Source: Rhodospirillaceae bacterium SYSU D60007
Lineage (GTDB): Bacteria > Pseudomonadota > Alphaproteobacteria > Reyranellales > Reyranellaceae
Length of the DNA stretch: 64,000 nucleotides
Assembly: GCA_003574685.1 (NCBI GenBank)
Contig: QOCQ01000009.1
Location: 62,001-126,000 of the forward strand
Direction: 5' to 3'
Of this stretch, positions 1 through 64,000 are shown one piece after another. The notes under the pieces were generated by a model. That model worked only from the letters and a program-made list of their open reading frames with translations, had not been told where the DNA came from and did no database searches. Every line of letters begins with the position of its first letter. Position 1 is the stretch's first letter. Position numbers and translations under genes: made by a program.

Positions 1-710
1 AGGCCCAGCCCGACCACATCCTTCATCGACTCGACCGTCCCCATGTGCATTGGCGTGCGCGGCAGCGGTAGCTGGCCCGAAAGCCACTCCATCACCAGCG
101 AATACACGGCAGCGCGGGGATGCTCGAGCACCAGCGATTGCTGCGCGGCCCAGGCGGGTGTAACGAAATCCGGGATGTCGCGCATGCTGGCGGGCAGGAT
201 CGCGACCAGCATCTCGGCGCGCAGCGGCGTTACCCGCAGATGGGCCTCGTCGATCGGCAGCGTCACCAGTCCGAAATCGAACCGGCTCTTGATCACGTGC
301 TCGACGGTATCGCGCGTGGCGGTGTTGGTGACCTGCAGCTCGATGCCAGGATGCTGCTCGCGGAGCTGGCGGATGACCGAGGGCAGCAGGTAGGTGAGCG
401 CCGTATTGGTCGTGCCGATGCGCACCTGGCCCACCCAGCCGTCGCGGTAGCGTCGCATGGCCCCGGCGGCAACGTCGCACTCGCGGAAAATGCGACGCGC
501 ATGCTCGACCAGCTCCTGGCCCGGCGCGGTCACCTGGACCCGGGTGCCCGTCCGTTCGAGCAGTCTGACTCCGAACCGCTGCTCCAGCTCGCGGATCTGA
601 AGGCTGACCGCGGGCTGGGTGAGGTTGAGATGGCGAGCGGCGGCCGAGAAACCGCCGAGTTCCGCGACCGCGGTGAGGGTCCGGAGCTGGTCGAGATTGA
701 GGCTGCGCAT
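1..710 (-). CDS. LysR-family transcriptional regulator, 3' end cut by window edge
   Basis: About 236 codons read leftwards from an ATG at 708-710 and run off the left edge with no stop. Residues 1-60 form the LysR winged helix-turn-helix, with the typical core FSAAARHLNLTQPAVSLQIR followed by ELEQRFGVRLLER. From about residue 90 the sequence reads as the periplasmic-binding-like effector domain. The start is set by the usual LysR beginning (SLNLDQLRTLTAVAELGG) within a few residues of the ATG; no strong Shine-Dalgarno is visible. Its own targets would lie to the left or be divergent, so the regulated pathway cannot be told from this window. The next gene upstream, a DeoR regulator, is on the same strand 143 bases away. 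Confidence 0.9.
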   Translation of the reverse strand, partial: MRSLNLDQLRTLTAVAELGGFSAAARHLNLTQPAVSLQIRELEQRFGVRLLERTGTRVQVTAPGQELVEHARRIFRECDVAAGAMRRYRDGWVGQVRIGTTNTALTYLLPSVIRQLREQHPGIELQVTNTATRDTVEHVIKSRFDFGLVTLPIDEAHLRVTPLRAEMLVAILPASMRDIPDFVTPAWAAQQSLVLEHPRAAVYSLVMEWLSGQLPLPRTPMHMGTVESMKDVVGLG

Positions 711-853
711 CGCGAAGTTTCCCTGTTAAAGGCGGAATGAAAGACAATGCTTTCCACGCGCGGCCGGACTGCGGCCGCGGCTTGTCGACCTGATTGACTC
801 GGAACTCAACGCGTTGGCGTGACGTGCACGCCGGCGAAGCGACCGCCCCGCGG

Positions 854-1624
854 TCAGCGAGTGCCGTTATTGCTCACCAGCAGCTCCAGTGGCAGCGCCG
901 TCAGGGCAGAGGCGAGCGGTCCGTCCGGCGGGCGGTCAGTGACGAGATACGCTGCTTTCTCGAAATGCTCGACGCGCACCGGCGCGTAGCGGTTGAACTT
1001 GGCATGGTCGGCCACGACCACCGCCGTGCGCACCGACAGGAACATCTGGCTCGACAGCTCGCATTCCTCGCGGGTGTAGTCCATCAGCCAGCCGGCCGGC
1101 GATATCGCGCCGGCGCCGATGAAGGCGAAATCGGCGGAATAATGGGCGAGCATCGCGGTCGCGTCGCGGCCCAGCGCGATGTTGTTGGTGGTCTGCATCT
1201 CGCCGCCGAGCATGAAGACGCGGTTGCCGTTATGTCCCGTCATGCGGCTGCAGATGGCGATGCTGTTGGTCACCACCGTGAGCTCTTGCCGCGCGAGAAG
1301 GGCTTCGGCCACCGCCTGCACCGTCGTTCCGCCGGGCAGCATCACCGATGCGCCGTCGGGCACCAGATCCGCGGCCAGAAGGCCGATCGCCCGCTTGGCG
1401 TCGGCGTTCGTGATGGCGCGCACGGCCAGGACCGGCTCGCCGCGCTCGACCGCCAGCGCCCCGCCATGGGTCTTGCGCAGCACGTTGCGGTCCGACAGCG
1501 TCACCAGATCGCGCCGGATGGTCTCGCGGGATACGTTCAGCCGGCGCTGGATCTCCGTGATCGAGAGCGAGCCGCGCTCGTTCACCATCGAGACAATCCG
1601 GCTCTGTCGTTCCTCGGCCAACAC
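854..1624 (-). CDS. DeoR/GlpR-family transcriptional regulator
   Basis: 256 residues, the normal length for the family. Residues 1-57 are the DeoR-type helix-turn-helix (SITEIQRRLNVSRETIRRDL, then the KTHGGA turn that ends the domain). Residues about 75-235 are the DeoRC sensor domain, which in the family binds a phosphorylated sugar or related metabolite; the typical GG-T and ADHAKF segments are present. The start is GTG at 1624, chosen because a GGGGGAGG ribosome site lies about 8 bases upstream; a TTG directly follows. The gene lies 174 bases downstream of the peptide ABC operon with a terminator between, so it is probably separately transcribed. Whether it controls that operon is unknown. 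Confidence 0.92.
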   Translation of the reverse strand: MLAEERQSRIVSMVNERGSLSITEIQRRLNVSRETIRRDLVTLSDRNVLRKTHGGALAVERGEPVLAVRAITNADAKRAIGLLAADLVPDGASVMLPGGTTVQAVAEALLARQELTVVTNSIAICSRMTGHNGNRVFMLGGEMQTTNNIALGRDATAMLAHYSADFAFIGAGAISPAGWLMDYTREECELSSQMFLSVRTAVVVADHAKFNRYAPVRVEHFEKAAYLVTDRPPDGPLASALTALPLELLVSNNGTR

Positions 1625-1771
1625 GGCCGCGCCTCCCCCTTGGATTCAGAAATTTGCAGGAACTGGCGATCGTTGGGAGAGATTAGCAGAGTCGCGCAAG
1701 CTTGGCCATATGTTTTTGCTGATTTTTGGGAATAAGGGGCCGGATGTGCTGTTTCGTGTGCAATGTTGTGG

Positions 1772-1795
1772 AGACGTGCGCCTTTGCGCACGTCT
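1772..1795 (-). terminator. Hairpin terminator after the peptide ABC operon
   Basis: A perfect 10-bp inverted repeat (AGACGTGCGC / GCGCACGTCT) with a 4-base loop lies 3 bases past the stop of the last ATPase gene on the minus strand. No long T-run follows, so strength as an intrinsic terminator is uncertain, but the position is as expected. Confidence 0.65.
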
Positions 1796-1798
1796 GGG

Positions 1799-2821
1799 TC
1801 ACCGCAGGTGGCAGGCCACGCGATGGCCGGGGGCGATCTCGCGCAAGGCCGGGGATTCGACCCGGCAGCGCTCGACGGCGTAGGGGCAGCGTGGATGGAA
1901 GTGGCAGCCCGGCGGTGGTTTCACCGGGCTGGGCACGTCGCCCTGCACCACCAGCTTCCGGCGCTTGATGGCGGGGTCCGGCACCGGCACGGCCGAGAGC
2001 AGCGCCTCGGTATAGGGATGCTGCGGGTTGGTGAAGAGGGTGGTCTTGTCGGTGTATTCGACGATGCGGCCCAGATACATCACCGCGATGCGGTGGCTGA
2101 TGTGCTCGACCACTGCCAGATTGTGCGAGATGAAGAGATAGGAGAGCCGCCGCTCGCGCTGCAAATCCATCAGCAGATTGATGACCTGCGCCTGGATCGA
2201 GACATCCAGCGCCGAGACCGGTTCGTCGCCGATGATCAGACGCGGATTGAGCGCCAGGGCGCGCGCAATGCCGATGCGCTGCCGCTGGCCGCCTGAGAAC
2301 TGGTGCGGGTAGGCGTCCATCTGGGCGCGGCGCAGGCCGACGCGCTCGAACAGCGCTGCAACCTGCTCCCGCCGCTTGGCGGTATTGCCTTCGCCATGGA
2401 CCAGCAGTGGCTCGCCCACGATGTCGCCCGCCGTCATGCGCGGGTTCAGCGACGAGAACGGGTCCTGGAAGATGATCTGCATCTCGCGGCGCCAGGGCCG
2501 CATCTCGGCGCGGGGCAGGCTGGAAATGTCCTTGCCGCCGACCACGATCGAGCCGGAGGTTGGATCGATCAGCCGCAGGACGGTACGCCCGACCGTCGAT
2601 TTGCCACAGCCGCTTTCACCGACAAGGCCAAGGGTTTCGCCCTCGGCGATGGAGAAGCTGACGCCGTCGACGGCGAAGACATAGCCGGCGGCGCGGCGCA
2701 GCAGGCCCTTGCGGATCGGGAAGTGCTTCTTGAGGTCGCGCACCTCCAGCACCGGCGTTGCCGAAGCCGAGCCGGCCGGCGACGGGGCAGGGGCAGAAGC
2801 GGATGCGTCAGGCATGGCCAT
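1799..2821 (-). CDS. Peptide/nickel-type ABC transporter ATP-binding protein (DppF/OppF type)
   Basis: One of two ATPases powering a peptide-type importer at the inner membrane. 340 residues from the ATG at 2821. Walker [10 protein letters not shown] is at about residues 68-76, the signature FSGGQRQR and Walker B IIGDEP follow in the second half, and the C-terminal oligopeptide-transporter motif ([11 protein letters not shown]) is present. A longer reading to 2917 exists but would overlap the upstream ATPase deeply; a second ATG at 2815 overlaps that gene's TGA, which suggests translational coupling. The first 25 residues are Ala/Ser/Pro-rich and probably disordered. It is the last gene of the operon. 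Confidence 0.93.
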
Positions 2822-3878
2822 TGCCCCAAAGCTCGCGCGACCGCCAGCAGGCGGCCCAGTGGCCCGGCCGCTTCTCCTCGTAGTCCGGATAGGCATCCCG
2901 GCAGCGGTCCTGCGCATAGGGGCAGCGCGGCGCGAAGGCGCAGCCCTGCGGCAGATCGCTGAGCGCGGGCACCATGCCGGGGATCTCCTGCAGCCGCTCC
3001 TCGGCGGCGGCGGTTTCGCCGCGCATCAGCCCCAGACGCGGGATCGAGGCCATCAGGCCGCGGGTGTAGGGATGCAGCGGCCGCGCGAAGAGTTCCTCGA
3101 CAGGCGCCTCCTCGACCTTGCGGCCGGCATACATCACGATCACGCGCCGGGCCGTTTCGGCTACCACGCCCAGATCGTGGGTGATCAGGATCACCGCGGT
3201 TCCCAGCCGGCGCTGCAGTTCGACGATCAGGTCGAGAATCTGCGCCTGGATGGTGACGTCCAGCGCCGTCGTCGGCTCGTCGGCGATCAGGATCTTGGGA
3301 TTACACGCCAGCGCCATGGCGATCATCGCGCGCTGGCGCATGCCGCCGGACAACTGATGCGGATATTCTCGCGCCCGCTGGGCCGGCTCGGGAATGCGCA
3401 CCAGCGCCAGCATCTCCTCGGCTCTTGTCAGCGCGGCGGCACGCGACATGTTCTGGTGCAGGATCAGCGCCTCGGCGATCTGCCGGCCGATGGTCATCAC
3501 CGGGTTCAGCGAGGTCATCGGCTCCTGGAAGATCATCGATATGTCGTTGCCGCGAATCTGGCGCATTGCCGGTTCGTCGAGCTTCATCAGGTCGGTGCCG
3601 TCCAGCCGCACCGAGCCGCTTACGATGCGGCCAGGCGGCTCGGGCACCAGCCGCATCAGGGAGAGCGCCGTGATGCTCTTGCCGCAGCCCGATTCGCCGA
3701 CGATCGCCAGCACTTCGCCACGCTCGAGCGTGAAGGTGACATCGTTGACCGCCTTCACGATACCCTGGCGGGTGTAGAAGTAGGTGCTGAGGTTCTCGAC
3801 AACCAGCGCGGCTTCGCCTGGCATGGCGGCAGGTTCGTCCTGAGCTGTCAGTGATCGGTGTTCTGCAGTGACTGTCAT
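2808..3878 (-). CDS. Peptide/nickel-type ABC transporter ATP-binding protein (DppD/OppD type)
   Basis: 356 residues. Partner ATPase of the following gene. Walker A GESGCGKS lies near residue 60, the signature is [15 protein letters not shown], Walker B is [11 protein letters not shown], and the C-terminal peptide-transporter motif [11 protein letters not shown] is seen. The start ATG at 3878 overlaps the TGA of the upstream permease (ATGA), and the stop overlaps the start of the next ATPase, so the genes are tightly coupled. Substrate cannot be read from the ATPase; the family carries di- and oligopeptides, nickel and some opines. Confidence 0.93.
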
Positions 3879-4768
3879 GTGCGCTCGCGGGGGTCGAGCA
3901 TGTCGCGCATGGCATCGCCCAGCAGGTTGGTGCCGAATACGGCGAGGCTGATGGCGATACCGGGGAAGATCACGAGCCAGGGGGCAGTCCGCACATACTC
4001 CGCCGCGGACTCTGACAGCATGCGGCCCCAGGAGGGGTGCGGCTCGGGCACGCCCACGCCGAGGAACGACAGCGACGCCTCGGTCAGGATGGCGGAGCCG
4101 AGCTGGGCCGTGGCCAGCACGATCATCGGCGCCAGCGTATTGGGCAGCACGTGACGCACCGCGATGCGCAGCTCGCTCATGCCGGTGGCGCGTGCCGCCT
4201 CGACGAAAGGCTGCTCGCGCAGTGACAGTGTGCTGGAGCGGATGACGCGCGCGAAGTGCGGGATCAGCGGGATGGCGATGGCAACGATCGTGTTCTCCAG
4301 TGACGGCCCCAGGGCCGCGGCCATCACCAGGGCCATCACCAGCAGGGGCAGGGACTGCATGATGTCCATCACGCGCTGCACCACCAGGTCGACCCAGCCG
4401 CCGAGATAACCCGACATCAGGCCAATGATCACGCCCAGTATGCAGCCCAGTGCGGTGGAACCCGCGCCGACTGCCAGCGAGATGCGCGCGCCGTGCACGA
4501 TGCGGCTGTAGACGTCGCGCCCCATGAAATCCGCGCCCATCCAGTACGTGGTGTCCGGCGGTGCCAGCGAGGCGCGGGCGTTGGTCGCGATGGGGTCGAA
4601 GGGCGAGACGAAGTCGGCAAACAGCGCCGCCAGGATGAAGACGGCGACGATCACCGCGCCTGCCGCGCCAAGCGGATAGCGCCGCAGGAGATGGGCAGCC
4701 GCGCTCCAGGGGCCGCGCACATGGGCGCCGGCGCGCAGCAATGCGGCGTCATGGTCGATGGTGGTCAC
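3875..4768 (-). CDS. ABC transporter permease (DppC/OppC type)
   Basis: 297 residues, typical length. An N-terminal transmembrane segment (LGAAGAVIVAVFILAALFADF) is followed by a periplasmic loop with the family's conserved YWMGADFMGRDVYSRI stretch, then five more membrane segments. The EAA-type coupling loop reads EAARATGMSELRIAVRHVLPN, which docks on the ATPases. It pairs with the DppB-type permease 104 bases upstream and shares a 4-base overlap with the downstream ATPase gene. Confidence 0.93.
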   Translation of the reverse strand: MTTIDHDAALLRAGAHVRGPWSAAAHLLRRYPLGAAGAVIVAVFILAALFADFVSPFDPIATNARASLAPPDTTYWMGADFMGRDVYSRIVHGARISLAVGAGSTALGCILGVIIGLMSGYLGGWVDLVVQRVMDIMQSLPLLVMALVMAAALGPSLENTIVAIAIPLIPHFARVIRSSTLSLREQPFVEAARATGMSELRIAVRHVLPNTLAPMIVLATAQLGSAILTEASLSFLGVGVPEPHPSWGRMLSESAAEYVRTAPWLVIFPGIAISLAVFGTNLLGDAMRDMLDPRERT

Positions 4769-4872
4769 GGCAGCCTCTCTGCTGTCGGCACAGGCGTGTC
4801 AGGAGCCAGGCCCTGCGCAAGCTGTGCGTTCGTCTCCCTGTTCCTCATCTTCCCTGTGCTCTTGCTTGTGCC

Positions 4873-5820
4873 TCAGTCGGCATACTTGATGCGCGGATCA
4901 AGCAGCATGTACGCCATGTCGACGGCGAAGTTCGCAAACACCACGACGATCGCGATGAACATCACCAGGTTCTGGACGATGGGATAGTCGCGCCAGATCG
5001 CCGCCTCGACCAGGAAGCGCGCTACGCCGGGAATGTTGAACACCGTTTCCGTCACGATCAGGCCGCCGATCAGGAACGCCGCCTCGATGCCGATGATCGT
5101 GACCACCGGCAGCACCGCGTTGCGCAAGGCATGGTCGTAGTTCACCGTGCCGGGCGACGCGCCCTTCGAGCGGGCGGTCCGGATGTAGTCCTGCCGCAGC
5201 ACCTCCAGCATCGAGGAGCGGGTCAGCCGCATGATCAGCGCCGAGCTGCGGAAACCCACGGCGGCAGCCGGCACGCTGAGCAGCCCGATTTCCTTCCAGA
5301 AGCTGTCCGGCGGATCGGTGTAGATCGGGATGAAGCCCAAATAGTGCACGAACGCCATCAGGATCAGCAGGGCGAGCCAGAACGAGGGCAGGGACAGTCC
5401 GCTGAGGCTGAGCACGCGCAGAAAGTAGTCAAGCGGCGTATTCTGGCGCACGGCGCTGATGACACCCAGCGGCACGCCGAAGATGACCGAGAAGATCAGC
5501 GCCAGAACGGCGAGCTTCACCGTAACCGGGATGCGCGGCGCGATCTCTTCCGCCGCCGGCCGCTCGGTGACGTAGGCGTAGCCGAGGTTGCCCTGCGCCA
5601 GGTCGGAGATCCAGCGCCAGTACTGTGTGATGATCGGCTGGTCGAGGCCGAGCTCCTGTTCGATGCGCGCCTTCTCCGCCGGATTCACGAATCCTGCCGA
5701 GTCGAACAGGATGTCGCTGATGTTGCCGGGCACCACTCGCAACAGCACGAAGATCAGCACCGACATCCCGAACAGCGTCAGGATCATCAGGAACGTGCGA
5801 TGGACCAGGTAGGCGGCCAT
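4873..5820 (-). CDS. ABC transporter permease (DppB/OppB type)
   Basis: 315 residues. Begins with a membrane helix after MAAYLVHRTF, as in DppB proteins, followed by a periplasmic region and five further membrane segments. The coupling loop IRTARSKGASPGTVNYDHAL is present and the C-terminus ends with the family's LDPRIKY. Second gene of the operon after the binding protein, from which it is separated by 81 bases. Confidence 0.93.
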   Translation of the reverse strand: MAAYLVHRTFLMILTLFGMSVLIFVLLRVVPGNISDILFDSAGFVNPAEKARIEQELGLDQPIITQYWRWISDLAQGNLGYAYVTERPAAEEIAPRIPVTVKLAVLALIFSVIFGVPLGVISAVRQNTPLDYFLRVLSLSGLSLPSFWLALLILMAFVHYLGFIPIYTDPPDSFWKEIGLLSVPAAAVGFRSSALIMRLTRSSMLEVLRQDYIRTARSKGASPGTVNYDHALRNAVLPVVTIIGIEAAFLIGGLIVTETVFNIPGVARFLVEAAIWRDYPIVQNLVMFIAIVVVFANFAVDMAYMLLDPRIKYAD

Positions 5821-5901
5821 GTCGCGGTTACCTCAGCCGGTTTCGTTTGAGGGCGGCGCGCGCCCGCTCGTCCAGGCGCGCGCCGCAAGCTGCCGTACTG
5901 C

Positions 5902-7503
5902 CTACTTGTCCAGCCAGACGTCGTCGAAGCGCCAGTTGTTGTAGATCGAGTTGTGCTGTAGCACGAGGCCCTTCATGTGCGGCTGCCAGCAGGTGTTGGC
6001 GACGTTATGGACGATGACCGGGCGCGCCCCGTCCTCGGCCAGCTTGCGCTCGACCTCCCACACCATCTTCTTGCGCTTCTCCTTGTCGAGCTCGCCCGAC
6101 TGCGCGTTGATCATCTTCTCGACGTCCGGATTGCAGTAGCCGGTATAGTTGCGCTCCGACTTGCAGGTGAAGTTCTCGTAGAAGTTCACGTCCGGATCAT
6201 CGACGCCGAGACCGGTCAGGTTCAGGCCGACCATGTAGTCCTTGCGCGCGACCTTGGCGTGCCACAGCGGCGTGTCCACGGGCTCCAGCTCACCCTCGAT
6301 GTAGATCTGCTTGAGCTGGTCGATCAGGATGGCGGCAGGATCGCGGTAGACCGCGATATTGCGGGTCGCGACCTTGATCTTCAGCGGCTTGTCGGCGCTG
6401 TAGCCGAGCCCTTCCATGATCTTGCGCGCCTCGGCCCGGTTCTTGGCCACGTCGCCGAAGCCCGGTAACTCCTTCAGCATGTCCTCGGGCATGGCCCAGA
6501 CGCCCTCCGGCGCCGGCAACATGGAGGCACCCAGCTTGTCATGGCCCTGGCTCAGGATGTCGGAGAAGGCCTTGCGGTCCAGCGCCAGCATCATGGCTTC
6601 GCGGATCTTCGGATTGTCGAACGGCGCCGCGTCGCGGTTGACGATCAGGTTGGTATTGACGTTGGTCGGCCGCGCCTCGCAGACCGCATTCGGCGCCTGG
6701 GCCTTGACGTCCTTCAGCAGCGGGAAGGTGACGTCGGAGTCGAAGGTCAGGTCGAACTCGCCAGCGACGAAGGCCAGGATGCGGGTGGAACGGTTGGGAA
6801 TGATGCGCCACTCGATGGCGTCAAGATAGGGATGCCCCTTCTTCCAGTAGTCAGGATTCTTGACCAGCCGAATCGACTCGTTGCGCTTCATCTCGACGAA
6901 CTTGAACGGCCCGGTGCCGATCGGCTTGGTGCGCATGTCGCGCGCCGAGACATGGCAGGGATAGACCGGCGTGTAGCCCGCCGCCAACAGCGCCAGGAAC
7001 GACGGCTGAGGCCGGTTGAGCTGGAAGGTGACTTCGTAGTTGCCGTTGGCAGTCACGTCCTTGAGATTCTGCCACCAGACGCGACGGGGATTCTTGCGCA
7101 GCCTGTCGCCCTTGTCGGATTCTTCTGCCGTCAGCTTGTCCCAGGTGCAGACGACGTCCTTGGCGGTGAACGGCTTGCCGTCGTGCCACTTCACGCCTTC
7201 GCGCAGCTTCATTGTCAGCTTGGTCTTGCCGTCATCCCACGACCAGCTTGTCGCGAGGTCGGGTTCGATCTTGTCGATGCTGTTGATCTTCTCCTTGGGA
7301 TCGAACATCACCAGATTGTTGTAGACCGCCATGAACGGCATGTTGGTCGAGATCGTCGCCTCTTCGAGGATCGAGGCGCTGGGCGGCATGTCGCGATGGT
7401 AGATGCGCAGCGTGCCCCCCGGCTTCTGGGCAAGCGCGGGTACAGCCAGCACGACGCTGCCCGCAAGAGACACGGCCGCAACGGCCACACGATGAAGTCG
7501 CAT
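5902..7503 (-). CDS. ABC transporter substrate-binding protein, family 5 (peptide/nickel type)
   Basis: 533 residues from the ATG at 7503. Captures the substrate in the periplasm and hands it to the two permeases. Residues 1-25 are a Sec signal peptide (hydrophobic core AVAAVSLAGSVVLAV, cleavage probably after ALA at about 25). The rest matches the SBP_bac_5 fold: KWHDGKPFTAKDVV near residue 110 and TGPFKF further on are hallmark segments. The start is fixed by GGAGG seven bases upstream; an ATG 24 bases further out would precede that site. First importer gene; the serine hydrolase gene lies 149 bases upstream on the same strand. Ligand unknown: peptide, amino-acid derivative or opine are all possible. 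Confidence 0.93.
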   Translation of the reverse strand: MRLHRVAVAAVSLAGSVVLAVPALAQKPGGTLRIYHRDMPPSASILEEATISTNMPFMAVYNNLVMFDPKEKINSIDKIEPDLATSWSWDDGKTKLTMKLREGVKWHDGKPFTAKDVVCTWDKLTAEESDKGDRLRKNPRRVWWQNLKDVTANGNYEVTFQLNRPQPSFLALLAAGYTPVYPCHVSARDMRTKPIGTGPFKFVEMKRNESIRLVKNPDYWKKGHPYLDAIEWRIIPNRSTRILAFVAGEFDLTFDSDVTFPLLKDVKAQAPNAVCEARPTNVNTNLIVNRDAAPFDNPKIREAMMLALDRKAFSDILSQGHDKLGASMLPAPEGVWAMPEDMLKELPGFGDVAKNRAEARKIMEGLGYSADKPLKIKVATRNIAVYRDPAAILIDQLKQIYIEGELEPVDTPLWHAKVARKDYMVGLNLTGLGVDDPDVNFYENFTCKSERNYTGYCNPDVEKMINAQSGELDKEKRKKMVWEVERKLAEDGARPVIVHNVANTCWQPHMKGLVLQHNSIYNNWRFDDVWLDK

Positions 7504-7652
7504 GGGTTTTCCTCCTGTTATCGCCACCCCGTACGGCCACGACGTTTGACCGTCCGGGCCGCCGGTTCTTGCTTTGTTGGCCGGGACGCTAACACAGGTC
7601 CGGGGCGCGCGTATACCCGCCGCGAAAAGGCCACAGAACTTCTGGCGCCGTG

Positions 7653-8954
7653 TCAGTTCACCACTGCCTGGTAGACCAGATCACGCATCAGATACCGGAA
7701 CGGCAGCCGCTGCGCGGGGGCCTGCATCATCAGGATCGCGAACAGCTTTTCCTTCGGATCGATCCAGAAGTAGGTGCCATAGGCACCGCCCCAGTAATAG
7801 TCGCCGACAGAGCCCGGCAGGGGATTGCGGCCGGTGGCGGTGCGTACGCCAAAGCCCAGCCCGAAGCCTTGCCCCATCTCGCGGCCCGGCAGCAGCGCCT
7901 GGAATACTGGGGTCATGTCGGGCCCCATGCGCACCCCGGGCGGCAGATGGTCGGCGGTCATCAGCTCCACCGTCTTGCGTGAGATCAGGCGCACGCCGTC
8001 GAGCTCGCCGCCATTCAGCCAGAACTGGCAGAAGCGGGCGTAGTCCATGGCCGTTGACACCATGCCGCCGCCGCCCGATTTCCACGCAAGGTCGGCGGTG
8101 ACGGGTGGGATGGTAGGGGCGCGGCCAGTGGAGGGGTCGGCCTGCGGCACGGCGGCGCGGTCCTTCTTGCCTTCACCAGCGGAGAAGCCGGTGTCGGGCA
8201 ACTTCAGCGGCCCGGCAATGCGCTCGGCAATGAAACGGTCGAGGGGCATTCCGCTCACCACCTCCACGACGCGCCCCAGGACGTCGGTGGACATGCTGTA
8301 CTCCCAGATCGCGCCAGGCTGGTGCACCAGCGGCAGCTTCGCCAGCTTGGTGATCAGCTCGGCGTTGGTCTGGCCGTTGTCGAGCAGCTTTGCATCCAGC
8401 CAGGCCTGCTTCAGCGGTCCCCGACCGGGTGCACCATAGGTGAGTCCCGAAGTATGCCGCAGCAGGTCGTGCAGGGTCATTTCGCGCAATGCCGGCTCGG
8501 TCACCACCTCGATGCTGCCGTCGTCCTTCTTCTTCTCGATGCCGACCTTCATCTCCTTGAATTCAGGCAGATAGCGCGAAACCGGGTGGGCGATGGACAG
8601 CTTGCCTTCCTCGGCGAGCATCATGATCGCCAGGGAGACGAACGGCTTGGTCATCGAGGCGATGCGGAAGATCGCATCCGGCTTCATCGGCGCCTTGGCC
8701 TCGCGGTCGCGGAAGCCGAAGCTCTCCAGATATGCGATCCTGCCGTTGCGGCCTACGAGCACAACGGCGCCGGGAATTTCTCCCTTGTCCACGGCGCTCT
8801 TCATGGCGGCCGACAGGCGCTTCAGACGCTCCGCCGACATGCCCGTTTCTTGCGGCGTCTTCGCCGCCGGCACCCCTTGGGCGCGGGCATGCGGAAGGGC
8901 AACAGCAAACAACGCGACGCAGAAGGCAGTCGCGGCCATGCGTCTTGCGATCAT
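7653..8954 (-). CDS. Secreted serine hydrolase of the class C beta-lactamase / esterase family
   Basis: 433 residues. Signal peptide in residues 1-26 (core TAFCVALFAVAL). The beta-lactamase fold is shown by S100-M-T-K103, the catalytic Ser-x-x-Lys, and by Tyr219 (Y-S-M) in the position of the second motif. The family includes class C lactamases, esterases and D-aminopeptidases; the sequence looks more like the esterase/peptidase branch (LRHTSGLTYG; WGGAYGTYFWIDP near the C-terminus) than a clinical AmpC. The start at 8954 has GGAGG upstream; the longer reading to 9029 would cross a terminator hairpin. It stands at the head of the peptide ABC genes, which suggests that it trims or releases their substrate in the periplasm (inference). 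Confidence 0.88.
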   Translation of the reverse strand: MIARRMAATAFCVALFAVALPHARAQGVPAAKTPQETGMSAERLKRLSAAMKSAVDKGEIPGAVVLVGRNGRIAYLESFGFRDREAKAPMKPDAIFRIASMTKPFVSLAIMMLAEEGKLSIAHPVSRYLPEFKEMKVGIEKKKDDGSIEVVTEPALREMTLHDLLRHTSGLTYGAPGRGPLKQAWLDAKLLDNGQTNAELITKLAKLPLVHQPGAIWEYSMSTDVLGRVVEVVSGMPLDRFIAERIAGPLKLPDTGFSAGEGKKDRAAVPQADPSTGRAPTIPPVTADLAWKSGGGGMVSTAMDYARFCQFWLNGGELDGVRLISRKTVELMTADHLPPGVRMGPDMTPVFQALLPGREMGQGFGLGFGVRTATGRNPLPGSVGDYYWGGAYGTYFWIDPKEKLFAILMMQAPAQRLPFRYLMRDLVYQAVVN

Positions 8955-8997
8955 GGGAATTCCTCCCGGTCCAGTATAAACCGCTTTGCCCAAGCAG

Positions 8998-9022
8998 AAG
9001 CCCCGCCGCACGGGCGGGGCTT
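8998..9022 (-). terminator. Hairpin terminator after cyclase gene 1
   Basis: Perfect 10-bp stem AAGCCCCGCC / GGCGGGGCTT with a 5-base loop, about 24 bases past the stop of the upstream minus-strand cyclase gene. It separates the cyclase unit from the serine hydrolase/ABC operon. Confidence 0.7.
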
Positions 9023-9045
9023 GAGACAAAAGCTTGACGACGCCC

Positions 9046-10137
9046 TCAGGTCACCGCGATCGGCCCGCCATTGGAGCCGGTGCCGCCTTTGATCGGCGCC
9101 GGCGAGAATATGTAGACGAACTGGTACTTGCGGTCGGCGATCAGGGCCGTGAAATCCAGGTTCTCGTGATTGAAAATGCCGTGCTTGGCGATCAGCTCGC
9201 CGTGCACGACAAAGGCGAGGTTCTTGTCGGGATTGGGCACCACTTCGGTGGCCCATTGGTCGGCCCCCGTCAGGCAGCAACCCTTGTCGGCGACCCATTT
9301 GGCGACTTCAAGCCCGATACCGGGTTCGCCACCATTGAACTTGTCGTTGTTCTTCATCCACAGCTTGCCCCAGCCCGTGTTGAAGAACACCGCATCGCCT
9401 TCCTTGATATCCTCTTCCTTCATGTTCTGCTTCTGCATGGCGGCGCGCAGATCGGCGACTTTGATCTCCTCGCCGGCTTCCATCATCTTGCCCTTGACGG
9501 CTTCGATGTCGAACAGATGCCCGCGCGTAAAGAACGGTTTGACGTGCTCGATGCCAAGTTTCTTCATGCCGTAGGCACTGGCCATCTCGAACTCGGTGAC
9601 GCCGTTGTAGTAGCGCATCTCGTTCATGTCGCCATCCTTGCCCATCTGGATGCCGATATGGGCAAGTCCGTCGAATTGCGTGCCGGTCTGGCCGACTTCA
9701 GTCGCAAGATAGTCGTCGTGGTAGATCAGCTTGTTGGCACCGAACGGGCCGCCGGTTGGCGTGCCGGGAATGCGCAACGCGAAGGCACGCTCGCCGAATT
9801 TCGGCATGCCCGACTCGTAGACGCGGCCGATCCGGTAGATTTTGCCGTCCTTGATCCACTTCGCGGCATCCAGCACCTTGGCGGGCGTAATCCAGTTCGA
9901 GGCGCCAGCCTGGTCGTCCTTGCCCCACTTCGGATGCGGCCACCACGGCTTGTCGCTGAGTGCCGGCGTCGAGGCCTGCGCCACCTGGATATTCTGTGCC
10001 GAGGCGAATTTGTGCCCCATCGCGCCGAAGGCAGCGGCCGCGCCGCCGACCAGCGTTGCGGCCTTCAGGAAATCCCGCCGGTCGGCCGCCGGTGTATCAT
10101 TCTCAACAGTCTCCTGGCGGGTTTCGTCCTTGTCCAT
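9046..10137 (-). CDS. Tat-exported cyclase-family hydrolase, copy 1
   Basis: 363 residues from the ATG at 10137, which has an AGGAG site about 10 bases upstream. Residues about 20-50 carry a twin-arginine signal (DRRDFLKAATLVGG) with a hydrophobic Ala-rich stretch. The body belongs to the cyclase/isatin hydrolase/kynurenine formamidase-like family (PF04199), metal-dependent hydrolases of amides, lactones or lactams. The family's metal motif HxGTHxDxPxH appears here as GTQFDGLAH, so only the Asp and the last His are kept at this site; this variant is shared by all three copies in the window. Central residues are almost identical to copy 2, so these two arose by a recent tandem duplication. Substrate unknown; Tat export implies a folded, possibly metal-loaded enzyme. 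Confidence 0.85.
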   Translation of the reverse strand: MDKDETRQETVENDTPAADRRDFLKAATLVGGAAAAFGAMGHKFASAQNIQVAQASTPALSDKPWWPHPKWGKDDQAGASNWITPAKVLDAAKWIKDGKIYRIGRVYESGMPKFGERAFALRIPGTPTGGPFGANKLIYHDDYLATEVGQTGTQFDGLAHIGIQMGKDGDMNEMRYYNGVTEFEMASAYGMKKLGIEHVKPFFTRGHLFDIEAVKGKMMEAGEEIKVADLRAAMQKQNMKEEDIKEGDAVFFNTGWGKLWMKNNDKFNGGEPGIGLEVAKWVADKGCCLTGADQWATEVVPNPDKNLAFVVHGELIAKHGIFNHENLDFTALIADRKYQFVYIFSPAPIKGGTGSNGGPIAVT

Positions 10138-10204
10138 GGCTTCGCGCTCCTCCCGGGCCGGGACCCTCGGCGTGTCAGCGCGACACGCAGCCGGCCTGCA
10201 GGAA

Positions 10205-10247
10205 CTGTCCGCCGTTTCTTCAGCAGGCGTCAACGCACACAACTTGC
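10205..10247 (-). promoter_or_regulatory. Conserved upstream element / possible promoter of cyclase copy 1
   Basis: Read on the minus strand it contains GCAAGTTGTGTGCGTTGACG, then 17 bases, then GGACAG, about 68 bases before the ATG. The same block with few changes lies 66 bases before cyclase copy 2. TTGACG matches a -35 box; GGACAG is a poor -10, so this may be a promoter for an alternative sigma factor or a regulator site. Confidence 0.4.
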
Positions 10248-10284
10248 GCTGGACGGCAAGATTATTGATGCCGTTGCTGAGGAA

Positions 10285-10311
10285 ACGGGCGCCGCAATTG
10301 CCGGCGCCCGT
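10285..10311 (-). terminator. Hairpin terminator after cyclase gene 2
   Basis: Perfect 10-bp stem ACGGGCGCCG / CGGCGCCCGT with a 7-base loop, 16 bases past the stop of cyclase copy 2. The short TTTCC that follows on the minus strand is a weak T-run. It implies that copy 1 has its own promoter. Confidence 0.65.
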
Positions 10312-10327
10312 CACCTGTCCTGATGGG

Positions 10328-11407
10328 TCAGGTCACGGCGATTGGGCCACCGTTCGAGCCGGTGGCACCTTTGATCGGCGCCGGGGAGAAGATGTACGCG
10401 AACTGGTACTTGCGATCGGCAATGAGCGCCGTGAAATCGAGATTCTCGTGATTGTAGATGCCGTTCTTGGTGATCAGCTCGCTGTGCACGGGAAAGACGA
10501 GATTCTTGTCGGGATTGGGCACGACCTCGGTTGCCCAGCAGTCGGCACCCGTCATGCAGGCGCCCTTGTCGATCACCCACTTCGCCACTTCGAGGCCGAT
10601 GCCGGGCTCACCGCCATTGTACTTGTCATTGTTCTTCATCCACAGGTTGCCCCAGCCGGTGTTGAAGAACAGCGCGTCACCTTCCTTGATATCCTCTTCC
10701 TTCATGTTCTGCTTCTGCATGGCAGCGCGCAGGTCCGCGACTTTGATTTCCTCGCCTGCTTCCATCATCTTGCCCTTGACGGCTTCGATGTCGAACAGGT
10801 GGCCGCGCGTGAAGATCGGCTTCACGTTTTCGATGCCCAGCTTCTTCAGCCCGTAGGCCGTGGTCATCTCGAATTCGCTGATGCCGTTGTAGAAGCGGAC
10901 TTCAGTCAGATCGCCGTCCTTGCCCATCTGGATGCCGATATGACCAAGGCCGTCGAACTGGGTGCCGGTCTGGCCAATCTCGGTCGACACGAATTCGTCA
11001 TGCCCGACAAGTCGATTGGCACCGTATGACTCCGTCACGGGCGTGGTCCGCAGCGCAAAGGCGCGTTGGCCGTACATCGGCATCCTGGACTCATAGACAC
11101 GGCCCACGCGGTAGATCTTGCCTTCCTTGATCAGTTTGATCGCATCCAGCACCTTGGCCGGCGTGATCCAGTTGGAGGCACCCGCCTGGTCATCCTTGCC
11201 CCATTTCGGATGCGGCCACCACGGCTTGTCGGTAAGGGCAGGCGGCTGTGCAGCGGCCGGCGTCGTTTGCGCGGATGCGATCTGGCTCATCGCTCCCAAT
11301 GCCGCCGCGGCACCGCCGACCAGTGTCGCCGCCTTCAGGAAGTCACGCCGGTCCGCTGCCGGCACATCGTCATCAATCGGTTCTCGGCGGAGCTTGTTCA
11401 GGTCCAT
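10328..11407 (-). CDS. Tat-exported cyclase-family hydrolase, copy 2
   Basis: 359 residues. Twin-arginine signal DRRDFLKAATLVGG at about residues 19-32, identical to copy 1, followed by an Ala-rich core and a probable cut after IASAQ. PF04199-type hydrolase with the same variant metal motif, GTQFDGLGH. Long stretches are identical to copy 1 (for example TRGHLFDIEAVKGKMMEAGE and EEIKVADLRAAMQKQNMKEE). Differences cluster near the N-terminus after the signal and around residues 110-130, so the copies may differ in specificity. It lies divergently from the CobW gene across a 207-base spacer. Confidence 0.85.
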   Translation of the reverse strand: MDLNKLRREPIDDDVPAADRRDFLKAATLVGGAAAALGAMSQIASAQTTPAAAQPPALTDKPWWPHPKWGKDDQAGASNWITPAKVLDAIKLIKEGKIYRVGRVYESRMPMYGQRAFALRTTPVTESYGANRLVGHDEFVSTEIGQTGTQFDGLGHIGIQMGKDGDLTEVRFYNGISEFEMTTAYGLKKLGIENVKPIFTRGHLFDIEAVKGKMMEAGEEIKVADLRAAMQKQNMKEEDIKEGDALFFNTGWGNLWMKNNDKYNGGEPGIGLEVAKWVIDKGACMTGADCWATEVVPNPDKNLVFPVHSELITKNGIYNHENLDFTALIADRKYQFAYIFSPAPIKGATGSNGGPIAVT

Positions 11408-11472
11408 GGTCTCGGTTCCTCCCGCAGGCCGATCGTCTCCGGATGGGCACGCGGTTTCGACCCGCAGGGGAA

Positions 11473-11515
11473 ATGTCCCGCCGGTTGCTGCAAGACGTCA
11501 ACGCGAACAACTTGC
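11473..11515 (-). promoter_or_regulatory. Conserved upstream element / possible promoter of cyclase copy 2
   Basis: Minus-strand sequence GCAAGTTGTTCGCGTTGACG, 17 bases, then GGACAT, ending about 66 bases before the ATG. It mirrors the element before copy 1 in sequence and distance. Because the CobW gene starts about 100 bases away in the other direction, the site could control both units. Confidence 0.4.
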
Positions 11516-11614
11516 ACAAGACGCAGCAATGGGGCTGAGTGCCCTTGGCGATGGCAGCTTGGAGAACAGATCTTCACCTGCCAGGATGTCATCAATCACA
11601 CGACAGACAGGAAC

Positions 11615-12682
11615 ATGATGAGCCTGTTCGATCCTGACCGCTCCGCCGGCCGCATGCCGGTGGCGCTGATCACCGGCTTTCTTGGGAGCGGCAAGACCAC
11701 GCTACTGAATCACATTCTGCGCGATCCCCGGATGGCGCGCAGCCTGGTGCTGGTGAACGAATTCGGTGAGATCGGGCTCGACCATCTGTTCGTGCAATCC
11801 GTTGACGGCGACATGGTGCTGATGAAGTCGGGTTGCGTGTGCTGCACGATCAAGGGCGACCTTGAGCGGACCCTGCGCGATATTGCCCGACAGCGTCAGG
11901 CGCAGGCGCTGCCGCCGTTCGATCGTGTCCTTGTGGAAACGACCGGTCTTGCCGATCCCGCACCGATCCTGGCGCTGATGCTGAACAATCCGATGACGGC
12001 CCACGATTATCGGCTCGATGCGGTGGTGACGACCGTCGACCTCGTACACGGCGCCGCGCAGCTCGACGCGCAGCCCGAGGCGGTCAAGCAGGCAGCGGTC
12101 GCAGATCGTGTGCTTTTGACCAAGGGCGATCTTGCGTCGGACGAGCAGCGGGCGGAACTGGCGCATCGTCTCGCGATGCTCAATCCCGGCGCGCCGCGCT
12201 TCGAGGTGACGCAAGGTGACATTGACCCGGCCCTGTTGTTTGACGCCGGTCCCTTCGATCCGGCCGGCAAGACCGACAGGGTGCGGCAATGGCTGGCAGC
12301 CGAGAGCGTCGAAGGACATAGCCACGGACACGATCACGGCCACCATGATCACGCAGCGGCCGACCCCAATCGTCACGACGCGCGCATCGGCAGCTTCTGC
12401 CTGACCTGGGACGCGCCGCTGGAGTGGGATCAGTTCAACCGCTGGCTCATGGCCGTGCGTGCTAGCTGGGCCGACCGCCTGCTGCGGGTGAAGGGCGTGC
12501 TGAACATCCTCGGCGAGGCGCAGCCGCTGGTGATCCACGGCGTGCACCATGTGTTTCACCCGCCGACCCTGCTGGCGCACTGGCCCGATGAGGATCGCCG
12601 CTCGCGCCTCGTATTCATCACGCGCGACCTGCCGCGTGCCGACGTCGAGGCGAGCTGGCGCGAAATGTCAGAAGCGGCCTGA
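11615..12682 (+). CDS. CobW/COG0523-family GTPase, likely metallochaperone
   Basis: 355 residues. Walker A GFLGSGKT at residues 21-28, the diagnostic GCVCC motif (family CxCC) at 73-77, and the G-domain Asp/Lys segment LLTKGD further on. At about residues 233-247 there is a His-rich run (GHSHGHDHGHHDH), typical of zinc- or other metal-handling members, before the CobW C-terminal domain. G3E-family GTPases of this type deliver metal to client enzymes. The start is one of two adjacent ATGs (11615 or 11618); much longer readings upstream are antisense to cyclase copy 2. It sits between metal-dependent cyclase genes, which are plausible clients (inference). I saw no cobalamin riboswitch and no clear Zur box upstream. 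Confidence 0.9.
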   Translation: MMSLFDPDRSAGRMPVALITGFLGSGKTTLLNHILRDPRMARSLVLVNEFGEIGLDHLFVQSVDGDMVLMKSGCVCCTIKGDLERTLRDIARQRQAQALPPFDRVLVETTGLADPAPILALMLNNPMTAHDYRLDAVVTTVDLVHGAAQLDAQPEAVKQAAVADRVLLTKGDLASDEQRAELAHRLAMLNPGAPRFEVTQGDIDPALLFDAGPFDPAGKTDRVRQWLAAESVEGHSHGHDHGHHDHAAADPNRHDARIGSFCLTWDAPLEWDQFNRWLMAVRASWADRLLRVKGVLNILGEAQPLVIHGVHHVFHPPTLLAHWPDEDRRSRLVFITRDLPRADVEASWREMSEAA

Positions 12683-12692
12683 CATTGCGACA

Positions 12693-12720
12693 GAAGGGCT
12701 GGCGTCACAGCCAACCCTTC
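12693..12720. terminator. Bidirectional hairpin between cobW-like gene and cyclase 3
   Basis: GAAGGGCTGGC / GCCAACCCTTC pair with a single mismatch around a 6-base loop, 10 bases past the CobW stop and 21 bases past the end of the converging cyclase gene. It probably serves both. Confidence 0.65.
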
Positions 12721-12741
12721 GCGTCATCCCTGGTCGCGCGC

Positions 12742-13689
12742 CTACCACATCGCGACGGGGTTGATGATCATCTGTACGGCCCCGCGGATGCGAGCCTGCC
12801 CGAGCACGAACATGAACTCCTTGACGTCCTCTCTGGCAAGACGGCCGGTGTTCATTGTCTCCAGAATATAGATGCCGTTGTTCTTCAGCAGATGGGCGTG
12901 GGCGTAGAATATCTTCTGGCCCTTCGGTGGCGGCACTACGTCGAGGCCCCAGGTGTCGGCGCCCACTGCCATCGGACTGAGCGATGCGAGGAACGCGCCG
13001 GCATCGTTATCAATGCCCGGTTCACCTGATCCCCAGGCCTTGGGGTCCTTCTCGAACATGCCGTCAGTCCAGCCGGTGTGAATCAGCACCACATCGCCCT
13101 GGCGGACTTCGATGGCTTGCGCCTTCATCGCTGCCTTGAGGTCATCGGTGGTGATCGGCTGGCCCGACTTCATGGTTTCAACGCCGAAATGCTTTGCCAT
13201 GTTGATGAGCACGCCGCGGCCGACCAGCGGCGGGATGTTGTGCGTGCCGAGCTTCTTCAGCCCGGTAATGTCGATGAAGTCGGTGGCCTTGTTGCAGTTA
13301 TAGTACATGCCGCTCTCGCCAAGATGGCCGAGACCATCGAGCTGCGAGCCGACACCGAACCAGAGCTGGGCCAGGTCATCGTTGTAGACCACCGGCCACC
13401 CAACGTCCTTTTCAAGGCTGCGATCATTGTGCTGGCCAGGCTGGACAACCTGCAGGGTGACGCCACGCGGCGGGTAGGCCGGTGTCTTGGAATCAATGAC
13501 GATGCCCAGCGGATGACTCTGGCCCTTCTTCACCAGCTTGGCCGCCATCATTACCTGTTCCGGCGTGACATAATTGGCGGCGCCGATCTCGTCGTTCGGC
13601 CCCCATTTAGAGTGTTTGCAGTCCTGGGCAGCAGCGGTCCCGGCGGAGGCGACCGCCGCCGCTGCAGCAAGCAGCCGGCGTGTCCGCAT
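12742..13689 (-). CDS. Secreted cyclase-family hydrolase, copy 3 (divergent)
   Basis: 315 residues. Sec-type signal peptide in residues 1-21 (TRRLLAAAAAVASAGTAAAQ); unlike copies 1 and 2 it lacks a clear Tat RR-FLK motif. PF04199-type hydrolase with the related metal motif SQLDGLGH and the W-GPNDEIGAANYVTP opening that matches the KWGKDDQAGASNWITPAKVL opening of copies 1 and 2. Overall similarity is much lower, so this is an older paralogue. Two cysteines and an extended Pro-rich loop (TPAYPPRG) are specific to it. It converges on the CobW gene. Confidence 0.85.
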   Translation of the reverse strand: MRTRRLLAAAAAVASAGTAAAQDCKHSKWGPNDEIGAANYVTPEQVMMAAKLVKKGQSHPLGIVIDSKTPAYPPRGVTLQVVQPGQHNDRSLEKDVGWPVVYNDDLAQLWFGVGSQLDGLGHLGESGMYYNCNKATDFIDITGLKKLGTHNIPPLVGRGVLINMAKHFGVETMKSGQPITTDDLKAAMKAQAIEVRQGDVVLIHTGWTDGMFEKDPKAWGSGEPGIDNDAGAFLASLSPMAVGADTWGLDVVPPPKGQKIFYAHAHLLKNNGIYILETMNTGRLAREDVKEFMFVLGQARIRGAVQMIINPVAMW

Positions 13690-13789
13690 TGTTCGTATCC
13701 TCCCAAGATGGGCTGATCCCCTCAGCCCAGGGGGATGCTCCTATAGCCGCATGCGCTATGCAACCGGCATTCCCGGCGGCAAAAACGAA

Positions 13790-14557
13790 TCAGAAGATCA
13801 ATTCGGGCGCCTGCGGCACGGACTTCCAGAACTCGGAATCGTGACCGAAGAAAATGCGGGCGCCATTGCGCTCGAGGGCTGCCAGCCGGTCGAGAGAGGC
13901 CAGCATTGCCTCACGGTCGTGCACGAAGCGCGGGAGGCGGCGGTCGCGGAGCGTGCGGCAGAAGTAACAGGCGTCACCGGCCAGCACGACCTCCCCAGAA
14001 TCGACGCGCACGCGTAGCGACTGGTGGCCCGGTGTATGGCCATATGTCGGGATGCAGACCACCCGGCCGTCGCCGAACAGGTCGTGCTCACCATCGGCCA
14101 GTAGCAGGGGATGGCCGTGGTCGAAATCCTGCTTGTAGAAGCCGGACTTCGCGGCAAGCTCGGGCGTCTGCGCCGCCTCCCATTCGCGGCGCTGCACCAC
14201 AACGGTGGCATTGGGGATGAGCTGGTTGCCGCCGCAATGATCGAAATGCAGGTGCGAGTTGACGATGTAGTTGATCCGGCCGGGATCGCGGTCGATGGCC
14301 TGCAGCCGCCGGTCGATCTCGTCGCCAGGCAGGAACGTATCGAAGCTGAAGATGCGCGCCACGCGCTCGCCCAGCCGGCCGGCCGCGTCGGTTTGCAGGG
14401 AAGGGTGCATGCCGGTGTCGAACAGCACCATGCCCTTCGGATGCTCGACCAGATAGGAGGGGACCGGCAGCAGCACCGGCCCGTCCTCGCCTTCGATCAT
14501 GTCCTTCAGCCGCCCCGTGATGCGGCCGCATGTCATGGCGTAGAGCCTGACGGTCAT
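13790..14557 (-). CDS. MBL-fold metallo-hydrolase, N-acyl homoserine lactonase-like
   Basis: 255 residues. The metallo-beta-lactamase motif HLHFDH at 102-107 (HxHxDH), followed by a His in YGHTPGHQSL and Asp in LAGDACY, gives a full two-metal site. Length, the early LYAMTCG start and FDTGMHPSL are typical of the AttM/AhlS lactonase group, which opens the ring of acyl homoserine lactones; related members act on other lactones, so quorum quenching is possible but unproved. It follows gatB by 25 bases on the same strand and is probably co-transcribed. Confidence 0.85.
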   Translation of the reverse strand: MTVRLYAMTCGRITGRLKDMIEGEDGPVLLPVPSYLVEHPKGMVLFDTGMHPSLQTDAAGRLGERVARIFSFDTFLPGDEIDRRLQAIDRDPGRINYIVNSHLHFDHCGGNQLIPNATVVVQRREWEAAQTPELAAKSGFYKQDFDHGHPLLLADGEHDLFGDGRVVCIPTYGHTPGHQSLRVRVDSGEVVLAGDACYFCRTLRDRRLPRFVHDREAMLASLDRLAALERNGARIFFGHDSEFWKSVPQAPELIF

Positions 14558-14582
14558 GCGCTTCCTCCGCCGATCGAGGAGG

Positions 14583-16034
14583 CTAGCCCTCCAGCATCTT
14601 CTTCAGCAGGTCGTTGACGGCCTTGGGGTTGGCCTTGCCGCCGGTCGATTTCATGACCTGGCCGACGAACCAGCCGAACATCGAGGGCTTCGCCTTGTAG
14701 GCGGCGACCTTGTCGGGGTTGGCGTCGATGACGGCCCGGACCGCGGCTTCGATGGCGCCGGTGTCCGTGACCTGACGCAGCCCGCGCTCCTCGACCAGGA
14801 CAGCGGGATCCTTGCCGGTTTCCTCCATAGCCGCGAACAGGTCCTTGGCGATGCGGCCGGAGATCGTGCCGTCGGCGATCAGGTCGAGCAACTTGCCGAG
14901 GTGTTCGGCGCTGACGGGGCTCTGCTCGATGCCGACCCCGCGCCGGTTGAGCATGCCGAAGAGATCGCCCGTCACCCAGTTGGCCGCCTGCTTGGCGTCG
15001 CGCCCGCGCGCCACCGTCTCGAAGAACGCCGCTGTCTCCTTCTCGGCGACCAGCACGCTCGCATCGTAGCCCGAGAGCCCGTACGCGTTCACGAACCGCG
15101 CCTTTCGGGCGTCCGGCAGCTCGGGCAGATCGGCCTTCAGCTTCGCGACGTACTCCTCCGACAGCACCAGGGGCAGCAGGTCCGGATCGGGGAAATAGCG
15201 GTAGTCATGCGCGTCCTCCTTGGAGCGCATGGAGCGGGTCTCGCCCTTGCCGGGATCGAACAGCCGCGTCTCCTGCTCGATCGTGCCGCCGCCCTCGATG
15301 ATCTCGATCTGCCGGCGGGCTTCGTACTCGATCGCCTGGCGCACGAAGCGGATGGAGTTCACGTTCTTGATCTCGCAGCGCGTGCCCAGCGCGCTGCTGC
15401 CGGCCTTGCGCACCGAGACGTTGACGTCGCAGCGCATGGAGCCTTCCTCCATGTTGCCGTCGCAAGTGCCGAGATAGCGCAGGATCGAGCGCAGCTTCGT
15501 AAGATAGGCCGTGGCCTCGTCGGCCGAACGCAGGTCGGGCTTGCTGACGATCTCCATCAGCGCCACGCCGGAACGGTTGAGATCGATGTAGCTCTGCGTC
15601 GGGTGCTGATCGTGCAGCGACTTGCCGGCGTCCTGCTCCAGGTGCAACCTCTCGATGCCGATCGTCTTCGTGGCGCCGTCCTTGAGCTCGATCTCGATCG
15701 CGCCCTCGCCTACGACCGGATCCTTGTACTGCGAGATCTGGTAGCCGGCCGGCAGGTCGGCATAGAAGTAGTTCTTGCGGTCGAACACCGAGCGCAGGTT
15801 GATCTTCGCGTTCAGCCCCAGGCCGGTGCGCACCGCCTGGGCCACGCAATGGGCGTTGATCACCGGCAGCATGCCCGGCATGGCCGCGTCGACCAGCGAC
15901 ACCTGGGTATTGGGATCGGCGCCGAACGCGGTCGCCGCGCCCGAAAACAGCTTGGCGTTCGACACAACCTGCGCATGGACCTCGAGGCCCATCACGATCT
16001 CCCAGTCGCCGGTTTCGCCCTTGATCAAAGACAT
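14583..16034 (-). CDS. gatB: Aspartyl/glutamyl-tRNA amidotransferase subunit B
   Basis: 483 residues, the usual length. GatB activates the glutamyl or aspartyl group on misacylated tRNA-Gln/Asn so that ammonia from GatA can amidate it. The N-terminal cradle domain shows GLEVHAQV, then [18 protein letters not shown] and [18 protein letters not shown]; the C-terminal GatB/YqeY tRNA-binding domain runs from about residue 335 and contains the [13 protein letters not shown] end. GatC and GatA are not in this window; in many alphaproteobacteria they lie together and gatB may be apart. The start codon has no strong Shine-Dalgarno in view. Confidence 0.97.
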
Positions 16035-16110
16035 GGTCGTTCCGCCAGATAGCGCGCAGTGGCGGGGTACTTAGAGCCTGCGATGACCAATGTCCACGAC
16101 GACGGGACAG

Positions 16111-16172
16111 GGAGACAGTCGGAGACAGAAAGAAGGGCTGTTCGCGACAGGGTGGAGACAGTTTGAGACAGA
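16111..16172. repeat. Paired direct repeats of GAGACAG upstream of gatB
   Basis: GGAGACAGTCGGAGACAGA at 16111-16129 recurs as GGAGACAGTTTGAGACAGA at 16154-16172 with two differences. Each unit itself holds two GAGACAG copies spaced by 10 bases, one helical turn. The remaining sequence between gatB and the small secreted gene (16035-16344) shows no gene. Confidence 0.7.
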
Positions 16173-16344
16173 TAGACGAGGCATTTTACGCCGGCGCGTC
16201 TAGGAAGAGGGAAGGCGCGTTTCTATCGGATATTCCTTCACAATTTGTTCAGCGATGGCGGGGTTGTGGCGGGAAGGTGGCGTCCTACTTAACAGCGTTA
16301 GCTGAGCAATGAACACTCAGCGTTTACGTTGCAAGGGGTTCCTC

Positions 16345-16644
16345 ATGGTACGTCATACTGTTGTCATCGCGGCGGGTCTGGTGCTGGGTCTTGCCGGCCT
16401 CGCCACGCCGCAGGCGTTCGCGCAGACTGTCGAGTCGGACGATGCCGCCTATTGCAAGAAGCTGGCCTCGATGTACGAGCGCTGGGGACGCTCGGCCAAT
16501 ACCAGCAACAGCATTGAAACCAACACCGCCATAAACAACTGCAACAATCAGCGCGCGCCCGAGGCGATCGCGCATCTCGAGAAGCTGATGCTCGCGGCCG
16601 GCTACAGCCTGCCGGAGCGCGCTGTCGGTCGCCGCCAGCAGTAA
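16345..16644 (+). CDS. Small secreted protein of unknown function
   Basis: 99 residues from the ATG at 16345, which has AAGGGG about 7 bases upstream; an in-frame ATG at 16309 would add 12 residues before the signal. Residues 1-27 are a clear signal peptide (core TVVIAAGLVLGLAGLA, cut near AFAQ). The mature part of about 72 residues is helical in character, Asn-rich (NTAINNCNNQR) and has two cysteines about 29 residues apart that could form a disulphide. It ends in a basic tail. I do not recognise the family. It lies alone on the plus strand after gatB. Confidence 0.75.
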   Translation: MVRHTVVIAAGLVLGLAGLATPQAFAQTVESDDAAYCKKLASMYERWGRSANTSNSIETNTAINNCNNQRAPEAIAHLEKLMLAAGYSLPERAVGRRQQ

Positions 16645-16650
16645 ACTCTT

Positions 16651-16784
16651 GCCGGGAGCGCCACTCCAGTGGCGCCCTGCCGGGAGCGAAAGCGCAAGGC
16701 AGCCAGCGATCCAGGCCTTGCCGATGCGGGTTTTGGCTTCGCTGGCGCTTCGCCAAGGCGCCACTGGAGTGGCGCGCTCCCGGC
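16651..16784. repeat. Palindromic dispersed repeat, family D copy 1
   Basis: Arms GGGAGCGCCACTCCAGTGGC and the inverse GCCACTGGAGTGGCGCGCTC bracket about 90 bases, giving a long imperfect hairpin. A second copy with the same arms is at 60212-60341. No open reading frame of its own. Confidence 0.8.
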
Positions 16785-16855
16785 GAATGACGGAGCCATT
16801 TGCAGGCCGCGACATTAGATTTGCGGCCGACCATCCCGAACGCCGGAGCGTCCCA

Positions 16856-17572
16856 ATGATCGATCTCTACTACTGGCCGACGCCCAACGGCTGGAAGATC
16901 ACCATCATGCTGGAGGAATGCGGGCTGCCCTACCGGATCGTGCCGGTGAACATCGGCGCGGGCGAGCAGTTCAAGCCTGACTTCCTGAAGATCAGCCCCA
17001 ACAACCGCATGCCCGCGATCGTCGATCACGATCCGCCGGACCACGGTGCGCCAGTGGCCGTCTTCGAATCCGGCGCCATCCTGCAATACCTCGCCGAAAA
17101 GACCGGCCGGTTCCTGCCCGCCGATCTGCGCGGCAAGTACGAGGTGCTGCAATGGGTCAACTGGCAGATGGGCGGCCTGGGCCCGATGGCCGGGCAGGCC
17201 ACACATTTCAACGTCTATGCGCCGCAATTCACCCCGGCCGAAAAGCTGGATTACGGCCAGAACCGCTACACCAATGAGGTGAACCGCCTGTTCGGCGTGC
17301 TCGATCGGCGGCTGGCCGACCGCGAGTTCGTGGCCGGGGGCTATTCGATCGCCGACATGGCGATCTGGCCCTGGGTGCTGCCGTACAAGAACTTCCGCCA
17401 GAACCTCGATGACTTCGCCAATCTGCGGCGCTGGTTCACCGACACCATGGGCCAGCGTCCGGCGGTGCAGAAGGGCAAGGAGGCCGGCAGCGAGCTGCGC
17501 CGGCCGCAGACTGTGCATAGCGAGGAGGAGCGCCGCATCCTCTTCGGCCAGACCGCCGCCACCGTGCGCTAG
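16856..17572 (+). CDS. yfcG: Glutathione transferase, YfcG (Nu) type
   Basis: 238 residues from the ATG at 16856 (GGAG upstream). The N-terminal thioredoxin fold shows YYWPTPNGWKITIMLEE and ISPNNRMPAIVDH (cis-Pro) and ESGAILQYLAEKTGRF, the pattern of YfcG, a disulphide-bond reductase that uses two glutathiones and a Thr/Asn instead of the usual Tyr/Ser. The C-terminal helical domain (FNVYAPQ, YSIADMAIWPW) is typical. An extra 25-residue tail after the domain is charged. A second gene of the same type is at 20884; about half of positions agree by eye. Confidence 0.88.
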   Translation: MIDLYYWPTPNGWKITIMLEECGLPYRIVPVNIGAGEQFKPDFLKISPNNRMPAIVDHDPPDHGAPVAVFESGAILQYLAEKTGRFLPADLRGKYEVLQWVNWQMGGLGPMAGQATHFNVYAPQFTPAEKLDYGQNRYTNEVNRLFGVLDRRLADREFVAGGYSIADMAIWPWVLPYKNFRQNLDDFANLRRWFTDTMGQRPAVQKGKEAGSELRRPQTVHSEEERRILFGQTAATVR

Positions 17573-17583
17573 CGCAAGGGGCG

Positions 17584-17778
17584 TCAGTCCGGTTTCCGGC
17601 GATCAGGCGAGGGCTGGCCGGGTTCGCCGGGTGGCTGGCCGGGATACTCGTGCGGCGGCTGGCCGCCCTGGCCGTAGCCCGGCACCTCGTCCTGCGGGAT
17701 GTTGGGACCGTCCGGTCCGGGCTTGCGGATCTGGCGCTGGATGTTGGGCGCCGGATCGTCATTGCTGTACTTCTTCAT
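17584..17778 (-). CDS. Small proline-rich hypothetical protein
   Basis: 64 residues. Starts MKKYSNDDPAPNIQRQIRKP and is then rich in Pro, Gly, Gln and Asp with GQPP repeats (GQGGQPPHEYPGQPPGEPGQ). No signal peptide, no membrane segment; probably disordered. Its ATG overlaps the TGA of the upstream gene by 4 bases, so the two are likely translated together. Function unknown. Confidence 0.6.
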   Translation of the reverse strand: MKKYSNDDPAPNIQRQIRKPGPDGPNIPQDEVPGYGQGGQPPHEYPGQPPGEPGQPSPDRRKPD

Positions 17779-18101
17779 GGCGCATCTCCGGGACGGTTGT
17801 CATGACCAGCAGTCATGGCGAACAGCTCTTCCGCGGCCGCTTCTGAAGGCGGCAGCCCGAGGCTGATCTGCGACAGCAGGTGCTCGACCAGCCGCTGGGC
17901 CTCACCGAGCTGACCGCGCTTCAGGGGCACGCAGGTGTTGCGGTAGCCCTCGCCGCGAGCGTCGTCCTGCCAGATGATGTCCAGCGAAGCGGACGCTGTG
18001 TTCACCCCGGCGAAACGGAGGAACGGCCGCCCGTCGAAGATCGTCAACAGCAGCTCGCGCAGCCGCGCCGGCGAGTCGGGAATGGTGGGGGTCAACTGCA
18101 T
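17775..18101 (-). CDS. Hypothetical protein
   Basis: 108 residues from an ATG at 18101; alternative starts lie at 18150 (ATG) and 18173 (TTG) and none has a good ribosome site. The sequence (PARLRELLLTIFDGRPFLRF, a central beta-rich part with DIIWQDDARGEGYRNTCVP, and an amphipathic helix QRLVEHLLSQISL) looks like a small globular domain. I do not recognise the family. Linked by a 4-base overlap to the proline-rich gene; divergent from the amidohydrolase gene. Confidence 0.55.
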   Translation of the reverse strand: MQLTPTIPDSPARLRELLLTIFDGRPFLRFAGVNTASASLDIIWQDDARGEGYRNTCVPLKRGQLGEAQRLVEHLLSQISLGLPPSEAAAEELFAMTAGHDNRPGDAP

Positions 18102-18214
18102 GCCGGCGCAACGTGACGGCTGTGCTGTTGTTCCCGTTGCCCTCGCGCCCATGTCATCGCAGCGTTCTTGCAAGGATGCTAGCCTGCGGCCGCAGGGGCT
18201 TTGGGGGGAACGGG

Positions 18215-19039
18215 ATGCCCGGACGTATCGCGGCGATTGCGCTGGCGTTGCTGATCTCGATACCGGCGCGCGCGGCGGATGTGCTGCCGATCTTCGACGC
18301 GCACCTGCACTACAGCCACGATGCGTGGGATGTGGTGCCGACGCTGGAGGCGATCGCCATCCTGCGCAGGGCCGGGCTGAAGCGCGCCATGGTGTCCAGC
18401 TCCAGCGACGACGGCACGCAGAAGCTCTACGCCGCGGCGCCCGACCTGGTGCTGCCGTCGCTGCGGCCCTACCGCTCGCGCGGCGAGATCGGCACCTGGA
18501 TGCGCGATGACTCGGTGGTCGGCCATGTTGAGGCGCGGCTGAAGCAGTACCGCTACGTCGCGATCGGCGAGTTCCACATCTATGGCGCCGATGCCGACCT
18601 TCCCGTCATGCGCCGGTTGGTGGAGCTGGCGAAGCAATACGGGCTCTTCCTGCATGCGCATTCGGATGCTGATGCCGTGGACCGGCTGTTCGTGCAGGAC
18701 CCGCAGGCGCGCGTGCTGTGGGCGCATGCCGGTTTTGCCTCGCCCGGGATCGTGAGCGGCATGCTGCGCAAGCACCGGAACCTGTGGGCCGATCTCGCCT
18801 TCCGCAACGATCACGCCCCCGGCGGCAAGCTCGACGAGAGCTGGCGCGCCGTCTTTCTCGAATTCCCCGACCGCTTCATGGTGGGCACCGACACCTTTAC
18901 GCCGGAGCGCTGGCACTATGTCGGCCCGCACGCCGATTTCTCCCGCGCCTGGCTGGCGTCCCTGCCGAAGGAGATCGCCGAGCGCATCGCCTGGCGCAAC
19001 GGCGAGACGCTCTTCAGCCGCATGATGAACGGGCGATGA
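18215..19039 (+). CDS. Secreted amidohydrolase (PF04909-like)
   Basis: 274 residues. Signal peptide in residues 1-21 (AAIALALLISIPARAA). The TIM-barrel metal site begins with FDAHLHYSHDAW, the H-x-H pair of amidohydrolases; later LHAHSDADAVD, WAHAGF and MVGTDTF supply the further His and Asp expected of this group. The start has a GGGGGGA site just upstream. The TGA overlaps the ATG of the next gene (ATGA at 19036), so amidohydrolase, YtkA-like protein and di-haem peroxidase look like one transcription unit. Substrate unknown. Confidence 0.85.
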   Translation: MPGRIAAIALALLISIPARAADVLPIFDAHLHYSHDAWDVVPTLEAIAILRRAGLKRAMVSSSSDDGTQKLYAAAPDLVLPSLRPYRSRGEIGTWMRDDSVVGHVEARLKQYRYVAIGEFHIYGADADLPVMRRLVELAKQYGLFLHAHSDADAVDRLFVQDPQARVLWAHAGFASPGIVSGMLRKHRNLWADLAFRNDHAPGGKLDESWRAVFLEFPDRFMVGTDTFTPERWHYVGPHADFSRAWLASLPKEIAERIAWRNGETLFSRMMNGR

Positions 19040-19620
19040 GGATCGGGCACGACAACGCTCAGGCCTTCTCCCCGCGAAGGCGGGGAGAAGGTGCCCGAAG
19101 GGCGGATGAGGGGCTTTGCGGCTTCCCATCCCGCTTCATCGCGCTTGTGGCGACGCCGGAAAGCCCCTCATCCGGCGCTGCGCGCCACCTTCTCCCAGCC
19201 TTCGCGGGGAGAAGGGAGACAGGCTATGTCGTTGCGGCAGCCGCGCTGCTGGCAGCAAGCGCAGCGCAGGCGTGCGAGCCGGCGCTACGTGGGGAGGGCG
19301 TGAGGGTGATGCGCTCGGCGGCCTATGCCGCGGCGTGGGTACCGAAGCCGGCGCCCATTCCGCTCGGGGTGCATTTCACGCTGGAGCTGGCCGTATGCGC
19401 CAGCCAGGGACAGGCTGCGGTGGAGGCGGTGGCGATCGATGCCGTCATGCCCGAGCACCGGCACGGCATGAACTATCGCGCCACGGTGGCGCCGCTGGGG
19501 GAGGGCCGCTACCGCGCCGAGGGCCTGCTGTTCCACATGCCCGGCCGCTGGCGGCTCAGCGTGGAGCTGCGTGCGGCCGGCAAGACCGCGCGGCTGGCCG
19601 ACGAGTTCGTCGTGGAGTGA
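19036..19620 (+). CDS. YtkA-like secreted protein with a repeat-derived N-terminal extension
   Basis: 194 residues if translated from the ATG at 19036 that overlaps the upstream stop. Residues about 10-60 are encoded by a dispersed palindromic repeat (19064-19215). Only after it comes what looks like a signal peptide core (GYVVAAAALLAASAAQAC, about 63-80), with no ATG, GTG or TTG in frame between. The mature domain, about 115 residues, has the YtkA-like/FixH-like beta pattern with MPEHRHGMNY, a His/Met-rich stretch that may bind copper, and LLFHMPGRWRLSVEL. It may be exported poorly or not at all if the long N-terminus is real. Context suggests a partner of the following di-haem peroxidase. 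Confidence 0.65.
   Translation: MRIGHDNAQAFSPRRRGEGARRADEGLCGFPSRFIALVATPESPSSGAARHLLPAFAGRRETGYVVAAAALLAASAAQACEPALRGEGVRVMRSAAYAAAWVPKPAPIPLGVHFTLELAVCASQGQAAVEAVAIDAVMPEHRHGMNYRATVAPLGEGRYRAEGLLFHMPGRWRLSVELRAAGKTARLADEFVVE
19064..19215. repeat. Palindromic dispersed repeat, family A copy 1 (inside a coding sequence)
   Basis: About 152 bases. Begins CCTTCTCCCCGCGAAGGC and ends CCTTCGCGGGGAGAAGG, with inner arms GGATGAGGGGC and GCCCCTCATCC. Copies 2 and 3 at 42621-42773 and 56037-56189. This copy lies in frame at the 5' end of the YtkA-like gene. Confidence 0.85.
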
Positions 19621-19626
19621 GGCGCC

Positions 19627-20814
19627 GTGCGGCGTTGCATTCTGGTGATCGCCGCCTTCGCTGTGCTGACGTGCGTGGCGCCGGCAAAGGCGCGGCCCGA
19701 ATTCACCGACGCCGAGCGCCGGCGCATCCTCGCGCACGGGCCCTGGCCGCTGCCCGTGCCGCGCGATCCCAGCAATCGTGTCTCCGGCAAGCCCGAGGCG
19801 ATTGCGCTGGGCGAGCGCCTGTTTTTCGACCGCCGGCTTTCCAGCACCGGCGCCATGGCGTGCGACTGGTGCCACACGCCGTCGCTGGACTGGACGGACG
19901 GCTTTGCGCGCGGCGTCGGCCGCCAGACGGTCGATCGCAACACCCTGTCGCTGTGGAACGCGGGCTTCGGCCGCTGGTTCGGCTGGAGCGGGGCGCACGA
20001 TTCGCTGTGGGCGCAGAGCACGCGGCCGCTGCTGGATGCGCGCGAGATGGACATGAGCGCGCCCCGCGTAGCCGAACGCGTGCGCGGCGATCCTGATCTT
20101 GCCTGCCGCTTCCGGCAGGTCTTTGGGCAGCCGCCATCGGCCATGCATGACGAGGCGGTGCTGGTGGCAACCGGCAAGGCGCTCGCGGCCTTCCAGGAGA
20201 CGCTGGTCAGCGGCCGTACGCCCTTCGATGCGTTCCGCGATGCGCTGGCGCGCAACGACACTGCGGCGATCGCGCAGTATCCGGCCGATGCGCGCCGTGG
20301 CCTGAAGATCTTCGTCGGCCGCGGCAATTGCTCGCTCTGCCATCTGGGGCCGCTGTTCAGCAACGGCGAGTTCGCCGATGTCGGCATCCCGTTCTTCCTG
20401 CCGCGCGGCGGCGTCGATCCCGGGCGGCACGACGGCATCCGCCAGTTGCGCGCCAGCCCTTACAATCTGTTGGGACCGCACAATGACGATCGCAGCGGCG
20501 CGGCGGCCATACGCACGCGCCACGTCGAGCTGCAGCATCGCAATTTCGGCGAGTTCCGGGTGCCGTCGCTGCGTAACGTCGCACGCACCGCGCCCTACAT
20601 GCACAACGGCTCGCTCGCCACGCTGCGCGACGTGGTGCGCCACTATTCAGAGCTCGATGAGGATCGCCTGCATGCCGACGGCGAGCGCATTCTCAAACCG
20701 CTACGGCTGAGCGATGGCGAAGCGGACGATCTCATCGCCTTCCTGAACTCGCTCTCGGATGACGGCACGCCGTTCATCCGGCGCAGCACGGCCACGGATC
20801 CGCCCTGCCGCTGA
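19627..20814 (+). CDS. Di-haem cytochrome c peroxidase / MauG family protein
   Basis: 395 residues from a GTG at 19627, six bases after the previous stop. Signal peptide in residues 1-22. Two c-type haem motifs, C79-DW-C82-H83 and C235-SL-C238-H239, in the usual spacing for bacterial di-haem peroxidases. FRVPSLRNVARTAPYMHNGS near residue 315 is the family's conserved segment around the distal haem ligand. Such enzymes reduce hydrogen peroxide or, in MauG-like members, oxidise a partner protein. Third gene of the apparent operon with the amidohydrolase and YtkA-like protein. Confidence 0.93.
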   Translation: MRRCILVIAAFAVLTCVAPAKARPEFTDAERRRILAHGPWPLPVPRDPSNRVSGKPEAIALGERLFFDRRLSSTGAMACDWCHTPSLDWTDGFARGVGRQTVDRNTLSLWNAGFGRWFGWSGAHDSLWAQSTRPLLDAREMDMSAPRVAERVRGDPDLACRFRQVFGQPPSAMHDEAVLVATGKALAAFQETLVSGRTPFDAFRDALARNDTAAIAQYPADARRGLKIFVGRGNCSLCHLGPLFSNGEFADVGIPFFLPRGGVDPGRHDGIRQLRASPYNLLGPHNDDRSGAAAIRTRHVELQHRNFGEFRVPSLRNVARTAPYMHNGSLATLRDVVRHYSELDEDRLHADGERILKPLRLSDGEADDLIAFLNSLSDDGTPFIRRSTATDPPCR

Positions 20815-20883
20815 CGGGTAGCGCCTGTCGCAGCGATGGCCTAGGCTCGCCGCGCATCATTCCGATCGTTCGCGGGGTTGATC

Positions 20884-21501
20884 ATGATCGAGCTCTACAC
20901 CTGGGCCACGCCCAATGGCCGCAAGATCAGCATCATGCTGGAGGAGTGCGGCCTGCCCTACAACGTGCACAAGATCGACATCACCAAGAACCAGCAATTC
21001 ACGCCGCAGTTCCTAGCCATCAGCCCCAACAACAAGATCCCGGGAATCGTCGACAGCGACGGGCCGGGCGGCAAGCCCTATGCCTGCTTCGAGTCGGGCG
21101 CGATCCTGCTGTACCTCGCGGAGAAGACCAACAGGTTCCTGCCGGCGGATCGCGCCAAGAAGTACGACGCGATCCAGTGGCTGATGTGGCAGATGGGCGG
21201 CTTCGGCCCGATGCTGGGCCAGACCCATCATTTCGTGCGCTTTGCCTCGGAGCAGGTGCCCTACGCGATCAAGCGCTTCAGCGACGAGACGCGCCGCCTC
21301 TATGGCGTGCTCGACAAGCGCCTGGGCGCCGTCGAATGGTGCGGCGGGGCTGAGTACACCGTGGCTGACATCGCCACCTATCCCTGGGCGGCGCGCCACG
21401 AGTGGCACAAGATCGATCTGGCCGAGTTCCCCAACGTCAAGCGCTGGTTCGACAAGATGGGCGAACGCCCCGCCGTCAAGAAGGGCATGACGGTTCCTTG
21501 A
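20884..21501 (+). CDS. yfcG: Glutathione transferase, YfcG (Nu) type, second copy
   Basis: 205 residues from the ATG at 20884 (GGGG about 8 bases upstream; the TTG six bases before it is less likely). Shows YTWATPNGRKISIMLEECGL, ISPNNKIPGIVD and ESGAILLYLAEKTNRFLP, plus the C-terminal MGGFGPMLGQTHHF and YTVADIATYPW segments, closely following Escherichia coli YfcG. Closer to YfcG than the copy at 16856, which has a longer tail. Roles proposed for the family are disulphide reduction and peroxide defence in the cytoplasm. Confidence 0.9.
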   Translation: MIELYTWATPNGRKISIMLEECGLPYNVHKIDITKNQQFTPQFLAISPNNKIPGIVDSDGPGGKPYACFESGAILLYLAEKTNRFLPADRAKKYDAIQWLMWQMGGFGPMLGQTHHFVRFASEQVPYAIKRFSDETRRLYGVLDKRLGAVEWCGGAEYTVADIATYPWAARHEWHKIDLAEFPNVKRWFDKMGERPAVKKGMTVP

Positions 21502-21514
21502 GCCGCATGCATTG

Positions 21515-21593
21515 CTTCATGGTGAGCCTGTCGAACCATGAAGCGGACCGCACTACTGTGCGCCTTCATGGTTCGACAGGCTCACCATGAAGG
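21515..21593. repeat. Palindromic dispersed repeat, family B copy 1
   Basis: Near-perfect inverted repeat: CTTCATGGTGAGCCTGTCGA...CATGAAG and its mirror around a spacer of about 19 bases. Further copies at 26251-26302, 47343-47420 and 52751-52837. Confidence 0.85.
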
Positions 21594-21648
21594 CTTGTTG
21601 GCGTTCTGCCGAAGCGCACGGGGGCTGACAAGGGCGGGGGCAGCGGTG

Positions 21649-23202
21649 ATGACGGCGTGGCTGTGGGCTTATTCGGATCGTCTGTCGGCGCGTGCAGGTG
21701 AAACGGTGGCGTTGCATGTGTCCGGCACCGGCGTGCGCTGCGCGATCGAGATCGCACGCGTGGCCGCGACACGCGAGGTGGTGTGGCGCCGTGAGGGTGT
21801 GGCGATCGGGCGTCATCCGATTTCGCACAACGCGCATGTTGCGGGCTGCGACTGGCCTGTCGCCATGTCGCTGCAGGTGCCGGCCGAGTGGCGCAGCGGC
21901 AACTACGATCTGCTGCTGACGGCCGATGATGGTGCGCAGGCACGCCACATGCTCTGCGTGAAGGCCGCCACGCGCGCTGCCCCGGCGGCGCTGGTGCTCG
22001 CGACCAACACGTATCACGCCTACAACGCCTGGGGCGGCGCCAACACCTACGCCTGGGTCGGCGGTCCCGAGCCGGTGGTGGCAGTTCCCGAAGACAAGGC
22101 CGGACACGTCGTGGCGCCGGTTCTGTCGGCGCGCCGGCCGTTCTCCGCCGGCCTGATGAAGCCGCGCGCCGAGCGCCACCGGCTGGTGACCGAGACGCGG
22201 CGCGCTTTCGGCGAGCGGCCGGTCCGCAGCGAGGTCATCCACGAGATGAAGGCAGGCGGGCTGAGCTGGGACTGCCCGGCCGGCTTCCAGGACAAGTGGG
22301 AGCACGCCTTCGCCGCGTGGGCCGAGCCGGCGGGCTACGCCTTCGACTATCTCACCGACTTCGATCTGGAGGCGGACCCCGAGGCGCTGGCGCCCTATCG
22401 GCTCGTGATCGTGGTGGGACATAGCGAATACTGGAGCCATGGCCAGCGGCTCCAGGTGGAGCGCTTCGTCGATGCCGGCGGGCGGCTCGCGATCTTCTCG
22501 GGCAACACCTGCTACTGGCAATGCCGCTGGGAGGACGAGGGCCGCAGCTTCGTTGCCTACAAGGGCCGCGCCGAGGATCAGGACCCGCTGGCCGCCGACC
22601 CGCAGCGCCGGCATCTCACGTCAGGCCTGTGGTCGAGCCCGTGGGTGGGCCGGCCCGAGGCGGCGCTGACCGGGCTCTCCTTCCTGTTCGGCGGCTATCA
22701 CCGCATGGCCAATTGCGTGGCGCGCGGCACGGGCGGCTACACCGTCTGGCGCGACGATCACTGGGCGCTGAAGGACGCCGATCTCTACTGGGGCGACGTG
22801 TTCGGCGACGATTGCCGGCTGGTGGGCTACGAGAACGATGGCTGCGTCTTCACCATCGGCGCCGACGGCCTGCCGGTGCCGGTGCCGCGGCTGGGCGTGC
22901 CGGAAAACCTGGAGATCATCGCGACCGCGCCCGCAACGCTTGCCGAGCCCGAAGCCGCGCCATGGCCGCGCATCGTGCCGCCCGAGGCTTGGCCCGTGCT
23001 GACCCGCGCCTATGCCGGCTACGACTCGCCCGCCAACACCAGGCGCATGATGCGCGGCCACGCCGTGATGGCCGCCTTCAGGCGCGGCGCAGGCGAGGTG
23101 TTCAACGCCGGCACCACGGAATGGGCCTACGGCCTTGCCGCGCGCAACCCCTTCGTGGAGCGCATCACCCGCAACGTGCTCGACCGCTTCCTCGCGACCT
23201 GA
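21649..23202 (+). CDS. N,N-dimethylformamidase large-subunit-like protein (DMFA2_C type)
   Basis: 517 residues from the ATG at 21649 with a GGGGG site upstream; the reading that extends to 21538 runs through a family B repeat. The N-terminal 110 residues are a beta-sandwich-like region (WAYSDRLSARAGETVALHVS). The remainder matches the C-terminal domain of the DMFase beta subunit: NTYHAYNAWGGANTYAW, LVIVVGHSEYWSHGQR, FSGNTCYWQCRW and AGTTEWAYGL are typical. The DMFase alpha (small) subunit is not nearby, and this protein is about 240 residues shorter than known large subunits, so the true substrate is unlikely to be dimethylformamide. Confidence 0.8.
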   Translation: MTAWLWAYSDRLSARAGETVALHVSGTGVRCAIEIARVAATREVVWRREGVAIGRHPISHNAHVAGCDWPVAMSLQVPAEWRSGNYDLLLTADDGAQARHMLCVKAATRAAPAALVLATNTYHAYNAWGGANTYAWVGGPEPVVAVPEDKAGHVVAPVLSARRPFSAGLMKPRAERHRLVTETRRAFGERPVRSEVIHEMKAGGLSWDCPAGFQDKWEHAFAAWAEPAGYAFDYLTDFDLEADPEALAPYRLVIVVGHSEYWSHGQRLQVERFVDAGGRLAIFSGNTCYWQCRWEDEGRSFVAYKGRAEDQDPLAADPQRRHLTSGLWSSPWVGRPEAALTGLSFLFGGYHRMANCVARGTGGYTVWRDDHWALKDADLYWGDVFGDDCRLVGYENDGCVFTIGADGLPVPVPRLGVPENLEIIATAPATLAEPEAAPWPRIVPPEAWPVLTRAYAGYDSPANTRRMMRGHAVMAAFRRGAGEVFNAGTTEWAYGLAARNPFVERITRNVLDRFLAT

Positions 23203-23394
23203 CGGCCGAGCAGGCCGCGCATACGCCGTCATTCCGAGCGCAGCGAGGAATCTCCCCGCCGACGTGGAACGGCTTGATTTTCCAAGCAAATTCGCACCGT
23301 CCTCAAGGCGCTTCATTGACAGGGCCAAGGCGCCCGGCTAGAACCGCCGCACATCCGTCGTGGTCATAGGCGCTCGGGTCTTACGGTTGCCCGC

Positions 23395-23488
23395 GGAGGG
23401 GTGGCCGAGCGGCTGAAGGCGGCGGTTTGCTAAACCGTTATACGGGCTTAAACCCGTATCGAGGGTTCGAATCCCTTCCCCTCCGCCA
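23395..23488 (+). tRNA. tRNA-Ser(GCU)
   Basis: 94 bases including an encoded CCA. Acceptor stem GGAGGGG (23395-23401) pairs with CCCCTCC (23478-23484). The anticodon GCT is at 23429-23431 within TTGCTAA. A long variable arm (TACGGGCTTAAACCCGTA) marks class II, and the T-arm loop reads GTTCGAATC. It reads AGC/AGU serine codons. Decayed sequence follows directly downstream, as expected for an integration site. Confidence 0.97.
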
Positions 23489-23830
23489 CTTCTTCCGAAT
23501 TTGCCACCTTCGTGGTAGCGGTCACGCCTGCGGGGTGAGCAGAGTGGGCCCGGACGTCTCTACGTTCGGATCTTTCTCTATCGTCGAACGATCTCGCTGC
23601 GCTTTCAGCTACTGCTAGGCGCTTCGGCACTGCGGCACGAAGGTGGAGTTCGGAGGATGGCACTTGGCCAAGCTGAGATCTAGGCGAAGATGTCAGCGTG
23701 CAGGCATCGTCGATCAATCTGGAGCTTGCGGAAAGGACGGCGCTGGATATCCGCCGGTACATTTCGGGCGATCGATCTTCGACAAAGGCAACCATTCATC
23801 CCGAAAGCTTACATATGTTCAAAAAGCTAA
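23489..23830. other. Non-coding, apparently decayed sequence after tRNA-Ser
   Basis: About 340 bases with lower GC than the flanks and no credible gene. Short open frames on both strands here show no family match; one on the minus strand only reads back through the tRNA. I see no integrase remnant and no clear repeat of the tRNA 3' end. Confidence 0.5.
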
Positions 23831-24008
23831 ATGGCCCTGCTGGGCTTCAGCTACGAGGATGTCGCAAGCTCAACCCCGGCTGGTCTACGCGGCGGCGACT
23901 GGTTTCGGCTAGGATGGCCCCTGGGCGGCCGGCCGAGTGTTTGAGAGGTCGTACAGGCGGCTTCGCGTTTCGCGTCCGCCATGGCACGGACGACGCGCCG
24001 CCCTTCGC
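23831..24008 (+). pseudogene. Fragment of a CaiB-type CoA-transferase gene
   Basis: Matches the intact caiB-like gene of this window at about 25356-25545 (its residues about 104-166) with clear base-level similarity: GCTGGGCTTCAGCTACGA, GGCTGGTCTACGCGGCGGC and GGTTTCGCGTCCGCCATGG-type blocks recur. It is broken by a lost base near 23870 (GAGGATGTCGC for GAAGACTGTCGC), a CAG-to-TAG change at 23910-23912, and further indels. Only this segment of about 180 bases remains. Confidence 0.85.
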
Positions 24009-24040
24009 CCATGGTATCGATTCGCGTTACGCTGCTTGCT

Positions 24041-24334
24041 TCAGGTGCCTTGTGCGTTCGATGCGTGCACGTTCCCTGCGCTGTGCATCGCTTCCCATAG
24101 ATCGCTGCGGCGCTGCACGTTCAGCCAGAAATCCGGACTGTTGCCGAACACGCGGGCGAGGATCAATGCCGTCGCGGCGGTGACAGTGCGCCGGTCGTTG
24201 CACAGCTCGTTGACGTGCTTGCGCTGCACGCCCATCGCTGCGGCAAGAGTGCCCTGGGTCAGCCCCAGCGGTCGCATGAACTCCTCGACGAGGATCTCGC
24301 CAACCGTGGCCGGCCTACGGCGGGTCATCAACAT
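24041..24334 (-). CDS. HigA-family antitoxin / XRE regulator, copy 1
   Basis: 97 residues. The helix-turn-helix lies in residues 24-62: LGLTQGTLAAAMGVQRKHVN, then NDRRTVTAATALILARVFG, followed by the HigA-typical SPDFWLNVQRRSDLWEA. HigA binds its own promoter and neutralises the mRNA-cleaving toxin HigB, normally encoded just upstream. No HigB-like reading frame is found in the 106 bases before it. It is either a solitary regulator or a remnant. Confidence 0.88.
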   Translation of the reverse strand: MLMTRRRPATVGEILVEEFMRPLGLTQGTLAAAMGVQRKHVNELCNDRRTVTAATALILARVFGNSPDFWLNVQRRSDLWEAMHSAGNVHASNAQGT

Positions 24335-24440
24335 GGCTGCTGCCTTTCCGGTTCTGCTTCACCTGTAGGTATGATCGTCCCGACAAGACGGCTTCTGTTT
24401 CATCTCGAACGCAACCTGGCTGCCGGATAGATTCTCGCCT

Positions 24441-24767
24441 CTACAAAGGCCGATGATCGGTCGCCCGCGCCTTGAACGGCTGCACCTTGATCTCCTTCTC
24501 GCGCTTGCGCACCTGTGCGATGTCGTAGCTGTTCTGCATGCGCATGAGCGTGTCCATCGAGACACCGAAGGCCTTCTCGATGCGAAGCGCCATCTCGGGG
24601 GAGAGATGGGCGCGCTCATTCAGCAGTGCCGACAACGCTGGGCGCGTGACGCCCAGCACATGCGCCGCATCCGTCACCGACAGGCCAAGCGGCTCGATAA
24701 CTTCGCTCCTGACAAACCCTCCGGGATGCGCAGGGTTCTTCATCCTCAGTCCCTGCATCGTCGCCAT
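24441..24767 (-). CDS. HigA-family antitoxin / XRE regulator, copy 2
   Basis: 108 residues from the ATG at 24767, preceded by GGAG. Core: NPAHPGGFVRSEVIEPLGLS, VTDAAHVLGVTRPALSALLN, then LSPEMALRIEKAFGVSMDTL, a standard HigA/VapI layout. The basic C-terminal tail (QVRKREKEIKVQPFKAR) is a usual feature. No HigB-like toxin is seen in the 279 bases upstream (24768-25046), which hold no recognisable gene. Copy 1 follows 106 bases downstream on the same strand; the two proteins are not close in sequence, so this is not a recent duplication. Confidence 0.88.
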   Translation of the reverse strand: MATMQGLRMKNPAHPGGFVRSEVIEPLGLSVTDAAHVLGVTRPALSALLNERAHLSPEMALRIEKAFGVSMDTLMRMQNSYDIAQVRKREKEIKVQPFKARATDHRPL

Positions 24768-25046
24768 GACCGTCTCCTAGAGGCTTTGGCACAACGGCCG
24801 GCTGCTATCAGGAAGCTGCGTTATGCGTCAAGTTACGCTTTGTGAACCGCAGCGCCCAGGACGAGTTCTGTCTCATCAGCGGCCGCGCGACGTTGTAACC
24901 TTTCATGTAGGACAAGTCCGCAGACATGGCAGGCAGGAGGTCGAACGTGCGATTGCTTGCAGGTAACCGCCCAGGTGCGCAGCGCTTCATCCAGTCATTT
25001 CGCGGCGAAGCAGTAGCCCAACCCATCGCGTTCGTGTGCCGCCGTC

Positions 25047-26243
25047 ATGACTGAGGCGAGCGGCCCGCTGCAGGGCGTCCGGGTCCTTGACCTCACCACC
25101 ATCCTGTTCGGCCCCTATGGCGCCGTGACCCTGGGCGACTGGGGCGCGGACATCATCAAGGTCGAATCGCTGGCCGGTGACGGGTGGCGCTTTTCGGGCC
25201 AGTTCCGCAACCGGGGCATGAGCGGGCAGTTCATGGCCGCGAACCGCAACAAGCGCAGCCTGGCGCTGGATCTGAAGCACGCGGACGGCAAGGCCGTCTT
25301 GCGGCGCCTGCTGCCCGCGGCGGATGTGCTGGTGACCAACGTCCGGCCGGCGGCGATGGCGCGGCTGGGCTTCAGCTACGAAGACTGTCGCAAGGTCAAT
25401 CCGCGGCTGGTCTATGCGGCGGCCACCGGCTTCGGCCAGGATGGGCCCTGGGCCGCCCGCCCGGCGTTCGACGAGGTGGTGCAGGCGGCGTCGGGTTTCG
25501 CGTCCGCCATGGGCACGGACGACGCGCCGGCCTTCGTTCCCAGCCTGATCGGCGACAAGCTGTGCGGTCTGTCCCTGACAGCCGCGGTGATTGCCGCCCT
25601 GTTCCGCCGCGAGCGGACCGGCGAAGGCCAGCTCGTCGAGGTGCCGATGCTTGAAACCGTCGCCGCCTTCAACAGCATCGAGATGTTCGGCGGCCATGCC
25701 TTCGTTCCGCCGATCGGACCGTCGGGGTACAAGCGCATGCGGGAGCGGCGCCCGGTGCGCACGAAGGACGGCTGGATCACCATGCTGCCCTATTCGGGCG
25801 ACAACTGGTGCACCTTCTTCGAGACCGTCGGCCACCCGGAGTGCATCGAGGAATTCTCGGTGCGGGACCCGGTGCTGCGCGCCGCCAATATCGACAGGAT
25901 CTATAATTGCATGAGCGAGATCGCGCTCAGCCGCACGACGGCGGAGTGGGAAGAACTGCTGTTGCGCATCGACGTCCCGCACGCCGCCTTCGCCAGACTG
26001 ACCGAGGTCGCGGAGCAGCCGCATCTGCAGGCAGTGGGCATGTTCGTGGAGCTCGATCATCCGACGGAAGGGCGCATCCGCCAGGCGCGCCCATCGGCCC
26101 GGTTCTCGGAGAGCCCCGCGGGTATTCGCCGCCTGCCGCCGCGCTTGGGCGAGCACACGAAAGAGGTGCTGCGCGAGGCGGGCTACAGCGAGGCTGAAAT
26201 CACATCCCTCATCGAGAGCAAGGCCGTCGCGGTGCCGTCGTAA
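25047..26243 (+). CDS. CaiB/BaiF family CoA-transferase
   Basis: 398 residues, typical of class III CoA-transferases, which move CoA between carboxylic acids through an acyl-aspartate intermediate. N-terminal GVRVLDLTTILFGPYGAVTL and DWGADIIKVE are hallmarks, then NKRSLALDLK, and Asp170 in SLIGDK occupies the catalytic aspartate position. The C-terminal HTKEVLREAGYSEAEI end is complete. Its acid substrates cannot be told; the neighbouring amidase converges on it. A broken partial copy lies 1.2 kb upstream. Confidence 0.93.
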   Translation: MTEASGPLQGVRVLDLTTILFGPYGAVTLGDWGADIIKVESLAGDGWRFSGQFRNRGMSGQFMAANRNKRSLALDLKHADGKAVLRRLLPAADVLVTNVRPAAMARLGFSYEDCRKVNPRLVYAAATGFGQDGPWAARPAFDEVVQAASGFASAMGTDDAPAFVPSLIGDKLCGLSLTAAVIAALFRRERTGEGQLVEVPMLETVAAFNSIEMFGGHAFVPPIGPSGYKRMRERRPVRTKDGWITMLPYSGDNWCTFFETVGHPECIEEFSVRDPVLRAANIDRIYNCMSEIALSRTTAEWEELLLRIDVPHAAFARLTEVAEQPHLQAVGMFVELDHPTEGRIRQARPSARFSESPAGIRRLPPRLGEHTKEVLREAGYSEAEITSLIESKAVAVPS

Positions 26244-26250
26244 GCATTCC

Positions 26251-26302
26251 GCTTCACCCCGAGCTTGTCGAGGGGCATGGTTCGACAAGCTCACCATGAA
26301 GG
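26251..26302. repeat. Palindromic dispersed repeat, family B copy 2 (short variant)
   Basis: GAGCTTGTCGA and TCGACAAGCTC form an 11-bp stem around GGGGCATGGT, followed by CACCATGAAGG as in the other copies. It lies between two converging genes and may act as a terminator for both. Confidence 0.75.
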
Positions 26303-26322
26303 CCAACTGACGCGGTGCTGTA

Positions 26323-27720
26323 TCAGTGAAGGATCGGAGGATGCTGGCTGTCCGTTCGGGCCGCCAACTCCCACGCCCGCGCGACCTGGTACAGCGTCGC
26401 TTCGTCGAAATAGCGGCCGACGAATTGCACTGACAGCGGCAGCCCGCCGCTGGAAAGGCCGGCCATCATGGCGATCGCGGGATGGCCGGTGACGTTGAAC
26501 GGCGTGCGCGCCTGGCGCGGATAGGTGCGCTCGACGTCCTCGGGACGGTCGATGCGGCAGGCCGGCTCCATGGAGCTGGCGCACAGCAGCACGTCGACGC
26601 CGCGCAATACCTCCTCGATATGTGCGATCATCGCGGTGCGCAGGCGCTGTGCCTCTACGTAGTCGCCCGCCGACATGAAGGCACCCGACATCAGGCGCCG
26701 CCGCGCGAGCCGGCCGTAGTCGCCCGGCCGCTCGCGCAGCCATCGGGCGTGCACGGCCCACGCCTCGCTTTGCAGGATGACGCGGTTCACATCACGGAAT
26801 GCGCCCAGGGCCGGCAGGGTGACGTCGCGCAGATCGGCGCCGTCCTTCTGCAGGGTGCTGGCCACCTGCTCCAGCGCGGCCGTCATCTCCGGATCGGCCG
26901 TCATGTCCTTCTCGTGGAAGTGCCGCACGAAACCCACGCGCAGGCCGCGAACGCCGCGCTCGAGCCGTTCGCTGTAGCGGCCCGGCCCGCTCGGCGCGCT
27001 GCCCGGATCGAGCGGATCGTGGCCGGCGATGGCCTCCAGCATCAGGACGTTGTCCGCCACCGAGCGCGTCATCGGGCCGACATGGTCGAGCGTGAAGGAG
27101 AGGGGAAAGACGCCGCGCCGCGAGACCAGGCCGTAAGTCGGCTTCATTCCGACGATGCCGCAGCAGCTCGCCGGATTGCGCACGCTACCTCCGGTGTCGG
27201 AACCCAGCGCCATGGGAAAGAGGCCGGCCGCGACGCCTGCGCCCGAGCCTGACGACGAGCCGCCGGGATGATGGTCGGGGTTCCACGGATTGCGCGCCGG
27301 CGGCCACGGCAGATCGAGGCTCGGGCCGCCGATGGCGAACTCGTGCGTCGAAAGCTTGCCCAGCACGATGGCGCCGGCCTGGCGCAGTCGGGCAACGCAG
27401 ACCGCGTCCTGCCGCGCGATATTGCCCTCCAGGATTTTGGAGTGGCAGGTGGTCGGCAGGCCGGCAACGTCGATGATGTCCTTGATGCCAACCGGCACGC
27501 CGTGCAGTGCGCCGCGCGACCGGCCGGCTATGATCTCGTTCTCGGCCGCCTGCGCCGCGGCCAGCGCGGCCTCGGCATCGAGCTGGATGAAAACGTTCAG
27601 CTTCGGGTCGAGCCGCTCGATACGCTGAAGCAGCGCCTGCACCAGCTCGGCGGGCGAAAGCTTTCTGGCCGCGATCGCTGCCGCCGCCTGCGACGCCGAC
27701 ATGAAATGCAGGTCGGTCAC
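26323..27720 (-). CDS. Amidase signature enzyme (AtzE/GatA type)
   Basis: 465 residues starting at a GTG (27720) that overlaps the TGA of the small upstream gene as GTGA. The Ser-cisSer-Lys triad is visible: Lys80 in [10 protein letters not shown], Ser155 in [10 protein letters not shown] and Ser179 in [11 protein letters not shown]. Family members hydrolyse amides; pairing with an AtzG-like small protein points to the AtzE group, where AtzE acts on 1-carboxybiuret and AtzG stabilises it. Genes for the rest of cyanurate breakdown (AtzD, AtzF) are not here, so a different small amide is possible. Confidence 0.92.
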
Positions 27721-27899
27721 AGGCCGTCTCCGACACGCATCGGCGGCCAAGGCTCCGCACGGGGATCGTCCACCGGCTTCATGCTTTCGGCGACTGTCGC
27801 CGCCTGCCGGGCCGCGGCCTCGACGTCATCGGGAAATTCGGCCAATGCCTTCTGCAACCCCGCACGACGCGCCAAGGTCTCGATCATTAATTTGTCCAT
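27717..27899 (-). CDS. AtzG-like small amidase partner (DUF4089 type)
   Basis: 60 residues from the ATG at 27899, which has GAGGAG eight bases upstream. Helical layout MIETLARRAGL, FPDDVEAAARQAATVAESM and the C-terminal DPRAEPWPPMRV motif match the DUF4089 small proteins encoded next to AtzE-type amidases. In the AtzEG complex the small subunit packs on the amidase. The longer reading to 27983 lacks a ribosome site. The 4-base overlap with the amidase start supports a stoichiometric complex. Confidence 0.8.
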   Translation of the reverse strand: MDKLMIETLARRAGLQKALAEFPDDVEAAARQAATVAESMKPVDDPRAEPWPPMRVGDGL

Positions 27900-27994
27900 C
27901 GCTTCACTCCTCGGCGAAGCCAAGCACGCTTCGCACACCGGCGTCCATGGCCGCATGGCCATCCTTCGGCCTTCGACCGTCACCTCCCGAAGGT

Positions 27995-28387
27995 TCAGAT
28001 CAGTTCGACGCGCGCGTGGTGGTTTGCCGCCGCGGCGAGGCGTCGATCGCGGGTCAGCAGCGGCGCGTCGAGTGCCTCCGCGAGTGCGACGTAGACCGCG
28101 TCATAGGCGGTAAGGTTGTTTCGCAGTTCCCAGATGCGCGGCAGGAGAAAGCCGTGCGGGTACCGCCGCAACGGAAAGTCGCCCAGATCGTCCAGCGCCT
28201 GATACCCGCGTTCCGGGTCGATCGCACCGGCAGCCGCGTAGCGACGGAAGACCTGTGCCACTTCCACGTCGAGCAGATAGGGGGCGTGCAATGTTTCCCG
28301 CTTCCCGAACAGTCGCTCCTCCACGACTTCGCCAGCCGTGGTGCGCAGCAACGTTTCGACGATCGCGGAGGCGTCTACGACGATCAC
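27995..28387 (-). CDS. PIN-domain toxin (VapC/FitB type)
   Basis: 130 residues. Complete acidic set for the Mg-dependent RNase site: Asp5 (MIVVDASAIVE), Glu42, Asp96 (TAYDAVYVALAEAL) and Asp114 (LLTRDRRLA). The family cuts tRNA or rRNA when free of its antitoxin. The start overlaps the antitoxin stop by 4 bases (28384-28387), the standard antitoxin-first order. Confidence 0.92.
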   Translation of the reverse strand: MIVVDASAIVETLLRTTAGEVVEERLFGKRETLHAPYLLDVEVAQVFRRYAAAGAIDPERGYQALDDLGDFPLRRYPHGFLLPRIWELRNNLTAYDAVYVALAEALDAPLLTRDRRLAAAANHHARVELI

Positions 28388-28620
28388 CGTGAATCGCGTT
28401 CCGCGCGAACCGCAGCAGCCGGATCGACAGACAGCGTTGTCCTGGACCGGCTCCGCAGCCGCGCGCGCAACTCCTCCAGGGTCGGCCGCTCGGCCACTTC
28501 GCGCAGCTCGTTCAGCAAGTAGTCGGACAGGGACATCCCTGCCATCGCTGCGCGGGACTTCAGGCGGCGATGCAGCGTATCAGGCACGTTGCGGATCTGG
28601 ATCATCGCGGACATGTGCAT
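28384..28620 (-). CDS. Ribbon-helix-helix antitoxin (FitA/VapB type)
   Basis: 78 residues; possible starts at 28620, 28614 and 28605, of which MIQIRNVPDTLHRRL (28605) is where the fold begins. The beta-strand IQIRNVP followed by RLKSRAAMAGMSLSDYLLNEL is the FitA-type ribbon-helix-helix; the C-terminal half (TLEELRARLRSRSRTTL) would wrap the toxin. It should bind its own promoter, where a palindrome is seen at 28631-28645. Confidence 0.88.
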   Translation of the reverse strand: MHMSAMIQIRNVPDTLHRRLKSRAAMAGMSLSDYLLNELREVAERPTLEELRARLRSRSRTTLSVDPAAAVRAERDSR

Positions 28621-28630
28621 AACATTAAAG

Positions 28631-28645
28631 CATGTGTATCACATG
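28631..28645. promoter_or_regulatory. Likely autoregulatory operator of the toxin-antitoxin pair
   Basis: Perfect palindrome CATGTG-TAT-CACATG just upstream of the antitoxin start, with a related ACATGT at 28611-28616 one to two turns away. The surrounding 40 bases are AT-rich, as expected for the promoter. Confidence 0.55.
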
Positions 28646-28668
28646 TCAATGGTTCGTGACCCAGTGGG

Positions 28669-29022
28669 CTACTCCAGACGATAGATCAGGATGGCGCTTT
28701 CCAGGCTGACCTTTACCTCGGAGCCGGTGAAGCTCCGACGGAACGCAGCAACCATCTTCCTGGCAAGGTCGGAGTCGCGAAATTCGCTGTCGTACAGGCT
28801 CGCCAGGCAAGTCAACGGCATGGCCTCCTTGGCCAGCACGGTTTCGCCGTCAAAGCACTGGTGCTGGAACGACTCGTACTTCGCACCCAGAGACTGCGCC
28901 AGCTGTTCGACCGACAAATGCGAGTTCTCGATGAAGAACTGGTCCCAGAAATCCTTCGTCCTGCTGAACTGGCCGGCGAGCTTTGCGTCGCCCTTCATCA
29001 ACTTCGCCATCAGCGTGATCAT
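28669..29022 (-). CDS. Hypothetical protein
   Basis: 117 residues with a strong GGGAGGA ribosome site before the ATG at 29022. Begins MITLMAKLMKGDAKLAGQFS, continues with KDFWDQFFIENSHLSVEQLA and ends with SLESAILIYRLE. No signal or membrane segment; two cysteines. Looks globular and mostly helical. I do not recognise the family. It follows no obvious operon partner; the toxin-antitoxin pair is downstream on the same strand. Confidence 0.65.
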   Translation of the reverse strand: MITLMAKLMKGDAKLAGQFSRTKDFWDQFFIENSHLSVEQLAQSLGAKYESFQHQCFDGETVLAKEAMPLTCLASLYDSEFRDSDLARKMVAAFRRSFTGSEVKVSLESAILIYRLE

Positions 29023-29184
29023 CCAGTCCTCCCTGGGTCAGACCGGCGCGCGCCCGGAACCAGGAATGGGGTCGTTGCAAACACGGGTGCGGATCGCCAC
29101 ATAACCATTTCGTCGGGAAGGATTGCCTGGCGCGCCTTGAACGATGAGGCCACCGGCGGGACGTCGCCGAACAAATGGTGACGA

Positions 29185-29514
29185 ATGTCTGAAACACAAC
29201 AGCCAATCCCGGCCCCTGACGCGGAAGATGATGCCGTCCGAGACCACGCCATGCAGCCGAGACCCAAGGTCGCGTGGATCGGCAGCGGCTCGGGTTTCAG
29301 CGCCACCATCGATGGCCGCGCCTATCGCGTGACCAGGTACCCTGCGGATTCGCCGATGGCGTCGCCATATGGGGCCTATGCCGAGGGGCGGTTCATTGGA
29401 GGCGGATCGACGCTGGACAACGTCAAGGGCCGGTGCAACGCGCATGCCGCCCGGCTGCGCCTGCGCAAGCCACAGCAGCCACTGCCTGATTCCGGCAACG
29501 ATCCGGTGAAGTGA
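29185..29514 (+). CDS. Hypothetical protein
   Basis: 109 residues. An acidic start (APDAEDDAVRDHAM) leads into a beta-rich part (VAWIGSGSGFSATIDGRAYR) and a basic helix (RCNAHAARLRLRKPQQPLP). No ribosome site is evident and the frame lies opposite other short frames, so it is a moderate-confidence gene. No family recognised. Confidence 0.45.
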   Translation: MSETQQPIPAPDAEDDAVRDHAMQPRPKVAWIGSGSGFSATIDGRAYRVTRYPADSPMASPYGAYAEGRFIGGGSTLDNVKGRCNAHAARLRLRKPQQPLPDSGNDPVK

Positions 29515-29539
29515 TCGCGCGCTTGCGACCGTCGCAGCC

Positions 29540-29761
29540 CTATCGTCCACCTGAGCGTGAAATCGACTTGATCGCGCCGCGCGGACGGCCGGAGAGGGCA
29601 GCGATCTTGCGGTCCTGTGCCTCGATGATCGCCTTGGCCGGCCTGTCGCCATCGGGTCCGGCCAGCTCCGAATTGGCGATCCTGCGGTTGGAGCTGAGCG
29701 ATCCGTCCTCGTAGACGACGTCGAACGCGGTGAATTCGCCGCTGGATTTCTGGCGGGCCAT
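29540..29761 (-). CDS. Small hypothetical protein
   Basis: 73 residues with GGAGG seven bases before the ATG. Sequence shows a short beta-rich N-terminus (FTAFDVVYEDGSLSSNRRI) and a helix with AKAIIEAQDRKIAALSG, then a basic tail. Similar small proteins occur in other alphaproteobacteria, to my recollection, without known function. First of four small minus-strand genes when read leftwards from 30712 (it is the last transcribed). Confidence 0.6.
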   Translation of the reverse strand: MARQKSSGEFTAFDVVYEDGSLSSNRRIANSELAGPDGDRPAKAIIEAQDRKIAALSGRPRGAIKSISRSGGR

Positions 29762-29784
29762 TCTCTGCCTCCATGGGCCGCGCG

Positions 29785-29991
29785 TCAGCCTTTGCGCGGC
29801 TCGTCGCGGCCCGGCACCGCAGCGGTCAGGTCATTGCCCGGCGGCTTCGCGGCGTCGGCCTCGCCGGCAGCGGCGATAGCCTTGCGCTGGTCGGAACGTT
29901 CCTGGCGCTGACGCTGCTTCTCGTCGCGCCGGGCTTCGCGCGCGCGGGCGCGGTCGGCGCGCTGCATACCATAGTTCGGTTTGAAGGGCAT
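29785..29991 (-). CDS. Small highly charged hypothetical protein
   Basis: 68 residues, AGGTG six bases before the ATG. MPFKPNYGMQRADRARAREA begins a long helix of Arg, Lys, Glu and Gln (REARRDEKQRQRQERSDQRK), then an Ala/Pro-rich tail. Strongly basic, likely a single helix or disordered; could bind nucleic acid, but that is a guess. The MPFKPNY start is familiar from small alphaproteobacterial proteins of unknown role. Confidence 0.65.
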   Translation of the reverse strand: MPFKPNYGMQRADRARAREARRDEKQRQRQERSDQRKAIAAAGEADAAKPPGNDLTAAVPGRDEPRKG

Positions 29992-30048
29992 AGGGCACCT
30001 GTCGAATGAATGCTGTGGAAGCGGCCCACGCCACTGCTGCCGGTCGGT

Positions 30049-30306
30049 CTACTTCTCCCGTCGCGGTGGCATGCTGACGCGGGTATGGACCGCCCCTGCT
30101 GACCTCGCATCGGCGGCTTCCTTTGCCAGCCGCAGCGCCCGCAACCGCGCCGTATTGGCCGCATCCGCCTCCTGCTGCCGCACACGCTCTTGCGCGCGCG
30201 TGGCACTCAGCTCGCGCAGCAGCTCTTCCCGGCGCACGGCGCTGGTGCGCACCAGCTCCCGCTGGCGGCGCGCCGATTCCGGCGCCTGCGTGTCTTTCGT
30301 GGTCAT
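30049..30306 (-). CDS. Small charged coiled-coil-like hypothetical protein
   Basis: 85 residues from the ATG at 30306 (AAGGAAAGG upstream). A continuous helix with heptad-like spacing is suggested by SARRQRELVRTSAVRREELL, RELSATRAQERVRQQEADAA and LRALRLAKEAADA, followed by a basic tail ending RREK. No family recognised. The longer reading to 30507 has no ribosome site. Confidence 0.55.
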   Translation of the reverse strand: MTTKDTQAPESARRQRELVRTSAVRREELLRELSATRAQERVRQQEADAANTARLRALRLAKEAADARSAGAVHTRVSMPPRREK

Positions 30307-30394
30307 GGCTGCCTTTCCTTGTGGCCGCCGATCACACCCGCGACCGGGGCGCTTGTAGCACCCTTTTTGCGTCGGCGGCCGGGAAATCGGCGGC

Positions 30395-30712
30395 TCAACC
30401 GCGGTCGGCCGGGTCTGGCGAGGCGCCCGCGAGGCGCGTGAAATCATCGAGTACGCTTGCGATGAGGCGGCGCCGGCGGGGGTCATCGGCACCCGGCGAA
30501 GCCGCAAACAACTCGATCAGATAACGGGCCTTTTCGGCGGCCTCGGCCCAGGTCTGCGCCGGCGCGGCCGCCAGCACCTTCTCAAGCTCGGCCTGCCGTT
30601 CGCGCAGTGCCTTCTGGTCAGCCCTGACCTCGGCGAGATGGCGGCGGATCTCGGTCGCCTTTTGCGCCGCCATGCCACGGTGCTGGTCGAGCACGATCGG
30701 ATCGTCTGACAT
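30395..30712 (-). CDS. Small helical hypothetical protein
   Basis: 105 residues. Three helices can be drawn: GMAAQKATEIRRHLAEVRAD, QKALRERQAELEKVLAAAPA and WAEAAEKARYLIELFAASPG, then DDPRRRRLIASVLDDFTRLA. Acidic and basic residues alternate as in coiled coils. AGGCAAG precedes the ATG. Likely conserved in related bacteria; function unknown. Divergent from exoD. Confidence 0.65.
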   Translation of the reverse strand: MSDDPIVLDQHRGMAAQKATEIRRHLAEVRADQKALRERQAELEKVLAAAPAQTWAEAAEKARYLIELFAASPGADDPRRRRLIASVLDDFTRLAGASPDPADRG

Positions 30713-30793
30713 GGATCTTGCCTCATCTGGTCCGCAGAGGCCGCATCAGCGTATGTCGACGTCAGGCCTGCCGTGAGCACGGTATATTGCCCT

Positions 30794-31378
30794 ATGGATG
30801 TCCGCCTGCCCACCTCCGTCGTGCTGGACCGGCTGCTCGACGACGCTGCAGGTGATCACGTGACGCCAGCGTGGGTCCTGACGCGGCTTGGTGAGCGCGG
30901 CTTCGGCCTGCTGATGCTACTGCTTGGCCTGCTGGGTCTGGTGCCGGCGCTGGCCTCCGTCATCCCCGTCCTGCTGATGTGGCCCGCGATCCAGATGATA
31001 ATGGCGCACCGGGCGCCGCGCCTGCCCCGGTGGATCGCACATCGAGCGCTGCCGACCCGCCGGCTGGAGCATCTGATTGCGCGGCTGCTGCCGATCTTGC
31101 GTCGCATCGAGGTGCTGGCCCGGCCGCGCTGGCACACGCCCTTCGAGGCGACCAAGCGGTTCGTGGGCGGCGTCATCCTGCTGCTGGGACTGAGCATGCT
31201 GGTGCCGATCCCGCTCGGCCACATCCCGCCAGCCGTCGTGATCATGCTGCTGGCTTTCGCTTTCCTCGAAGAAGATGGTGTGCTCCTGTTGCTCGCGCTC
31301 GCAGCCGCCGCCGTGTCGCTGGGCGTCACCGGAGTTATCGTATGGGGCACCATCATCGGCATCGAGGCACTCGATTGA
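30794..31378 (+). CDS. exoD: ExoD-family membrane protein
   Basis: 194 residues from the ATG at 30794. The family (PF06055) was named for exopolysaccharide and alkali-tolerance defects in Sinorhizobium; its biochemical role is unknown. N-terminal LTRLGERGFGLLMLLLGLLG and AIQMIMAHRAPRLPRWIAHR are characteristic. About four membrane segments at residues 40-70, 125-150 and 155-190. The mandelate-racemase-like gene follows by 18 bases. Confidence 0.9.
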   Translation: MDVRLPTSVVLDRLLDDAAGDHVTPAWVLTRLGERGFGLLMLLLGLLGLVPALASVIPVLLMWPAIQMIMAHRAPRLPRWIAHRALPTRRLEHLIARLLPILRRIEVLARPRWHTPFEATKRFVGGVILLLGLSMLVPIPLGHIPPAVVIMLLAFAFLEEDGVLLLLALAAAAVSLGVTGVIVWGTIIGIEALD

Positions 31379-31396
31379 TCTGCAGGAGGTAGCGTC

Positions 31397-32485
31397 ATGA
31401 CCACCATCGCTGCGCTCGATGTCGGCTGTTATCACGTGCCGCTGCCGGTGGTGTTGTCGGACAGCACGCATGGCGACATTCATCACTTCGCGCTCGTCAC
31501 CGTGCGGGTGCGCGATACCGACGGGGCGGAGGGGCTGGGTTACACCTACACCGTCGGGCATGGCGGCCGCGCGGTCGCCTCGCTGGTGCGCGACGATCTC
31601 GCGCCGCTGCTGGTCGGGCAGGATGCCGGACGCATCGAGGCGCTGTGGCAGCGCATGTGGTGGGGCCTGCACTATGGCGGCCGCGGCGGGGTGGCGTCGC
31701 TGGCGATCTCCGCGGTCGATATAGCCTTGTGGGACCTCGCCGCGCGTCGGGTGGGACAGCCGCTGTGGCGGCTGCTGGGCGGCTTTGACCCGCAGGTGCC
31801 GTGCTATGCCGGCGGCATCGACCTTCAGTTCCCGCTGGAGAAACTGTTGGCGCAGAGCGATGAGTTTCTTGCCCAGGGCTTCCGCGCCATCAAGATGAAG
31901 GTCGGCCGGCGGCATCTGCGCGAGGACGTCGCACGCGTGCGCGCCATGCGGAAAAAGCTCGGCGATGATTTTCCGCTGATGGCCGACGCCAACATGGGCT
32001 GGTCGGTCGATCAGGCCGTGGCCGCCGCCCGTGCGCTGGCCGAGTTCAACCTGGTGTGGCTGGAGGAGCCGACGATTCCCGACGATGTCGCCGGCCACGC
32101 GCGCATCGTGGCGCAGGGCGGGGTGCCGATCGCCACCGGCGAGAACCTGCATACGCTTTACGAGTTCCAGCAGATGATCAGCGCTGGCGGCGTGACGTAT
32201 CCCGAGCCCGATGTCAGCAATTGCGGCGGTGTCACCGTATTCATGAAAGTGTGCCGGCTGGCCGAGGCCTTCAACCTGCCGGTCACATCGCACGGCGTGC
32301 ACGACCTCACAGTGCACTTGCTCGCCGCCGCGCCGAACCGCTCGTATCTCGAGGTGCACGGCTTCGGTCTCGACCGCTACATGGCCGAGCCCATGCGGCT
32401 GGTCGACGGCAACGCCATCGCCCCCGAGGGGCCCGGCCACGGCGTCGAACTGCTCTGGGACAAGCTTGCCCCGCTGGCGCTGTAA
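31397..32485 (+). CDS. Mandelate racemase / muconate lactonizing enzyme family protein
   Basis: 362 residues with AGGAGG eight bases upstream. Enolase-superfamily enzyme that abstracts the proton next to a carboxylate. All functional positions of the mandelate racemase subgroup can be read with a constant shift of two from Pseudomonas putida mandelate racemase: Lys166 and Lys168 (IKMKVG), metal ligands Asp197 (MADANMG), Glu223 (WLEEP), Glu249 (TGEN), the Asp272-His299 dyad (PDVSNCGG; TSHGVHD) and Glu319 (SYLEVHG). It is therefore probably active as an epimerase or acid-sugar dehydratase; substrate not known. Signals for export are absent, so it is cytoplasmic. Confidence 0.92.
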   Translation: MTTIAALDVGCYHVPLPVVLSDSTHGDIHHFALVTVRVRDTDGAEGLGYTYTVGHGGRAVASLVRDDLAPLLVGQDAGRIEALWQRMWWGLHYGGRGGVASLAISAVDIALWDLAARRVGQPLWRLLGGFDPQVPCYAGGIDLQFPLEKLLAQSDEFLAQGFRAIKMKVGRRHLREDVARVRAMRKKLGDDFPLMADANMGWSVDQAVAAARALAEFNLVWLEEPTIPDDVAGHARIVAQGGVPIATGENLHTLYEFQQMISAGGVTYPEPDVSNCGGVTVFMKVCRLAEAFNLPVTSHGVHDLTVHLLAAAPNRSYLEVHGFGLDRYMAEPMRLVDGNAIAPEGPGHGVELLWDKLAPLAL

Positions 32486-32593
32486 GCGGGGTCGGACATC
32501 TTCTTCCGGACAGACGCATCGCATTCGCATGTGAGCCGGACAACCTTCACCAGGAGGGAGGTAGTCGCACATGGCCACGTAACGGCATTTTCG

Positions 32594-32719
32594 TCGTCCT
32601 GAGCGCAGCGAAGGACCCTGCGGTGGTTCGGCCAAAGACTGACAGAATCGGTAATCGACTCCCACCGTTGGTCATTGATCGGACGACCGCAAGGTCCTTC
32701 GCTTCGCTCAGGACGACGG
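32594..32719. repeat. Palindromic dispersed repeat, family C copy 1
   Basis: Arms CGTCCTGAGCGCAGCGAAGG and CCTTCGCTTCGCTCAGGACG enclose about 80 bases. It fills most of the 344-base gap between two converging genes (32486-32829), which holds no gene. Confidence 0.75.
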
Positions 32720-32829
32720 CAAAATTCCCGTATGCGGATGAAGGCGCAGGGCTGTGAGGGGAACCGCCATGCGCAGCACGTCCTCACGAACCTCCGCCGG
32801 CAGGGCAGGATCACGTACCAGGTCCTATC

Positions 32830-34692
32830 CTACGCGAACTCCACGACGTGCCGGAGCTGGAAGCCGCCAAGTAGGTCATTGCAGCGCTTCGTGATCGCGT
32901 CGTTTGACTGACCGTCGCTGTCTGAGATCCGCACCACTGCCAGCGTGCCGTGGGTGGCGTCGTTGCGCACCGTCACGTCGGCCCTCACGCCCTCGGCGCG
33001 CAGCGGCGCCAGGGCGGCCTCGAAGGCGCGTTGCGCGGCCTGCTGGCGCAGCGCCGGCTTGAAGATCTTGCCCACGCCGGTCACCGGCATTACCGGGATC
33101 GGCACGACCTGCACGGGCACGGCGGCGCGTTCGGGGATCTCCTTGCGGCAGAACTCGCGCAGCTCCTCGGGTGTCGCGGCAGCGCCGGGGCGGAGCTGCA
33201 CGAAGGCCATGGGCAGCTCGCCGGCATAGGTATCGGGGAGGCCGACGGCGGCTGCGGTTTCGACGGCGGGGTGGCGGCTCAGCGCCTCCTCGATCACCAC
33301 GGGATCGATGTTGTGTCCGCCGCGGATGATCAGGTCCTTCGAGCGTCCGGTCAGCCAGACATAGCCGTCACCATCGAGCCGCCCGAGATCGCCCGAGTCG
33401 AGCCAGCCCTCGGCCAGCATCGCGCCCGCGTTGTGCCGCGGATCGAGATAGCCCGGCGTAACCTGCGGGCCGCGCATCAGCACATGGCCGATCTCGCCCT
33501 GCGCGCAGTCGCGGCGGATAGTGCCGTCCGGTGCCACGTCGGCGATGCGCACCTCCAGATAGGGCAGGCGCAGGCCGACCGAGCCGGGGCGGCGTTCGCC
33601 GTGCGGCGGGTTCATGGTCGAGTAGCAATGCACCTCGGTCATCCCGTAGCCCTCGATCACCGGCACCTTGAGCTCGCGCTCGATGCGGCGGATCAGCTCG
33701 ACGGGCACGGTCGAGCCGCCGGTGACGAAGAACTGCAGCGAGGAAAGATCGTGCCCCTCGCGCGGCACGTTCATGATGGCGGCGAGACTCGTGGGCACGG
33801 CGCCGCCCACCGTCACCTTGTGGCGCTCGACGATGCTCCAATATTCGCGCACGACGTTCGGGTTGCGCGCGCCCAGCGGCGTGGGGATCACCACGGTCCA
33901 GCCATTGGCGATCGGCGACAGCGCGCCGAAGATCGAGCCGCCGACATGAAACTGCGGCAGCGGGTTCAGCAGCACGGTGCCCGGCCCCAGATCGAAGGGC
34001 AGGGCATTGCTCCACGCGGCGATCGCCAGCGCGCCATGCGTATGCTGCGCGAGCTTGGGCAGGCCGGTCGTGCCGCCGGTGTGGAACAGCGCGGCCAGCG
34101 TGTCGCGTCCGATGGCCCGCGGCGCCACCAGACGGTCGGGCGTCTGCGCGGCGCAGGCAGCTTCGAACTCGATCACGCCTGATAGGGGCGCGCTGTCGCT
34201 GGCGCCGACGCGGAACACCTTCAGCTCAGGCATCTGCGCGCGGATCGCCGCCACCTTGGGCCAGATGTCGGGGAAGATCGAGGCGTCGGCCGCGATCAGG
34301 GCACGGGCACGCGCCTCCTTCATGATGCCGGCGATCTGCACGGCATCGAGGAAGTAGTTCACGGGGTTGGCGACGGCGGCGATCTCGGCGCCCCACAGCG
34401 CGAAGAACGTTTCCGGCACGCTCGGCATCAGCAGGGTCACGGTATCATCCGGCCCGATGCCCTCGGCACGCAGCAGATTGGCGGTCTGGCGCGTGGCGCG
34501 CAGCAGCGCATCGAAGGTCACGTCCCGTACAGGATCGGCCGCGCCCGTGCCGGCGAGATAGCGGATGGCGATGCGCGGCCCGTGCGCCGCCGCGGCGTGC
34601 TCCAGCAGGTCAAGCACGTTCTGCGCCTTCAGGCGCTGCCAGACCGGTACCTTCTCGTATTCGACGACATCTGCCTCTGTACGGATCTTCAT
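32830..34692 (-). CDS. AMP-dependent acyl-CoA synthetase/ligase
   Basis: 620 residues. The ATP-binding P-loop TGGTTGLPKLAQHTHGAL lies at about residues 203-220, YGMTEVHCYS near 345 supplies the acceptor motif, and WLDSGDLGRLDGDGYVWLTG then GRSKDLIIRGGHNIDP (about 450-470) form the hinge. The C-terminal lysine region reads PVTGVGKIFKPALRQ. Members adenylate and thioesterify fatty, aryl or other acids. A tail of about 70 residues after the usual end is unusual and of unknown role. Transcribed alone toward a family C repeat. Confidence 0.93.
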   Translation of the reverse strand: MKIRTEADVVEYEKVPVWQRLKAQNVLDLLEHAAAAHGPRIAIRYLAGTGAADPVRDVTFDALLRATRQTANLLRAEGIGPDDTVTLLMPSVPETFFALWGAEIAAVANPVNYFLDAVQIAGIMKEARARALIAADASIFPDIWPKVAAIRAQMPELKVFRVGASDSAPLSGVIEFEAACAAQTPDRLVAPRAIGRDTLAALFHTGGTTGLPKLAQHTHGALAIAAWSNALPFDLGPGTVLLNPLPQFHVGGSIFGALSPIANGWTVVIPTPLGARNPNVVREYWSIVERHKVTVGGAVPTSLAAIMNVPREGHDLSSLQFFVTGGSTVPVELIRRIERELKVPVIEGYGMTEVHCYSTMNPPHGERRPGSVGLRLPYLEVRIADVAPDGTIRRDCAQGEIGHVLMRGPQVTPGYLDPRHNAGAMLAEGWLDSGDLGRLDGDGYVWLTGRSKDLIIRGGHNIDPVVIEEALSRHPAVETAAAVGLPDTYAGELPMAFVQLRPGAAATPEELREFCRKEIPERAAVPVQVVPIPVMPVTGVGKIFKPALRQQAAQRAFEAALAPLRAEGVRADVTVRNDATHGTLAVVRISDSDGQSNDAITKRCNDLLGGFQLRHVVEFA

Positions 34693-34746
34693 GATCGTCC
34701 CTGTGCTCTCGCTCGGGGACGGACCGTACGGAAAGCGGCGGGCATG

Positions 34747-36384
34747 TCAATTCGGCGGCGCGCGGCTCAGGATGGTCCAGCTCCGGCCTTCGACGCGGTG
34801 CGGGAAATTGGCCTGGAGATAGTCGCCGTAAACAGCCTCCGCCGCCTGCGTCCAGCCGATGCTGGTCGTGAACTTTGGCACAAGGACACGGTCGGCATCG
34901 CCGAGCCAGGCGTCGGCCGGCAAGGTCGGGGCACCCCGGCCCGACCAGAGATTACCGCCGCGCGGCGGCTCCAGGCCCAGCATGAAGGGCAGGGGATTGA
35001 CCTGGTCGAGCATGGCGATCCTGCCCGATGCCAGGCCGTGCTCACGCAGCAGCACCACGGCTTCCTCCAGGGTCTGCACGTATTCGTACGGCGACAGCTC
35101 GTAGCGCGGTCGCACGGCGCGGGCCCGGTTCAGCAGGCGGGCATCCGCCTGGCCGCTGGCGAAGGCGGCCATCACGCCGTCCGGCTCGGTCGGCACGGCA
35201 AGGCCACGGAGCTGCGTCGTCTGCACGACCTTGAGGTTGCCCGCCGTGGTTCGCCAGAGATAGCTGCCGATGCTGAAGCCGGAGCTCACGATGGATGCCA
35301 GCGGGAAAACCAGCAGCGCCGCGAGCAGGGCCAGTGACACCTTGAGTCGCAGTGCGTCGTAAAAGACAAAGGCGATGAGGATGGCGAGCGGCACGCTGTG
35401 CGACTGCGAGTTCTGCGACAGCAGCCCCAGCCCTGATGCCAGCAGGAACGCTGCGGCAATCGGAACACGCGCGGATACGACGCCGCGCCACCACAGCCAT
35501 GCCGCAAGTCCTGCGGCCGCGAACCACGGCGCATACTCGGCGGCGTTTCCGGCGAAGTCGTTGAAGAAGAACAGGGCATCGTCGCGGACGACGCCGGCGC
35601 GCACCGTCGCCATGAGATCGCCCATGTAGGGCCAGTTGAAGGGCAGCAGCGGCAGCGCGGCGCAGGCGACGCCGACAGCGGTCCACCTCGGCCAGCGCAG
35701 CCGGACATGCGCGCACGTGACCAGAGCGACGGCTATGCTGGCGATCGCGACCGCGAAGTAGGTGATCTTGAGATAGAAGAGCGCGACCGTCAGCACCGCA
35801 ACCGTCGCCATGTCGGCCGGCGCCGTCCAGCCGTCACGCCGTGGCGGGACGAAGAGAACAAGGCCGACAATGCAAATGCTGCTCCAGCCGTAGCGGTTAT
35901 AGGTCATGGCGAACGACCAGGCGTTCGGCGAGTCGCCGACATTGACGGGACGCAGCGCGATCAGGCAGACGACCACCACGAACAGCAGCGCGGGCAGCAG
36001 CGGCAGGCGCCGCCATGCCGCAAGGCTCGCCAGCAGGAAGAGGACGGCCGTGACGATGGCCGAGCCCGCCAGCAGGGCCCGCGGTGAGAAGCCGACAAGG
36101 CTGAAGCCGATGTTCGTCAGGATAAAGGTGAGCCGCCCGACCGCTTCGTGGAAGTCAACATGCGGCACATGGCCGAAATACAAATGCCAGGCGCCCGCGA
36201 GATTGAACAGCAGGTCCCACGTCATCTCGGCGGAGAGCACGACCGGCGGCGAGAACACCGCCCAGCCGGCTCCGAGAACCGCGATCCCGGCCAGCAGTGC
36301 CACGGGTGCGAAGGCGGCATCGCGGATCAGAAGCGCTGCCGCCAAGTGTGTTGTGCGCGCGCTCAGGCCACGTCCGTCAGACAA
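34747..36384 (-). CDS. Polytopic membrane protein of unknown function
   Basis: About 545 residues if it begins at the TTG at 36384; no ATG occurs before the first membrane helix, so the exact start is uncertain. Ten or more hydrophobic segments fill residues 20-400 (for example FAPVALLAGIAVLGAGWAVF and LLPALLFVVVVCLIAL), with a soluble C-terminal part of about 130 residues. The general layout resembles glycosyltransferase-C-type or polyprenyl-sugar-using membrane enzymes, but I see no clear catalytic motif beyond HVDFHEAVGR in the first loop. The start overlaps the 3' end of the ThDP enzyme gene, implying coupling with it. Confidence 0.75.
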   Translation of the reverse strand: MSDGRGLSARTTHLAAALLIRDAAFAPVALLAGIAVLGAGWAVFSPPVVLSAEMTWDLLFNLAGAWHLYFGHVPHVDFHEAVGRLTFILTNIGFSLVGFSPRALLAGSAIVTAVLFLLASLAAWRRLPLLPALLFVVVVCLIALRPVNVGDSPNAWSFAMTYNRYGWSSICIVGLVLFVPPRRDGWTAPADMATVAVLTVALFYLKITYFAVAIASIAVALVTCAHVRLRWPRWTAVGVACAALPLLPFNWPYMGDLMATVRAGVVRDDALFFFNDFAGNAAEYAPWFAAAGLAAWLWWRGVVSARVPIAAAFLLASGLGLLSQNSQSHSVPLAILIAFVFYDALRLKVSLALLAALLVFPLASIVSSGFSIGSYLWRTTAGNLKVVQTTQLRGLAVPTEPDGVMAAFASGQADARLLNRARAVRPRYELSPYEYVQTLEEAVVLLREHGLASGRIAMLDQVNPLPFMLGLEPPRGGNLWSGRGAPTLPADAWLGDADRVLVPKFTTSIGWTQAAEAVYGDYLQANFPHRVEGRSWTILSRAPPN

Positions 36385-38134
36385 GTTCGCGCACGGTGTC
36401 GGAGGCGATGGTGAGGGCGATCTTGCCGCCAGCGGGTGTGCCGCGGGCCAGCGCCTCGGCCAGCTTCGCCGCCTGTCGCAACGTCGCCTTGGGCGGCATC
36501 GGCGGCTCATGCGGATCGACAACCGCTTCCACCAGCACCGGCCCCGGCTCGGCAAGCGCTGCCTTCAGCGTGTCGGCGCAGCGCGCGGGATCGTCGATCA
36601 CGTAGCCCTTGATGCCGAAGCCGCGCGCGACCGTGGCAAAGTCGATGGGCTGCAGGTCGCAGACATATTCGGGATTGCCGAGGAACACCATCTGCTCCCA
36701 TTTGATCTGACCCAGCGAGTTGTTCTTGATGACGATGATCTTCACGTCGAGGCCGTACTTCACGCAGGTGGCGAGCTCGCCCAGCAGCATGGACATGCCC
36801 CCGTCACCGATGAAGCAGATCACCTGCCGGCGCGGGAAGGCGATCGCGGCCGCCACTGCGTAGGGCAGGCCACAGGCCATGGTTGCGAGGTTGCCCGAGC
36901 AGGAGAACCGCATGCCGGGGCGGATGGAGAGATAGCGCGCGGCCCAGGTCGTGATGGTGCCGGAGTCGGTGGCGATGATGGCATCGTCGCGCAGCAGCTT
37001 GTTCAGCTCGAAGGCCACCACCTGCGGCTTCATCGGTTTGTCCTTGCGCGTGCCACGCTCCGCCAGCAGCTCGTTCCATTCCTTGACGCCAGCCTGCGCC
37101 TTCTCGAGGAAGGACCGGTCCTTGCGCTGCTCCAGATGCGGCAGCAGCGCCGCCAGCACTTTTGCGGTATCGCCCACCAGCCCGGCCTCGACAGGATAGC
37201 GCAAGCCGATGCGCTGCGGATCCAGCTCGATCTGCGCCGCGCGAGCCTGGCCGGGCTTGGGGTAGTATTCGATGTAGGGGAAGTTGCTGCCGGCGATCAG
37301 CAGCGTGTCGCACTGCTCCATCGCCTCCTGCGAGGGCTTCGTGCCCAGCAGGCCGATACCGCCGGTGGCGTAGGGGCTGTCGTCCGGCAGTGCGCCCTTG
37401 CCCAGCAGCGCCGTGACCACGGGCGCGGCCAGCCGCTCGGCAACCGCGGCCAGTTCGCTGCCCGCGCCGTGCGCGCCCTGGCCGGCGAGGATCACGGTCT
37501 TCTTGCCGCTGTTCAGCAGCGCGGCGGCGCGCGCGAGCTGCGACTCGTCTGGCAGCCGTGCCGAAACGGCCATCACCTCCGAGACATGCTCGGGGATGTT
37601 GCGCTTGGACCGCTGGCGTGCGTCCACGGGCTGCGACTGCACATCGACCGGCACCGTGATATGCGCCACACCGTGGTAGGCCAGCGCCGTGCGGCAGGCG
37701 AGCTCGACGGCGTTCTCGACGTGGTTGGGCCCCATGACGCGGGCGTTGTAGACGGCCACGTCCATGAACAGCTTGTCGAGCTCGACGTCCTGTTGCGTGT
37801 AGGTCTGCAGCAGGTCGTGGAACTGCAGTCCGGTGATGGCGAGCACCGGCTGGCGGTCGAGCCTGGCGTCGTAGAGCCCGTTCAGCAGGTGGATGCCGCC
37901 CGGCCCCGATGTGGCGATGCACACCCCCAGCCGCCCGGTCCATTTGGCGTAGCCGCAGGCCGCCATGGCCGCGGCCTCCTCATGCCGCACCTGGATGAAC
38001 CGGATCTTGTCCTGACGGACGCGCAGCGCCTCGATGATGCCGTTGATCCCGTCGCCCGGGATTCCGAAGATCGTGTCCACTTTCCAGTCGATGAGGCTCT
38101 CGACCAGGATATCGGCGGCGGTCTGCTTGGCCAT
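36377..38134 (-). CDS. Thiamine-diphosphate enzyme, pyruvate oxidase (PoxB)-like
   Basis: 585 residues from the ATG at 38134 (GGAG upstream). Three-domain ThDP layout: PYR domain with the cofactor-activating Glu52 (RHEEAAAMAACGYAKWTG), a central FAD-type domain, and a PP domain with IGDGGMSMLLGELATCVKYG and NNSLGQIKWEQ. The set fits pyruvate oxidase/pyruvate:quinone oxidoreductase better than acetolactate synthase. The last 25 residues before the stop are short compared with PoxB's membrane-binding tail. The membrane protein gene starts inside its last codons, so the two may work together (inference). Confidence 0.85.
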   Translation of the reverse strand: MAKQTAADILVESLIDWKVDTIFGIPGDGINGIIEALRVRQDKIRFIQVRHEEAAAMAACGYAKWTGRLGVCIATSGPGGIHLLNGLYDARLDRQPVLAITGLQFHDLLQTYTQQDVELDKLFMDVAVYNARVMGPNHVENAVELACRTALAYHGVAHITVPVDVQSQPVDARQRSKRNIPEHVSEVMAVSARLPDESQLARAAALLNSGKKTVILAGQGAHGAGSELAAVAERLAAPVVTALLGKGALPDDSPYATGGIGLLGTKPSQEAMEQCDTLLIAGSNFPYIEYYPKPGQARAAQIELDPQRIGLRYPVEAGLVGDTAKVLAALLPHLEQRKDRSFLEKAQAGVKEWNELLAERGTRKDKPMKPQVVAFELNKLLRDDAIIATDSGTITTWAARYLSIRPGMRFSCSGNLATMACGLPYAVAAAIAFPRRQVICFIGDGGMSMLLGELATCVKYGLDVKIIVIKNNSLGQIKWEQMVFLGNPEYVCDLQPIDFATVARGFGIKGYVIDDPARCADTLKAALAEPGPVLVEAVVDPHEPPMPPKATLRQAAKLAEALARGTPAGGKIALTIASDTVRELV

Positions 38135-38259
38135 CGCGGCATCTCCACGGGCTAACCTGCCGTTCCAATGTCCGGGGAGGGATGGCGTTCCATTGGCGCC
38201 GGAAAAGGGAACTCGTTGCCGGCGGCTGCGTTCACGCCGGACGGCAAGCGGAGGTCCCG

Positions 38260-38649
38260 ATGGCACAGACGACGCAACCCGGACTGGCGGCGGACCGAGG
38301 GCTCGCTTCACGCCGCATTGTGACGGCCGACGAAATCGAAGGGACGCCCGTCCATGCCAGGGAGGGCGGGAAGGTTGGCACGGTGGACCACGTCATGATC
38401 GACAAGCGAAGCGGCGAGGTCTGTTACGTGCTGGTGGCGCTCGACCGGCCGGGCGGCGGTCTGTGCCCGATCCCATGGCAGAAGCTTGCCTTTGATTCGG
38501 GGAAGGGGGTCTTTGTCAGCGAGGTTGACGGCGGCCCTCTGGAGCGCGCCCCGCGGCCAGCCGGAAAGGGAAAGGACTGGAACGCCGTGCTGGGGAGCCG
38601 GGTCGACGAGTATTTCGGCCTGCCCACCCGATGGACGCCGGACGAATAG
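38260..38649 (+). CDS. PRC-barrel domain protein
   Basis: 129 residues, GGAGG just before the ATG at 38260. The PRC-barrel fold is suggested by VTADEIEGTPVHAREGGKVG, TVDHVMIDKRSGEVCYVLVA and PIPWQKLAFDSGKGVFVSEV. Single-domain PRC proteins of this kind are common in alphaproteobacteria, often stress-related, with unknown partners. No signal peptide. Divergent from the ThDP enzyme gene, with 125 bases between. Confidence 0.85.
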   Translation: MAQTTQPGLAADRGLASRRIVTADEIEGTPVHAREGGKVGTVDHVMIDKRSGEVCYVLVALDRPGGGLCPIPWQKLAFDSGKGVFVSEVDGGPLERAPRPAGKGKDWNAVLGSRVDEYFGLPTRWTPDE

Positions 38650-38706
38650 CAGCCATTGCCGGCAAGGCCGCGCGGGTGGAGAATGCCGGCATCGCAGGAG
38701 ACATCG

Positions 38707-38985
38707 ATGTCCGGCGTGACCGAACCCTTGGTGTTGGATCTGGTGGAGTGGGTGAGCAGGAGGCCGCGCGCCTACAGCGAGGTCATGGAGGCGTGGCGCA
38801 CATCCTGCCCGCGCCTGCCGGTATGGGAAGAGGCGGTGGAGCGCGGCCTTGTCACCCGCCGGGCCATGGACGGCCAGGGCACCTGCGTCGTGCTGACTCC
38901 GGCGGGTGCCGCATTCCTGGCTGCCAACGGACGCATTAGCGTGCCATCGGATTGCGCGGAATCTGCCGAGTTCTCTCCCGGCTGA
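38707..38985 (+). CDS. Hypothetical protein, winged-helix-like
   Basis: 92 residues from the ATG at 38707 with GGAG upstream. LDLVEWVSRRPRAYSEVMEA, a helix with WRTSCPRLPVWEEAVERGLV and a wing-like VVLTPAGAAFLAANG resemble a compact winged helix. The protein could bind DNA, but no assignment is certain. Its last 50 bases overlap the 3' end of the cysteine-repeat gene on the other strand. Confidence 0.6.
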   Translation: MSGVTEPLVLDLVEWVSRRPRAYSEVMEAWRTSCPRLPVWEEAVERGLVTRRAMDGQGTCVVLTPAGAAFLAANGRISVPSDCAESAEFSPG

Positions 38986-39499
38986 CCAGCACGCAGCCGC
39001 GCGGATATTCGCACGCGGCCGATTTCGAGCAGATCGTGCCGTTGCCGCAGTCCTGGAAATACTCCGGGTTCATGCAGCTTCCCTGGCTGCTGCAAACCCG
39101 TCCGGCTGCGCATCGCCGTCCACCGCAGACCGGTCCCGTGGCCGGCGGTCCACCGATGCAGGTGCCGTCGTTGCCGCAGCGTGTGCCGCCGGGGCAGATG
39201 GCGCCGTTCGTGCACTCGATGTATGAGCCCGGCACGCAGCTATCGGGTTTGTAGCGGTTCTCGCGGAAGCCGGGATCGCACCACTTGCCGCCCGACGTGC
39301 GCACGCTTCCCGGAACCTGATCGACCATCTCGCCACAAAGGCCGCCCACCAGGCAGGCATTGTTCGGCGGGCAATAATGGCCATTGCGGCAATCGACAGG
39401 CTGGTTGGGCTGGGCCTGGCCGGGACTGGCCATGAGCAGGGCGCCGCTGAGGCTGGCGGCGATGACAAGGACAAGCCAGCGGACTGCACAAAAACGCAT
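38936..39499 (-). CDS. Secreted protein with four cysteine repeats
   Basis: 187 residues from the ATG at 39499. Signal peptide of about 30 residues (VRWLVLVIAASLSGALLMAS). The mature chain of about 158 residues has 18 cysteines. Four units follow the pattern C-x(4,5)-C-x5-C-x5-C: CRNGHYC, CTNGAIC, CGGRRC and CGNGTIC openings. In three of the units NG follows the first Cys by one residue. Such spacing resembles small extracellular disulphide modules of animals more than any bacterial family I know. Likely periplasmic or extracellular and heavily cross-linked. Possible role in adhesion or binding is a guess. The tail SRERTRQIPRNPMAR is basic. Confidence 0.8.
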   Translation of the reverse strand: MRFCAVRWLVLVIAASLSGALLMASPGQAQPNQPVDCRNGHYCPPNNACLVGGLCGEMVDQVPGSVRTSGGKWCDPGFRENRYKPDSCVPGSYIECTNGAICPGGTRCGNDGTCIGGPPATGPVCGGRRCAAGRVCSSQGSCMNPEYFQDCGNGTICSKSAACEYPRGCVLVSRERTRQIPRNPMAR

Positions 39500-39555
39500 G
39501 TTCACACCCCCAATGCTTGCCTGTTCAGTAACACCACGCATGGTCGAATGGAACG

Positions 39556-39981
39556 TTAGTCGGCGGCGAGGTCGCCCCAGGCGGTGACCCGCTCGATGCG
39601 CAGGGCAATCACCGGCAGGGTTTCGATGCGCATGTTCGCCAGTTGTGGATAGCGCGCGCGTAGCAGGTTCTGGGCCTGCGCGTGCTCGGCGCCACCTGTC
39701 AGGATCTCGGCACGGCCGCGCAGCATCACCCAGCCCAGGCGCCGCCAGTCCTCGTCGTAACGGTCGAAGACGATGGCGGCCGCCGGGTTCTCGGCAATGT
39801 TGCGCAGCCGTTTGAGCGGCTGGTCCACCCGCTTGGGCTTGTCGTCAATGGTGATGTAGAGCGTCTCGCTGACCAGCGCGAAGCACACCGGCACCACGTG
39901 CGGTGCGCTATGCCGGTCGGCCGTGGCCAGGTGGCCGACCCGTCGCGTCGTCACGAAGGCGCGTTCGCGGGGCGAGAGCAT
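39556..39981 (-). CDS. PPOX-class flavin/F420-dependent oxidoreductase (TIGR03668-like)
   Basis: 141 residues. Split-barrel fold: FVTTRRVGHLATADRHSAPH, VVPVCFALVSETLYITIDDK with PKR that binds the cofactor phosphate, then IAENPAAAIVFDRYDEDWRR and LGWVMLRGRAEIL. This matches the TIGR03668 group of pyridoxamine-oxidase-like proteins. Whether it uses FMN or F420 cannot be decided; most proteobacterial members probably use FMN. Divergent from the VOC gene at 40059. Confidence 0.85.
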   Translation of the reverse strand: MLSPRERAFVTTRRVGHLATADRHSAPHVVPVCFALVSETLYITIDDKPKRVDQPLKRLRNIAENPAAAIVFDRYDEDWRRLGWVMLRGRAEILTGGAEHAQAQNLLRARYPQLANMRIETLPVIALRIERVTAWGDLAAD

Positions 39982-40058
39982 GCAGGTTACCGATCTGTTG
40001 CGGCGTGATGGTCAAGGCTAGCATCGCCGCATTGTCCTGTCCCGACGGAGAGCCGCCG

Positions 40059-40424
40059 ATGATCGACTCCATCAGCGCCATTACACTGGGCACGCACGAC
40101 ATGGCGGCGGCCGTGCGGTTCTACCGCGACCTCGGCTTTCTGATGGCGTATGGCGGCGAGACGGCGTCATTCACCAGCTTTCGTGTGGGCACGGGCCACC
40201 TGAACCTGATCGCACAGCCGGCGGACCGGCAATGGTCGTGGTGGGGACGCGTCATTTTCTATGTCGCGGACGTCGATGCCTTACACGCGCGGGCTATCGC
40301 CGCTGGCCTGCGGCCGCAGGCACCGCCGCGCGACGCGGAGTGGGGCGAACGCTTTTTTCACCTGACCGACCCGGATGGCCACGAGCTCAGCTTCGCGTGG
40401 CCGCTGGCCGGCGGCCGGCGATAA
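40059..40424 (+). CDS. VOC superfamily (glyoxalase/bleomycin-resistance-like) protein
   Basis: 121 residues. Two beta-alpha-beta-beta-beta units: SAITLGTHDMAAAVRFYRDL, then VDALHARAIAAGLRPQAPPR and LTDPDGHELSFAW. His in GTHDM, the first His of TGHLNLI and Glu in GHELSF can form the metal site. Function could be isomerase, dioxygenase or antibiotic binding. It lies tail to tail with soxR, 7 bases apart. Confidence 0.85.
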   Translation: MIDSISAITLGTHDMAAAVRFYRDLGFLMAYGGETASFTSFRVGTGHLNLIAQPADRQWSWWGRVIFYVADVDALHARAIAAGLRPQAPPRDAEWGERFFHLTDPDGHELSFAWPLAGGRR

Positions 40425-40431
40425 AGCCTCT

Positions 40432-40881
40432 TCAGTCCGGTAGCGCCGTGCCGACCCAGTAGAGCGGCCCCGGTCCCGCCCGCGCCGCGCGGTCGTCAGC
40501 GTTGACCAGCTTGCAGCGGGTGAGCGACAGGCAGCCGCAGCCGATGCAGCCGGTCAGTCCCGCCTTCAGACGCTGCAGTTCGGCGATGCGCTGGTCGATA
40601 CGCGCCGACCATTGCGAGGAGAGCCGCGACCAGTCGCGTCCTGTGGGCACGCGGTCCGACGGCAGCTTCGCCAGCAAGCCGGCGATCTCGTCAAGCGACA
40701 GGCCCATGCGCTGGGCAAAGACGATGAAGGCGATGCGGCGCAGCACCGCGCGCGGATAGCGGCGATGACCCGAACCGGCGCGCGACGAGGCGATCAGCCC
40801 GCGCGCCTCGTAGAAGCGCAGCGCCGACGTCGCAACCCCGCTGCGCTGCGCCACCTGGCCGATGGTGAGCTCCCTTTCCAT
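40432..40881 (-). CDS. soxR: Redox-sensitive transcriptional activator SoxR
   Basis: 149 residues. MerR-type helix-turn-helix ELTIGQVAQRSGVATSALRF with the SoxR-typical RFYEARGLIASSR, a dimer helix, and the [2Fe-2S] cluster cysteines at 112, 115, 117 and 123 (CIGCGC-LSLTR-C). SoxR is activated by oxidation of the cluster by redox-cycling drugs. In most proteobacteria outside enterics it controls a few nearby genes rather than soxS. The palindromic site at 40915-40930 lies between it and the divergent VOC gene at 40980, the likely direct target. Confidence 0.97.
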   Translation of the reverse strand: MERELTIGQVAQRSGVATSALRFYEARGLIASSRAGSGHRRYPRAVLRRIAFIVFAQRMGLSLDEIAGLLAKLPSDRVPTGRDWSRLSSQWSARIDQRIAELQRLKAGLTGCIGCGCLSLTRCKLVNADDRAARAGPGPLYWVGTALPD

Positions 40882-40909
40882 GGCGCCAGAGCTTACGCGT
40901 TGCCGGGGC

Positions 40910-40940
40910 TTGACTTCAAGTTAACTTGAACTTGTAGGTT
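40910..40940 (+). promoter_or_regulatory. SoxR-controlled promoter (19-bp spacer) and operator
   Basis: TTGACT (-35, 40910-40915), a 19-base spacer and TAGGTT (-10, 40935-40940), driving the gene at 40980. The long spacer is the hallmark of MerR/SoxR-activated promoters. In the spacer sits the perfect 16-bp palindrome TTCAAGTTAACTTGAA (40915-40930), close to the known SoxR site CCTCAAGTTAACTTGAGG. It also lies about 34-49 bases upstream of soxR itself, so SoxR may adjust its own expression. Confidence 0.9.
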
Positions 40941-40979
40941 GGGCGCCATTCCAGGGACTAGCACCCAAGGAGTTTTGTC

Positions 40980-41360
40980 GTGAGCGTGCAACTCAATCAC
41001 ACCATCGTCTGGTGCCGCGATCAGAAGAAGTCAGCGGCCTTCCTCAGCGAAATGCTCGGCTTGCCGGCACCCGCCCGGTTTGGACCCTTCGATGTTGTGG
41101 AGGTAAGCAACGGCGTGTCGCTGGACTTTCTCGCAACCGACCGCGAGATCGCGTGGCAGCACTACGCCTTTCTGATCAGCGAGCCGGAGTTCGACGCGGT
41201 TTTCGGGCGCATCAAGGAGCGTGGTCTCGACTACTGGGCCGATCCGGGGCGAACGCGCGCCGGCGAGATCAACCACAATGACGGTGGCCGCGGCGTGTAC
41301 TTCCCCGACCCGGACGGGCATCTGCTTGAAGTGATCACGCGGCCGTACGGCAGCGCATAG
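40980..41360 (+). CDS. VOC superfamily protein, probable SoxR target
   Basis: 126 residues from a GTG at 40980 with AAGGAG eight bases upstream. Full VOC metal triad: His7 (LNHTIVWCRD), His61 (WQHYAFLISE) and Glu117 (DPDGHLLEVITRP). Related proteins act as dioxygenases, glyoxalases or drug-binding proteins. Under a SoxR promoter, a role in handling redox-cycling compounds or their products is plausible (inference). Confidence 0.9.
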   Translation: MSVQLNHTIVWCRDQKKSAAFLSEMLGLPAPARFGPFDVVEVSNGVSLDFLATDREIAWQHYAFLISEPEFDAVFGRIKERGLDYWADPGRTRAGEINHNDGGRGVYFPDPDGHLLEVITRPYGSA

Positions 41361-41499
41361 GTGATCCCTCCCGGGGCCGCGCTTTACAGCCCGAAGCGCT
41401 GGCCTGTAGTCTTGCACGTCCGCGCAAACTGATAAGTCGGGATGGCGTTGACTGGCTGCGCCGCGTGGCAGTGATGATGCGGCCTCGGGAGGATGAAAC

Positions 41500-42609
41500 A
41501 TGACGACGATCAAACGCAGGAACTTTGCGAAGACGGCGGCGGTGGGCACCGCAGCCGCGGCGGCAACCACCGTCGTGGGCACGCCCGCCATCTCGCAGAA
41601 CCGCACGGAATGGCGCATGGTCACGAGCTGGCCGAAGCTGTTTCCGGGTGGCGGCACCCACGCCGAGCGCTTCGCCAAGCGCGTCGGGGAGGCGACGGAT
41701 GGGCGCCTCACCATCAAGGTTTTTGCCGCCGGCGAGCTGGTGCCGGCCTTCGAGGCGTTCGATGCGGTGCAGCGCGGCACCGCCGACTGCATGAGTTCGA
41801 CGCCGTACTACTATCAGAACAAGGCAAGGGTGCTCGCGCTCTTCACCACCGTGCCGTTCGGCATGACCAACTACGAGCAGGTCGCCTGGCTGCGCTTCGG
41901 CGGCGGCCAGGAGCTGTGGGACGAAATCTACGGCCGCTTCGGGCTCAAGGGCTTCCACGCCGGCTCGACCAGCGTGCAGATGGCGGGCTGGTTCAACAAG
42001 GAGATCAAGTCCGCGGCCGACATCAACGGGCTGAAAATGCGCATCCCCGGACTGGGTGGCGAGGCCTTGCGCAAGCTGGGTGCCACGATCGTGAACCTGC
42101 CTGTGGGCGAGATTTTCGGCGCCCTGCAGTCCGGCGCCATCGATGCCACGGAGTGGGTCGGCCCCTGGCAGGATCTCGCGGCGGGCTACTACAAGGTGGC
42201 CAAGCACTATTACTGGCCGGGCACGCATGAGCCCGCCACGCTCAACGAGATCTCGGTCAACAAGGCGAAGTTCGAGGCGCTGCCCAAGGACATCCAGCAG
42301 ATCTTCGCGGCCATCTGCGGCGATGAGCACGCCACGACGACGGCCGAGAACGACGCCAACAATGCCGGCGCGCTGGCCACACTCATCACCCAGCACAAGG
42401 TGCAGCTCAAGCGTCTGCCTGACGAGTTCATCAAGGCCTATGCCAAGGGCTGGAACGAGGTGCTGGCGGAGCTGCGCGAAAGCAGCGATGCGCTGGGCAA
42501 GAAGATCTTCGAGTCCTACTACAAGTTCCTGCGCGAGCAGATGTCCTGGACTCGCATCGGCATGCAGGAGTACCTCAACGCCCGCCTGACCGGTTTCAAG
42601 TTCGACTGA
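41500..42609 (+). CDS. TRAP transporter substrate-binding protein (DctP family)
   Basis: 369 residues; GAGGATG lies 5 bases before the ATG. Tat signal in residues 1-33 (KRRNFAKTAAVGTAAAAATT). The DctP fold of the type linked to keto-acid and aromatic-acid uptake is seen: MVTSWPKLFPGGGTHAERFA, GLKMRIPGLGGEALRKLGAT, EIFGALQSGAIDATEWVGPW. Binds a carboxylate in the periplasm. TRAP membrane subunits (DctQ, DctM) are absent from this window, so the binding protein must pair with a distant transporter or act alone. Confidence 0.93.
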   Translation: MTTIKRRNFAKTAAVGTAAAAATTVVGTPAISQNRTEWRMVTSWPKLFPGGGTHAERFAKRVGEATDGRLTIKVFAAGELVPAFEAFDAVQRGTADCMSSTPYYYQNKARVLALFTTVPFGMTNYEQVAWLRFGGGQELWDEIYGRFGLKGFHAGSTSVQMAGWFNKEIKSAADINGLKMRIPGLGGEALRKLGATIVNLPVGEIFGALQSGAIDATEWVGPWQDLAAGYYKVAKHYYWPGTHEPATLNEISVNKAKFEALPKDIQQIFAAICGDEHATTTAENDANNAGALATLITQHKVQLKRLPDEFIKAYAKGWNEVLAELRESSDALGKKIFESYYKFLREQMSWTRIGMQEYLNARLTGFKFD

Positions 42610-42620
42610 GGCTTTCTTAC

Positions 42621-42773
42621 CCTTCTCCCCGCGAAGGCGGGGAGAAGGTGCCCGAAGGGCGGATGAGGGGCTTCGCGGCCTCTCCTCATCGAACCATCGT
42701 GTGGGTTGCGGCGCCGCCAAGCCCCTCATCCGGCGCTTCGCGCCACCTTCTCCCCGCCTTCGCGGGGAGAAGG
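42621..42773. repeat. Palindromic dispersed repeat, family A copy 2
   Basis: CCTTCTCCCCGCGAAGGC at one end and CCTTCGCGGGGAGAAGG at the other, with GGATGAGGGGC / GCCCCTCATCC inside, as in copy 1. It separates the converging TRAP-binding and amn genes and could end both transcripts. Confidence 0.85.
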
Positions 42774-42780
42774 CGTAAAG

Positions 42781-44265
42781 CTACTGAAACGCCGTCTCCA
42801 GGAAGCTGCGCAGCTTGCGGGAGTGCAGGCGCTCGGGCGGCATGGCGCGCAGCTTCTCCAGCGCGCGGATGCCGATCTCCAGGTGCTGGTGCACCTGCCG
42901 ACGGTAAAAGGCGGTGGCCATGCCGGGCAGCTTCAGCTCGCCATGCAGCGGTTTGTCCGACACGCAGAGCAGCGTGCCGTAGGGGACGCGGAAGCGGAAA
43001 CCGTTGGCGGCAATGGTGGCTGACTCCATGTCGAGCGCAATCGCGCGCGACTGCGAGAAGCGGCGCACCGGCTCGCTGTGATCGCGCAGCTCCCAGTTGC
43101 GATTGTCGATGGTGGCCACGGTACCGGTGCGCATGATCTTTTTCAGCTCCCAGCCCGAGAGCCCCGTGACTTCCTCGACGGCGTCCTCCAGCGCCACTTG
43201 CACCTCGGCCAGCGGCGGCACGGGTACCCAGGTCGGCAGGTCGGCATCGAGCACATGGTCCTCGCGCACGTAGCCATGCGCCAGGACGTAGTCGCCGAGC
43301 TGCTGCGAGGTGCGCAAGCCGGCGCAATGGCCCAGCATCAGCCAGGCGTGCGGGCGCAGCACGGCGATATGGTCGGTGATGGTCTTGGCATTCGAAGGGC
43401 CGACGCCGATGTTGATCAGGGTGATGCCTGAATGGTCCGGCCGCACGAGGTGATAGGCCGGCATCTGCGGCTGGCGTTGCACCGGCTCGGCCGGATCGGG
43501 TGACTGCGCGCCGCTGCGGGTCACGAGATTGCCGGGCTCGATATAGGCAGTGTAGTCCTCGCTGCCGGACGCCATCAGGGCGCGGGCGCGTGCGGCGAAC
43601 TCGTCGACGTAGAACTGGTAGTTGGTAAACAGCACGAAATTCTGGAAGTGCTCCGGCAGCGTACCGGTGTAGTGCAGCAGGCGATGCAGCGAGAAATCGA
43701 CGCGCGGCGCGGTGAAGGGCGCCAGCGGCAGCGGTTCGTCGTCGCGCGGCGCGGCCGTGCCATTGACGATCGCGTCATCCATGATGGCGAGGTCCGGCAC
43801 GTCGAAGATGTCGCGCAAGGTACGTGGCAGGGCCTCGACCGTGCCTTCGACATAGGTGCCCTCATGGAAAGCGAAGTGCAGCGGGATCGGCACGTCGGAC
43901 TCGCCGACTTCGACGGAGATGCCGTGGTTGCGCATGATGAGGCCGATCTGCTCGCGCAGATAGGTATCGAACAGCTCCGGCCGCGATATCGTCGTCTGGT
44001 AGACGCCCGGTCCCGGCACGTAGCCATAGGCCAGCCGCGAGTCGACAGGGTCGTAGGTTCCGGTTGCGATGCGGATGGCGGGATAGCAGGCCCGCACCCG
44101 CCCTTGCGGCACCTGGCCCTGCAACAGCCGGTCGAAATGGTCGCGGATGAAGGCGGTGTTGCGCTGGTAGATCTCGGTCAGCCGCTGCACGACAGGGGCC
44201 ACCGCGTCGAACGACTGGAACACGAGCGGTGGGGCAGGTTGCAGCAGGGGGAGCGACTCGGCCAC
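42781..44265 (-). CDS. amn: AMP nucleosidase
   Basis: 494 residues, close to Escherichia coli Amn (484). Cleaves AMP to adenine and ribose 5-phosphate. N-terminal regulatory domain: ACYPAIRIATGTYDPVDSRL and YVPGPGVYQTTISRPELFDT; C-terminal phosphorylase-like domain: TLINIGVGPSNAKTITDHIA, LMLGHCAGLRTSQQLGDYVL and AIALDMESATIAANGFRFRV carry the catalytic region. Stands alone, divergent from the LysR gene at 44350. Confidence 0.96.
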   Translation of the reverse strand: MAESLPLLQPAPPLVFQSFDAVAPVVQRLTEIYQRNTAFIRDHFDRLLQGQVPQGRVRACYPAIRIATGTYDPVDSRLAYGYVPGPGVYQTTISRPELFDTYLREQIGLIMRNHGISVEVGESDVPIPLHFAFHEGTYVEGTVEALPRTLRDIFDVPDLAIMDDAIVNGTAAPRDDEPLPLAPFTAPRVDFSLHRLLHYTGTLPEHFQNFVLFTNYQFYVDEFAARARALMASGSEDYTAYIEPGNLVTRSGAQSPDPAEPVQRQPQMPAYHLVRPDHSGITLINIGVGPSNAKTITDHIAVLRPHAWLMLGHCAGLRTSQQLGDYVLAHGYVREDHVLDADLPTWVPVPPLAEVQVALEDAVEEVTGLSGWELKKIMRTGTVATIDNRNWELRDHSEPVRRFSQSRAIALDMESATIAANGFRFRVPYGTLLCVSDKPLHGELKLPGMATAFYRRQVHQHLEIGIRALEKLRAMPPERLHSRKLRSFLETAFQ

Positions 44266-44349
44266 GAAAGCGCCTTCCGGCAGTTTTGCCTACAGCTATC
44301 ATCGATCGGCGCGGCCCAGCAATGCGTATGAGGCCCATGAACTCCCGGA

Positions 44350-45258
44350 ATGCCCATGATCGATCTTCGGCTGTTGCAGCAATTTATCGCCGTCGCAGAG
44401 GAACTGCATTTCCACCGCGCAGCGCAGCGTCTGAACATGGCTCAACCGCCGCTCAGCCAGGCCATCCGCAGGCTTGAGAGCGAACTGGGCACCAGGCTGT
44501 TCGAGCGCAGCAGTCGCCTGGTGAAGCTGACGCCGGCCGGCACGGCGTTGCTGGAGGCGGCGCAGCGAACCCTGACCACGCTCTCGGAGGGTATTTCACA
44601 GACACAGCAGGTGGCGGCGGGCCTGCAGGGCCATCTTGCCGTGAGCTTTCTCGATATGTCCCTGGCCGACCGGCTGCCCGGCATTCTTCGCCGCTTCCGC
44701 GCGGCCTATCCGGGCGTCGCCCTGCGGCTGCAGGAGGGCACGACGGCGGAGCAGGTCGAGGCGATTCTGGCCGGCAGCATGGATGTGGGATTCATGCGTC
44801 GCCCCGGCGTTGCCGTCGGCAATCTCGCCATGGAGCGGGTGGCCCGCGAGCCTGTGCGTGTTGCCCTGCCCAGGCAGCATCCGCTGGCGCGCCGTACGAC
44901 GGTCCGGCTGGCCGATCTCGCGACAACACCGTTCGTCGCCACGCCGCGCGAGAAGGGTGCGGGCTTCCATGATCAGATGCTGGGGCTTTGCCGGGCCGCC
45001 GGATTCTCGCCGGTCGTAGCGCAGCAGGCGCGCCAGATGCAGACGGTGGTGAGTCTTGTGGCAGCCGGTTTCGGTGTAGCCCTTGTGCCGGGATCAGTGG
45101 CCGTGGCGCGGCGGCCCGGCGTGGTCTTCAGGGCCCTGCGCGTGGATGCCCCCGATGAGATGCGGCACCTCGATCTGATGATGGCGTGGGATTCCCGCCG
45201 GACCTCGGCGGTGCGGGATCGTTTCGTGGAAACCGTCCGCAAGATGAAGCTATCGTGA
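44350..45258 (+). CDS. LysR-family transcriptional regulator
   Basis: 302 residues. Residues 3-60 are the helix-turn-helix domain (IDLRLLQQFIAVAEELHFHR, MAQPPLSQAIRRLESELG). The effector domain from about 92 has the layout of the BenM/CatM/CbnR branch, which respond to aromatic breakdown products (LAVSFLDMSLADRLPGILRR). The start could be 44350 or the second Met at 44356. It is followed 102 bases later by an alpha/beta hydrolase and an SDR gene on the same strand, and is divergent from amn, so any of these may be targets. Confidence 0.93.
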   Translation: MPMIDLRLLQQFIAVAEELHFHRAAQRLNMAQPPLSQAIRRLESELGTRLFERSSRLVKLTPAGTALLEAAQRTLTTLSEGISQTQQVAAGLQGHLAVSFLDMSLADRLPGILRRFRAAYPGVALRLQEGTTAEQVEAILAGSMDVGFMRRPGVAVGNLAMERVAREPVRVALPRQHPLARRTTVRLADLATTPFVATPREKGAGFHDQMLGLCRAAGFSPVVAQQARQMQTVVSLVAAGFGVALVPGSVAVARRPGVVFRALRVDAPDEMRHLDLMMAWDSRRTSAVRDRFVETVRKMKLS

Positions 45259-45360
45259 TCGATAGGTGAAGAATATCAATCAGCCACAAAAGATATATTT
45301 AACAACATGCGACTCCGTGACGACATTGCATCCAGCGTCCTGGTGCTGGAGGAGTTGCCG

Positions 45361-46440
45361 ATGACTTGTGCTGTTTCCCGCCGCGGGGCGTTGGGCTTGG
45401 CGGCAGCGGCGCTGGCGTCAAGCCGTCAGTCTGCGGTGCGGGCGGAGGCGACGATGCGCGAGGATCTGTTCGTTCGAACGAAAGACGGTTACGACATCTG
45501 GATGCGGGCAGTGCCGGCTGCCGCGGACGCCTCACGCGTGCCGGTGGTGCTGGTGCACGGTGCGCGCGTACCGGGCATAGGCTCCTTCGATCTGCCCGTG
45601 CCCGGCGGTTCGCTTGCGGCCGATCTCGTCGCCGTCGGCCATCCGGTCTACATCATGGATGCGCGCGGCTATGGCCGCTCGACGCGGCCTGCCGCCATGG
45701 ACGCGCCGCCTGATACAGCCGCGCCGCTGGTGCGTGCCTGGGCCGTGATGCGCGATCTCGATGCTGTGACGGCAATGGTATCCCAGCGCCACAGTACGGC
45801 ACGCCCCGCATTGCTGGGCTGGGCAACCGGCGCGATGTGGTGCGGCATGTTCGCGGCGCTGAACCCGGACCGCATCAGCCACCTCGTGTACTACAACGGT
45901 CTTTACGGTGGTTCATCGGAGCACCGGATGCTGGGCCACGGAACTGCGAACGAAGATCCCCAACGCGCTGGTCGCTTCAACCGTCGCGGCGCCGGGGCGT
46001 GGCGCCTGAGCACGGGGGCCGACCTGCTGCGCGGCTGGGATGGCGCCATACCTTTCGAGGACAAGACGAAGTGGCGTGACCCGCGCCTGGCCGAAGCCTA
46101 TGTGCAGGCGGCGCTGGCCAGCGATCCGACATCGGCCACGCACGATCCGCCGGCGCTGCGTTCTCCCAGCGGCGCGCTCGAGGACAGCTTTTGCCAGGCG
46201 ACGGGCCGGCAGCTTTTCGATGCGGCCTCGATCGCGGCGCGCGTGCTGGTGCTGCGTTCGGCGCGCGATTTCTGGAGCCGGCCGGAGGATGCCGAGACGC
46301 TGGTCCGTCACCTTGACCGCGCGACTGCCGTCGAGCTGGTGACGATCCCGGAGGCCACCCACTTCGCGCATCTCGACCGGCCCGAGCACGGCCGGGCGCA
46401 ATTCCTTCGCGAGGTTTCGGCTTTCCTCGCTGTGCCATGA
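45361..46440 (+). CDS. Alpha/beta-hydrolase-fold protein lacking the nucleophile
   Basis: 359 residues from the ATG at 45361 (GGAGGAG about 8 bases upstream). A probable Tat signal, SRRGALGLAAAALASS, opens the protein. The fold is clear: VPVVLVHGARVPGIGSFD (oxyanion loop), YIMDARGYGRSTRP, a nucleophile elbow LLGWATGAMWCGMFAAL and the His loop IPEATHFAHLDRPEH. In the elbow GxSxG reads G153-W-A155-T-G157, so Ala replaces the catalytic Ser. It may bind rather than cleave, or use another residue. Closest relatives would be hydrolases of esters or dienelactone-type compounds. Confidence 0.82.
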   Translation: MTCAVSRRGALGLAAAALASSRQSAVRAEATMREDLFVRTKDGYDIWMRAVPAAADASRVPVVLVHGARVPGIGSFDLPVPGGSLAADLVAVGHPVYIMDARGYGRSTRPAAMDAPPDTAAPLVRAWAVMRDLDAVTAMVSQRHSTARPALLGWATGAMWCGMFAALNPDRISHLVYYNGLYGGSSEHRMLGHGTANEDPQRAGRFNRRGAGAWRLSTGADLLRGWDGAIPFEDKTKWRDPRLAEAYVQAALASDPTSATHDPPALRSPSGALEDSFCQATGRQLFDAASIAARVLVLRSARDFWSRPEDAETLVRHLDRATAVELVTIPEATHFAHLDRPEHGRAQFLREVSAFLAVP

Positions 46441-46476
46441 TATCCCTGCACGAAGGGACATGCGCAGGAGGAACGA

Positions 46477-47301
46477 ATGGGCCGGCTTGACGGGCGTGTT
46501 GCTTTGGTCACTGGCGCTGGCAGAGGCATCGGTGCCAGCCTGGCGCGGCAGTTGGCGGCGGAAGGCGCGCGGCTGGTGGTGAACGATCTTGACGCAGGGC
46601 CGACACAGGAAACCGTAGAGGCGATTCTCAGCTCAGGTGGCGAGGCCGTCGCCTGCGCGGGAAGCGTCACCACCCCGGATTTCCCGCAGCGCTTCATCGG
46701 TACGGCGCTAGAGTCGTTCGGCGGCCTGCACATCATCGTGAACAATGCCGGCTATATCTGGAACGCGCCGCTGCACCGCATCGCCGACGAGCAATGGGAC
46801 GCGATCCAGGACGTCCATCTGAAGGCGCCCTTCCGGATTCTGCGCGAGGCCTTCAAGCACATCAGCACCGCGGCCGAAGCCGAGGCGCAGGCTGGCACGC
46901 GCATTCAGCGCAAGGTGGTGAACATCTCCTCCGTCTCGGGTACGCGCGGCGCGGCGGGGCAGGCCAACTATGCCGCGGCCAAGGCGGGTCTGGTGGGGCT
47001 GACCAAAACGCTGGCGCGCGAGTGGGGGCGCTACAACGTCAATGTCAATTGCGTCGCGTTCGGGTTCATCGAAACGCGGCTGACGCAGGAGATCCGCGGC
47101 GAGACGACAATCGACATCGAGGGCCGCAAGCACCGGGTCGGTCTGCTGGCGCAGGGACGCGCGGCCACGGTGGCGCAAATCCCGCTGGGCCGGCCCGGCA
47201 CGCCCGACGAAGCGGCCGGCGGCGTGCTGCTGCTCTGCCTTCCCGAGGCCGACTACATCACCGGCCAGGTGCTCGAGGTCAGCGGCGGCCTCACGATGTA
47301 A
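46477..47301 (+). CDS. Short-chain dehydrogenase/reductase (FabG-like)
   Basis: 274 residues, GGAGG before the ATG. NAD(P)-binding TGAGRGIG at residues about 12-19, NNAG, catalytic Ser in NISSVSG and Tyr-x-x-x-Lys in NYAAAKAG, then the C-terminal ITGQVLEVSGG. An insertion around residues 115-145 (STAAEAEAQAGTRIQRK) and an extended loop near 205-235 set it apart from housekeeping FabG. Follows the hydrolase-like gene by 36 bases and is probably co-transcribed. Confidence 0.93.
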   Translation: MGRLDGRVALVTGAGRGIGASLARQLAAEGARLVVNDLDAGPTQETVEAILSSGGEAVACAGSVTTPDFPQRFIGTALESFGGLHIIVNNAGYIWNAPLHRIADEQWDAIQDVHLKAPFRILREAFKHISTAAEAEAQAGTRIQRKVVNISSVSGTRGAAGQANYAAAKAGLVGLTKTLAREWGRYNVNVNCVAFGFIETRLTQEIRGETTIDIEGRKHRVGLLAQGRAATVAQIPLGRPGTPDEAAGGVLLLCLPEADYITGQVLEVSGGLTM

Positions 47302-47342
47302 GCAGGCCGGTATCTCTCAAAGGAGGGCGACCATGCCCAAAT

Positions 47343-47420
47343 GCTTCATGGTGAGCCTGTCGAACCATGAAGCGGCCGGCGTTACGATGCCTTCATGGTT
47401 CGACAAGCTCACCATGAAGG
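47343..47420. repeat. Palindromic dispersed repeat, family B copy 3
   Basis: GCTTCATGGTGAGCCTGTCG and the mirror GGTTCGACAAGCTCACCATG around about 20 bases. Lies between the converging SDR and IclR genes. Confidence 0.85.
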
Positions 47421-47451
47421 CAGTCCTTGACACCGCCGGCGCTCGCAATTG

Positions 47452-48375
47452 TCAGGCGCGCACGAGCTGGCGGTGGCCGGTGGGCGCGGAGGCGCGGCCG
47501 GCAAGGCCGTTGCGCACTTCACGCGCCATGCGCACCAGGCGCGGACCCCATTCCTGTTCCAGCCGCTCGCGCGAGACCTGGTAGATTGGTGCCGAGACAC
47601 CGAAGCTGTAGAAGGTTTCGCCGTCGGGGCTGCGCAGCGGTGCGCCGACGCCGCACAGCTCCGGCACCCAGTCCGCCCATGACAGGCAGAAGCCGCGCTC
47701 GGCGATCTCCTTTTCGGCGCGGTCGATGCCGGCCTTGGTCTTGGTCCAGTCATCGCGCCAGCGGCGGCGGATCGAATCCATCAGCCGGCTCTTCTCCGGC
47801 TCGGGCAGCACCGCGAGATAGGCCCGGCCCATGGCCGTCGAGGCGATCGGCATGCGTGAGCCGACATCATAGGTAATGCCGATGGCCGACGGGCCACGAT
47901 GCGACTCCAGCCAGATCATCGAATGCCGGTCGCGACCGCCCAGTGCCACGGAGCAGTTCAGGGCCTGCGCCATCTGCTGCATCGGGCCGCGCGCCACGTG
48001 GCGCACATCCATGTTGGCGAGCGAGGCATAGCCCAGCGCCAGCACGGACGGCCCCAGCTCGTACTTCCGGAAGCGGCGCATGTAAACCAGGTAGCCCAGC
48101 TCAGTCAGCGTATGGGTGAGCCGCGCCACGGTCGGTTTGGGCAGACCGGTGCGCGCCGCGATCTCCTGGTTCCCCAGCATGCCGTCACCCGCGTGAAAGG
48201 CGCGCAGAATGTCGAGGCCCCGCGCCAGGGCAGTGACGAACTGGCGATCCTTGCTGCCATCCTCTTCGAGGGCGGGGGTGTGGGCGGCAGGCGCGAAGGC
48301 CTTGTTGGAACGCACGGCAGCAACAGGCGGGACCGAAACGGAAGGACGGCGGGTACCGACGATCGACTGGCTCAT
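47452..48375 (-). CDS. IclR-family transcriptional regulator
   Basis: 307 residues from the ATG at 48375 (TAGGAAA upstream). A variable N-terminal tail of about 45 residues precedes the helix-turn-helix (LARGLDILRAFHAGDGMLGN, EIAARTGLPKPTVARLTHTL). The effector domain follows with MPIASTAMGRAYLAVLPEPE and GVGAPLRSPDGETFYSFGVS, the IclR hallmarks. The family controls catabolic genes for aromatic or short-chain acids. Targets unknown; a palindrome is seen 107 bases upstream. Confidence 0.94.
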   Translation of the reverse strand: MSQSIVGTRRPSVSVPPVAAVRSNKAFAPAAHTPALEEDGSKDRQFVTALARGLDILRAFHAGDGMLGNQEIAARTGLPKPTVARLTHTLTELGYLVYMRRFRKYELGPSVLALGYASLANMDVRHVARGPMQQMAQALNCSVALGGRDRHSMIWLESHRGPSAIGITYDVGSRMPIASTAMGRAYLAVLPEPEKSRLMDSIRRRWRDDWTKTKAGIDRAEKEIAERGFCLSWADWVPELCGVGAPLRSPDGETFYSFGVSAPIYQVSRERLEQEWGPRLVRMAREVRNGLAGRASAPTGHRQLVRA

Positions 48376-48481
48376 GGGGTTTCCTACGGAACGTTGTTTC
48401 GCGAAGCGGGGGCTATCTGCCACGCACCATGCGGCAGCGCAACATGACAAGAACAACTTTCAGCTATGCAGAAGCGCGGCA

Positions 48482-48500
48482 TGAGTAATTTAATTGCTCA
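48482..48500. promoter_or_regulatory. Palindromic AT-rich site between iclR-type gene and the HDAC-like gene
   Basis: TGAGTAATTTAATTGCTCA, 19 bases with one mismatch, in an otherwise GC-rich spacer of 268 bases (48376-48643). Its symmetry and place fit an IclR-type operator, but there is no direct link. Confidence 0.4.
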
Positions 48501-48643
48501 CTCATAAGGGGCCATCCGGAAGCGCTGCTGGGTTGCGTGCGTCCGCGCCCGGTGACGAGATGCTTTCCTTCCCGGGGCGCGCTCGTTAAGAGCAGGAAAA
48601 CCGGCGCCGCCAACGCATGCGGTGCGTTGCGGGGAAACGAGCC

Positions 48644-49570
48644 ATGACGACGCTGCTTTACACGCATCCCGCCTGCCTTGGGCACGACACCGGTCCGGGT
48701 CACCCCGAGCGGCCGGCGCGCTTGCAGGCCATTCTCGCCGCGCTGGAGGGGCCGGAGTTCGCTGCGTTGCAGCGTCGGGAAGCGCCGCTGGCCACGCCCG
48801 AGGACCTGATGCTGGCGCACCCGGCCCGGCATGTGACGGCTGTCCTGGAGATGATCCCCTCGGACGGCATTTCGATGCTGGACGGCGATACGCTTGTGTC
48901 ACCGGGCAGCCGGGAGGCGGCACTGCGGGCGGCCGGTGCCGTGGTTGCCGCCGTCGATGACGTGATCGCCGGCGTCGCCGCCAATGCCTTCTGTGCAGTG
49001 CGTCCGCCGGGCCATCACGCCGAGCCGGACCGCGCCATGGGCTTCTGCCTGTTCAACAACGTGGTGGTGGGCGCGCGCCGGGCGCAGCGCACGCACGGCC
49101 TGCGGCGGATCGCCATCATCGATTTCGACGTGCATCACGGCAACGGCACGGAAACGCAGGCGCTGGCCGACGGCACGCTGTTCTATGCCTCGACGCACCA
49201 GAGCCCGCTTTATCCCGGAACCGGCATGGGCAACGATCCGCGCCACCCTAACGTTGTCAACGCGCCGTTGCCGCCGCGCGCCGGATCGGATGAATTCAGG
49301 TGGGTGATGAGTTCGGAGGTTCTGCCGCGGCTGCGTGCCTTCAGGCCGGAGCTGGTGATCGTTTCGGCTGGCTTCGATGCGCATCGCGACGATCCGCTGG
49401 CGGAGTTGCGCCTGACCGAGGCCGACTATGCATGGGCAACCGAAGAGCTGCTGGCCGTCGCGCGCGATTGCGCACAGGGACGACTCGTCTCGGCACTGGA
49501 AGGCGGCTACAACCTTGCGGCGCTGGCCCGTTCGGCGGCGGCGCACGTGAAGGCGCTGATGGCCGCCTGA
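48644..49570 (+). CDS. Histone-deacetylase-family (acetylpolyamine-type) hydrolase
   Basis: 308 residues. Zinc deacetylase fold: GHPERPARLQAILAAL at the start, RPPGHHAEPDRAMGFC with the double His, IIDFDVHHGNGTETQAL with the Asp-x-His zinc ligands, and GFDAHRDDPLAELRLTEADY holding the third Asp. Bacterial members deacetylate small acetylated amines or proteins. Alphaproteobacteria often carry it directly before xseB, ispA and dxs, as here; the xseB gene follows by 19 bases. Confidence 0.93.
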   Translation: MTTLLYTHPACLGHDTGPGHPERPARLQAILAALEGPEFAALQRREAPLATPEDLMLAHPARHVTAVLEMIPSDGISMLDGDTLVSPGSREAALRAAGAVVAAVDDVIAGVAANAFCAVRPPGHHAEPDRAMGFCLFNNVVVGARRAQRTHGLRRIAIIDFDVHHGNGTETQALADGTLFYASTHQSPLYPGTGMGNDPRHPNVVNAPLPPRAGSDEFRWVMSSEVLPRLRAFRPELVIVSAGFDAHRDDPLAELRLTEADYAWATEELLAVARDCAQGRLVSALEGGYNLAALARSAAAHVKALMAA

Positions 49571-49589
49571 GTTCGAGGAAGGAAAGCGC

Positions 49590-49847
49590 ATGGCCGACAC
49601 CAAGAATGCAGCGGCAGCGGACGTCGCCACCCTGTCGTTCGAAGATGCGCTGCGCGAGCTGGAAGGCATCGTGCAGGACCTCGAACGCGGCCAGGTGAAG
49701 CTCGACGAGGCCATCGCCCGCTATGAACGCGGCGCCCTGCTGAAACGGCATTGCGAAGCCAAGCTGGCCGAGGCCAAGGCCAAGGTGGAGAAGATCGTAC
49801 TCAGCGCCAATGGCGTGGTAACGACCGAGAACGCCGGTCTGGGCTGA
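49590..49847 (+). CDS. xseB: Exodeoxyribonuclease VII small subunit
   Basis: 85 residues. LSFEDALRELEGIVQDLERG, QVKLDEAIARYERGALLKRH and CEAKLAEAKAKVEKI match the XseB two-helix fold that binds several copies around XseA. GGAAGGAAAG precedes the start. XseA is encoded elsewhere. Confidence 0.97.
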   Translation: MADTKNAAAADVATLSFEDALRELEGIVQDLERGQVKLDEAIARYERGALLKRHCEAKLAEAKAKVEKIVLSANGVVTTENAGLG

Positions 49848-49868
49848 AGCGGCACCGCCGAGCAGCCC

Positions 49869-50771
49869 ATGCCATTGTCGGGACAGTCCGATTTCCGTTC
49901 AGCGATCGACTTCACCGCGCTGGCGGTGGAGCGCACGATGGACCGTCTGTTGCCGAAGGGCAGCGATCCGGAAGCAAGGCTCTTCGAAGCCATGCGCTAT
50001 TCCGTGCTGGGCGGCGGCAAGCGCCTGCGCGCCTTCTTCGTGATGGCAAGTTCGACACTGTTTGGCGTTGCCTCGCAGGCGGCCTTGCGCGTCGCGTCGG
50101 CCGTCGAGTTTGTCCATGCCTATTCGCTGATCCATGACGATCTGCCGGCCATGGACGATGATGATTTTCGCCGCGGCCAGCCGAGCTGCCACAAGCGCTT
50201 CGACGAGGCGACCGCCATCCTGGCGGGCGATGCGCTGCAGGCGCTGGCCTTCGAGGTGCTGGCGCATGAGGACACGCATGGCGATCCGGCCGTGCGCACG
50301 CAGCTCGTGGCGGGGCTGGCGCAGGCGGTCGGCCCGCACGGCATGGTGGCGGGCCAGATGGTCGACATGGACACAGAAGGCAAAGCCCTGTCGATGGGAC
50401 AGATCACGCGCCTGCAGCGGCTGAAGACGGGCGCGCTGATTTCCTTCGCCTGCAGCGCGGGCGCCATCCTCGCCAAGGCCTCCGAGCCGGCGCGGCATGC
50501 GCTGATCGCCTACGCCCATGATGTGGGGCTGGCGTTCCAGATCGCCGACGATCTGCTTGACGTCGAGGGCCGGCGCGAGGACACCGGCAAGACGCCGGGC
50601 AAGGATGCCGCCGCCGGCAAGGCCACTTTCGTCTCGCTGCTGGGGCGCGAGCGGGCGCGCGACCAGGCGTCGCTCCTGGCCGACCAGGCCGGCCGCCATC
50701 TTGACATGTTCGGCAACAAGGCCGAACTGCTGAGGCAAGCGGCGCGTTATGTCGTCGATCGCCGGGCCTGA
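49869..50771 (+). CDS. ispA: Farnesyl/geranyl diphosphate synthase (polyprenyl synthetase)
   Basis: 300 residues. First Asp-rich motif DDLPAMD at 90-96, second DDLLD near 226, GGGKRLR at 48-54 for IPP binding, and [19 protein letters not shown] as in bacterial IspA. Builds farnesyl diphosphate from IPP and DMAPP. Sits 21 bases after xseB and 17 bases before dxs. Confidence 0.96.
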
Positions 50772-50788
50772 CCGGCGCAAGAGGGAGC

Positions 50789-52732
50789 ATGGCCAACTCC
50801 AACGAACCGCTGCGCCCTGCGACACCGCTGCTGGATGCCGTGCGCATACCGGCCGATTTGCGGCGCCTGCGGCCGGACCAGTTGCGCCAGCTTGCCGACG
50901 AGCTGCGGCAGGAGACGATTTCGGCCGTGTCGGTGACCGGCGGCCATCTCGGCGCCGGCCTGGGCGTGGTCGAGCTGACCGTGGCGCTGCACTACGTGTT
51001 CGAGACGCCGCGCGACCGCCTCGTCTGGGACGTGGGCCACCAGGCATATCCCCACAAGATCCTCACCGGACGGCGGGACCGCATCCGCACCTTGCGCACC
51101 GAGGGCGGCCTCTCCGGCTTCACCCGCCGTAGCGAAAGCGAGTACGACGCTTTTGGCGCTGCCCATTCCTCGACGTCGATCTCGGCGGCGCTGGGCATGG
51201 CCGTAGCGCGCGACTTTGAGGGCAAGCCGCACCACGTGGTGGCGGTTATTGGCGACGGGGCGCTCAGCGCCGGCATGGCCTACGAGGCGATGAACAACGC
51301 CGGCCATTTGCGCAGCCGGCTCATCGTCATTCTCAACGACAACGACATGTCGATTGCGCCGCCTACCGGTGCGCTGTCGGCGCATCTCTCGCGCCTGATC
51401 TCGTCGCGCCCCTACCTGTCGCTGCGGCAACTCGGCAAGGCCTTCGCCGAGGCGCTGCCACGGCCGCTGGAGCAGGCGGCGCGGCGTGCCGAGGAATTCG
51501 CGCGCGGCTTCGTGCAGGGCGGCACGCTGTTTGAGGAGCTGGGCTTCTATTACGTCGGCCCGGTGGACGGCCACAACATCGAGCATCTGCTGCCGGTGCT
51601 GCGCAATGCGCGCGACAGCGATGTCGACAAGCCGATCCTGATCCATGTCGTGACGCGCAAGGGCAAGGGCTATCCGCCGGCCGAGGCCAGCGACGACAAG
51701 TACCATGGCGTGGTCAAGTTCGATGTCGTCACTGGCAAGCAGGCCAAGGCGCCGAGCAATGCGCCGAGCTATACGTCGGTGTTCACCAGGGCGCTGATCG
51801 CCGAAGCGGAGGCGGATCCGAAGATCGTCGCCATCACGGCGGCGATGCCCGGCGGCACAGGCCTCGACCAGTTCGCGAAACGCTTTCCGCAGCGTTGCTT
51901 TGATGTGGGCATCGCCGAGCAGCACGCGGTGACCTTCGCCGCCGGCCTCGCCTGCGAGGGCTACAAGCCCTTCGCCACCATCTATTCGACCTTCCTGCAG
52001 CGCGCCTACGATCAGGTCGTGCACGATGTGGCGATCCAGAAGCTGCCTGTGCGCTTCGCGCTGGATCGCGCCGGGCTGGTTGGCGCCGACGGTGCGACGC
52101 ATGCCGGCAGCTACGATGTGACCTATCTCTGCTGCCTGCCGGATTTCGTGGTGATGGCGGCGGCGGACGAGCTGGAGCTGGTGCACATGGTGGCCACGGC
52201 GGCTGCCATCGACGACCGGCCCTCGGCGTTCCGCTATCCGCGCGGCGAGGGTGTCGGCATCGAGTTGCCGGCGCGCGGCATGCCGCTTCAGATCGGCCGC
52301 GGCCGCATCGTGCGCGAGGGCAGCAAGATCGCCATTCTCAGCTTCGGCGCGCGCCTGCAGGAGTCCCTGAAGGCGGCCGACGAGCTGGCCGCGAGGGGAT
52401 TGTCCACGACGGTTGCCGATGCGCGCTTCGCCAAGCCGCTGGATACCGCACTGGTCGATCGTCTGGTGCGCGCGCACGAGGTGCTGATCACGATCGAGGA
52501 GGGCGCCATCGGCGGCTTCGCGGCGCAGGTGATGCAGCATCTCGCGGTATCAGGTGCGCTCGATCACGGGCTGAAGATCCGGCCGATGATCCTGCCCGAT
52601 CGCTTCATCGATCACGCCTCGCCGGCGCGCCAGTACGAATGGGCCGGCCTCAACGCCCGCCACATCGTGGCCACCGCCCTGCAGGCCCTCGGCCAGCCGG
52701 CCGACTCGGCAGACACATCCGCCCGCGCCTGA
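50789..52732 (+). CDS. dxs: 1-deoxy-D-xylulose-5-phosphate synthase
   Basis: 647 residues with GAGGGAGC before the ATG. First enzyme of the MEP pathway: pyruvate plus glyceraldehyde 3-phosphate to DXP. ThDP-binding [35 protein letters not shown] and [18 protein letters not shown] are diagnostic. Full length. The next gene in many relatives is tlyA; here other genes intervene. Confidence 0.97.
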
Positions 52733-52750
52733 GCAGGGTGTCAGGAAATC

Positions 52751-52837
52751 GCTTCATGGTGAGCTTGTCGAACCATGAAGCGCCCAGGCTGCCAGTCGTG
52801 GGACGCCTTCATGGTTCGACAGGCTCACCATGAAGGC
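52751..52837. repeat. Palindromic dispersed repeat, family B copy 4
   Basis: GCTTCATGGTGAGCTTGTCG and the inverse CCTTCATGGTTCGACAGGCT around about 25 bases, between dxs and the MATE gene. It may end the dxs transcript. Confidence 0.85.
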
Positions 52838-52898
52838 TACGTGTGCGAAGCGGATTGTGCTGGCTCTGTGCGCTGCAACTCTGTAAGACGGCGCCCCC

Positions 52899-54269
52899 AT
52901 GACCGTTCTGAAGGAAGCGCGCGCCACGCTGGCGCTGGCGCTGCCGATCGTCGGCACCCAGCTTGCGCAGATGGCGATACACACGACTGATGTCTTCCTG
53001 CTGGCGCGCCTGTCGGAGCGTGCGCTGGCCGCGAGCGCGCTTGCCATCTCGATCTTCAGTTTCTTCATGATGATGTGCCTTGGCCTCGCGATGGGCACCT
53101 CGGCGCTCGCCGCGCAGGCGCGCGGTCGCAATCGCGCCGATCGCGAAAGCGTCCGGCACGCCGTGCACGACGGGCTGATCGTCACCGGTGTCGGCTCGAT
53201 CATCTCCATGGGCGCATTGTGGTTCAGCGGCCCGCTTCTGCGGTGGTCGGGCCAGGATCCCGATCTGATCACGGAAACCGTGCCCTTCCTGCGCGTGCTG
53301 AGTCTGGGCTTCCCGGCCCTGATCTGGTTCGCCGTGCTGCGCGGCTTCACGGCGGCGCTGGAGCGGCCGCGGCCGGCCATGGTGCTGATGGTGGCCGCCG
53401 TGGGCCTCAACGCAGTGGTCAACTACGGGCTGATCTATGGCGCCTTCGGCCTGCCGCGGCTGGAGCTGATCGGCGCTGCCATCGGTTCCGTGACCGTAGA
53501 AATCGCGATCCTTCTCGCGCTCGCGGTTTATCTGCGCATCGACCCGCAGTTTGCCGCCTATCACTTGGCACGCGGCTGGTGGCGTAGCACGGTGGCGCGG
53601 TTGACACATTACGTCCGTATCTCGGGGCCGATTGCGCTCACGTTCGCATCCGAGGTCGGCCTGTTCTCGGCCGCCGCCCTGCTGATGGGGCGCCTGGGCG
53701 AGAGCGAAGTGGCGGCGCACCAGGTCGCGCTGCAATGGGCGGCCATCAGCTTCATGGTGCCGATGGGCATCTCGCAGGCGGCCACGGTGCGCGTCGGGCT
53801 TGCCGCCGGAGCGCGCGATCCTGGCGGTGTGCGCCGCGCCGGCTGGATCGCCATCGGGCTGGGCGTCGGCTTCATGGCCTGCGCCGGCCTGATGTTCTGG
53901 CTGGCGGGCGGCTGGCTGATCGCAGTGTTCGTGCCGTCGCCCGCTTCGCCGGTCTACGCCCTTGCCGTTGCCTATCTGGGCTGGGCCGCGCTGTTCCAGA
54001 TCGTTGACGGCGCGCAGGCCGTGGCCAATGGCAGCCTGCGCGGCCTGCATGACACGGCGATCCCCATGGTGATCGCCGCCGGCGGCTACTGGCTGGCGGC
54101 GTTTCCGGCCGCGATCTGGCTGGGCCTGTTCACGCCACAACGCGGCGAAGGCGTGTGGGCGGGTCTGGCTTTCGGGCTGGCGCTGGTGGCCATCCTGCTG
54201 GTCTGGCGCTTTGCCGCGCGCACGCGGTGGAGTCGGGCACCTGCCGTGGCACCCGCCGTGGCGGAGTAG
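52899..54269 (+). CDS. MATE-family multidrug exporter
   Basis: 456 residues with twelve predicted membrane segments and the family's two-fold layout. Typical parts: LALALPIVGTQLAQMAIHTT at the start, ALAASALAISIFSFFMMMCL, and VAAHQVALQWAAISFMVPMG in the second half, with GLAAGARDPGGVRRAG. Expels cationic or aromatic compounds using Na+ or H+. No regulator next to it. Ends 1 base before the small membrane gene on the other strand. Confidence 0.93.
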   Translation: MTVLKEARATLALALPIVGTQLAQMAIHTTDVFLLARLSERALAASALAISIFSFFMMMCLGLAMGTSALAAQARGRNRADRESVRHAVHDGLIVTGVGSIISMGALWFSGPLLRWSGQDPDLITETVPFLRVLSLGFPALIWFAVLRGFTAALERPRPAMVLMVAAVGLNAVVNYGLIYGAFGLPRLELIGAAIGSVTVEIAILLALAVYLRIDPQFAAYHLARGWWRSTVARLTHYVRISGPIALTFASEVGLFSAAALLMGRLGESEVAAHQVALQWAAISFMVPMGISQAATVRVGLAAGARDPGGVRRAGWIAIGLGVGFMACAGLMFWLAGGWLIAVFVPSPASPVYALAVAYLGWAALFQIVDGAQAVANGSLRGLHDTAIPMVIAAGGYWLAAFPAAIWLGLFTPQRGEGVWAGLAFGLALVAILLVWRFAARTRWSRAPAVAPAVAE

Positions 54270-54270
54270 G

Positions 54271-54552
54271 CTAACGCGGCTCCACGCCAATGGTGTCCTT
54301 GATGGCGGCGAAGAGGCGGGCGGGGCCAGCGGCCATCATGGCTTCGTGCCAGACATTGGCGGCATCCGACAGGGCGAGGCTGAAGCGGCTGGGCGGCAGG
54401 TTCTGCGTCCAGCGTACCAGCCCTTGCGAGTTGAAGACGAAGAGCAGCGCCACCGCGATCGTCATCACCGGAACGAACGAGCGGATGTGCGAGGGCCGCA
54501 TGCCCGCTTCGAGATCGTGCGTGCCCAGGGCAATGTCGTCACGGGGGCTCAT
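54271..54552 (-). CDS. Small single-span membrane protein of the O-acetylation cluster
   Basis: 93 residues from an ATG at 54552, with GAGG nine bases upstream formed by the end of the MBOAT gene. One membrane helix at residues about 26-44 (FVPVMTIAVALLFVFNSQGL), then a periplasmic tail with RWTQNLPPSRFSLALSDAAN and IKDTIGVEPR. Last gene of the MBOAT/SGNH group; probably an accessory of the acetylation complex, by position only. Confidence 0.7.
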   Translation of the reverse strand: MSPRDDIALGTHDLEAGMRPSHIRSFVPVMTIAVALLFVFNSQGLVRWTQNLPPSRFSLALSDAANVWHEAMMAAGPARLFAAIKDTIGVEPR

Positions 54553-54563
54553 CAGGCCATTCC

Positions 54564-55991
54564 TCAGAACTGGAAGTAGATGAAGGGCGCGGCGCCGTCG
54601 CCGCCGACCGCTTCGATCAGCAGCAGGCTCACGCCCGCAGCGACGCCAACGCCCCATGTCGGCAGGCGGTGGTACAGCCGGTCCAGCCGCTGCAGGGTAT
54701 CGGCCGGTGTGAACTGGATCGCCATGCCGAAGGCGATCAGCGCCAGCAGGAAGCTGTTCAACAGCGTCACCGGCTGCGACCAGTTCGCGAGGCCTGTCAG
54801 CAACTCCCACGCGCGGGGCATGTCCTCGGCACGGAAAAAGACCCAGCACAGGCACACGAAGTGGAAGATCAGGAACACTGACAGCACGCGCTGCCAGAGC
54901 GGGCGGCCGATACGCGCGGCCGGATCGTGGCCCTTGTACAGGAACCGTTCCAGTGCCAGCACGCCGCCATGAAGCGCGCCCCACAGCACGAATTTCCAGG
55001 CGGCGCCGTGCCACACGCCGCCTAGCACCATGGTGAGCAGCAGGTTGCGGTAGGTCTTGAACTCGCCGTGCCGGTTGCCGCCCAGCGGGATGTAGAGATA
55101 GTCGCGCAGCCAGCTTGACAGCGACATGTGCCAGCGGCGCCAGAAATCCTGCAGCGACTCGGCGCGGTAGGGCTGGTTGAAGTTGCGCTGGAAACGGTAG
55201 CCCAGCAGCGCCGCAACGCCGATGGCGATGTCGCTGTAGGCGCTGAAGTCGCAGTAGATCTGGATGGCGTAGCCGTAGACCGCGAACAGCAGGTCGACGG
55301 CGCCGAAGCTGGCGGGCGCGAGGAACGCATGGTCGACCAGCAGCACGGCAAGGTAGTTGGCGATGACGGCCTTCTTGAAGACGCCCCACACGACCAGCAT
55401 CACGCCCAGCCCGACGAACACGCGGTTGGGATTGGGCGGCTGCTCGAGCTGCGGCAGGAAGCTGGCGGCGCGCACGATCGGCCCGGCCACCAGGTGCGGG
55501 AAGAACGAGATGAAGAACATCACGTCGACCAGCGGCCGGCTGCGGTCGAGATGGCCGCGATAGAGATCGACGATGTAGGAGATGCCCTGGAAGGTGAAGA
55601 AGGAGATGCCAATCGGCAGCACGATCTCGAGGAACGGCAGCTCGCGCTCCAGCGACAGCGCGCGCAGCGCCTCGTCGAGCGAGACGATGAACCAGCCGTA
55701 GTATTTGAAGAAGCCCAGCAGCGAGAGATTGGCCGCCACCGCCAGACCGACGGTCCATTTGGCGGCCCTGGTGCCGCGCCAGCGGTCGATCAGCCGGCCG
55801 GCAGCGAAGTTCAGCACCACGCTGCCGAGGAGCAGGAACATCAGCTTCCAGCTCCAGAAGGCGTAGAAGAAGTAGCTGGCGCCAATGATCAGCAGCTTGT
55901 GCAGCAGATGCTGGCGCAGCAGCGCCAGCCCCCACGAGGCAGGCCACACCACGAGGTAGAACAGCAGGAAATTGAGCGTCGGAAAGATCAT
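54564..55991 (-). CDS. MBOAT-family O-acyltransferase (AlgI-like)
   Basis: 475 residues from the ATG at 55991; the longer reading passes through a repeat. A polytopic membrane protein that passes acyl groups across the inner membrane. The MBOAT His is at about 328 in VLGGVWHGAAWKFVLWGALH; upstream FWRRWHMSLSSWLRDYLYIP supplies the second conserved block. Both match AlgI/PatA-type proteins that acetylate polysaccharides together with SGNH partners, two of which are encoded next to it. Confidence 0.93.
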   Translation of the reverse strand: MIFPTLNFLLFYLVVWPASWGLALLRQHLLHKLLIIGASYFFYAFWSWKLMFLLLGSVVLNFAAGRLIDRWRGTRAAKWTVGLAVAANLSLLGFFKYYGWFIVSLDEALRALSLERELPFLEIVLPIGISFFTFQGISYIVDLYRGHLDRSRPLVDVMFFISFFPHLVAGPIVRAASFLPQLEQPPNPNRVFVGLGVMLVVWGVFKKAVIANYLAVLLVDHAFLAPASFGAVDLLFAVYGYAIQIYCDFSAYSDIAIGVAALLGYRFQRNFNQPYRAESLQDFWRRWHMSLSSWLRDYLYIPLGGNRHGEFKTYRNLLLTMVLGGVWHGAAWKFVLWGALHGGVLALERFLYKGHDPAARIGRPLWQRVLSVFLIFHFVCLCWVFFRAEDMPRAWELLTGLANWSQPVTLLNSFLLALIAFGMAIQFTPADTLQRLDRLYHRLPTWGVGVAAGVSLLLIEAVGGDGAAPFIYFQF

Positions 55992-56036
55992 GCCGGCACG
56001 CACCGGCCGTGGCGGACACGCAGGCGTCTCCTTCTG

Positions 56037-56189
56037 CCTTCTCCCCGCGAAGGCGGGGAGAAGGTGCCCGAAGGGCGGATGAGGGGCTTCGCAGCCTCTC
56101 CACATCGCGCCGCCGTGCTTGTTGCGAGGCCTTGAAGCCCCTCATCCGGCGCTGCGCGCCACCTTCTCCCCGCCTTCGCGGGGAGAAGG
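56037..56189. repeat. Palindromic dispersed repeat, family A copy 3
   Basis: Same outer arms as copies 1 and 2 (CTTCTCCCCGCGAAGGC / CCTTCGCGGGGAGAAGG). It lies between the MBOAT gene and the SGNH lipoprotein gene and takes up half of a 314-base gap that has no gene. Confidence 0.85.
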
Positions 56190-56196
56190 AAATACT

Positions 56197-56247
56197 TTCG
56201 TCGTTCCGCATGGCCGCAAGGTCCTTCGCTTCGCTCAGGACGACGGC
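56197..56247. repeat. Family C repeat, single arm
   Basis: GGCCGCAAGGTCCTTCGCTT then CGCTCAGGACGACGG, equal to the right arm of the repeat at 32594-32719, without the left arm. Lies directly beside family A copy 3. Confidence 0.7.
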
Positions 56248-56305
56248 AGATCGCCATATGCGATGGACTCACCGGCATTCTGTGCGCACTACCGGCATCG
56301 GTCCG

Positions 56306-57625
56306 TCAGCGTCCGCGGTAGCCGCGCATCAGCGCCGCGAAGAGCTGGTCGGCCGACTGCCAGTAGCCGTCCTGGCGCATGTGAACGCGGTCGCGATGGG
56401 CCAGCTCCTGGCGGGCCCAGCGGTCGGCGCCGCAGGTGCCGCCCTGCACGGCGGCCCAGTTCCAGAAGTACATGTTGAGCTGACGCGCCACCTGCTGCTG
56501 TGCCTGGCGCACGTAGTCGACGGCGGCAGGGGTGTGCCAGCGGCAGAGCTTGCGGTCGTTGTTGGCCAGCAGGCTGGAATAACTCGCGGCCTCGGCGCGG
56601 TTCAGCGGCACGCAGGGCCGCTTGTCGCCGATGTTGCGCCCGCAATAGCCGGGCAGCCGGTTGGCATCCGGCGGCCCGACAATGACGATCGATGCGCCCG
56701 GCGCGGCGCGCTGCAAGGTCAGCAGGCGCTCGCGGAACTCGCCGGCATAGTCGCCGAGCTGCTCCTGCGGCGCGAAGCCCTCGTTGGTGCCGAATGCCAC
56801 AATGATCAGCGCCGGCCGCAGGTGGCGCATCTGCTCGGCCACGAGATGGAAGTTCCAGCGGCCCAGCAGGTTGATCTGCGCGCCGCTGAAGCCGTGGCTG
56901 GTGAGCACCACGCCCGGCGTGCGGCGGTAAACCGCCCAGTCCGCCACATCCACCAGGCCGTTGCCGCGGGGCCGCAATTCGACATGCGCCGATCCCGGTG
57001 CATCGAAGCTGCGCCGGAGGATGTCGTAGACGGCGCCGCGCGTGTCGATGGCGCCGGCGCTGCGGCCGTCGATGAACACGTCGAGCGTGCCGCCGCCGGG
57101 CTGGCGCATCACTTCGACCTCGACGCGGTCGAAGGTGCGTCCCTCCGCCGCCGAGAGTGTCATCGAGTCGTCCCGCGACCGGCCGCGCACCACAAAGCCC
57201 GAGAGCCCGTAGATGCCGGCATTTCCGTTGCCATTGCTGTTGCTGCTCAGCACCTGCCAGCCGCCGGTCTGGCTTACCTCGACCTGGTAGGGCCGCCAGT
57301 AGGGGAAGGGCGAGCCGGGCGGCAGCATGCCACGTCCGCCATCGCCGAAGCGCTGCTGGAAGAGCTCGCGCAGCCGGCCGCTGAAATGGTCGGTGGCGGT
57401 GTGCGAATCGCCAATCTGAACAATGGTGACGCGCCCGATCCGGTGGCTGCGCAGGTCAGCCAGCGCCTTGTGGAAATTGGCGAGCTGGCCGGGATTGGGC
57501 GGCTGGGCCGCCACCTGCTGATCGCCGCGGCGGTCCTCGGCAGCGGACTGGCTCAGGCATGCGGCGGTGGCAAGAACGAGAACGGCGGCCGCCAGGAGCG
57601 CGGCCGCGGAGCGGAGAGGGGACAT
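56306..57625 (-). CDS. SGNH/GDSL hydrolase, probable lipoprotein
   Basis: 439 residues. Signal peptide with a possible lipobox (LATAAC, Cys23). Catalytic Ser74 in IVQIGDSHTATDH, Gly/Asn block in AFGTNEGF, and Asp-x-x-His in HRDRVHMRQDGYWQ near the C-terminus. An inserted beta domain (residues about 110-215, GRGMLPPGSPFPYW onwards) separates the first two blocks. Members work with MBOAT proteins as periplasmic O-acetyltransferases or esterases. Transcribed before the MBOAT gene. Confidence 0.87.
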   Translation of the reverse strand: MSPLRSAAALLAAAVLVLATAACLSQSAAEDRRGDQQVAAQPPNPGQLANFHKALADLRSHRIGRVTIVQIGDSHTATDHFSGRLRELFQQRFGDGGRGMLPPGSPFPYWRPYQVEVSQTGGWQVLSSNSNGNGNAGIYGLSGFVVRGRSRDDSMTLSAAEGRTFDRVEVEVMRQPGGGTLDVFIDGRSAGAIDTRGAVYDILRRSFDAPGSAHVELRPRGNGLVDVADWAVYRRTPGVVLTSHGFSGAQINLLGRWNFHLVAEQMRHLRPALIIVAFGTNEGFAPQEQLGDYAGEFRERLLTLQRAAPGASIVIVGPPDANRLPGYCGRNIGDKRPCVPLNRAEAASYSSLLANNDRKLCRWHTPAAVDYVRQAQQQVARQLNMYFWNWAAVQGGTCGADRWARQELAHRDRVHMRQDGYWQSADQLFAALMRGYRGR

Positions 57626-57673
57626 GGCAACTCTTTGACTCTTCTTGCGCCGGGAGGGGTCCGGCGAGGGCCA

Positions 57674-58501
57674 TTATCGCGGCAGAAGGCGGAATTTGGG
57701 AGAGGCTTCTCGCAGAAGGTTGAGGACGGATTCGGCGATCAATTCGTAGCCTGCCGGCGTGAAGTGCACCCCGTCATTGTCGCGCATCAGACGGGTCTTG
57801 CCGTTCAGGTCCTTGAAGTAGGCGGCGTATTCGCCGTCCGCATCGGCTGTCAGTGCCCAGGTGTCGAGCGTATGCACCCACGGCCGTTCGGCGGCGGCCT
57901 TGCGCACCAGATCGTTGATCAGCTTGGCATCGCGCGAGGCGGTTTCGTCCCGCATGACCGGCAGCAGAATCCATACCACCGGCACGTCGCGCCCCTTGAG
58001 CTCGTCCATGAAGGCCGCGGCCCGCCCGCCATAGAGGTCCTGCCATGACGGCGTGGCGAACAGCGCCTTCGATTTGCCGTTGACGAAGAAGCTGCGCCGG
58101 TCGTTGGCGCCCACCATCATCACTATCGCGTCGGCCGGTGTCGGCTTGAAGGCATCCTCGATCTGGTCGATCAGGCCTGCGGTGGTGAACCCCGTCGAGT
58201 TTCTGGCAACGCGGCGGACCGCGTAGCGCTTGTCGCGCACCAGCCTGCGGTAGAGCGCGCCCCAGATGCCGTCCGCCAGCGAGTCGCCGGTGACGGCTAC
58301 CGCCACCTTTTCCGGCACAGGCGGCTCTTCCTTGACCTTGCCGCGCGGCAGGAAGGCGGCGGGAAAAAGGGGCACGCCGGCGCGCGCCAGCAGGAGCTCG
58401 CCGGCTTGCAGATCCTGCTGCGCCTGCGCTGCTGTACCGAAGCACAGGCAGAAGGCGACGATCAGGCCCAGAAGGTGCATCGTCATGGTGGGCACGGACA
58501 T
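57674..58501 (-). CDS. SGNH/GDSL hydrolase, DUF459-like
   Basis: 275 residues; starts at 58501 or at an inner Met at 58486 or 58480. Signal peptide LLGLIVAFCLCFGTAAQAQ. Ser74 in AVTGDSLADGIWGAL, VGANDRR as the Asn block, and DGVHFTPAGYELIA with the Asp-x-x-His pair. DUF459 proteins are periplasmic SGNH enzymes seen near MBOAT or murein genes. It ends 48 bases before the second SGNH gene on the same strand. Confidence 0.87.
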   Translation of the reverse strand: MSVPTMTMHLLGLIVAFCLCFGTAAQAQQDLQAGELLLARAGVPLFPAAFLPRGKVKEEPPVPEKVAVAVTGDSLADGIWGALYRRLVRDKRYAVRRVARNSTGFTTAGLIDQIEDAFKPTPADAIVMMVGANDRRSFFVNGKSKALFATPSWQDLYGGRAAAFMDELKGRDVPVVWILLPVMRDETASRDAKLINDLVRKAAAERPWVHTLDTWALTADADGEYAAYFKDLNGKTRLMRDNDGVHFTPAGYELIAESVLNLLREASPKFRLLPR

Positions 58502-58564
58502 ACCAAATTCATACTACATACCTGTGCAGGATGTGAGGGTTTGCCGTGCCGCACCCGTGCATCA

Positions 58565-59335
58565 TCAGAGCGCCGGCCGGGGCATCCAGCTGATCGTGTC
58601 CATCCCGCCGTCAACGGCAATGGTGGCGCCCGTCACGTAACGGCCGAAGCGTTCGCTGAGGACAGCCACCGCCATCTGGGCGATGTCATCAGGGGTGCCG
58701 ACGCGGCCCAGCGGAATGAGATCAACCAGCCCCGGCATGCCGGCAAACCCGCCGCCCGGCACGGCGCCGGGCGCAATGGCATTGACCCGGATGCCGTCGG
58801 GGCCCAGCGCGCGGGCCAGCTCCTTCATCACCATGGTCGTGCCGGCCTTGGCCGCGCTGTAGTGCGGCAAATTGCGCGGCGTCTCGGCATGCAGCGAGGT
58901 CACATAGAGGATACGGCCCTTGATCCGGTGCTGGCGCATGTGGCGCGCCGCCTCCTGGCCCAGCACGAAGCCTGCCCGCAGGTTGACGTTCACCATCGCA
59001 TCCCAGGTCGCGTCCGTGACGCTCAGCACCGTGTCGCCTTCGACGCGACGCGGGCTTGCGCCATGCACCAGGACCGACACCTTGCCGAGCCGCGCGACAG
59101 CGTTTGCCCAGAGCGCGCGGGCTCCTTCCGGGGTGGCGAGATCGGCAGCCGCGAATGTCACATCCAGCCCGGCCCGGCGCGCCTCGGCTTCGACTGCGGC
59201 ACCCTTGCCGGCATCGATGTCGGCGCACAGCACGCGGGCGCCTTCCTGCGCCAGCGCCATGACAATGCCGCGCCCGATACCGGCAGCGCCGCCGGTCACC
59301 AGCGCGGTATCTCCTTCCAATAACCTGTCCGCCAT
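58565..59335 (-). CDS. Short-chain dehydrogenase/reductase
   Basis: 256 residues. TGGAAGIGRG cofactor loop at residues 14-23, catalytic Ser in YVTSLHAETP and YSAAK, then NAIAPGAVPGGG and a C-terminal VTGATIAVDGGM. NADP or NAD preference cannot be told from D38-IDAG (Asp suggests NAD). Upstream of the SGNH genes on the same strand with a 63-base gap, so it may share their promoter. Divergent from tlyA. Confidence 0.93.
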   Translation of the reverse strand: MADRLLEGDTALVTGGAAGIGRGIVMALAQEGARVLCADIDAGKGAAVEAEARRAGLDVTFAAADLATPEGARALWANAVARLGKVSVLVHGASPRRVEGDTVLSVTDATWDAMVNVNLRAGFVLGQEAARHMRQHRIKGRILYVTSLHAETPRNLPHYSAAKAGTTMVMKELARALGPDGIRVNAIAPGAVPGGGFAGMPGLVDLIPLGRVGTPDDIAQMAVAVLSERFGRYVTGATIAVDGGMDTISWMPRPAL

Positions 59336-59432
59336 GCCTGCCGCTCCCGTTTCCGGCGCGACCCTATCGGCGCCGCGGCCGGGCGTCGAGCCCGGTGCGG
59401 GGTCGGGTTGCAGCGGCTATACCGATGGCAGG

Positions 59433-60206
<774 letters not shown>

Positions 60207-60211
60207 TCTCT

Positions 60212-60341
60212 GGCCGGGGGCGCGCCACTCCAGTGGCGCATCGCCCGCAGCGAAGCAAAGGGCGACCAGCCGCGTGTGTACAAGCCTGGATGATGGCGGC
60301 GTTGGCACGCCGCCGACGCCACTGGAGTGGCGCGCTCCCAG
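60212..60341. repeat. Palindromic dispersed repeat, family D copy 2
   Basis: CGCGCCACTCCAGTGGCGC on the left and CGCCACTGGAGTGGCGCGCT on the right, about 80 bases apart, as in the copy at 16651. Between the converging tlyA and sppA genes. Confidence 0.8.
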
Positions 60342-60346
60342 CAGAA

Positions 60347-62119
60347 TTACTGCCACAGCGGCGGCAGGGGTGGGAGGCGCATGGCGTCGGCGTGCCAGTA
60401 GAGGCCGAGCGCGTTGAGGCGGCGCAGCAGGGCTTGGGCGGACGCGCCGGCACCAACAGCAAGCCGCGGCGAACGGTCATCGTCGCCGAAAAGCAGTGCC
60501 ATGAAACGGTCGAAGGGATCGCGCTCGGCCGGATAGCGCCGGACCTGCACCATGCGGCTGGCGGGGATGTTCGCGCGCACCTTGGCAAGCGCTATGGCGT
60601 CGTGCAGGCCGCCCATCTCGTCGACCAGCCCGGCGGCCTTTGCCTGCGCGCCGGTGAAGACCCGGCCGCGCGCCGCCTGGTCCAGCCGCGCCGCATCCAG
60701 CGTGCGCGCCGCCGCGACCTTGGCTGTGAAGTCGCGATAGATGCGGTCGAGCTGGCGATCGACAATGGCCTGCTGCTCGGGCGTGAAGGAATGCAGGGGC
60801 GAGTACATCGCGGCGTTGGCGCCAACCGTCAGCGTCTCGACATTGATGCCCAGCGACTCGACCAGATCGCTCACGACTGGCTTGGCCGAGAACACGCCGA
60901 TTGAGCCGGTGATGCTGGCGGGCTGGGCCATGATCACGTCGGCCGGCAGCGCGGCGAAATAGCCGCCAGACGCCGCGACGTCGCCGATCGACACGATCAC
61001 CGGCTTGCCGGCCGCCCGCGCGCGCTCCAGCGCACGGCGCAGCGTGTCCGACGCGACGTAGGAGCCGCCCGGCGAGTCGAGGCGCACGACCAGCGCCTTG
61101 ACGTTGCCGTCGCGCGCGGCGGCCTCGATCGCCTTCACGATGCGATCGGCCGCCAGCAGCGTGTCGCTCTGCAGTGGCGCATCCTCTGGATCGCTCGAGA
61201 CAATGGTGCCGGTGGCCACGATCAGCGCGATGGCTTCCTCGGAAACCTCGCCGTCGCGCGGCAGTGACGCGTAGTCGCCCAGCGGGAAGAGACCGGCGCC
61301 GTTGCCGGCAGTGGCCAGCACCTCGCCGCGTGCCTCGTCGCGGTAGAGCGTGCGATCCAGCAGCTTCGCCTGCATGGCGTCGGGCGCGGGCAGCGGCGCC
61401 CGGTCGATGAGGCCGCGCACATCGGATGCGGACACGCCGCGCGCCGAGGCGATGTCGTTCACCATCTGCTCGAACAGGCCATCCAGCAATTGCCGCAGGT
61501 TCTCGCGGTGCGCCGGCGTGAAGCCGGTTTCGGTGAAACTGTTGGGCGCCGTCTTGTACTCCATGCGCCGGCCGCCCTCGACCGTTATGCCGATCCGGTC
61601 GAGTGCGTCCTTGAGGAACGGCACCTGCGCCGCCAGGCCGACGACGGCAAAGTCACCCGAGGGTTGCACCCAGATCTTCTCGAAGGCGGTCGCGAGATAG
61701 TAGTTCTGCAGCGCGCCTATCCCACCCCCGAAGCTATCGGTGTAAGCGATGGCGAACTTGCCGGCGGTGCGGAACACGTTGATGGCATCCCGCAGCTCCT
61801 GCACCGACGCCAGCCCCGGCGCATCATCGCCGAGCACCGCGATCATGCCCGCCACCCTCGGATCCGCCGCGGCGCGGTGAAGCTGGGCGACGGTCTGCGA
61901 CAGGCCCGGCTGGCGCGCGCCGAACAGGTCAAGGCCCAGCGCCGTGCCACCGGAGGTGCTCTCCTGCGGCAATTGCCGCCAGTCCACTTCAAGCACGATG
62001 CGTGCGGGCGGCGCCGGCCGGCCGCCATCGGCGAGCGTGAACAGCGCCACGATGCCGCCGACGCCCAGCAGCGCGATGAACCCGATGACCGCCAGAAGCC
62101 CGACCAAAAACCGCCGCAT
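60347..62119 (-). CDS. sppA: Signal peptide peptidase SppA, 67K type
   Basis: 590 residues. An N-terminal membrane anchor (LVGLLAVIGFIALLGVGGIV) and two S49 protease domains in tandem. The split Ser-Lys dyad is kept: Lys121 (TAGKFAIAYTD) in the first half and Ser384 (GDVAASGGYFAAL) in the second, with ASITGSIGVF after it. Degrades leftover signal peptides in the inner membrane. Full length. Confidence 0.96.
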   Translation of the reverse strand: MRRFLVGLLAVIGFIALLGVGGIVALFTLADGGRPAPPARIVLEVDWRQLPQESTSGGTALGLDLFGARQPGLSQTVAQLHRAAADPRVAGMIAVLGDDAPGLASVQELRDAINVFRTAGKFAIAYTDSFGGGIGALQNYYLATAFEKIWVQPSGDFAVVGLAAQVPFLKDALDRIGITVEGGRRMEYKTAPNSFTETGFTPAHRENLRQLLDGLFEQMVNDIASARGVSASDVRGLIDRAPLPAPDAMQAKLLDRTLYRDEARGEVLATAGNGAGLFPLGDYASLPRDGEVSEEAIALIVATGTIVSSDPEDAPLQSDTLLAADRIVKAIEAAARDGNVKALVVRLDSPGGSYVASDTLRRALERARAAGKPVIVSIGDVAASGGYFAALPADVIMAQPASITGSIGVFSAKPVVSDLVESLGINVETLTVGANAAMYSPLHSFTPEQQAIVDRQLDRIYRDFTAKVAAARTLDAARLDQAARGRVFTGAQAKAAGLVDEMGGLHDAIALAKVRANIPASRMVQVRRYPAERDPFDRFMALLFGDDDRSPRLAVGAGASAQALLRRLNALGLYWHADAMRLPPLPPLWQ

Positions 62120-62141
62120 GCCTGCGTCTCCTCAGGACTTT

Positions 62142-62266
62142 CCTTCCCCCGGAGGGGGAAGGTGGCGCGCCAGCGCCGGAAGGGGGATGCCTCAACCAGC
62201 ACGACGCCGAACGTGTTGCACCATCCCCCTTCCGCCCTTCGGGCACCTTCCCCCTCCGGGGGAAGG
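62142..62266. repeat. Palindromic dispersed repeat, family A-like variant
   Basis: CCTTCCCCCGGAGGGGGAAG and its copy at the far end, with inner arms GGAAGGGGGATG and CATCCCCCTTCC. It shares layout and the GCCCTTCGGGCACCTTC core with family A but differs at the tips. Lies between sppA and the ABC permease gene. Confidence 0.8.
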
Positions 62267-62310
62267 CCGACCGTAGTGGCGAATAGTGTCGGATGCCAGC
62301 GTGCCTCTGT

Positions 62311-63237
62311 TCAACGTTCTGCCCTCGGGTCGAGGGCGTCTTGCAGGCCGTCGCCGACGAAGTTGAAGGCGATGACCGTGATTAAGATCATCAGGCCAGG
62401 CCACAGAGCCAGCAGCGGCGCGCTCCAGACGAAATCCTGCGCGCCGGTCAGCATGTTGCCCCAGCTCGCATGCGGCGGCTGCACGCCCAGGCCGAGGAAG
62501 CTCAGCACCGATTCGAACAGCACGATATTGCCCACTGACAGCGTGGTCGCGACCACGATCGGCGAGGCCGCGTTGGGCAGGATGTGGCGGAACATCAGCC
62601 GCAGCGGCGAGGCACCCAGTGCGGTCGCGGCGCGCACGAAGTCGCGCGCTTTCAGCGACAGCGTCTCGGCGCGTACGAGGCGCGCCACGGTGGTCCAGCC
62701 CGTCAGCGCCACGATGACGATGATGCGATAGAGCGAGAGCTGGTCGGACTGCGCCACTTCGGCGGGCACGCCCAGCTTGGTGACATCGACCGCCGCGAGC
62801 ACGATCAGCAGCGGCAGTAGCGGCAGCGCGATGACGCCGTCGGTGAGCCGCATCAGCAGCGAGTCGAGCCGGCCACCGACGAAGCCGGCCACCACGCCGA
62901 TGGCCGCGCCGATCACGGCCGACAGCAGCGCCGCCGCCAGCGCCACCAGCAGCGAGACACGTCCGCCCTGCAGCAGGCGCTGGAAGACGTCGCGCCCGAC
63001 ATCGTCGGTGCCCAGCCAGTGGCGCGCCGAGGGTGGCTCCAGTCGCGCCAGCAGGTCGGTGGCGGTGGGGTCGATGCCGCGCCAGGCAGCGATCCAGGGA
63101 CCGGCCATGGCGAGCGCCGCCAGCAGCACCAGCAGCGCCAGCGACCACAAAGCCAGCCGGTGGGCGCAGAAGCGCCGCCATGCGCGCTGCCCCGGTGTGC
63201 GTGCGCCCGCTATCTCCAGAACGGTGCCGGCCGTCAT
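62311..63237 (-). CDS. ABC transporter permease (DppC/OppC type), second importer
   Basis: 308 residues. RLALWSLALLVLLAALAMAG as the first membrane segment, then the family's HWLGTDDVGRDVFQRLLQGG periplasmic stretch, five more segments and the loop LSLKARDFVRAATALGASPL. Its start overlaps the stop of the upstream permease by 4 bases (63234-63237). Confidence 0.93.
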   Translation of the reverse strand: MTAGTVLEIAGARTPGQRAWRRFCAHRLALWSLALLVLLAALAMAGPWIAAWRGIDPTATDLLARLEPPSARHWLGTDDVGRDVFQRLLQGGRVSLLVALAAALLSAVIGAAIGVVAGFVGGRLDSLLMRLTDGVIALPLLPLLIVLAAVDVTKLGVPAEVAQSDQLSLYRIIVIVALTGWTTVARLVRAETLSLKARDFVRAATALGASPLRLMFRHILPNAASPIVVATTLSVGNIVLFESVLSFLGLGVQPPHASWGNMLTGAQDFVWSAPLLALWPGLMILITVIAFNFVGDGLQDALDPRAER

Positions 63238-64000
63238 CGCTCGCCCTGCAGGCGCACGCGCGGATCAAGCCACGCGTAGCCGAGATCGGCCAGCAGGCTG
63301 CCTGCCAGGGTTGCCGCGGTCGCCAGCAGCAGGCCGACCAGCGCCAGATTGTAGTCATTGCCCATGATGGCGTCGTAGATCGCCTTGCCCATGCCCGGCC
63401 GCGCGAACATGGTCTCGGTGATCAGGGCGCCCGAGAACAGGCCGCCAAACGACAGCGCCAGCACGGTGAGCGTGGGTGCGAGCGCGCCGCGCAAGGCATG
63501 GCGGCGCACCACGTCGCGCTCGGACAGACCCTTCGCCCGCGCCGTGCGGATATGGTCCTGCCGCATCACCTCGATGGTGGCGGCGCGCACGAAGCGGGTG
63601 TAGTGCCCGACATGCGTCAGCACCAGCACGGCCACCGGCATCAGCAGGTGGCGCATGCCGTCGAGCAATCCTTCGCCGGTACCGCTGGCGGGCAGCCAGC
63701 CCAGCAGCACCGCGAACAGCATGATCAGCAACAGCGCCAGCCAGAAGGGCGGCACGGAAATGCCGGCGAAGCACAGCAGGTTGACGCTGTAGTCCGCCGC
63801 CGAGCGCGGCCGGCGCGCGGCCAGCATGCCGATCGGCAGGGCGATCGCGGCTGACACCAGAAGCGACACGCCCATCAGCAGCAGCGTGTCGGCCAGCCGC
63901 GGCAGCAGCACCTCCAGCACCGGCCGCGAAAAGGAGCGCGAATAGCCGAGATCACCCCCCAGCGCCGCGCCCAGCCAGCTCAGGTAGCGGGCGGGCAGGG
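63234..64000 (-). CDS. ABC transporter permease (DppB/OppB type), 5' end beyond window
   Basis: The reading frame is open to the right edge, so the first part of the gene is outside; about 255 codons are present. LPARYLSWLGAALGGDLGYS then SRSFSRPVLEV is the DppB periplasmic part, followed by membrane segments and the coupling loop HIRTARAKGLSERDVVRRHA. The GTG at 63920 is internal. ATPase and binding-protein genes of this second importer must lie outside the window, since sppA is on the other side. Confidence 0.93.
   Translation of the reverse strand, partial: LPARYLSWLGAALGGDLGYSRSFSRPVLEVLLPRLADTLLLMGVSLLVSAAIALPIGMLAARRPRSAADYSVNLLCFAGISVPPFWLALLLIMLFAVLLGWLPASGTGEGLLDGMRHLLMPVAVLVLTHVGHYTRFVRAATIEVMRQDHIRTARAKGLSERDVVRRHALRGALAPTLTVLALSFGGLFSGALITETMFARPGMGKAIYDAIMGNDYNLALVGLLLATAATLAGSLLADLGYAWLDPRVRLQGER

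Follow-up and report, generated by a model that had tools for sequence, protein, structure and literature searches.

Why does a gene for a COG0523 GTPase stand head-to-head with genes for cyclase-family hydrolases that carry Tat signals? The locus belongs to a soil bacterium, and the window, by which we mean the whole 64,000-nucleotide stretch of DNA analysed here, had been given a sequence-only reading in which three PF04199 cyclases and the GTPase together suggested a dedicated metal-loading route. Profile matches upheld the identities of these genes, which are thereby established. CycA (9046..10137), CycB (10328..11407) and CycC (12742..13689), all on the minus strand, matched PF04199 with 73.8, 70.5 and 73.6 bits, respectively (cut-off 23.1), and the Tat signals that had been assigned to two of them were recognized by the NCBIfam model TIGR01409 in CycA (DRRDFLK; 21.2 bits) and CycB (25.4 bits; cut-off 16.7); CycC gave no match to that model. 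The start of CycA is most likely at 10137 rather than at the GTG that opens its ORF. CycA is a tandem copy of CycB (81% identity in the alignment), and these two lie head-to-head with the GTPase gene, which is the conserved partner of CycB; CycC is a separate, Sec-like paralogue. We rejected CycC as a member of a conserved three-cyclase unit, because relatives do not keep CycC in this position.

The classical PF04199 motif, HxGTHxDxPxH, is replaced by QTGTQFDGLxH in CycA (QTGTQFDGLAH) and CycB and by GVGSQLDGLGH in CycC. One unusual motif had been read as common to all three cyclases; this holds for CycA and CycB, but in CycC a Gly stands where they have the first Gln. In CycB, the alignment places the motif at Q146-x3-Q150-x-D152-x3-H156 (10940..10972, minus strand), and across the alignment Q150 is invariant and Q146 nearly so. 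These residues, together with R115, H308 and E321 outside the motif, have equivalents in the cyclase-like esterase MGS0169 (PDB 5ibz), so that CycA and CycB carry the QxxxQxDxxxH motif and the Arg, His and Glu of MGS0169-type esterases. The motif does differ from the classical one, but we do not regard it as a novelty, since it was already described as an esterase/lactonase variant, for MGS0169 and trans-dienelactone hydrolase (PMC5341072). A sequence search of the PDB with CycB matched MGS0169 alone (E 2.3e-26), as did a search with the CycB family profile. A fold search with the AlphaFold model likewise ranked 5ibz first; the model is weak (pLDDT 62.7), and we therefore draw nothing from it on the metal site.

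The GTPase gene (11615..12682, plus strand) encodes a G3E GTPase of the CobW/P47K type, matching PF02492 and PF07683 (CobW_C), with the P-loop GFLGSGKT and, within GCVCC, the CxCC metal motif (Cys74-Val-Cys76-Cys77; 11834..11845, plus strand). Its score falls below the cut-offs for CobW of cobalamin synthesis (TIGR02475, 124.4 bits against 332.1), the zinc chaperone ZigA (NF038288, 110.4 against 600) and the PRK11537 equivalog (NF008578, 203.2 against 361); the nearest solved structure is YjiA. The His-rich run HSHGHDHGHHDH (12317..12352, plus strand) comprises 12 residues rather than the 13 first counted. We discarded it as a hallmark of the GTPase-cyclase pair because such runs are ordinary for COG0523: HxHxHxH occurs in 66 of 75 cyclase-linked rows and in 24 of 26 others, the latter having flanks too short for a linkage call.

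Lack of a recurrent neighbourhood in relatives had been named as grounds for giving up the coupling; the GTPase gene in fact adjoins the cyclase gene in 55 of 56 loci, which were picked by similarity to CycB in named genomes and are thus cyclase-selected. This adjacency is established in nine coded families (f1, f13, f81, f88, f94, f108, f123, f128 and f146, the two genes being about 1.2 kb apart in f146) and also in Bradyrhizobium. PF02492 has six matches in the 5.3 Mb genome, from which we estimate that a random gene would lie within about 1 kb of one in well under 1% of cases. A search of 398 genomes across the phylum (E<=1e-60), made to look outside the class, gave matches in 3, all of them members of the same class, and a plasmid search returned 16 records, all at <=40% identity. 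In a GTPase tree built after rows more than 78% alike had been thinned, the divergently placed, linked GTPases form one clade, separate from the unlinked ones; this is the clade found beside Tat cyclases. Eleven GTPase loci examined with wider flanks, G081 among them, contained no cyclase, a result that we count, with the clade, in favour of the coupling; G081 itself, whose GTPase is basal in the cyclase-linked clade, counts against metal loading of the cyclase. Because a PF00144 serine hydrolase gene lies beside the GTPase gene in G081, the GTPase might instead serve another local enzyme, either that hydrolase or a lactonase with the metallo-beta-lactamase fold, which is a metal-enzyme fold. 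Serine hydrolases, however, require no metal, and outside Reyranellaceae neither gene accompanies the pair; we consider service to such a client very improbable.

Linkage was found to go with the type of signal peptide. We compared 115 distinct cyclases with the QxGTQFD motif, scoring as linked those with a COG0523 gene within 5 kb: all 78 Tat cyclases were linked, against 1 of 37 non-Tat cyclases. New loci, tested separately, behaved in the same way, with linkage in 15/15 Tat and 1/20 Sec cyclases. L197 was counted as Sec, as its apparent match to the Tat regular expression stood upstream of the real start. The Sec cyclase L200, whose COG0523 gene lies 21 bp downstream, counts against metal loading by the GTPase. 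Sec cyclases also carry CxxCxH beside the conserved His in 27 of 31 rows (5 of the 36 Sec rows were left out of this alignment, A2), as against 0 of 48 in the other two alignments, and this difference fits distinct folding compartments. Relatives exported in folded form thus keep the GTPase pairing while those exported unfolded are almost always without it, which suggests that the metal is gained before export. The route read for the locus is accordingly supported in part, by its adjacency and by the tracking of Tat signals, but it is not supported for CycC, a Sec-like protein whose group relatives are Sec-like too and have no COG0523 gene nearby.

The correlation between Tat signal and linkage is itself established, but it rests on few evolutionary changes. 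The cyclase trees were built after thinning of rows more than 85% alike, and the tree used for state changes (from which fourteen further rows, namely long branches, the CycC group and the fragment L097, were dropped) shows two changes of Tat state and three of linkage, with which a sign test has no power; Tat cyclases as a single clade were not rejected (p-AU 0.11). These few independent changes, and the fact that Reyranellaceae supply most loci, would suit a purely historical linkage, in which one ancient gene order persists with no functional coupling and the Tat/Sec difference merely marks a clade. We judge this improbable, since Bradyrhizobium and others have lost every other flanking gene tested and kept the pair (as in Desertibaculum, where the remaining flanking genes are also gone), different COG0523 subfamilies recur adjoining the cyclase, and loss of the Tat signal accompanies loss of linkage. 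Tat and Sec forms sometimes occur in one genome (G111, G320, G801 and G802).

Zinc regulation offers a second reason for the gene neighbourhood. Zur-type boxes, related to the reported GTTA-N5-TAAC site (PMC4176598, as far as available), are established upstream of the pair in most Reyranellaceae relatives: in a scan of the 56 loci (887 kb), 32 of the 33 strong sites (score >=13) precede the pair, and against a first-order Markov shuffle, an earlier mononucleotide shuffle having been weaker, boxes were counted in 49/79 Tat upstream regions (p<=0.02) and in 3/35 Sec cyclases, the Sec count being rough because some Sec start positions are approximate (that of L206 is clearly wrong). The same motif precedes the best znuA in 6/6 Reyranellaceae genomes. 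Boxes also precede the cyclase in zinc clusters, and some cyclases lie within ZnuABC/Fur/WD40 clusters beside COG0523 genes of other subfamilies, so the neighbourhood there may reflect zinc regulation alone. All of this would be expected of a shared zinc-starvation module, in which the cyclase is zinc-sparing (Mn-using) or scavenging and the GTPase gives zinc to clients other than the cyclase. Such a module appears to us possible but rather unlikely, as Bradyrhizobium and the window's genus keep the pair without a box and zinc regulation alone leaves the Tat/Sec split unexplained. We rejected Zur control of the source genome's own pair: the divergent region between CycB and the GTPase gene (11408..11614) has a best score of -5.3, compared with 19.9 before the znuA of that genome, and in its genus this control was apparently lost or never present.

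We therefore return to the GTPase as a dedicated cytoplasmic metal-inserter that loads the Tat cyclases before export, a proposal that, in our judgement, could equally prove right or wrong. The GTPase would bind a divalent metal, with Mn and Zn as the main candidates, through its CxCC and His ligands and would use GTP to pass it to the folding cyclase; the metal-filled cyclase would then leave by Tat and work in the periplasm as a hydrolase, presumably an esterase, lactonase or amidase. Sec relatives, exported unfolded, would fill with metal outside and could do without the GTPase. Zinc shortage is predicted to derepress the pair through Zur in many Reyranellaceae. A mismatch of metal preferences may count against loading: Zn is the reported preference of COG0523 proteins apart from CobW (PMC7895991, in part), and the activity of MGS0169, which shares the motif, is stimulated by Mn, a finding that in itself favours the loading proposal, its crystal being metal-free and the available parts of its description mentioning neither a Tat signal nor a GTPase partner (PMC5341072). 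Nha3, the activator of Fe-type nitrile hydratase, is likewise a COG0523 GTPase with a metal-enzyme client, and its CxCC is reported to be essential (PMC2770081 and PMC9164220, both in part); the client there has a buried Fe site, whereas the client proposed here is an exported PF04199 hydrolase. In the cyanobacterial cupins MncA and CucA, the Tat or Sec route sets the compartment that supplies the metal, with Tat-exported MncA acquiring Mn in the cytosol, a precedent in favour of loading before export, but the fold differs and the accessible description includes no dedicated GTPase (PMC8867077). COG0523 genes of the yciC/zrpX type likewise belong to Zur regulons; a word search of four zinc/Zur papers did not find 'cyclase'.

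Many COG0523 GTPases still lack a known client (PMC9164220). Here, one COG0523 clade points to one client, a cyclase with a cheap activity assay, and together with the Tat and Sec forms found side by side this makes both GTPase cargo and the choice of metal by an exported enzyme directly testable. We tentatively suggest, with somewhat more doubt than confidence, that this hydrolase subfamily keeps a dedicated COG0523 inserter precisely in those members that are exported folded and drops it, with a CxxC beside the metal site, in those exported unfolded, a natural Tat/Sec switch experiment in which the client of the GTPase clade is exported and the pair belongs, in many species, to the zinc-starvation regulon. 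A new kind of zinc-starvation gene is also predicted in alphaproteobacteria.

The locus holds three PF04199 (Pfam) hydrolases, all on the minus strand, CycA (9046-10137), CycB (10328-11407) and CycC (12742-13689), and a COG0523 GTPase on the plus strand (11615-12682; PF02492/PF07683 in Pfam); across the 5.3-Mb genome, PF04199 matches five times and PF02492 six times. Tat signals had been assigned to two of the cyclases, and CycA and CycB indeed passed the NCBIfam Tat model; CycC did not. A PF00144 serine hydrolase (7653-9029) and an AttM-like lactonase-fold protein (13790-14557; best NCBIfam match, below cut-off) lie beside the locus.

When named genomes were scanned with CycB and the GTPase was sought by tblastn, it was adjacent and divergent in 55 of 56 loci, which bears out the recurrent neighbourhood that a dedicated metal-loading route had implied; the one locus without a tblastn match to an adjacent GTPase was L053 (Hwanghaeella). 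The route had been proposed for all three cyclases, and CycC drops out of it as a conserved neighbour, its surroundings not being kept in relatives. Reyranella and Vineibacter are the closest relatives by CycB, and among the 56 loci GatB, the lactonase and the serine hydrolase accompany the pair of CycB-type cyclase and divergent GTPase solely in Reyranellaceae-type loci; among the genes tested, the pair is all that stays in other lineages, Bradyrhizobium and Desertibaculum included. Across 385 genomes of the class, the cyclase was found in at least 51 (E<=1e-40; best five candidates per genome scored) and the GTPase in 92 (E<=1e-85). Classical His-motif PF04199 genes stand beside the GTPase or the pair in two relatives (L019:7716-8768, L041:12681-13709), so paralogues gather at this locus. 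Two MAGs with a Reyranella-type locus (L010, L020) are entitled Asaia bogorensis and Rhizobium sp., apparently wrongly.

For distant cyclases, about 8 kb was fetched on each side where the contig allowed, and each was sorted by its export signal and by whether a COG0523 gene lay no more than 5 kb away. Among distinct sequences with the motif Q.GTQFD[GA], all 78 Tat cyclases were linked (74/74 after loci found by GTPase query were dropped), and linkage was seen in 1 of 37 non-Tat cyclases; of the 36 unlinked, 28 had at least 5 kb on both sides and eight had short flanks, one of these (L097) being a fragment without its N-terminus. The unlinked cyclases are not cytoplasmic; they bear ordinary Sec signals. 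Linkage at 29 new loci was predicted in advance from alignment starts alone: a COG0523 gene was present in 9/9 expected to be Tat, and 19 of 20 expected to be Sec had none in the DNA examined, the exception being L200. Six further loci, all Tat-expected from the alignment start without a prior written prediction, were all linked, although in one (L252) the GTPase is cut by the contig end and scores weakly. The NCBIfam Tat model agrees in direction with these classes, being passed by 18 of 21 and 8 of 27 rows of two Tat-rich alignments and by 0 of 31 of the Sec alignment; its low count in alignment A1 indicates that many Reyranella Tat signals are atypical. The conserved His lies in CxxCxH in 27 of 31 Sec rows but in none of the 48 that make up the other two alignments (CycC and L053 included). 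In these Sec cyclases, a CxxC missing from the Tat forms is conserved directly before the His, and many rows also have a Cys pair just past the signal peptide.

A careful 39-row cyclase tree has two changes of Tat state and three of linkage and offers only one or two independent pairs, so the correlation, wide as it is, may reflect very few events. The Sec clade (14 rows) is well supported there, and Tat as a single clade is not rejected (p-AU 0.11). A wider, quickly built tree, in which one fragment was labelled Sec and some rows were long, gave four Tat-state and eight linkage changes. In the GTPase phylogeny, a single clade (SH-aLRT 93) unites the divergent linked genes, and the one unlinked GTPase in it (from genome G081) is basal; most unlinked GTPases group in a separate clade, and those of zinc clusters and of L143 fall elsewhere. 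No cyclase was found at 11 GTPase loci with wider flanks.

At nine loci (L142, L144, L159, L183-L185, L189, L190, L255), a Tat cyclase lies beside one or two other COG0523 genes, which at L142 sit with ZnuA, ABC-3, an ABC ATPase, a WD40 protein and an ORF judged Fur-like by eye alone. In zinc-uptake clusters, an intact COG0523 gene adjoins one whose product has lost the P-loop but keeps CxCC and CobW_C (L142:6728-7777, L099, L144:9379-10428). In genome G001, of the window's genus, about 5 kb separates the pair from a ZnuABC-like metal transporter (L237:5103-7722) that has no Zur-type box.

Palindromes of the GTTA-N5-TAAC type, which is reported for proteobacterial Zur (PMC4176598), precede genes of the zinc clusters. 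A matrix trained on 11 sites, before znu/COG0523 genes or elsewhere in clusters and none before a cyclase, matched at p<=0.02 in 49 of 79 Tat upstream regions; the corresponding figures were 3 of 35 for Sec regions in the subfamily and 0 of 19 for the other regions. These counts are not independent, because the Reyranella sites share common descent. The 56 named loci, 887,076 bases in all, contain 33 sites scoring >=13, of which 32 precede the Tat motif by no more than 260 nt, and the position is near-constant (medians of 25 nt to the GTPase start and 74 nt to the cyclase start, from 29 of 52 regions scoring >12). Since the same matrix matches before the best ZnuA in all six Reyranellaceae genomes tested (19.9-26.5), the site is very likely a Zur box there; in genome G023 the exact pattern occurs just three times, once at the pair and once at znuA. 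Cyclase and GTPase could then both be merely members of the zinc response, but this explanation is weakened because lineages keep the pair without the box, none being found before the pair in the window's genus or Bradyrhizobium. Zur-type boxes also occur upstream of a few Sec cyclases without a nearby COG0523 gene (L153, L150, L206). In some lineages the cyclase gene may therefore belong to the zinc-starvation response in its own right.

The sole PDB sequence match of CycB is 5ibz, the esterase MGS0169, which is stimulated by Mn > Mg > Co, Ni and is sensitive to mutation of the Gln and Asp residues of its motif, Gln-x3-Gln-x-Asp-x3-His (PMC5341072). The motif is therefore already known. The sequence-only reading had attributed it to all three cyclases; CycA and CycB keep it whole, whereas Gly replaces its first Gln in CycC. 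Trans-dienelactone hydrolase, said to bear the same motif (PMC5341072), is among the example references of Haas et al. (PMC2770081). A figure of that 2009 paper presents gene clusters for COG0523 subgroups (PMC2770081), and one hypothesis in it is a chaperone inserting another metal into zinc enzymes. In open-access PubMed Central we found no paper joining COG0523/CobW or Zur to these cyclases; an earlier mention may exist.

Metal insertion is the role of G3E GTPases, and folded proteins are the cargo of Tat. The two are most simply combined by supposing that the GTPase fills the cyclase with metal ahead of Tat export and that Sec cyclases receive theirs outside. In a review, MncA is described as entrapping Mn in the cytosol and exiting by Tat, whereas CucA exits by Sec (PMC8867077). 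Zur control in relatives would make sense if the metal had to be secured or exchanged under zinc shortage.

Follow-up and report, generated by a model that had tools for sequence, protein, structure and literature searches.

The stretch of DNA analysed here (the window) comprises 64,000 nucleotides from Rhodospirillaceae bacterium SYSU D60007. Between dxs and tlyA it carries a four-gene operon on the minus strand, patB-ape1-patA-smp, enclosed by a gene for a MATE exporter on one side and a gene for an SDR oxidoreductase on the other (Table 1). The genes of the operon encode two SGNH proteins, an MBOAT acetyltransferase and a small membrane protein (SMP), the start of smp lying 11 nt past the stop of patA. 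In the window species the SDR gene is co-directional with patB and lies 63 nt upstream of it, and it may be cotranscribed with the operon. All genes named in the original prediction for this region are present where it placed them.

Table 1 Genes and paired palindromes of the dxs-tlyA region (window coordinates).
Feature	Coordinates	Strand	Remarks
dxs	50789-52732	+	present as originally named
Paired palindrome of a dispersed family, dxs-MATE gap	52752-52835		two 29-nt inverted arms
MATE exporter, NorM type	52899-54269	+	not an operon member; G025 and G032 also have it between dxs and tlyA
SMP, single-pass membrane protein, 93 aa	54271-54552	-	kept after patA across Alphaproteobacteria
PatA-like MBOAT acetyltransferase, 475 aa	54564-55991	-	MBOAT 8.3e-28; orthologues share its start and C-terminus
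Paired palindrome of a dispersed family, inserted in the ape1-patA gap	56037-56189		L034 and L037 lack it here
Ape1-like O-acetylpeptidoglycan esterase (putative; SGNH1), 439 aa	56306-57625	-	N. meningitidis Ape1 4k3u, E 1.6e-29
PatB-like SGNH O-acetyltransferase (putative; SGNH2, DUF459), 275 aa	57674-58501	-	DUF459 1.2e-51; PDB PatB matches
SDR oxidoreductase	58565-59335	-	not an operon member; adjoins tlyA in other Reyranellaceae genera
tlyA	ends 60206	+	present as originally named
Dispersed paired palindrome after tlyA	60213-60342		more pairs in the window

The order dxs-MATE-[smp-patA-ape1-patB]-(SDR)-tlyA was found in four genomes of the genus, the window genome included. In G002 it is spread over two contigs, consistent with this order and with some extra DNA after MATE, and in G001 and G003 the SDR gene is gone from the tlyA side. 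Other genera (g2, g5 and one g3 genome) also keep smp-patA-ape1-patB together, but away from dxs-tlyA, and in them an SDR gene, alone or with others, mostly stands between dxs and tlyA. The expectation that relatives commonly have tlyA beside dxs holds for other families of the class, where the two can be nearly adjacent (G036, G040, G034 and G028), but not for the Reyranellaceae, where they are mostly already split by an SDR gene, alone or with further genes. The SDR gene is therefore an old neighbour of tlyA. Likewise, the MATE gene lies between dxs and tlyA in the order-mate G025 and in G032 and adjoins tlyA in G026, and is therefore an old neighbour of dxs. At dxs-tlyA the genus differs only in where the four-gene operon lies: the synteny comparison called for at the outset revealed that, among the relatives examined, only the window genus has it between dxs and tlyA. 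Since it occupies this position in 4/4 genomes of the genus and lies elsewhere in other genera, the operon has moved but is not new. Genus groups g1 and g5 come out in the PatA tree as they do in the dxs tree, and the operon therefore looks mainly inherited within the family; the one PatA copy from g3 has diverged further, and its grouping with another MAG is weak.

The whole block from MATE to SDR had been read as a single module, and a recent foreign insertion bounded by repeats would fit both the closer spacing of dxs and tlyA in relatives and the presence of the four-gene operon at this place in the window genus only. Such an origin is nevertheless highly improbable, given that MATE and SDR are old residents, the GC content is flat across the region, and the PatA and dxs trees give the same genus groups. 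Repeats do exist at both ends and inside, as had been noted, but they belong to three unrelated dispersed families and do not form borders. In the genome, the arm of the palindrome following dxs occurs 132 times forward and 136 times in reverse, compared with 0 for a reversed-pattern control. The palindrome between ape1 and patA and the one after tlyA differ in sequence from each other and from the first, and each has further pairs in the window. None of the three is found at the corresponding joints in the congeners L034 and L037. Being dispersed and absent at these joints, they are no marker of insertion ends and represent ordinary dispersed REP-like pairs. Other members of the first family lie at 21517-21590 and 47346-47417 of the window, and of the second at 19064-19215 and 42621-42773; both of these families are abundant.

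SGNH2, the product of patB, matches the solved PatB structures of C. jejuni (1e-16) and N. gonorrhoeae (1.9e-12) in the PDB. Its triad, Ser74, Asp243 and His246, and the block-III Asn133 are invariant in 10 orthologues. Residue correspondence with PatB was read from alignments using the numbering of PMC12148441, and by this measure the block-II Ser102 aligns with Asn165 of the C. jejuni protein and Ser161 of the N. gonorrhoeae protein. In PatB transferases the block-II Gly is replaced by Ser or Asn (PMC12148441); in the PatB of some Rhizobiales loci this position is Gly. Of the hydrophobic wall, Val245 is present, and the position of C. jejuni Leu254 aligns to Ala188. SGNH2 has no N-terminal membrane helix followed by two amphipathic helices; only about 70 signal-peptide-like residues precede its SGNH domain. 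Its score against the NCBIfam PatB equivalog, 66.8 bits over profile positions 139-332 of 347, is below the 580-bit cut-off, and we therefore describe it as PatB-like and not as a curated equivalog. A second DUF459 protein with a PatB score similar to that of SGNH2 is encoded on contig C45 of genome G000 (17208-17816, L179).

The match of SGNH1 to N. meningitidis Ape1 runs through the segment inserted after motif I. In an alignment of 11 orthologues its triad is formed by Ser74, Asp412 and His415, and the block-II Gly is kept. The features of the Ape1 subfamily, as defined in PMC1199599, are all present: the GDSHTA motif, an insert of about 100 aa, the block-II Gly and the D-x-x-H motif. The block-II Ser of SGNH2 and the Gly of SGNH1 mark the former as the predicted transferase and the latter as the predicted esterase. 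SGNH1 also has a Cys at position 23 in a lipobox-like setting in 10 of the 11 orthologues, which suggests a lipoprotein esterase.

The predicted fold of PatA is that of an MBOAT protein (pLDDT 88.6), with DltB as the best PDB match, the tail being modelled with low confidence. The C-terminus reads FIYFQF (F470-I-Y472-F-Q-F475) and fits the acyl-shuttle motif FXYXXF; the catalytic H328 as well as F470, Y472 and F475 are invariant in 41 alphaproteobacterial PatA sequences. The Tyr of this motif is auto-acetylated in C. jejuni PatA, and PatB accepts the acetyl group from an acetylated peptide that carries the tail sequence of N. gonorrhoeae (PMC12148441). The same study describes Glu7 of PatA as strictly conserved and, in the C. 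jejuni PatAB model, in contact with the membrane helix of PatB (PMC12148441). Position 7 is Asn in the window protein and Glu in only 7 of the 41 alphaproteobacterial sequences. In an unrooted tree the alphaproteobacterial MBOATs form a clade of their own, with no specific joining to beta- or gammaproteobacterial PatA.

A longer MBOAT frame (54564-56105), starting at 56105, was rejected as spurious: it begins inside a dispersed repeat, and its first ~38 residues match dozens of sites in the window genome and its relatives. The additional N-terminus being repeat, the start of PatA was placed at 55991, where MIFPTLNF... is conserved in orthologues. Another MBOAT, ending in FVYFDF, is encoded on contig C45 of G000 at about 210000-214000 (locus L054, 8102-13195). 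Its neighbours are SGNH-like proteins and genes resembling those of sugar or nonulosonic acid biosynthesis, and the locus is probably a separate surface-glycan acetylation set.

The original prediction of an O-acetylation set was borne out by the identification of its MBOAT, PatB-like and Ape1-like components. What had been regarded as a new envelope-modification system carried by an insertion matches the OAP (patB-ape1-patA) cluster: three of the four genes (patB, ape1 and patA) belong to the named system, and SMP is without a named family. The clustering of pat, patB (ape2) and ape1 that characterizes an OAP cluster is found at the window locus, and the same gene order occurs in about 80 alphaproteobacterial loci. 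With the OAP systems of Neisseria and Campylobacter (PMC12148441, PMC6174289), the operon shares an MBOAT with a C-terminal FXYXXF tail, a PatB-like SGNH protein with the triad and the block-II substitution, an Ape1 with the inserted segment, and the placement of all genes in one operon. It differs from these systems in that its order is patB-ape1-patA and not patA-patB-ape1, its PatB is without the long N-terminal membrane region, its PatA is without the conserved Glu7, and patA is followed by an additional small membrane protein gene. A closer layout is that of the alphaproteobacterium Zymomonas mobilis, which is among the OAP clusters described by Weadge et al. 2005 (PMC1199599). In the available part of that account, ape2 (now patB) and ape1b lie upstream of pat, a cell wall hydrolase gene is nearby, and a fourth gene is not mentioned. 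This arrangement, followed immediately by such a hydrolase gene, recurs in four Sphingomonadales loci (L113, L146, L148 and L226), where the gene, matching PF07486 or so annotated, lies on the opposite strand. The alginate (AlgI-AlgJ-AlgX-AlgF) and cellulose (Wss) systems follow the same MBOAT-SGNH logic; in contrast to them, the window operon has no adjacent polymer synthase, and both of its SGNH proteins match PatB and Ape1.

Based on these similarities, we interpret patB-ape1-patA-smp as an O-acetylpeptidoglycan operon in which acetyl groups would be relayed from PatA to PatB and removed by Ape1, with SMP holding PatB on PatA (probability about 0.75). The operon's products very probably put acetyl groups onto the bacterial cell wall and take them off again. 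By analogy with the homologues, His328 of PatA would take the acetyl group from cytoplasmic acetyl-CoA and transfer it to Tyr472 of the C-terminal hexapeptide of PatA itself, and the tail would pass it on to Ser74 of PatB. Ser74 would then esterify peptidoglycan, probably at the C6-OH of MurNAc, and Ape1 would take the acetyl group off, allowing lytic transglycosylases to act. SMP most likely holds PatB against PatA, as the N-terminal membrane helices of PatB itself do in Campylobacter and Neisseria.

Peptidoglycan is the likely acceptor. Because the alphaproteobacterial MBOATs do not specifically join beta- or gammaproteobacterial PatA, this assignment rests on the similarity of the SGNH proteins to PatB and Ape1. 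The same enzymes could instead act on a periplasmic or surface glycan, the Ape1-like SGNH1 being the matching esterase or a second transferase, and the failure of these MBOATs to form a sister group to Neisseria PatA leaves some room for this, as does the occurrence of the FXYXXF tail in the MBOATs of other polymer systems, including the C45 protein encoded near sugar-biosynthesis genes. We consider such an acceptor unlikely, since the closest solved relatives of both SGNH proteins are PatB and Ape1, the same layout is classed as OAP in Zymomonas (PMC1199599), and the operon is not accompanied by a glycan synthase. That a local polymer synthase is lacking, as noted originally, is to be expected with peptidoglycan as the acceptor. 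The proposed search for co-occurring polymer genes yielded no polysaccharide polymerase among the 20 flanking genes scanned (0/20), and the flanking genes vary from locus to locus. The absence of a polymerase beside the operon fits a ubiquitous acceptor.

The three-enzyme system and its order are already known; the conserved small membrane protein is the new and unexpected part. A profile built from 64 loci separated SMPs (E <=2.6e-9) from everything else (>=0.17) among 23,261 ORFs, and SMP is present in 72 of 73 assessable named alphaproteobacterial loci. It lies directly after patA in 64 of the 73, beside patA on the opposite strand in five, and some way downstream of patA in two. In one further locus, L094 (5433-6704, Roseomonas genomospecies 6), it is fused to the N-terminus of PatB and no separate copy exists; the profile search found no SMP in L136. 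The fusion was seen in one species only, and a second example was not found in a plasmid collection, where only the SGNH part was matched. The five opposite-strand loci (L095, L096, L097, L099 and L114), from Xanthobacteraceae and relatives, have smp convergent with patA. In the Komagataeibacter loci L098, L106 and L107, Ape1, PatA and SMP are encoded together and a PatB-like gene is set apart from them, a few kb upstream and on the other strand. A second sample of 387 evenly drawn genomes of the class contained 17 with Ape1, including the window genome and G034. In all 15 of the remaining Ape1-bearing genomes, PatB, Ape1, PatA and SMP are encoded in operon order; in L222 about 3 kb intervene ahead of patA. 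Three of these 15 loci (L213, L216 and L217) were already in the profile set and 12 were new.

The substitution pattern of SMP is that of a coding gene. The model shows three helices: a membrane helix, a short one and a long one. An Asp-Leu pair before the membrane helix is conserved, as are W48, W68 and G76 after it. The protein ends in ...IGVEPR and has no FXYXXF motif. It matches no family in Pfam or NCBIfam, a structure search against the PDB gave no significant match, and in Sphingomonas sp. R1 it is annotated as a hypothetical protein. A literature search of incomplete coverage found no named fourth OAP gene, and SMP appears to be undescribed. The combination of an MBOAT, an SGNH protein and a single-pass membrane microprotein is shared with the Gram-positive DltB-DltX-DltD system. 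DltX bears the acyl-shuttle motif, whereas SMP does not, as PatA carries it instead, and the window operon has no DltA or DltC carrier genes.

We hypothesize, at about even odds, that SMP links PatA with PatB in much the way that DltX links DltB with DltD. In the C. jejuni PatAB model, the N-terminus of PatB, a membrane helix with two surface helices, packs on PatA near Glu7 (PMC12148441). SMP is proposed as the coupler based on the lack of this region in the window PatB, the similar architecture of SMP, the location of smp beside patA and the single PatB fusion. The chances are equally balanced that it is a subunit, obligatory and so far undescribed, of the peptidoglycan O-acetyltransferase of Alphaproteobacteria, namely a shuttle-less DltX-like microprotein bridging PatA and PatB. 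Direct homology of SMP to the PatB N-termini of Neisseriaceae is unsupported: HHalign detected none (probability 1.4%, reversed control 1.1%). Neisseria/Moraxella PatBs were sampled by family, order-level sampling having given few PatBs. Moreover, SMP is still kept beside Sphingomonadales PatBs that have an N-terminal hydrophobic segment of their own. Taken together, these two results make the tether role a hypothesis. Somewhat less probable than this coupling is that SMP does not tether PatB but has another function, for example to regulate PatA, to stabilize it, or to link the complex to the cell-wall growth machinery. Its retention beside those Sphingomonadales PatBs agrees with such a function, and the conserved residues on both sides of the membrane helix suggest contacts beyond anchoring, while contact between PatA and PatB is favoured by the L094 fusion with PatB and by the location of smp immediately after patA.

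In the sampled Alphaproteobacteria, ape1 is as a rule part of the four-gene form. Apart from Dlt, MBOAT/SGNH pathways have been stated to lack a DltX-like microprotein (PMC12148441); if SMP couples PatA to PatB as proposed, this statement would fail for Alphaproteobacteria. A conserved microprotein beside PatA could reveal how an MBOAT that itself bears a shuttle tail brings in the SGNH protein it works with.
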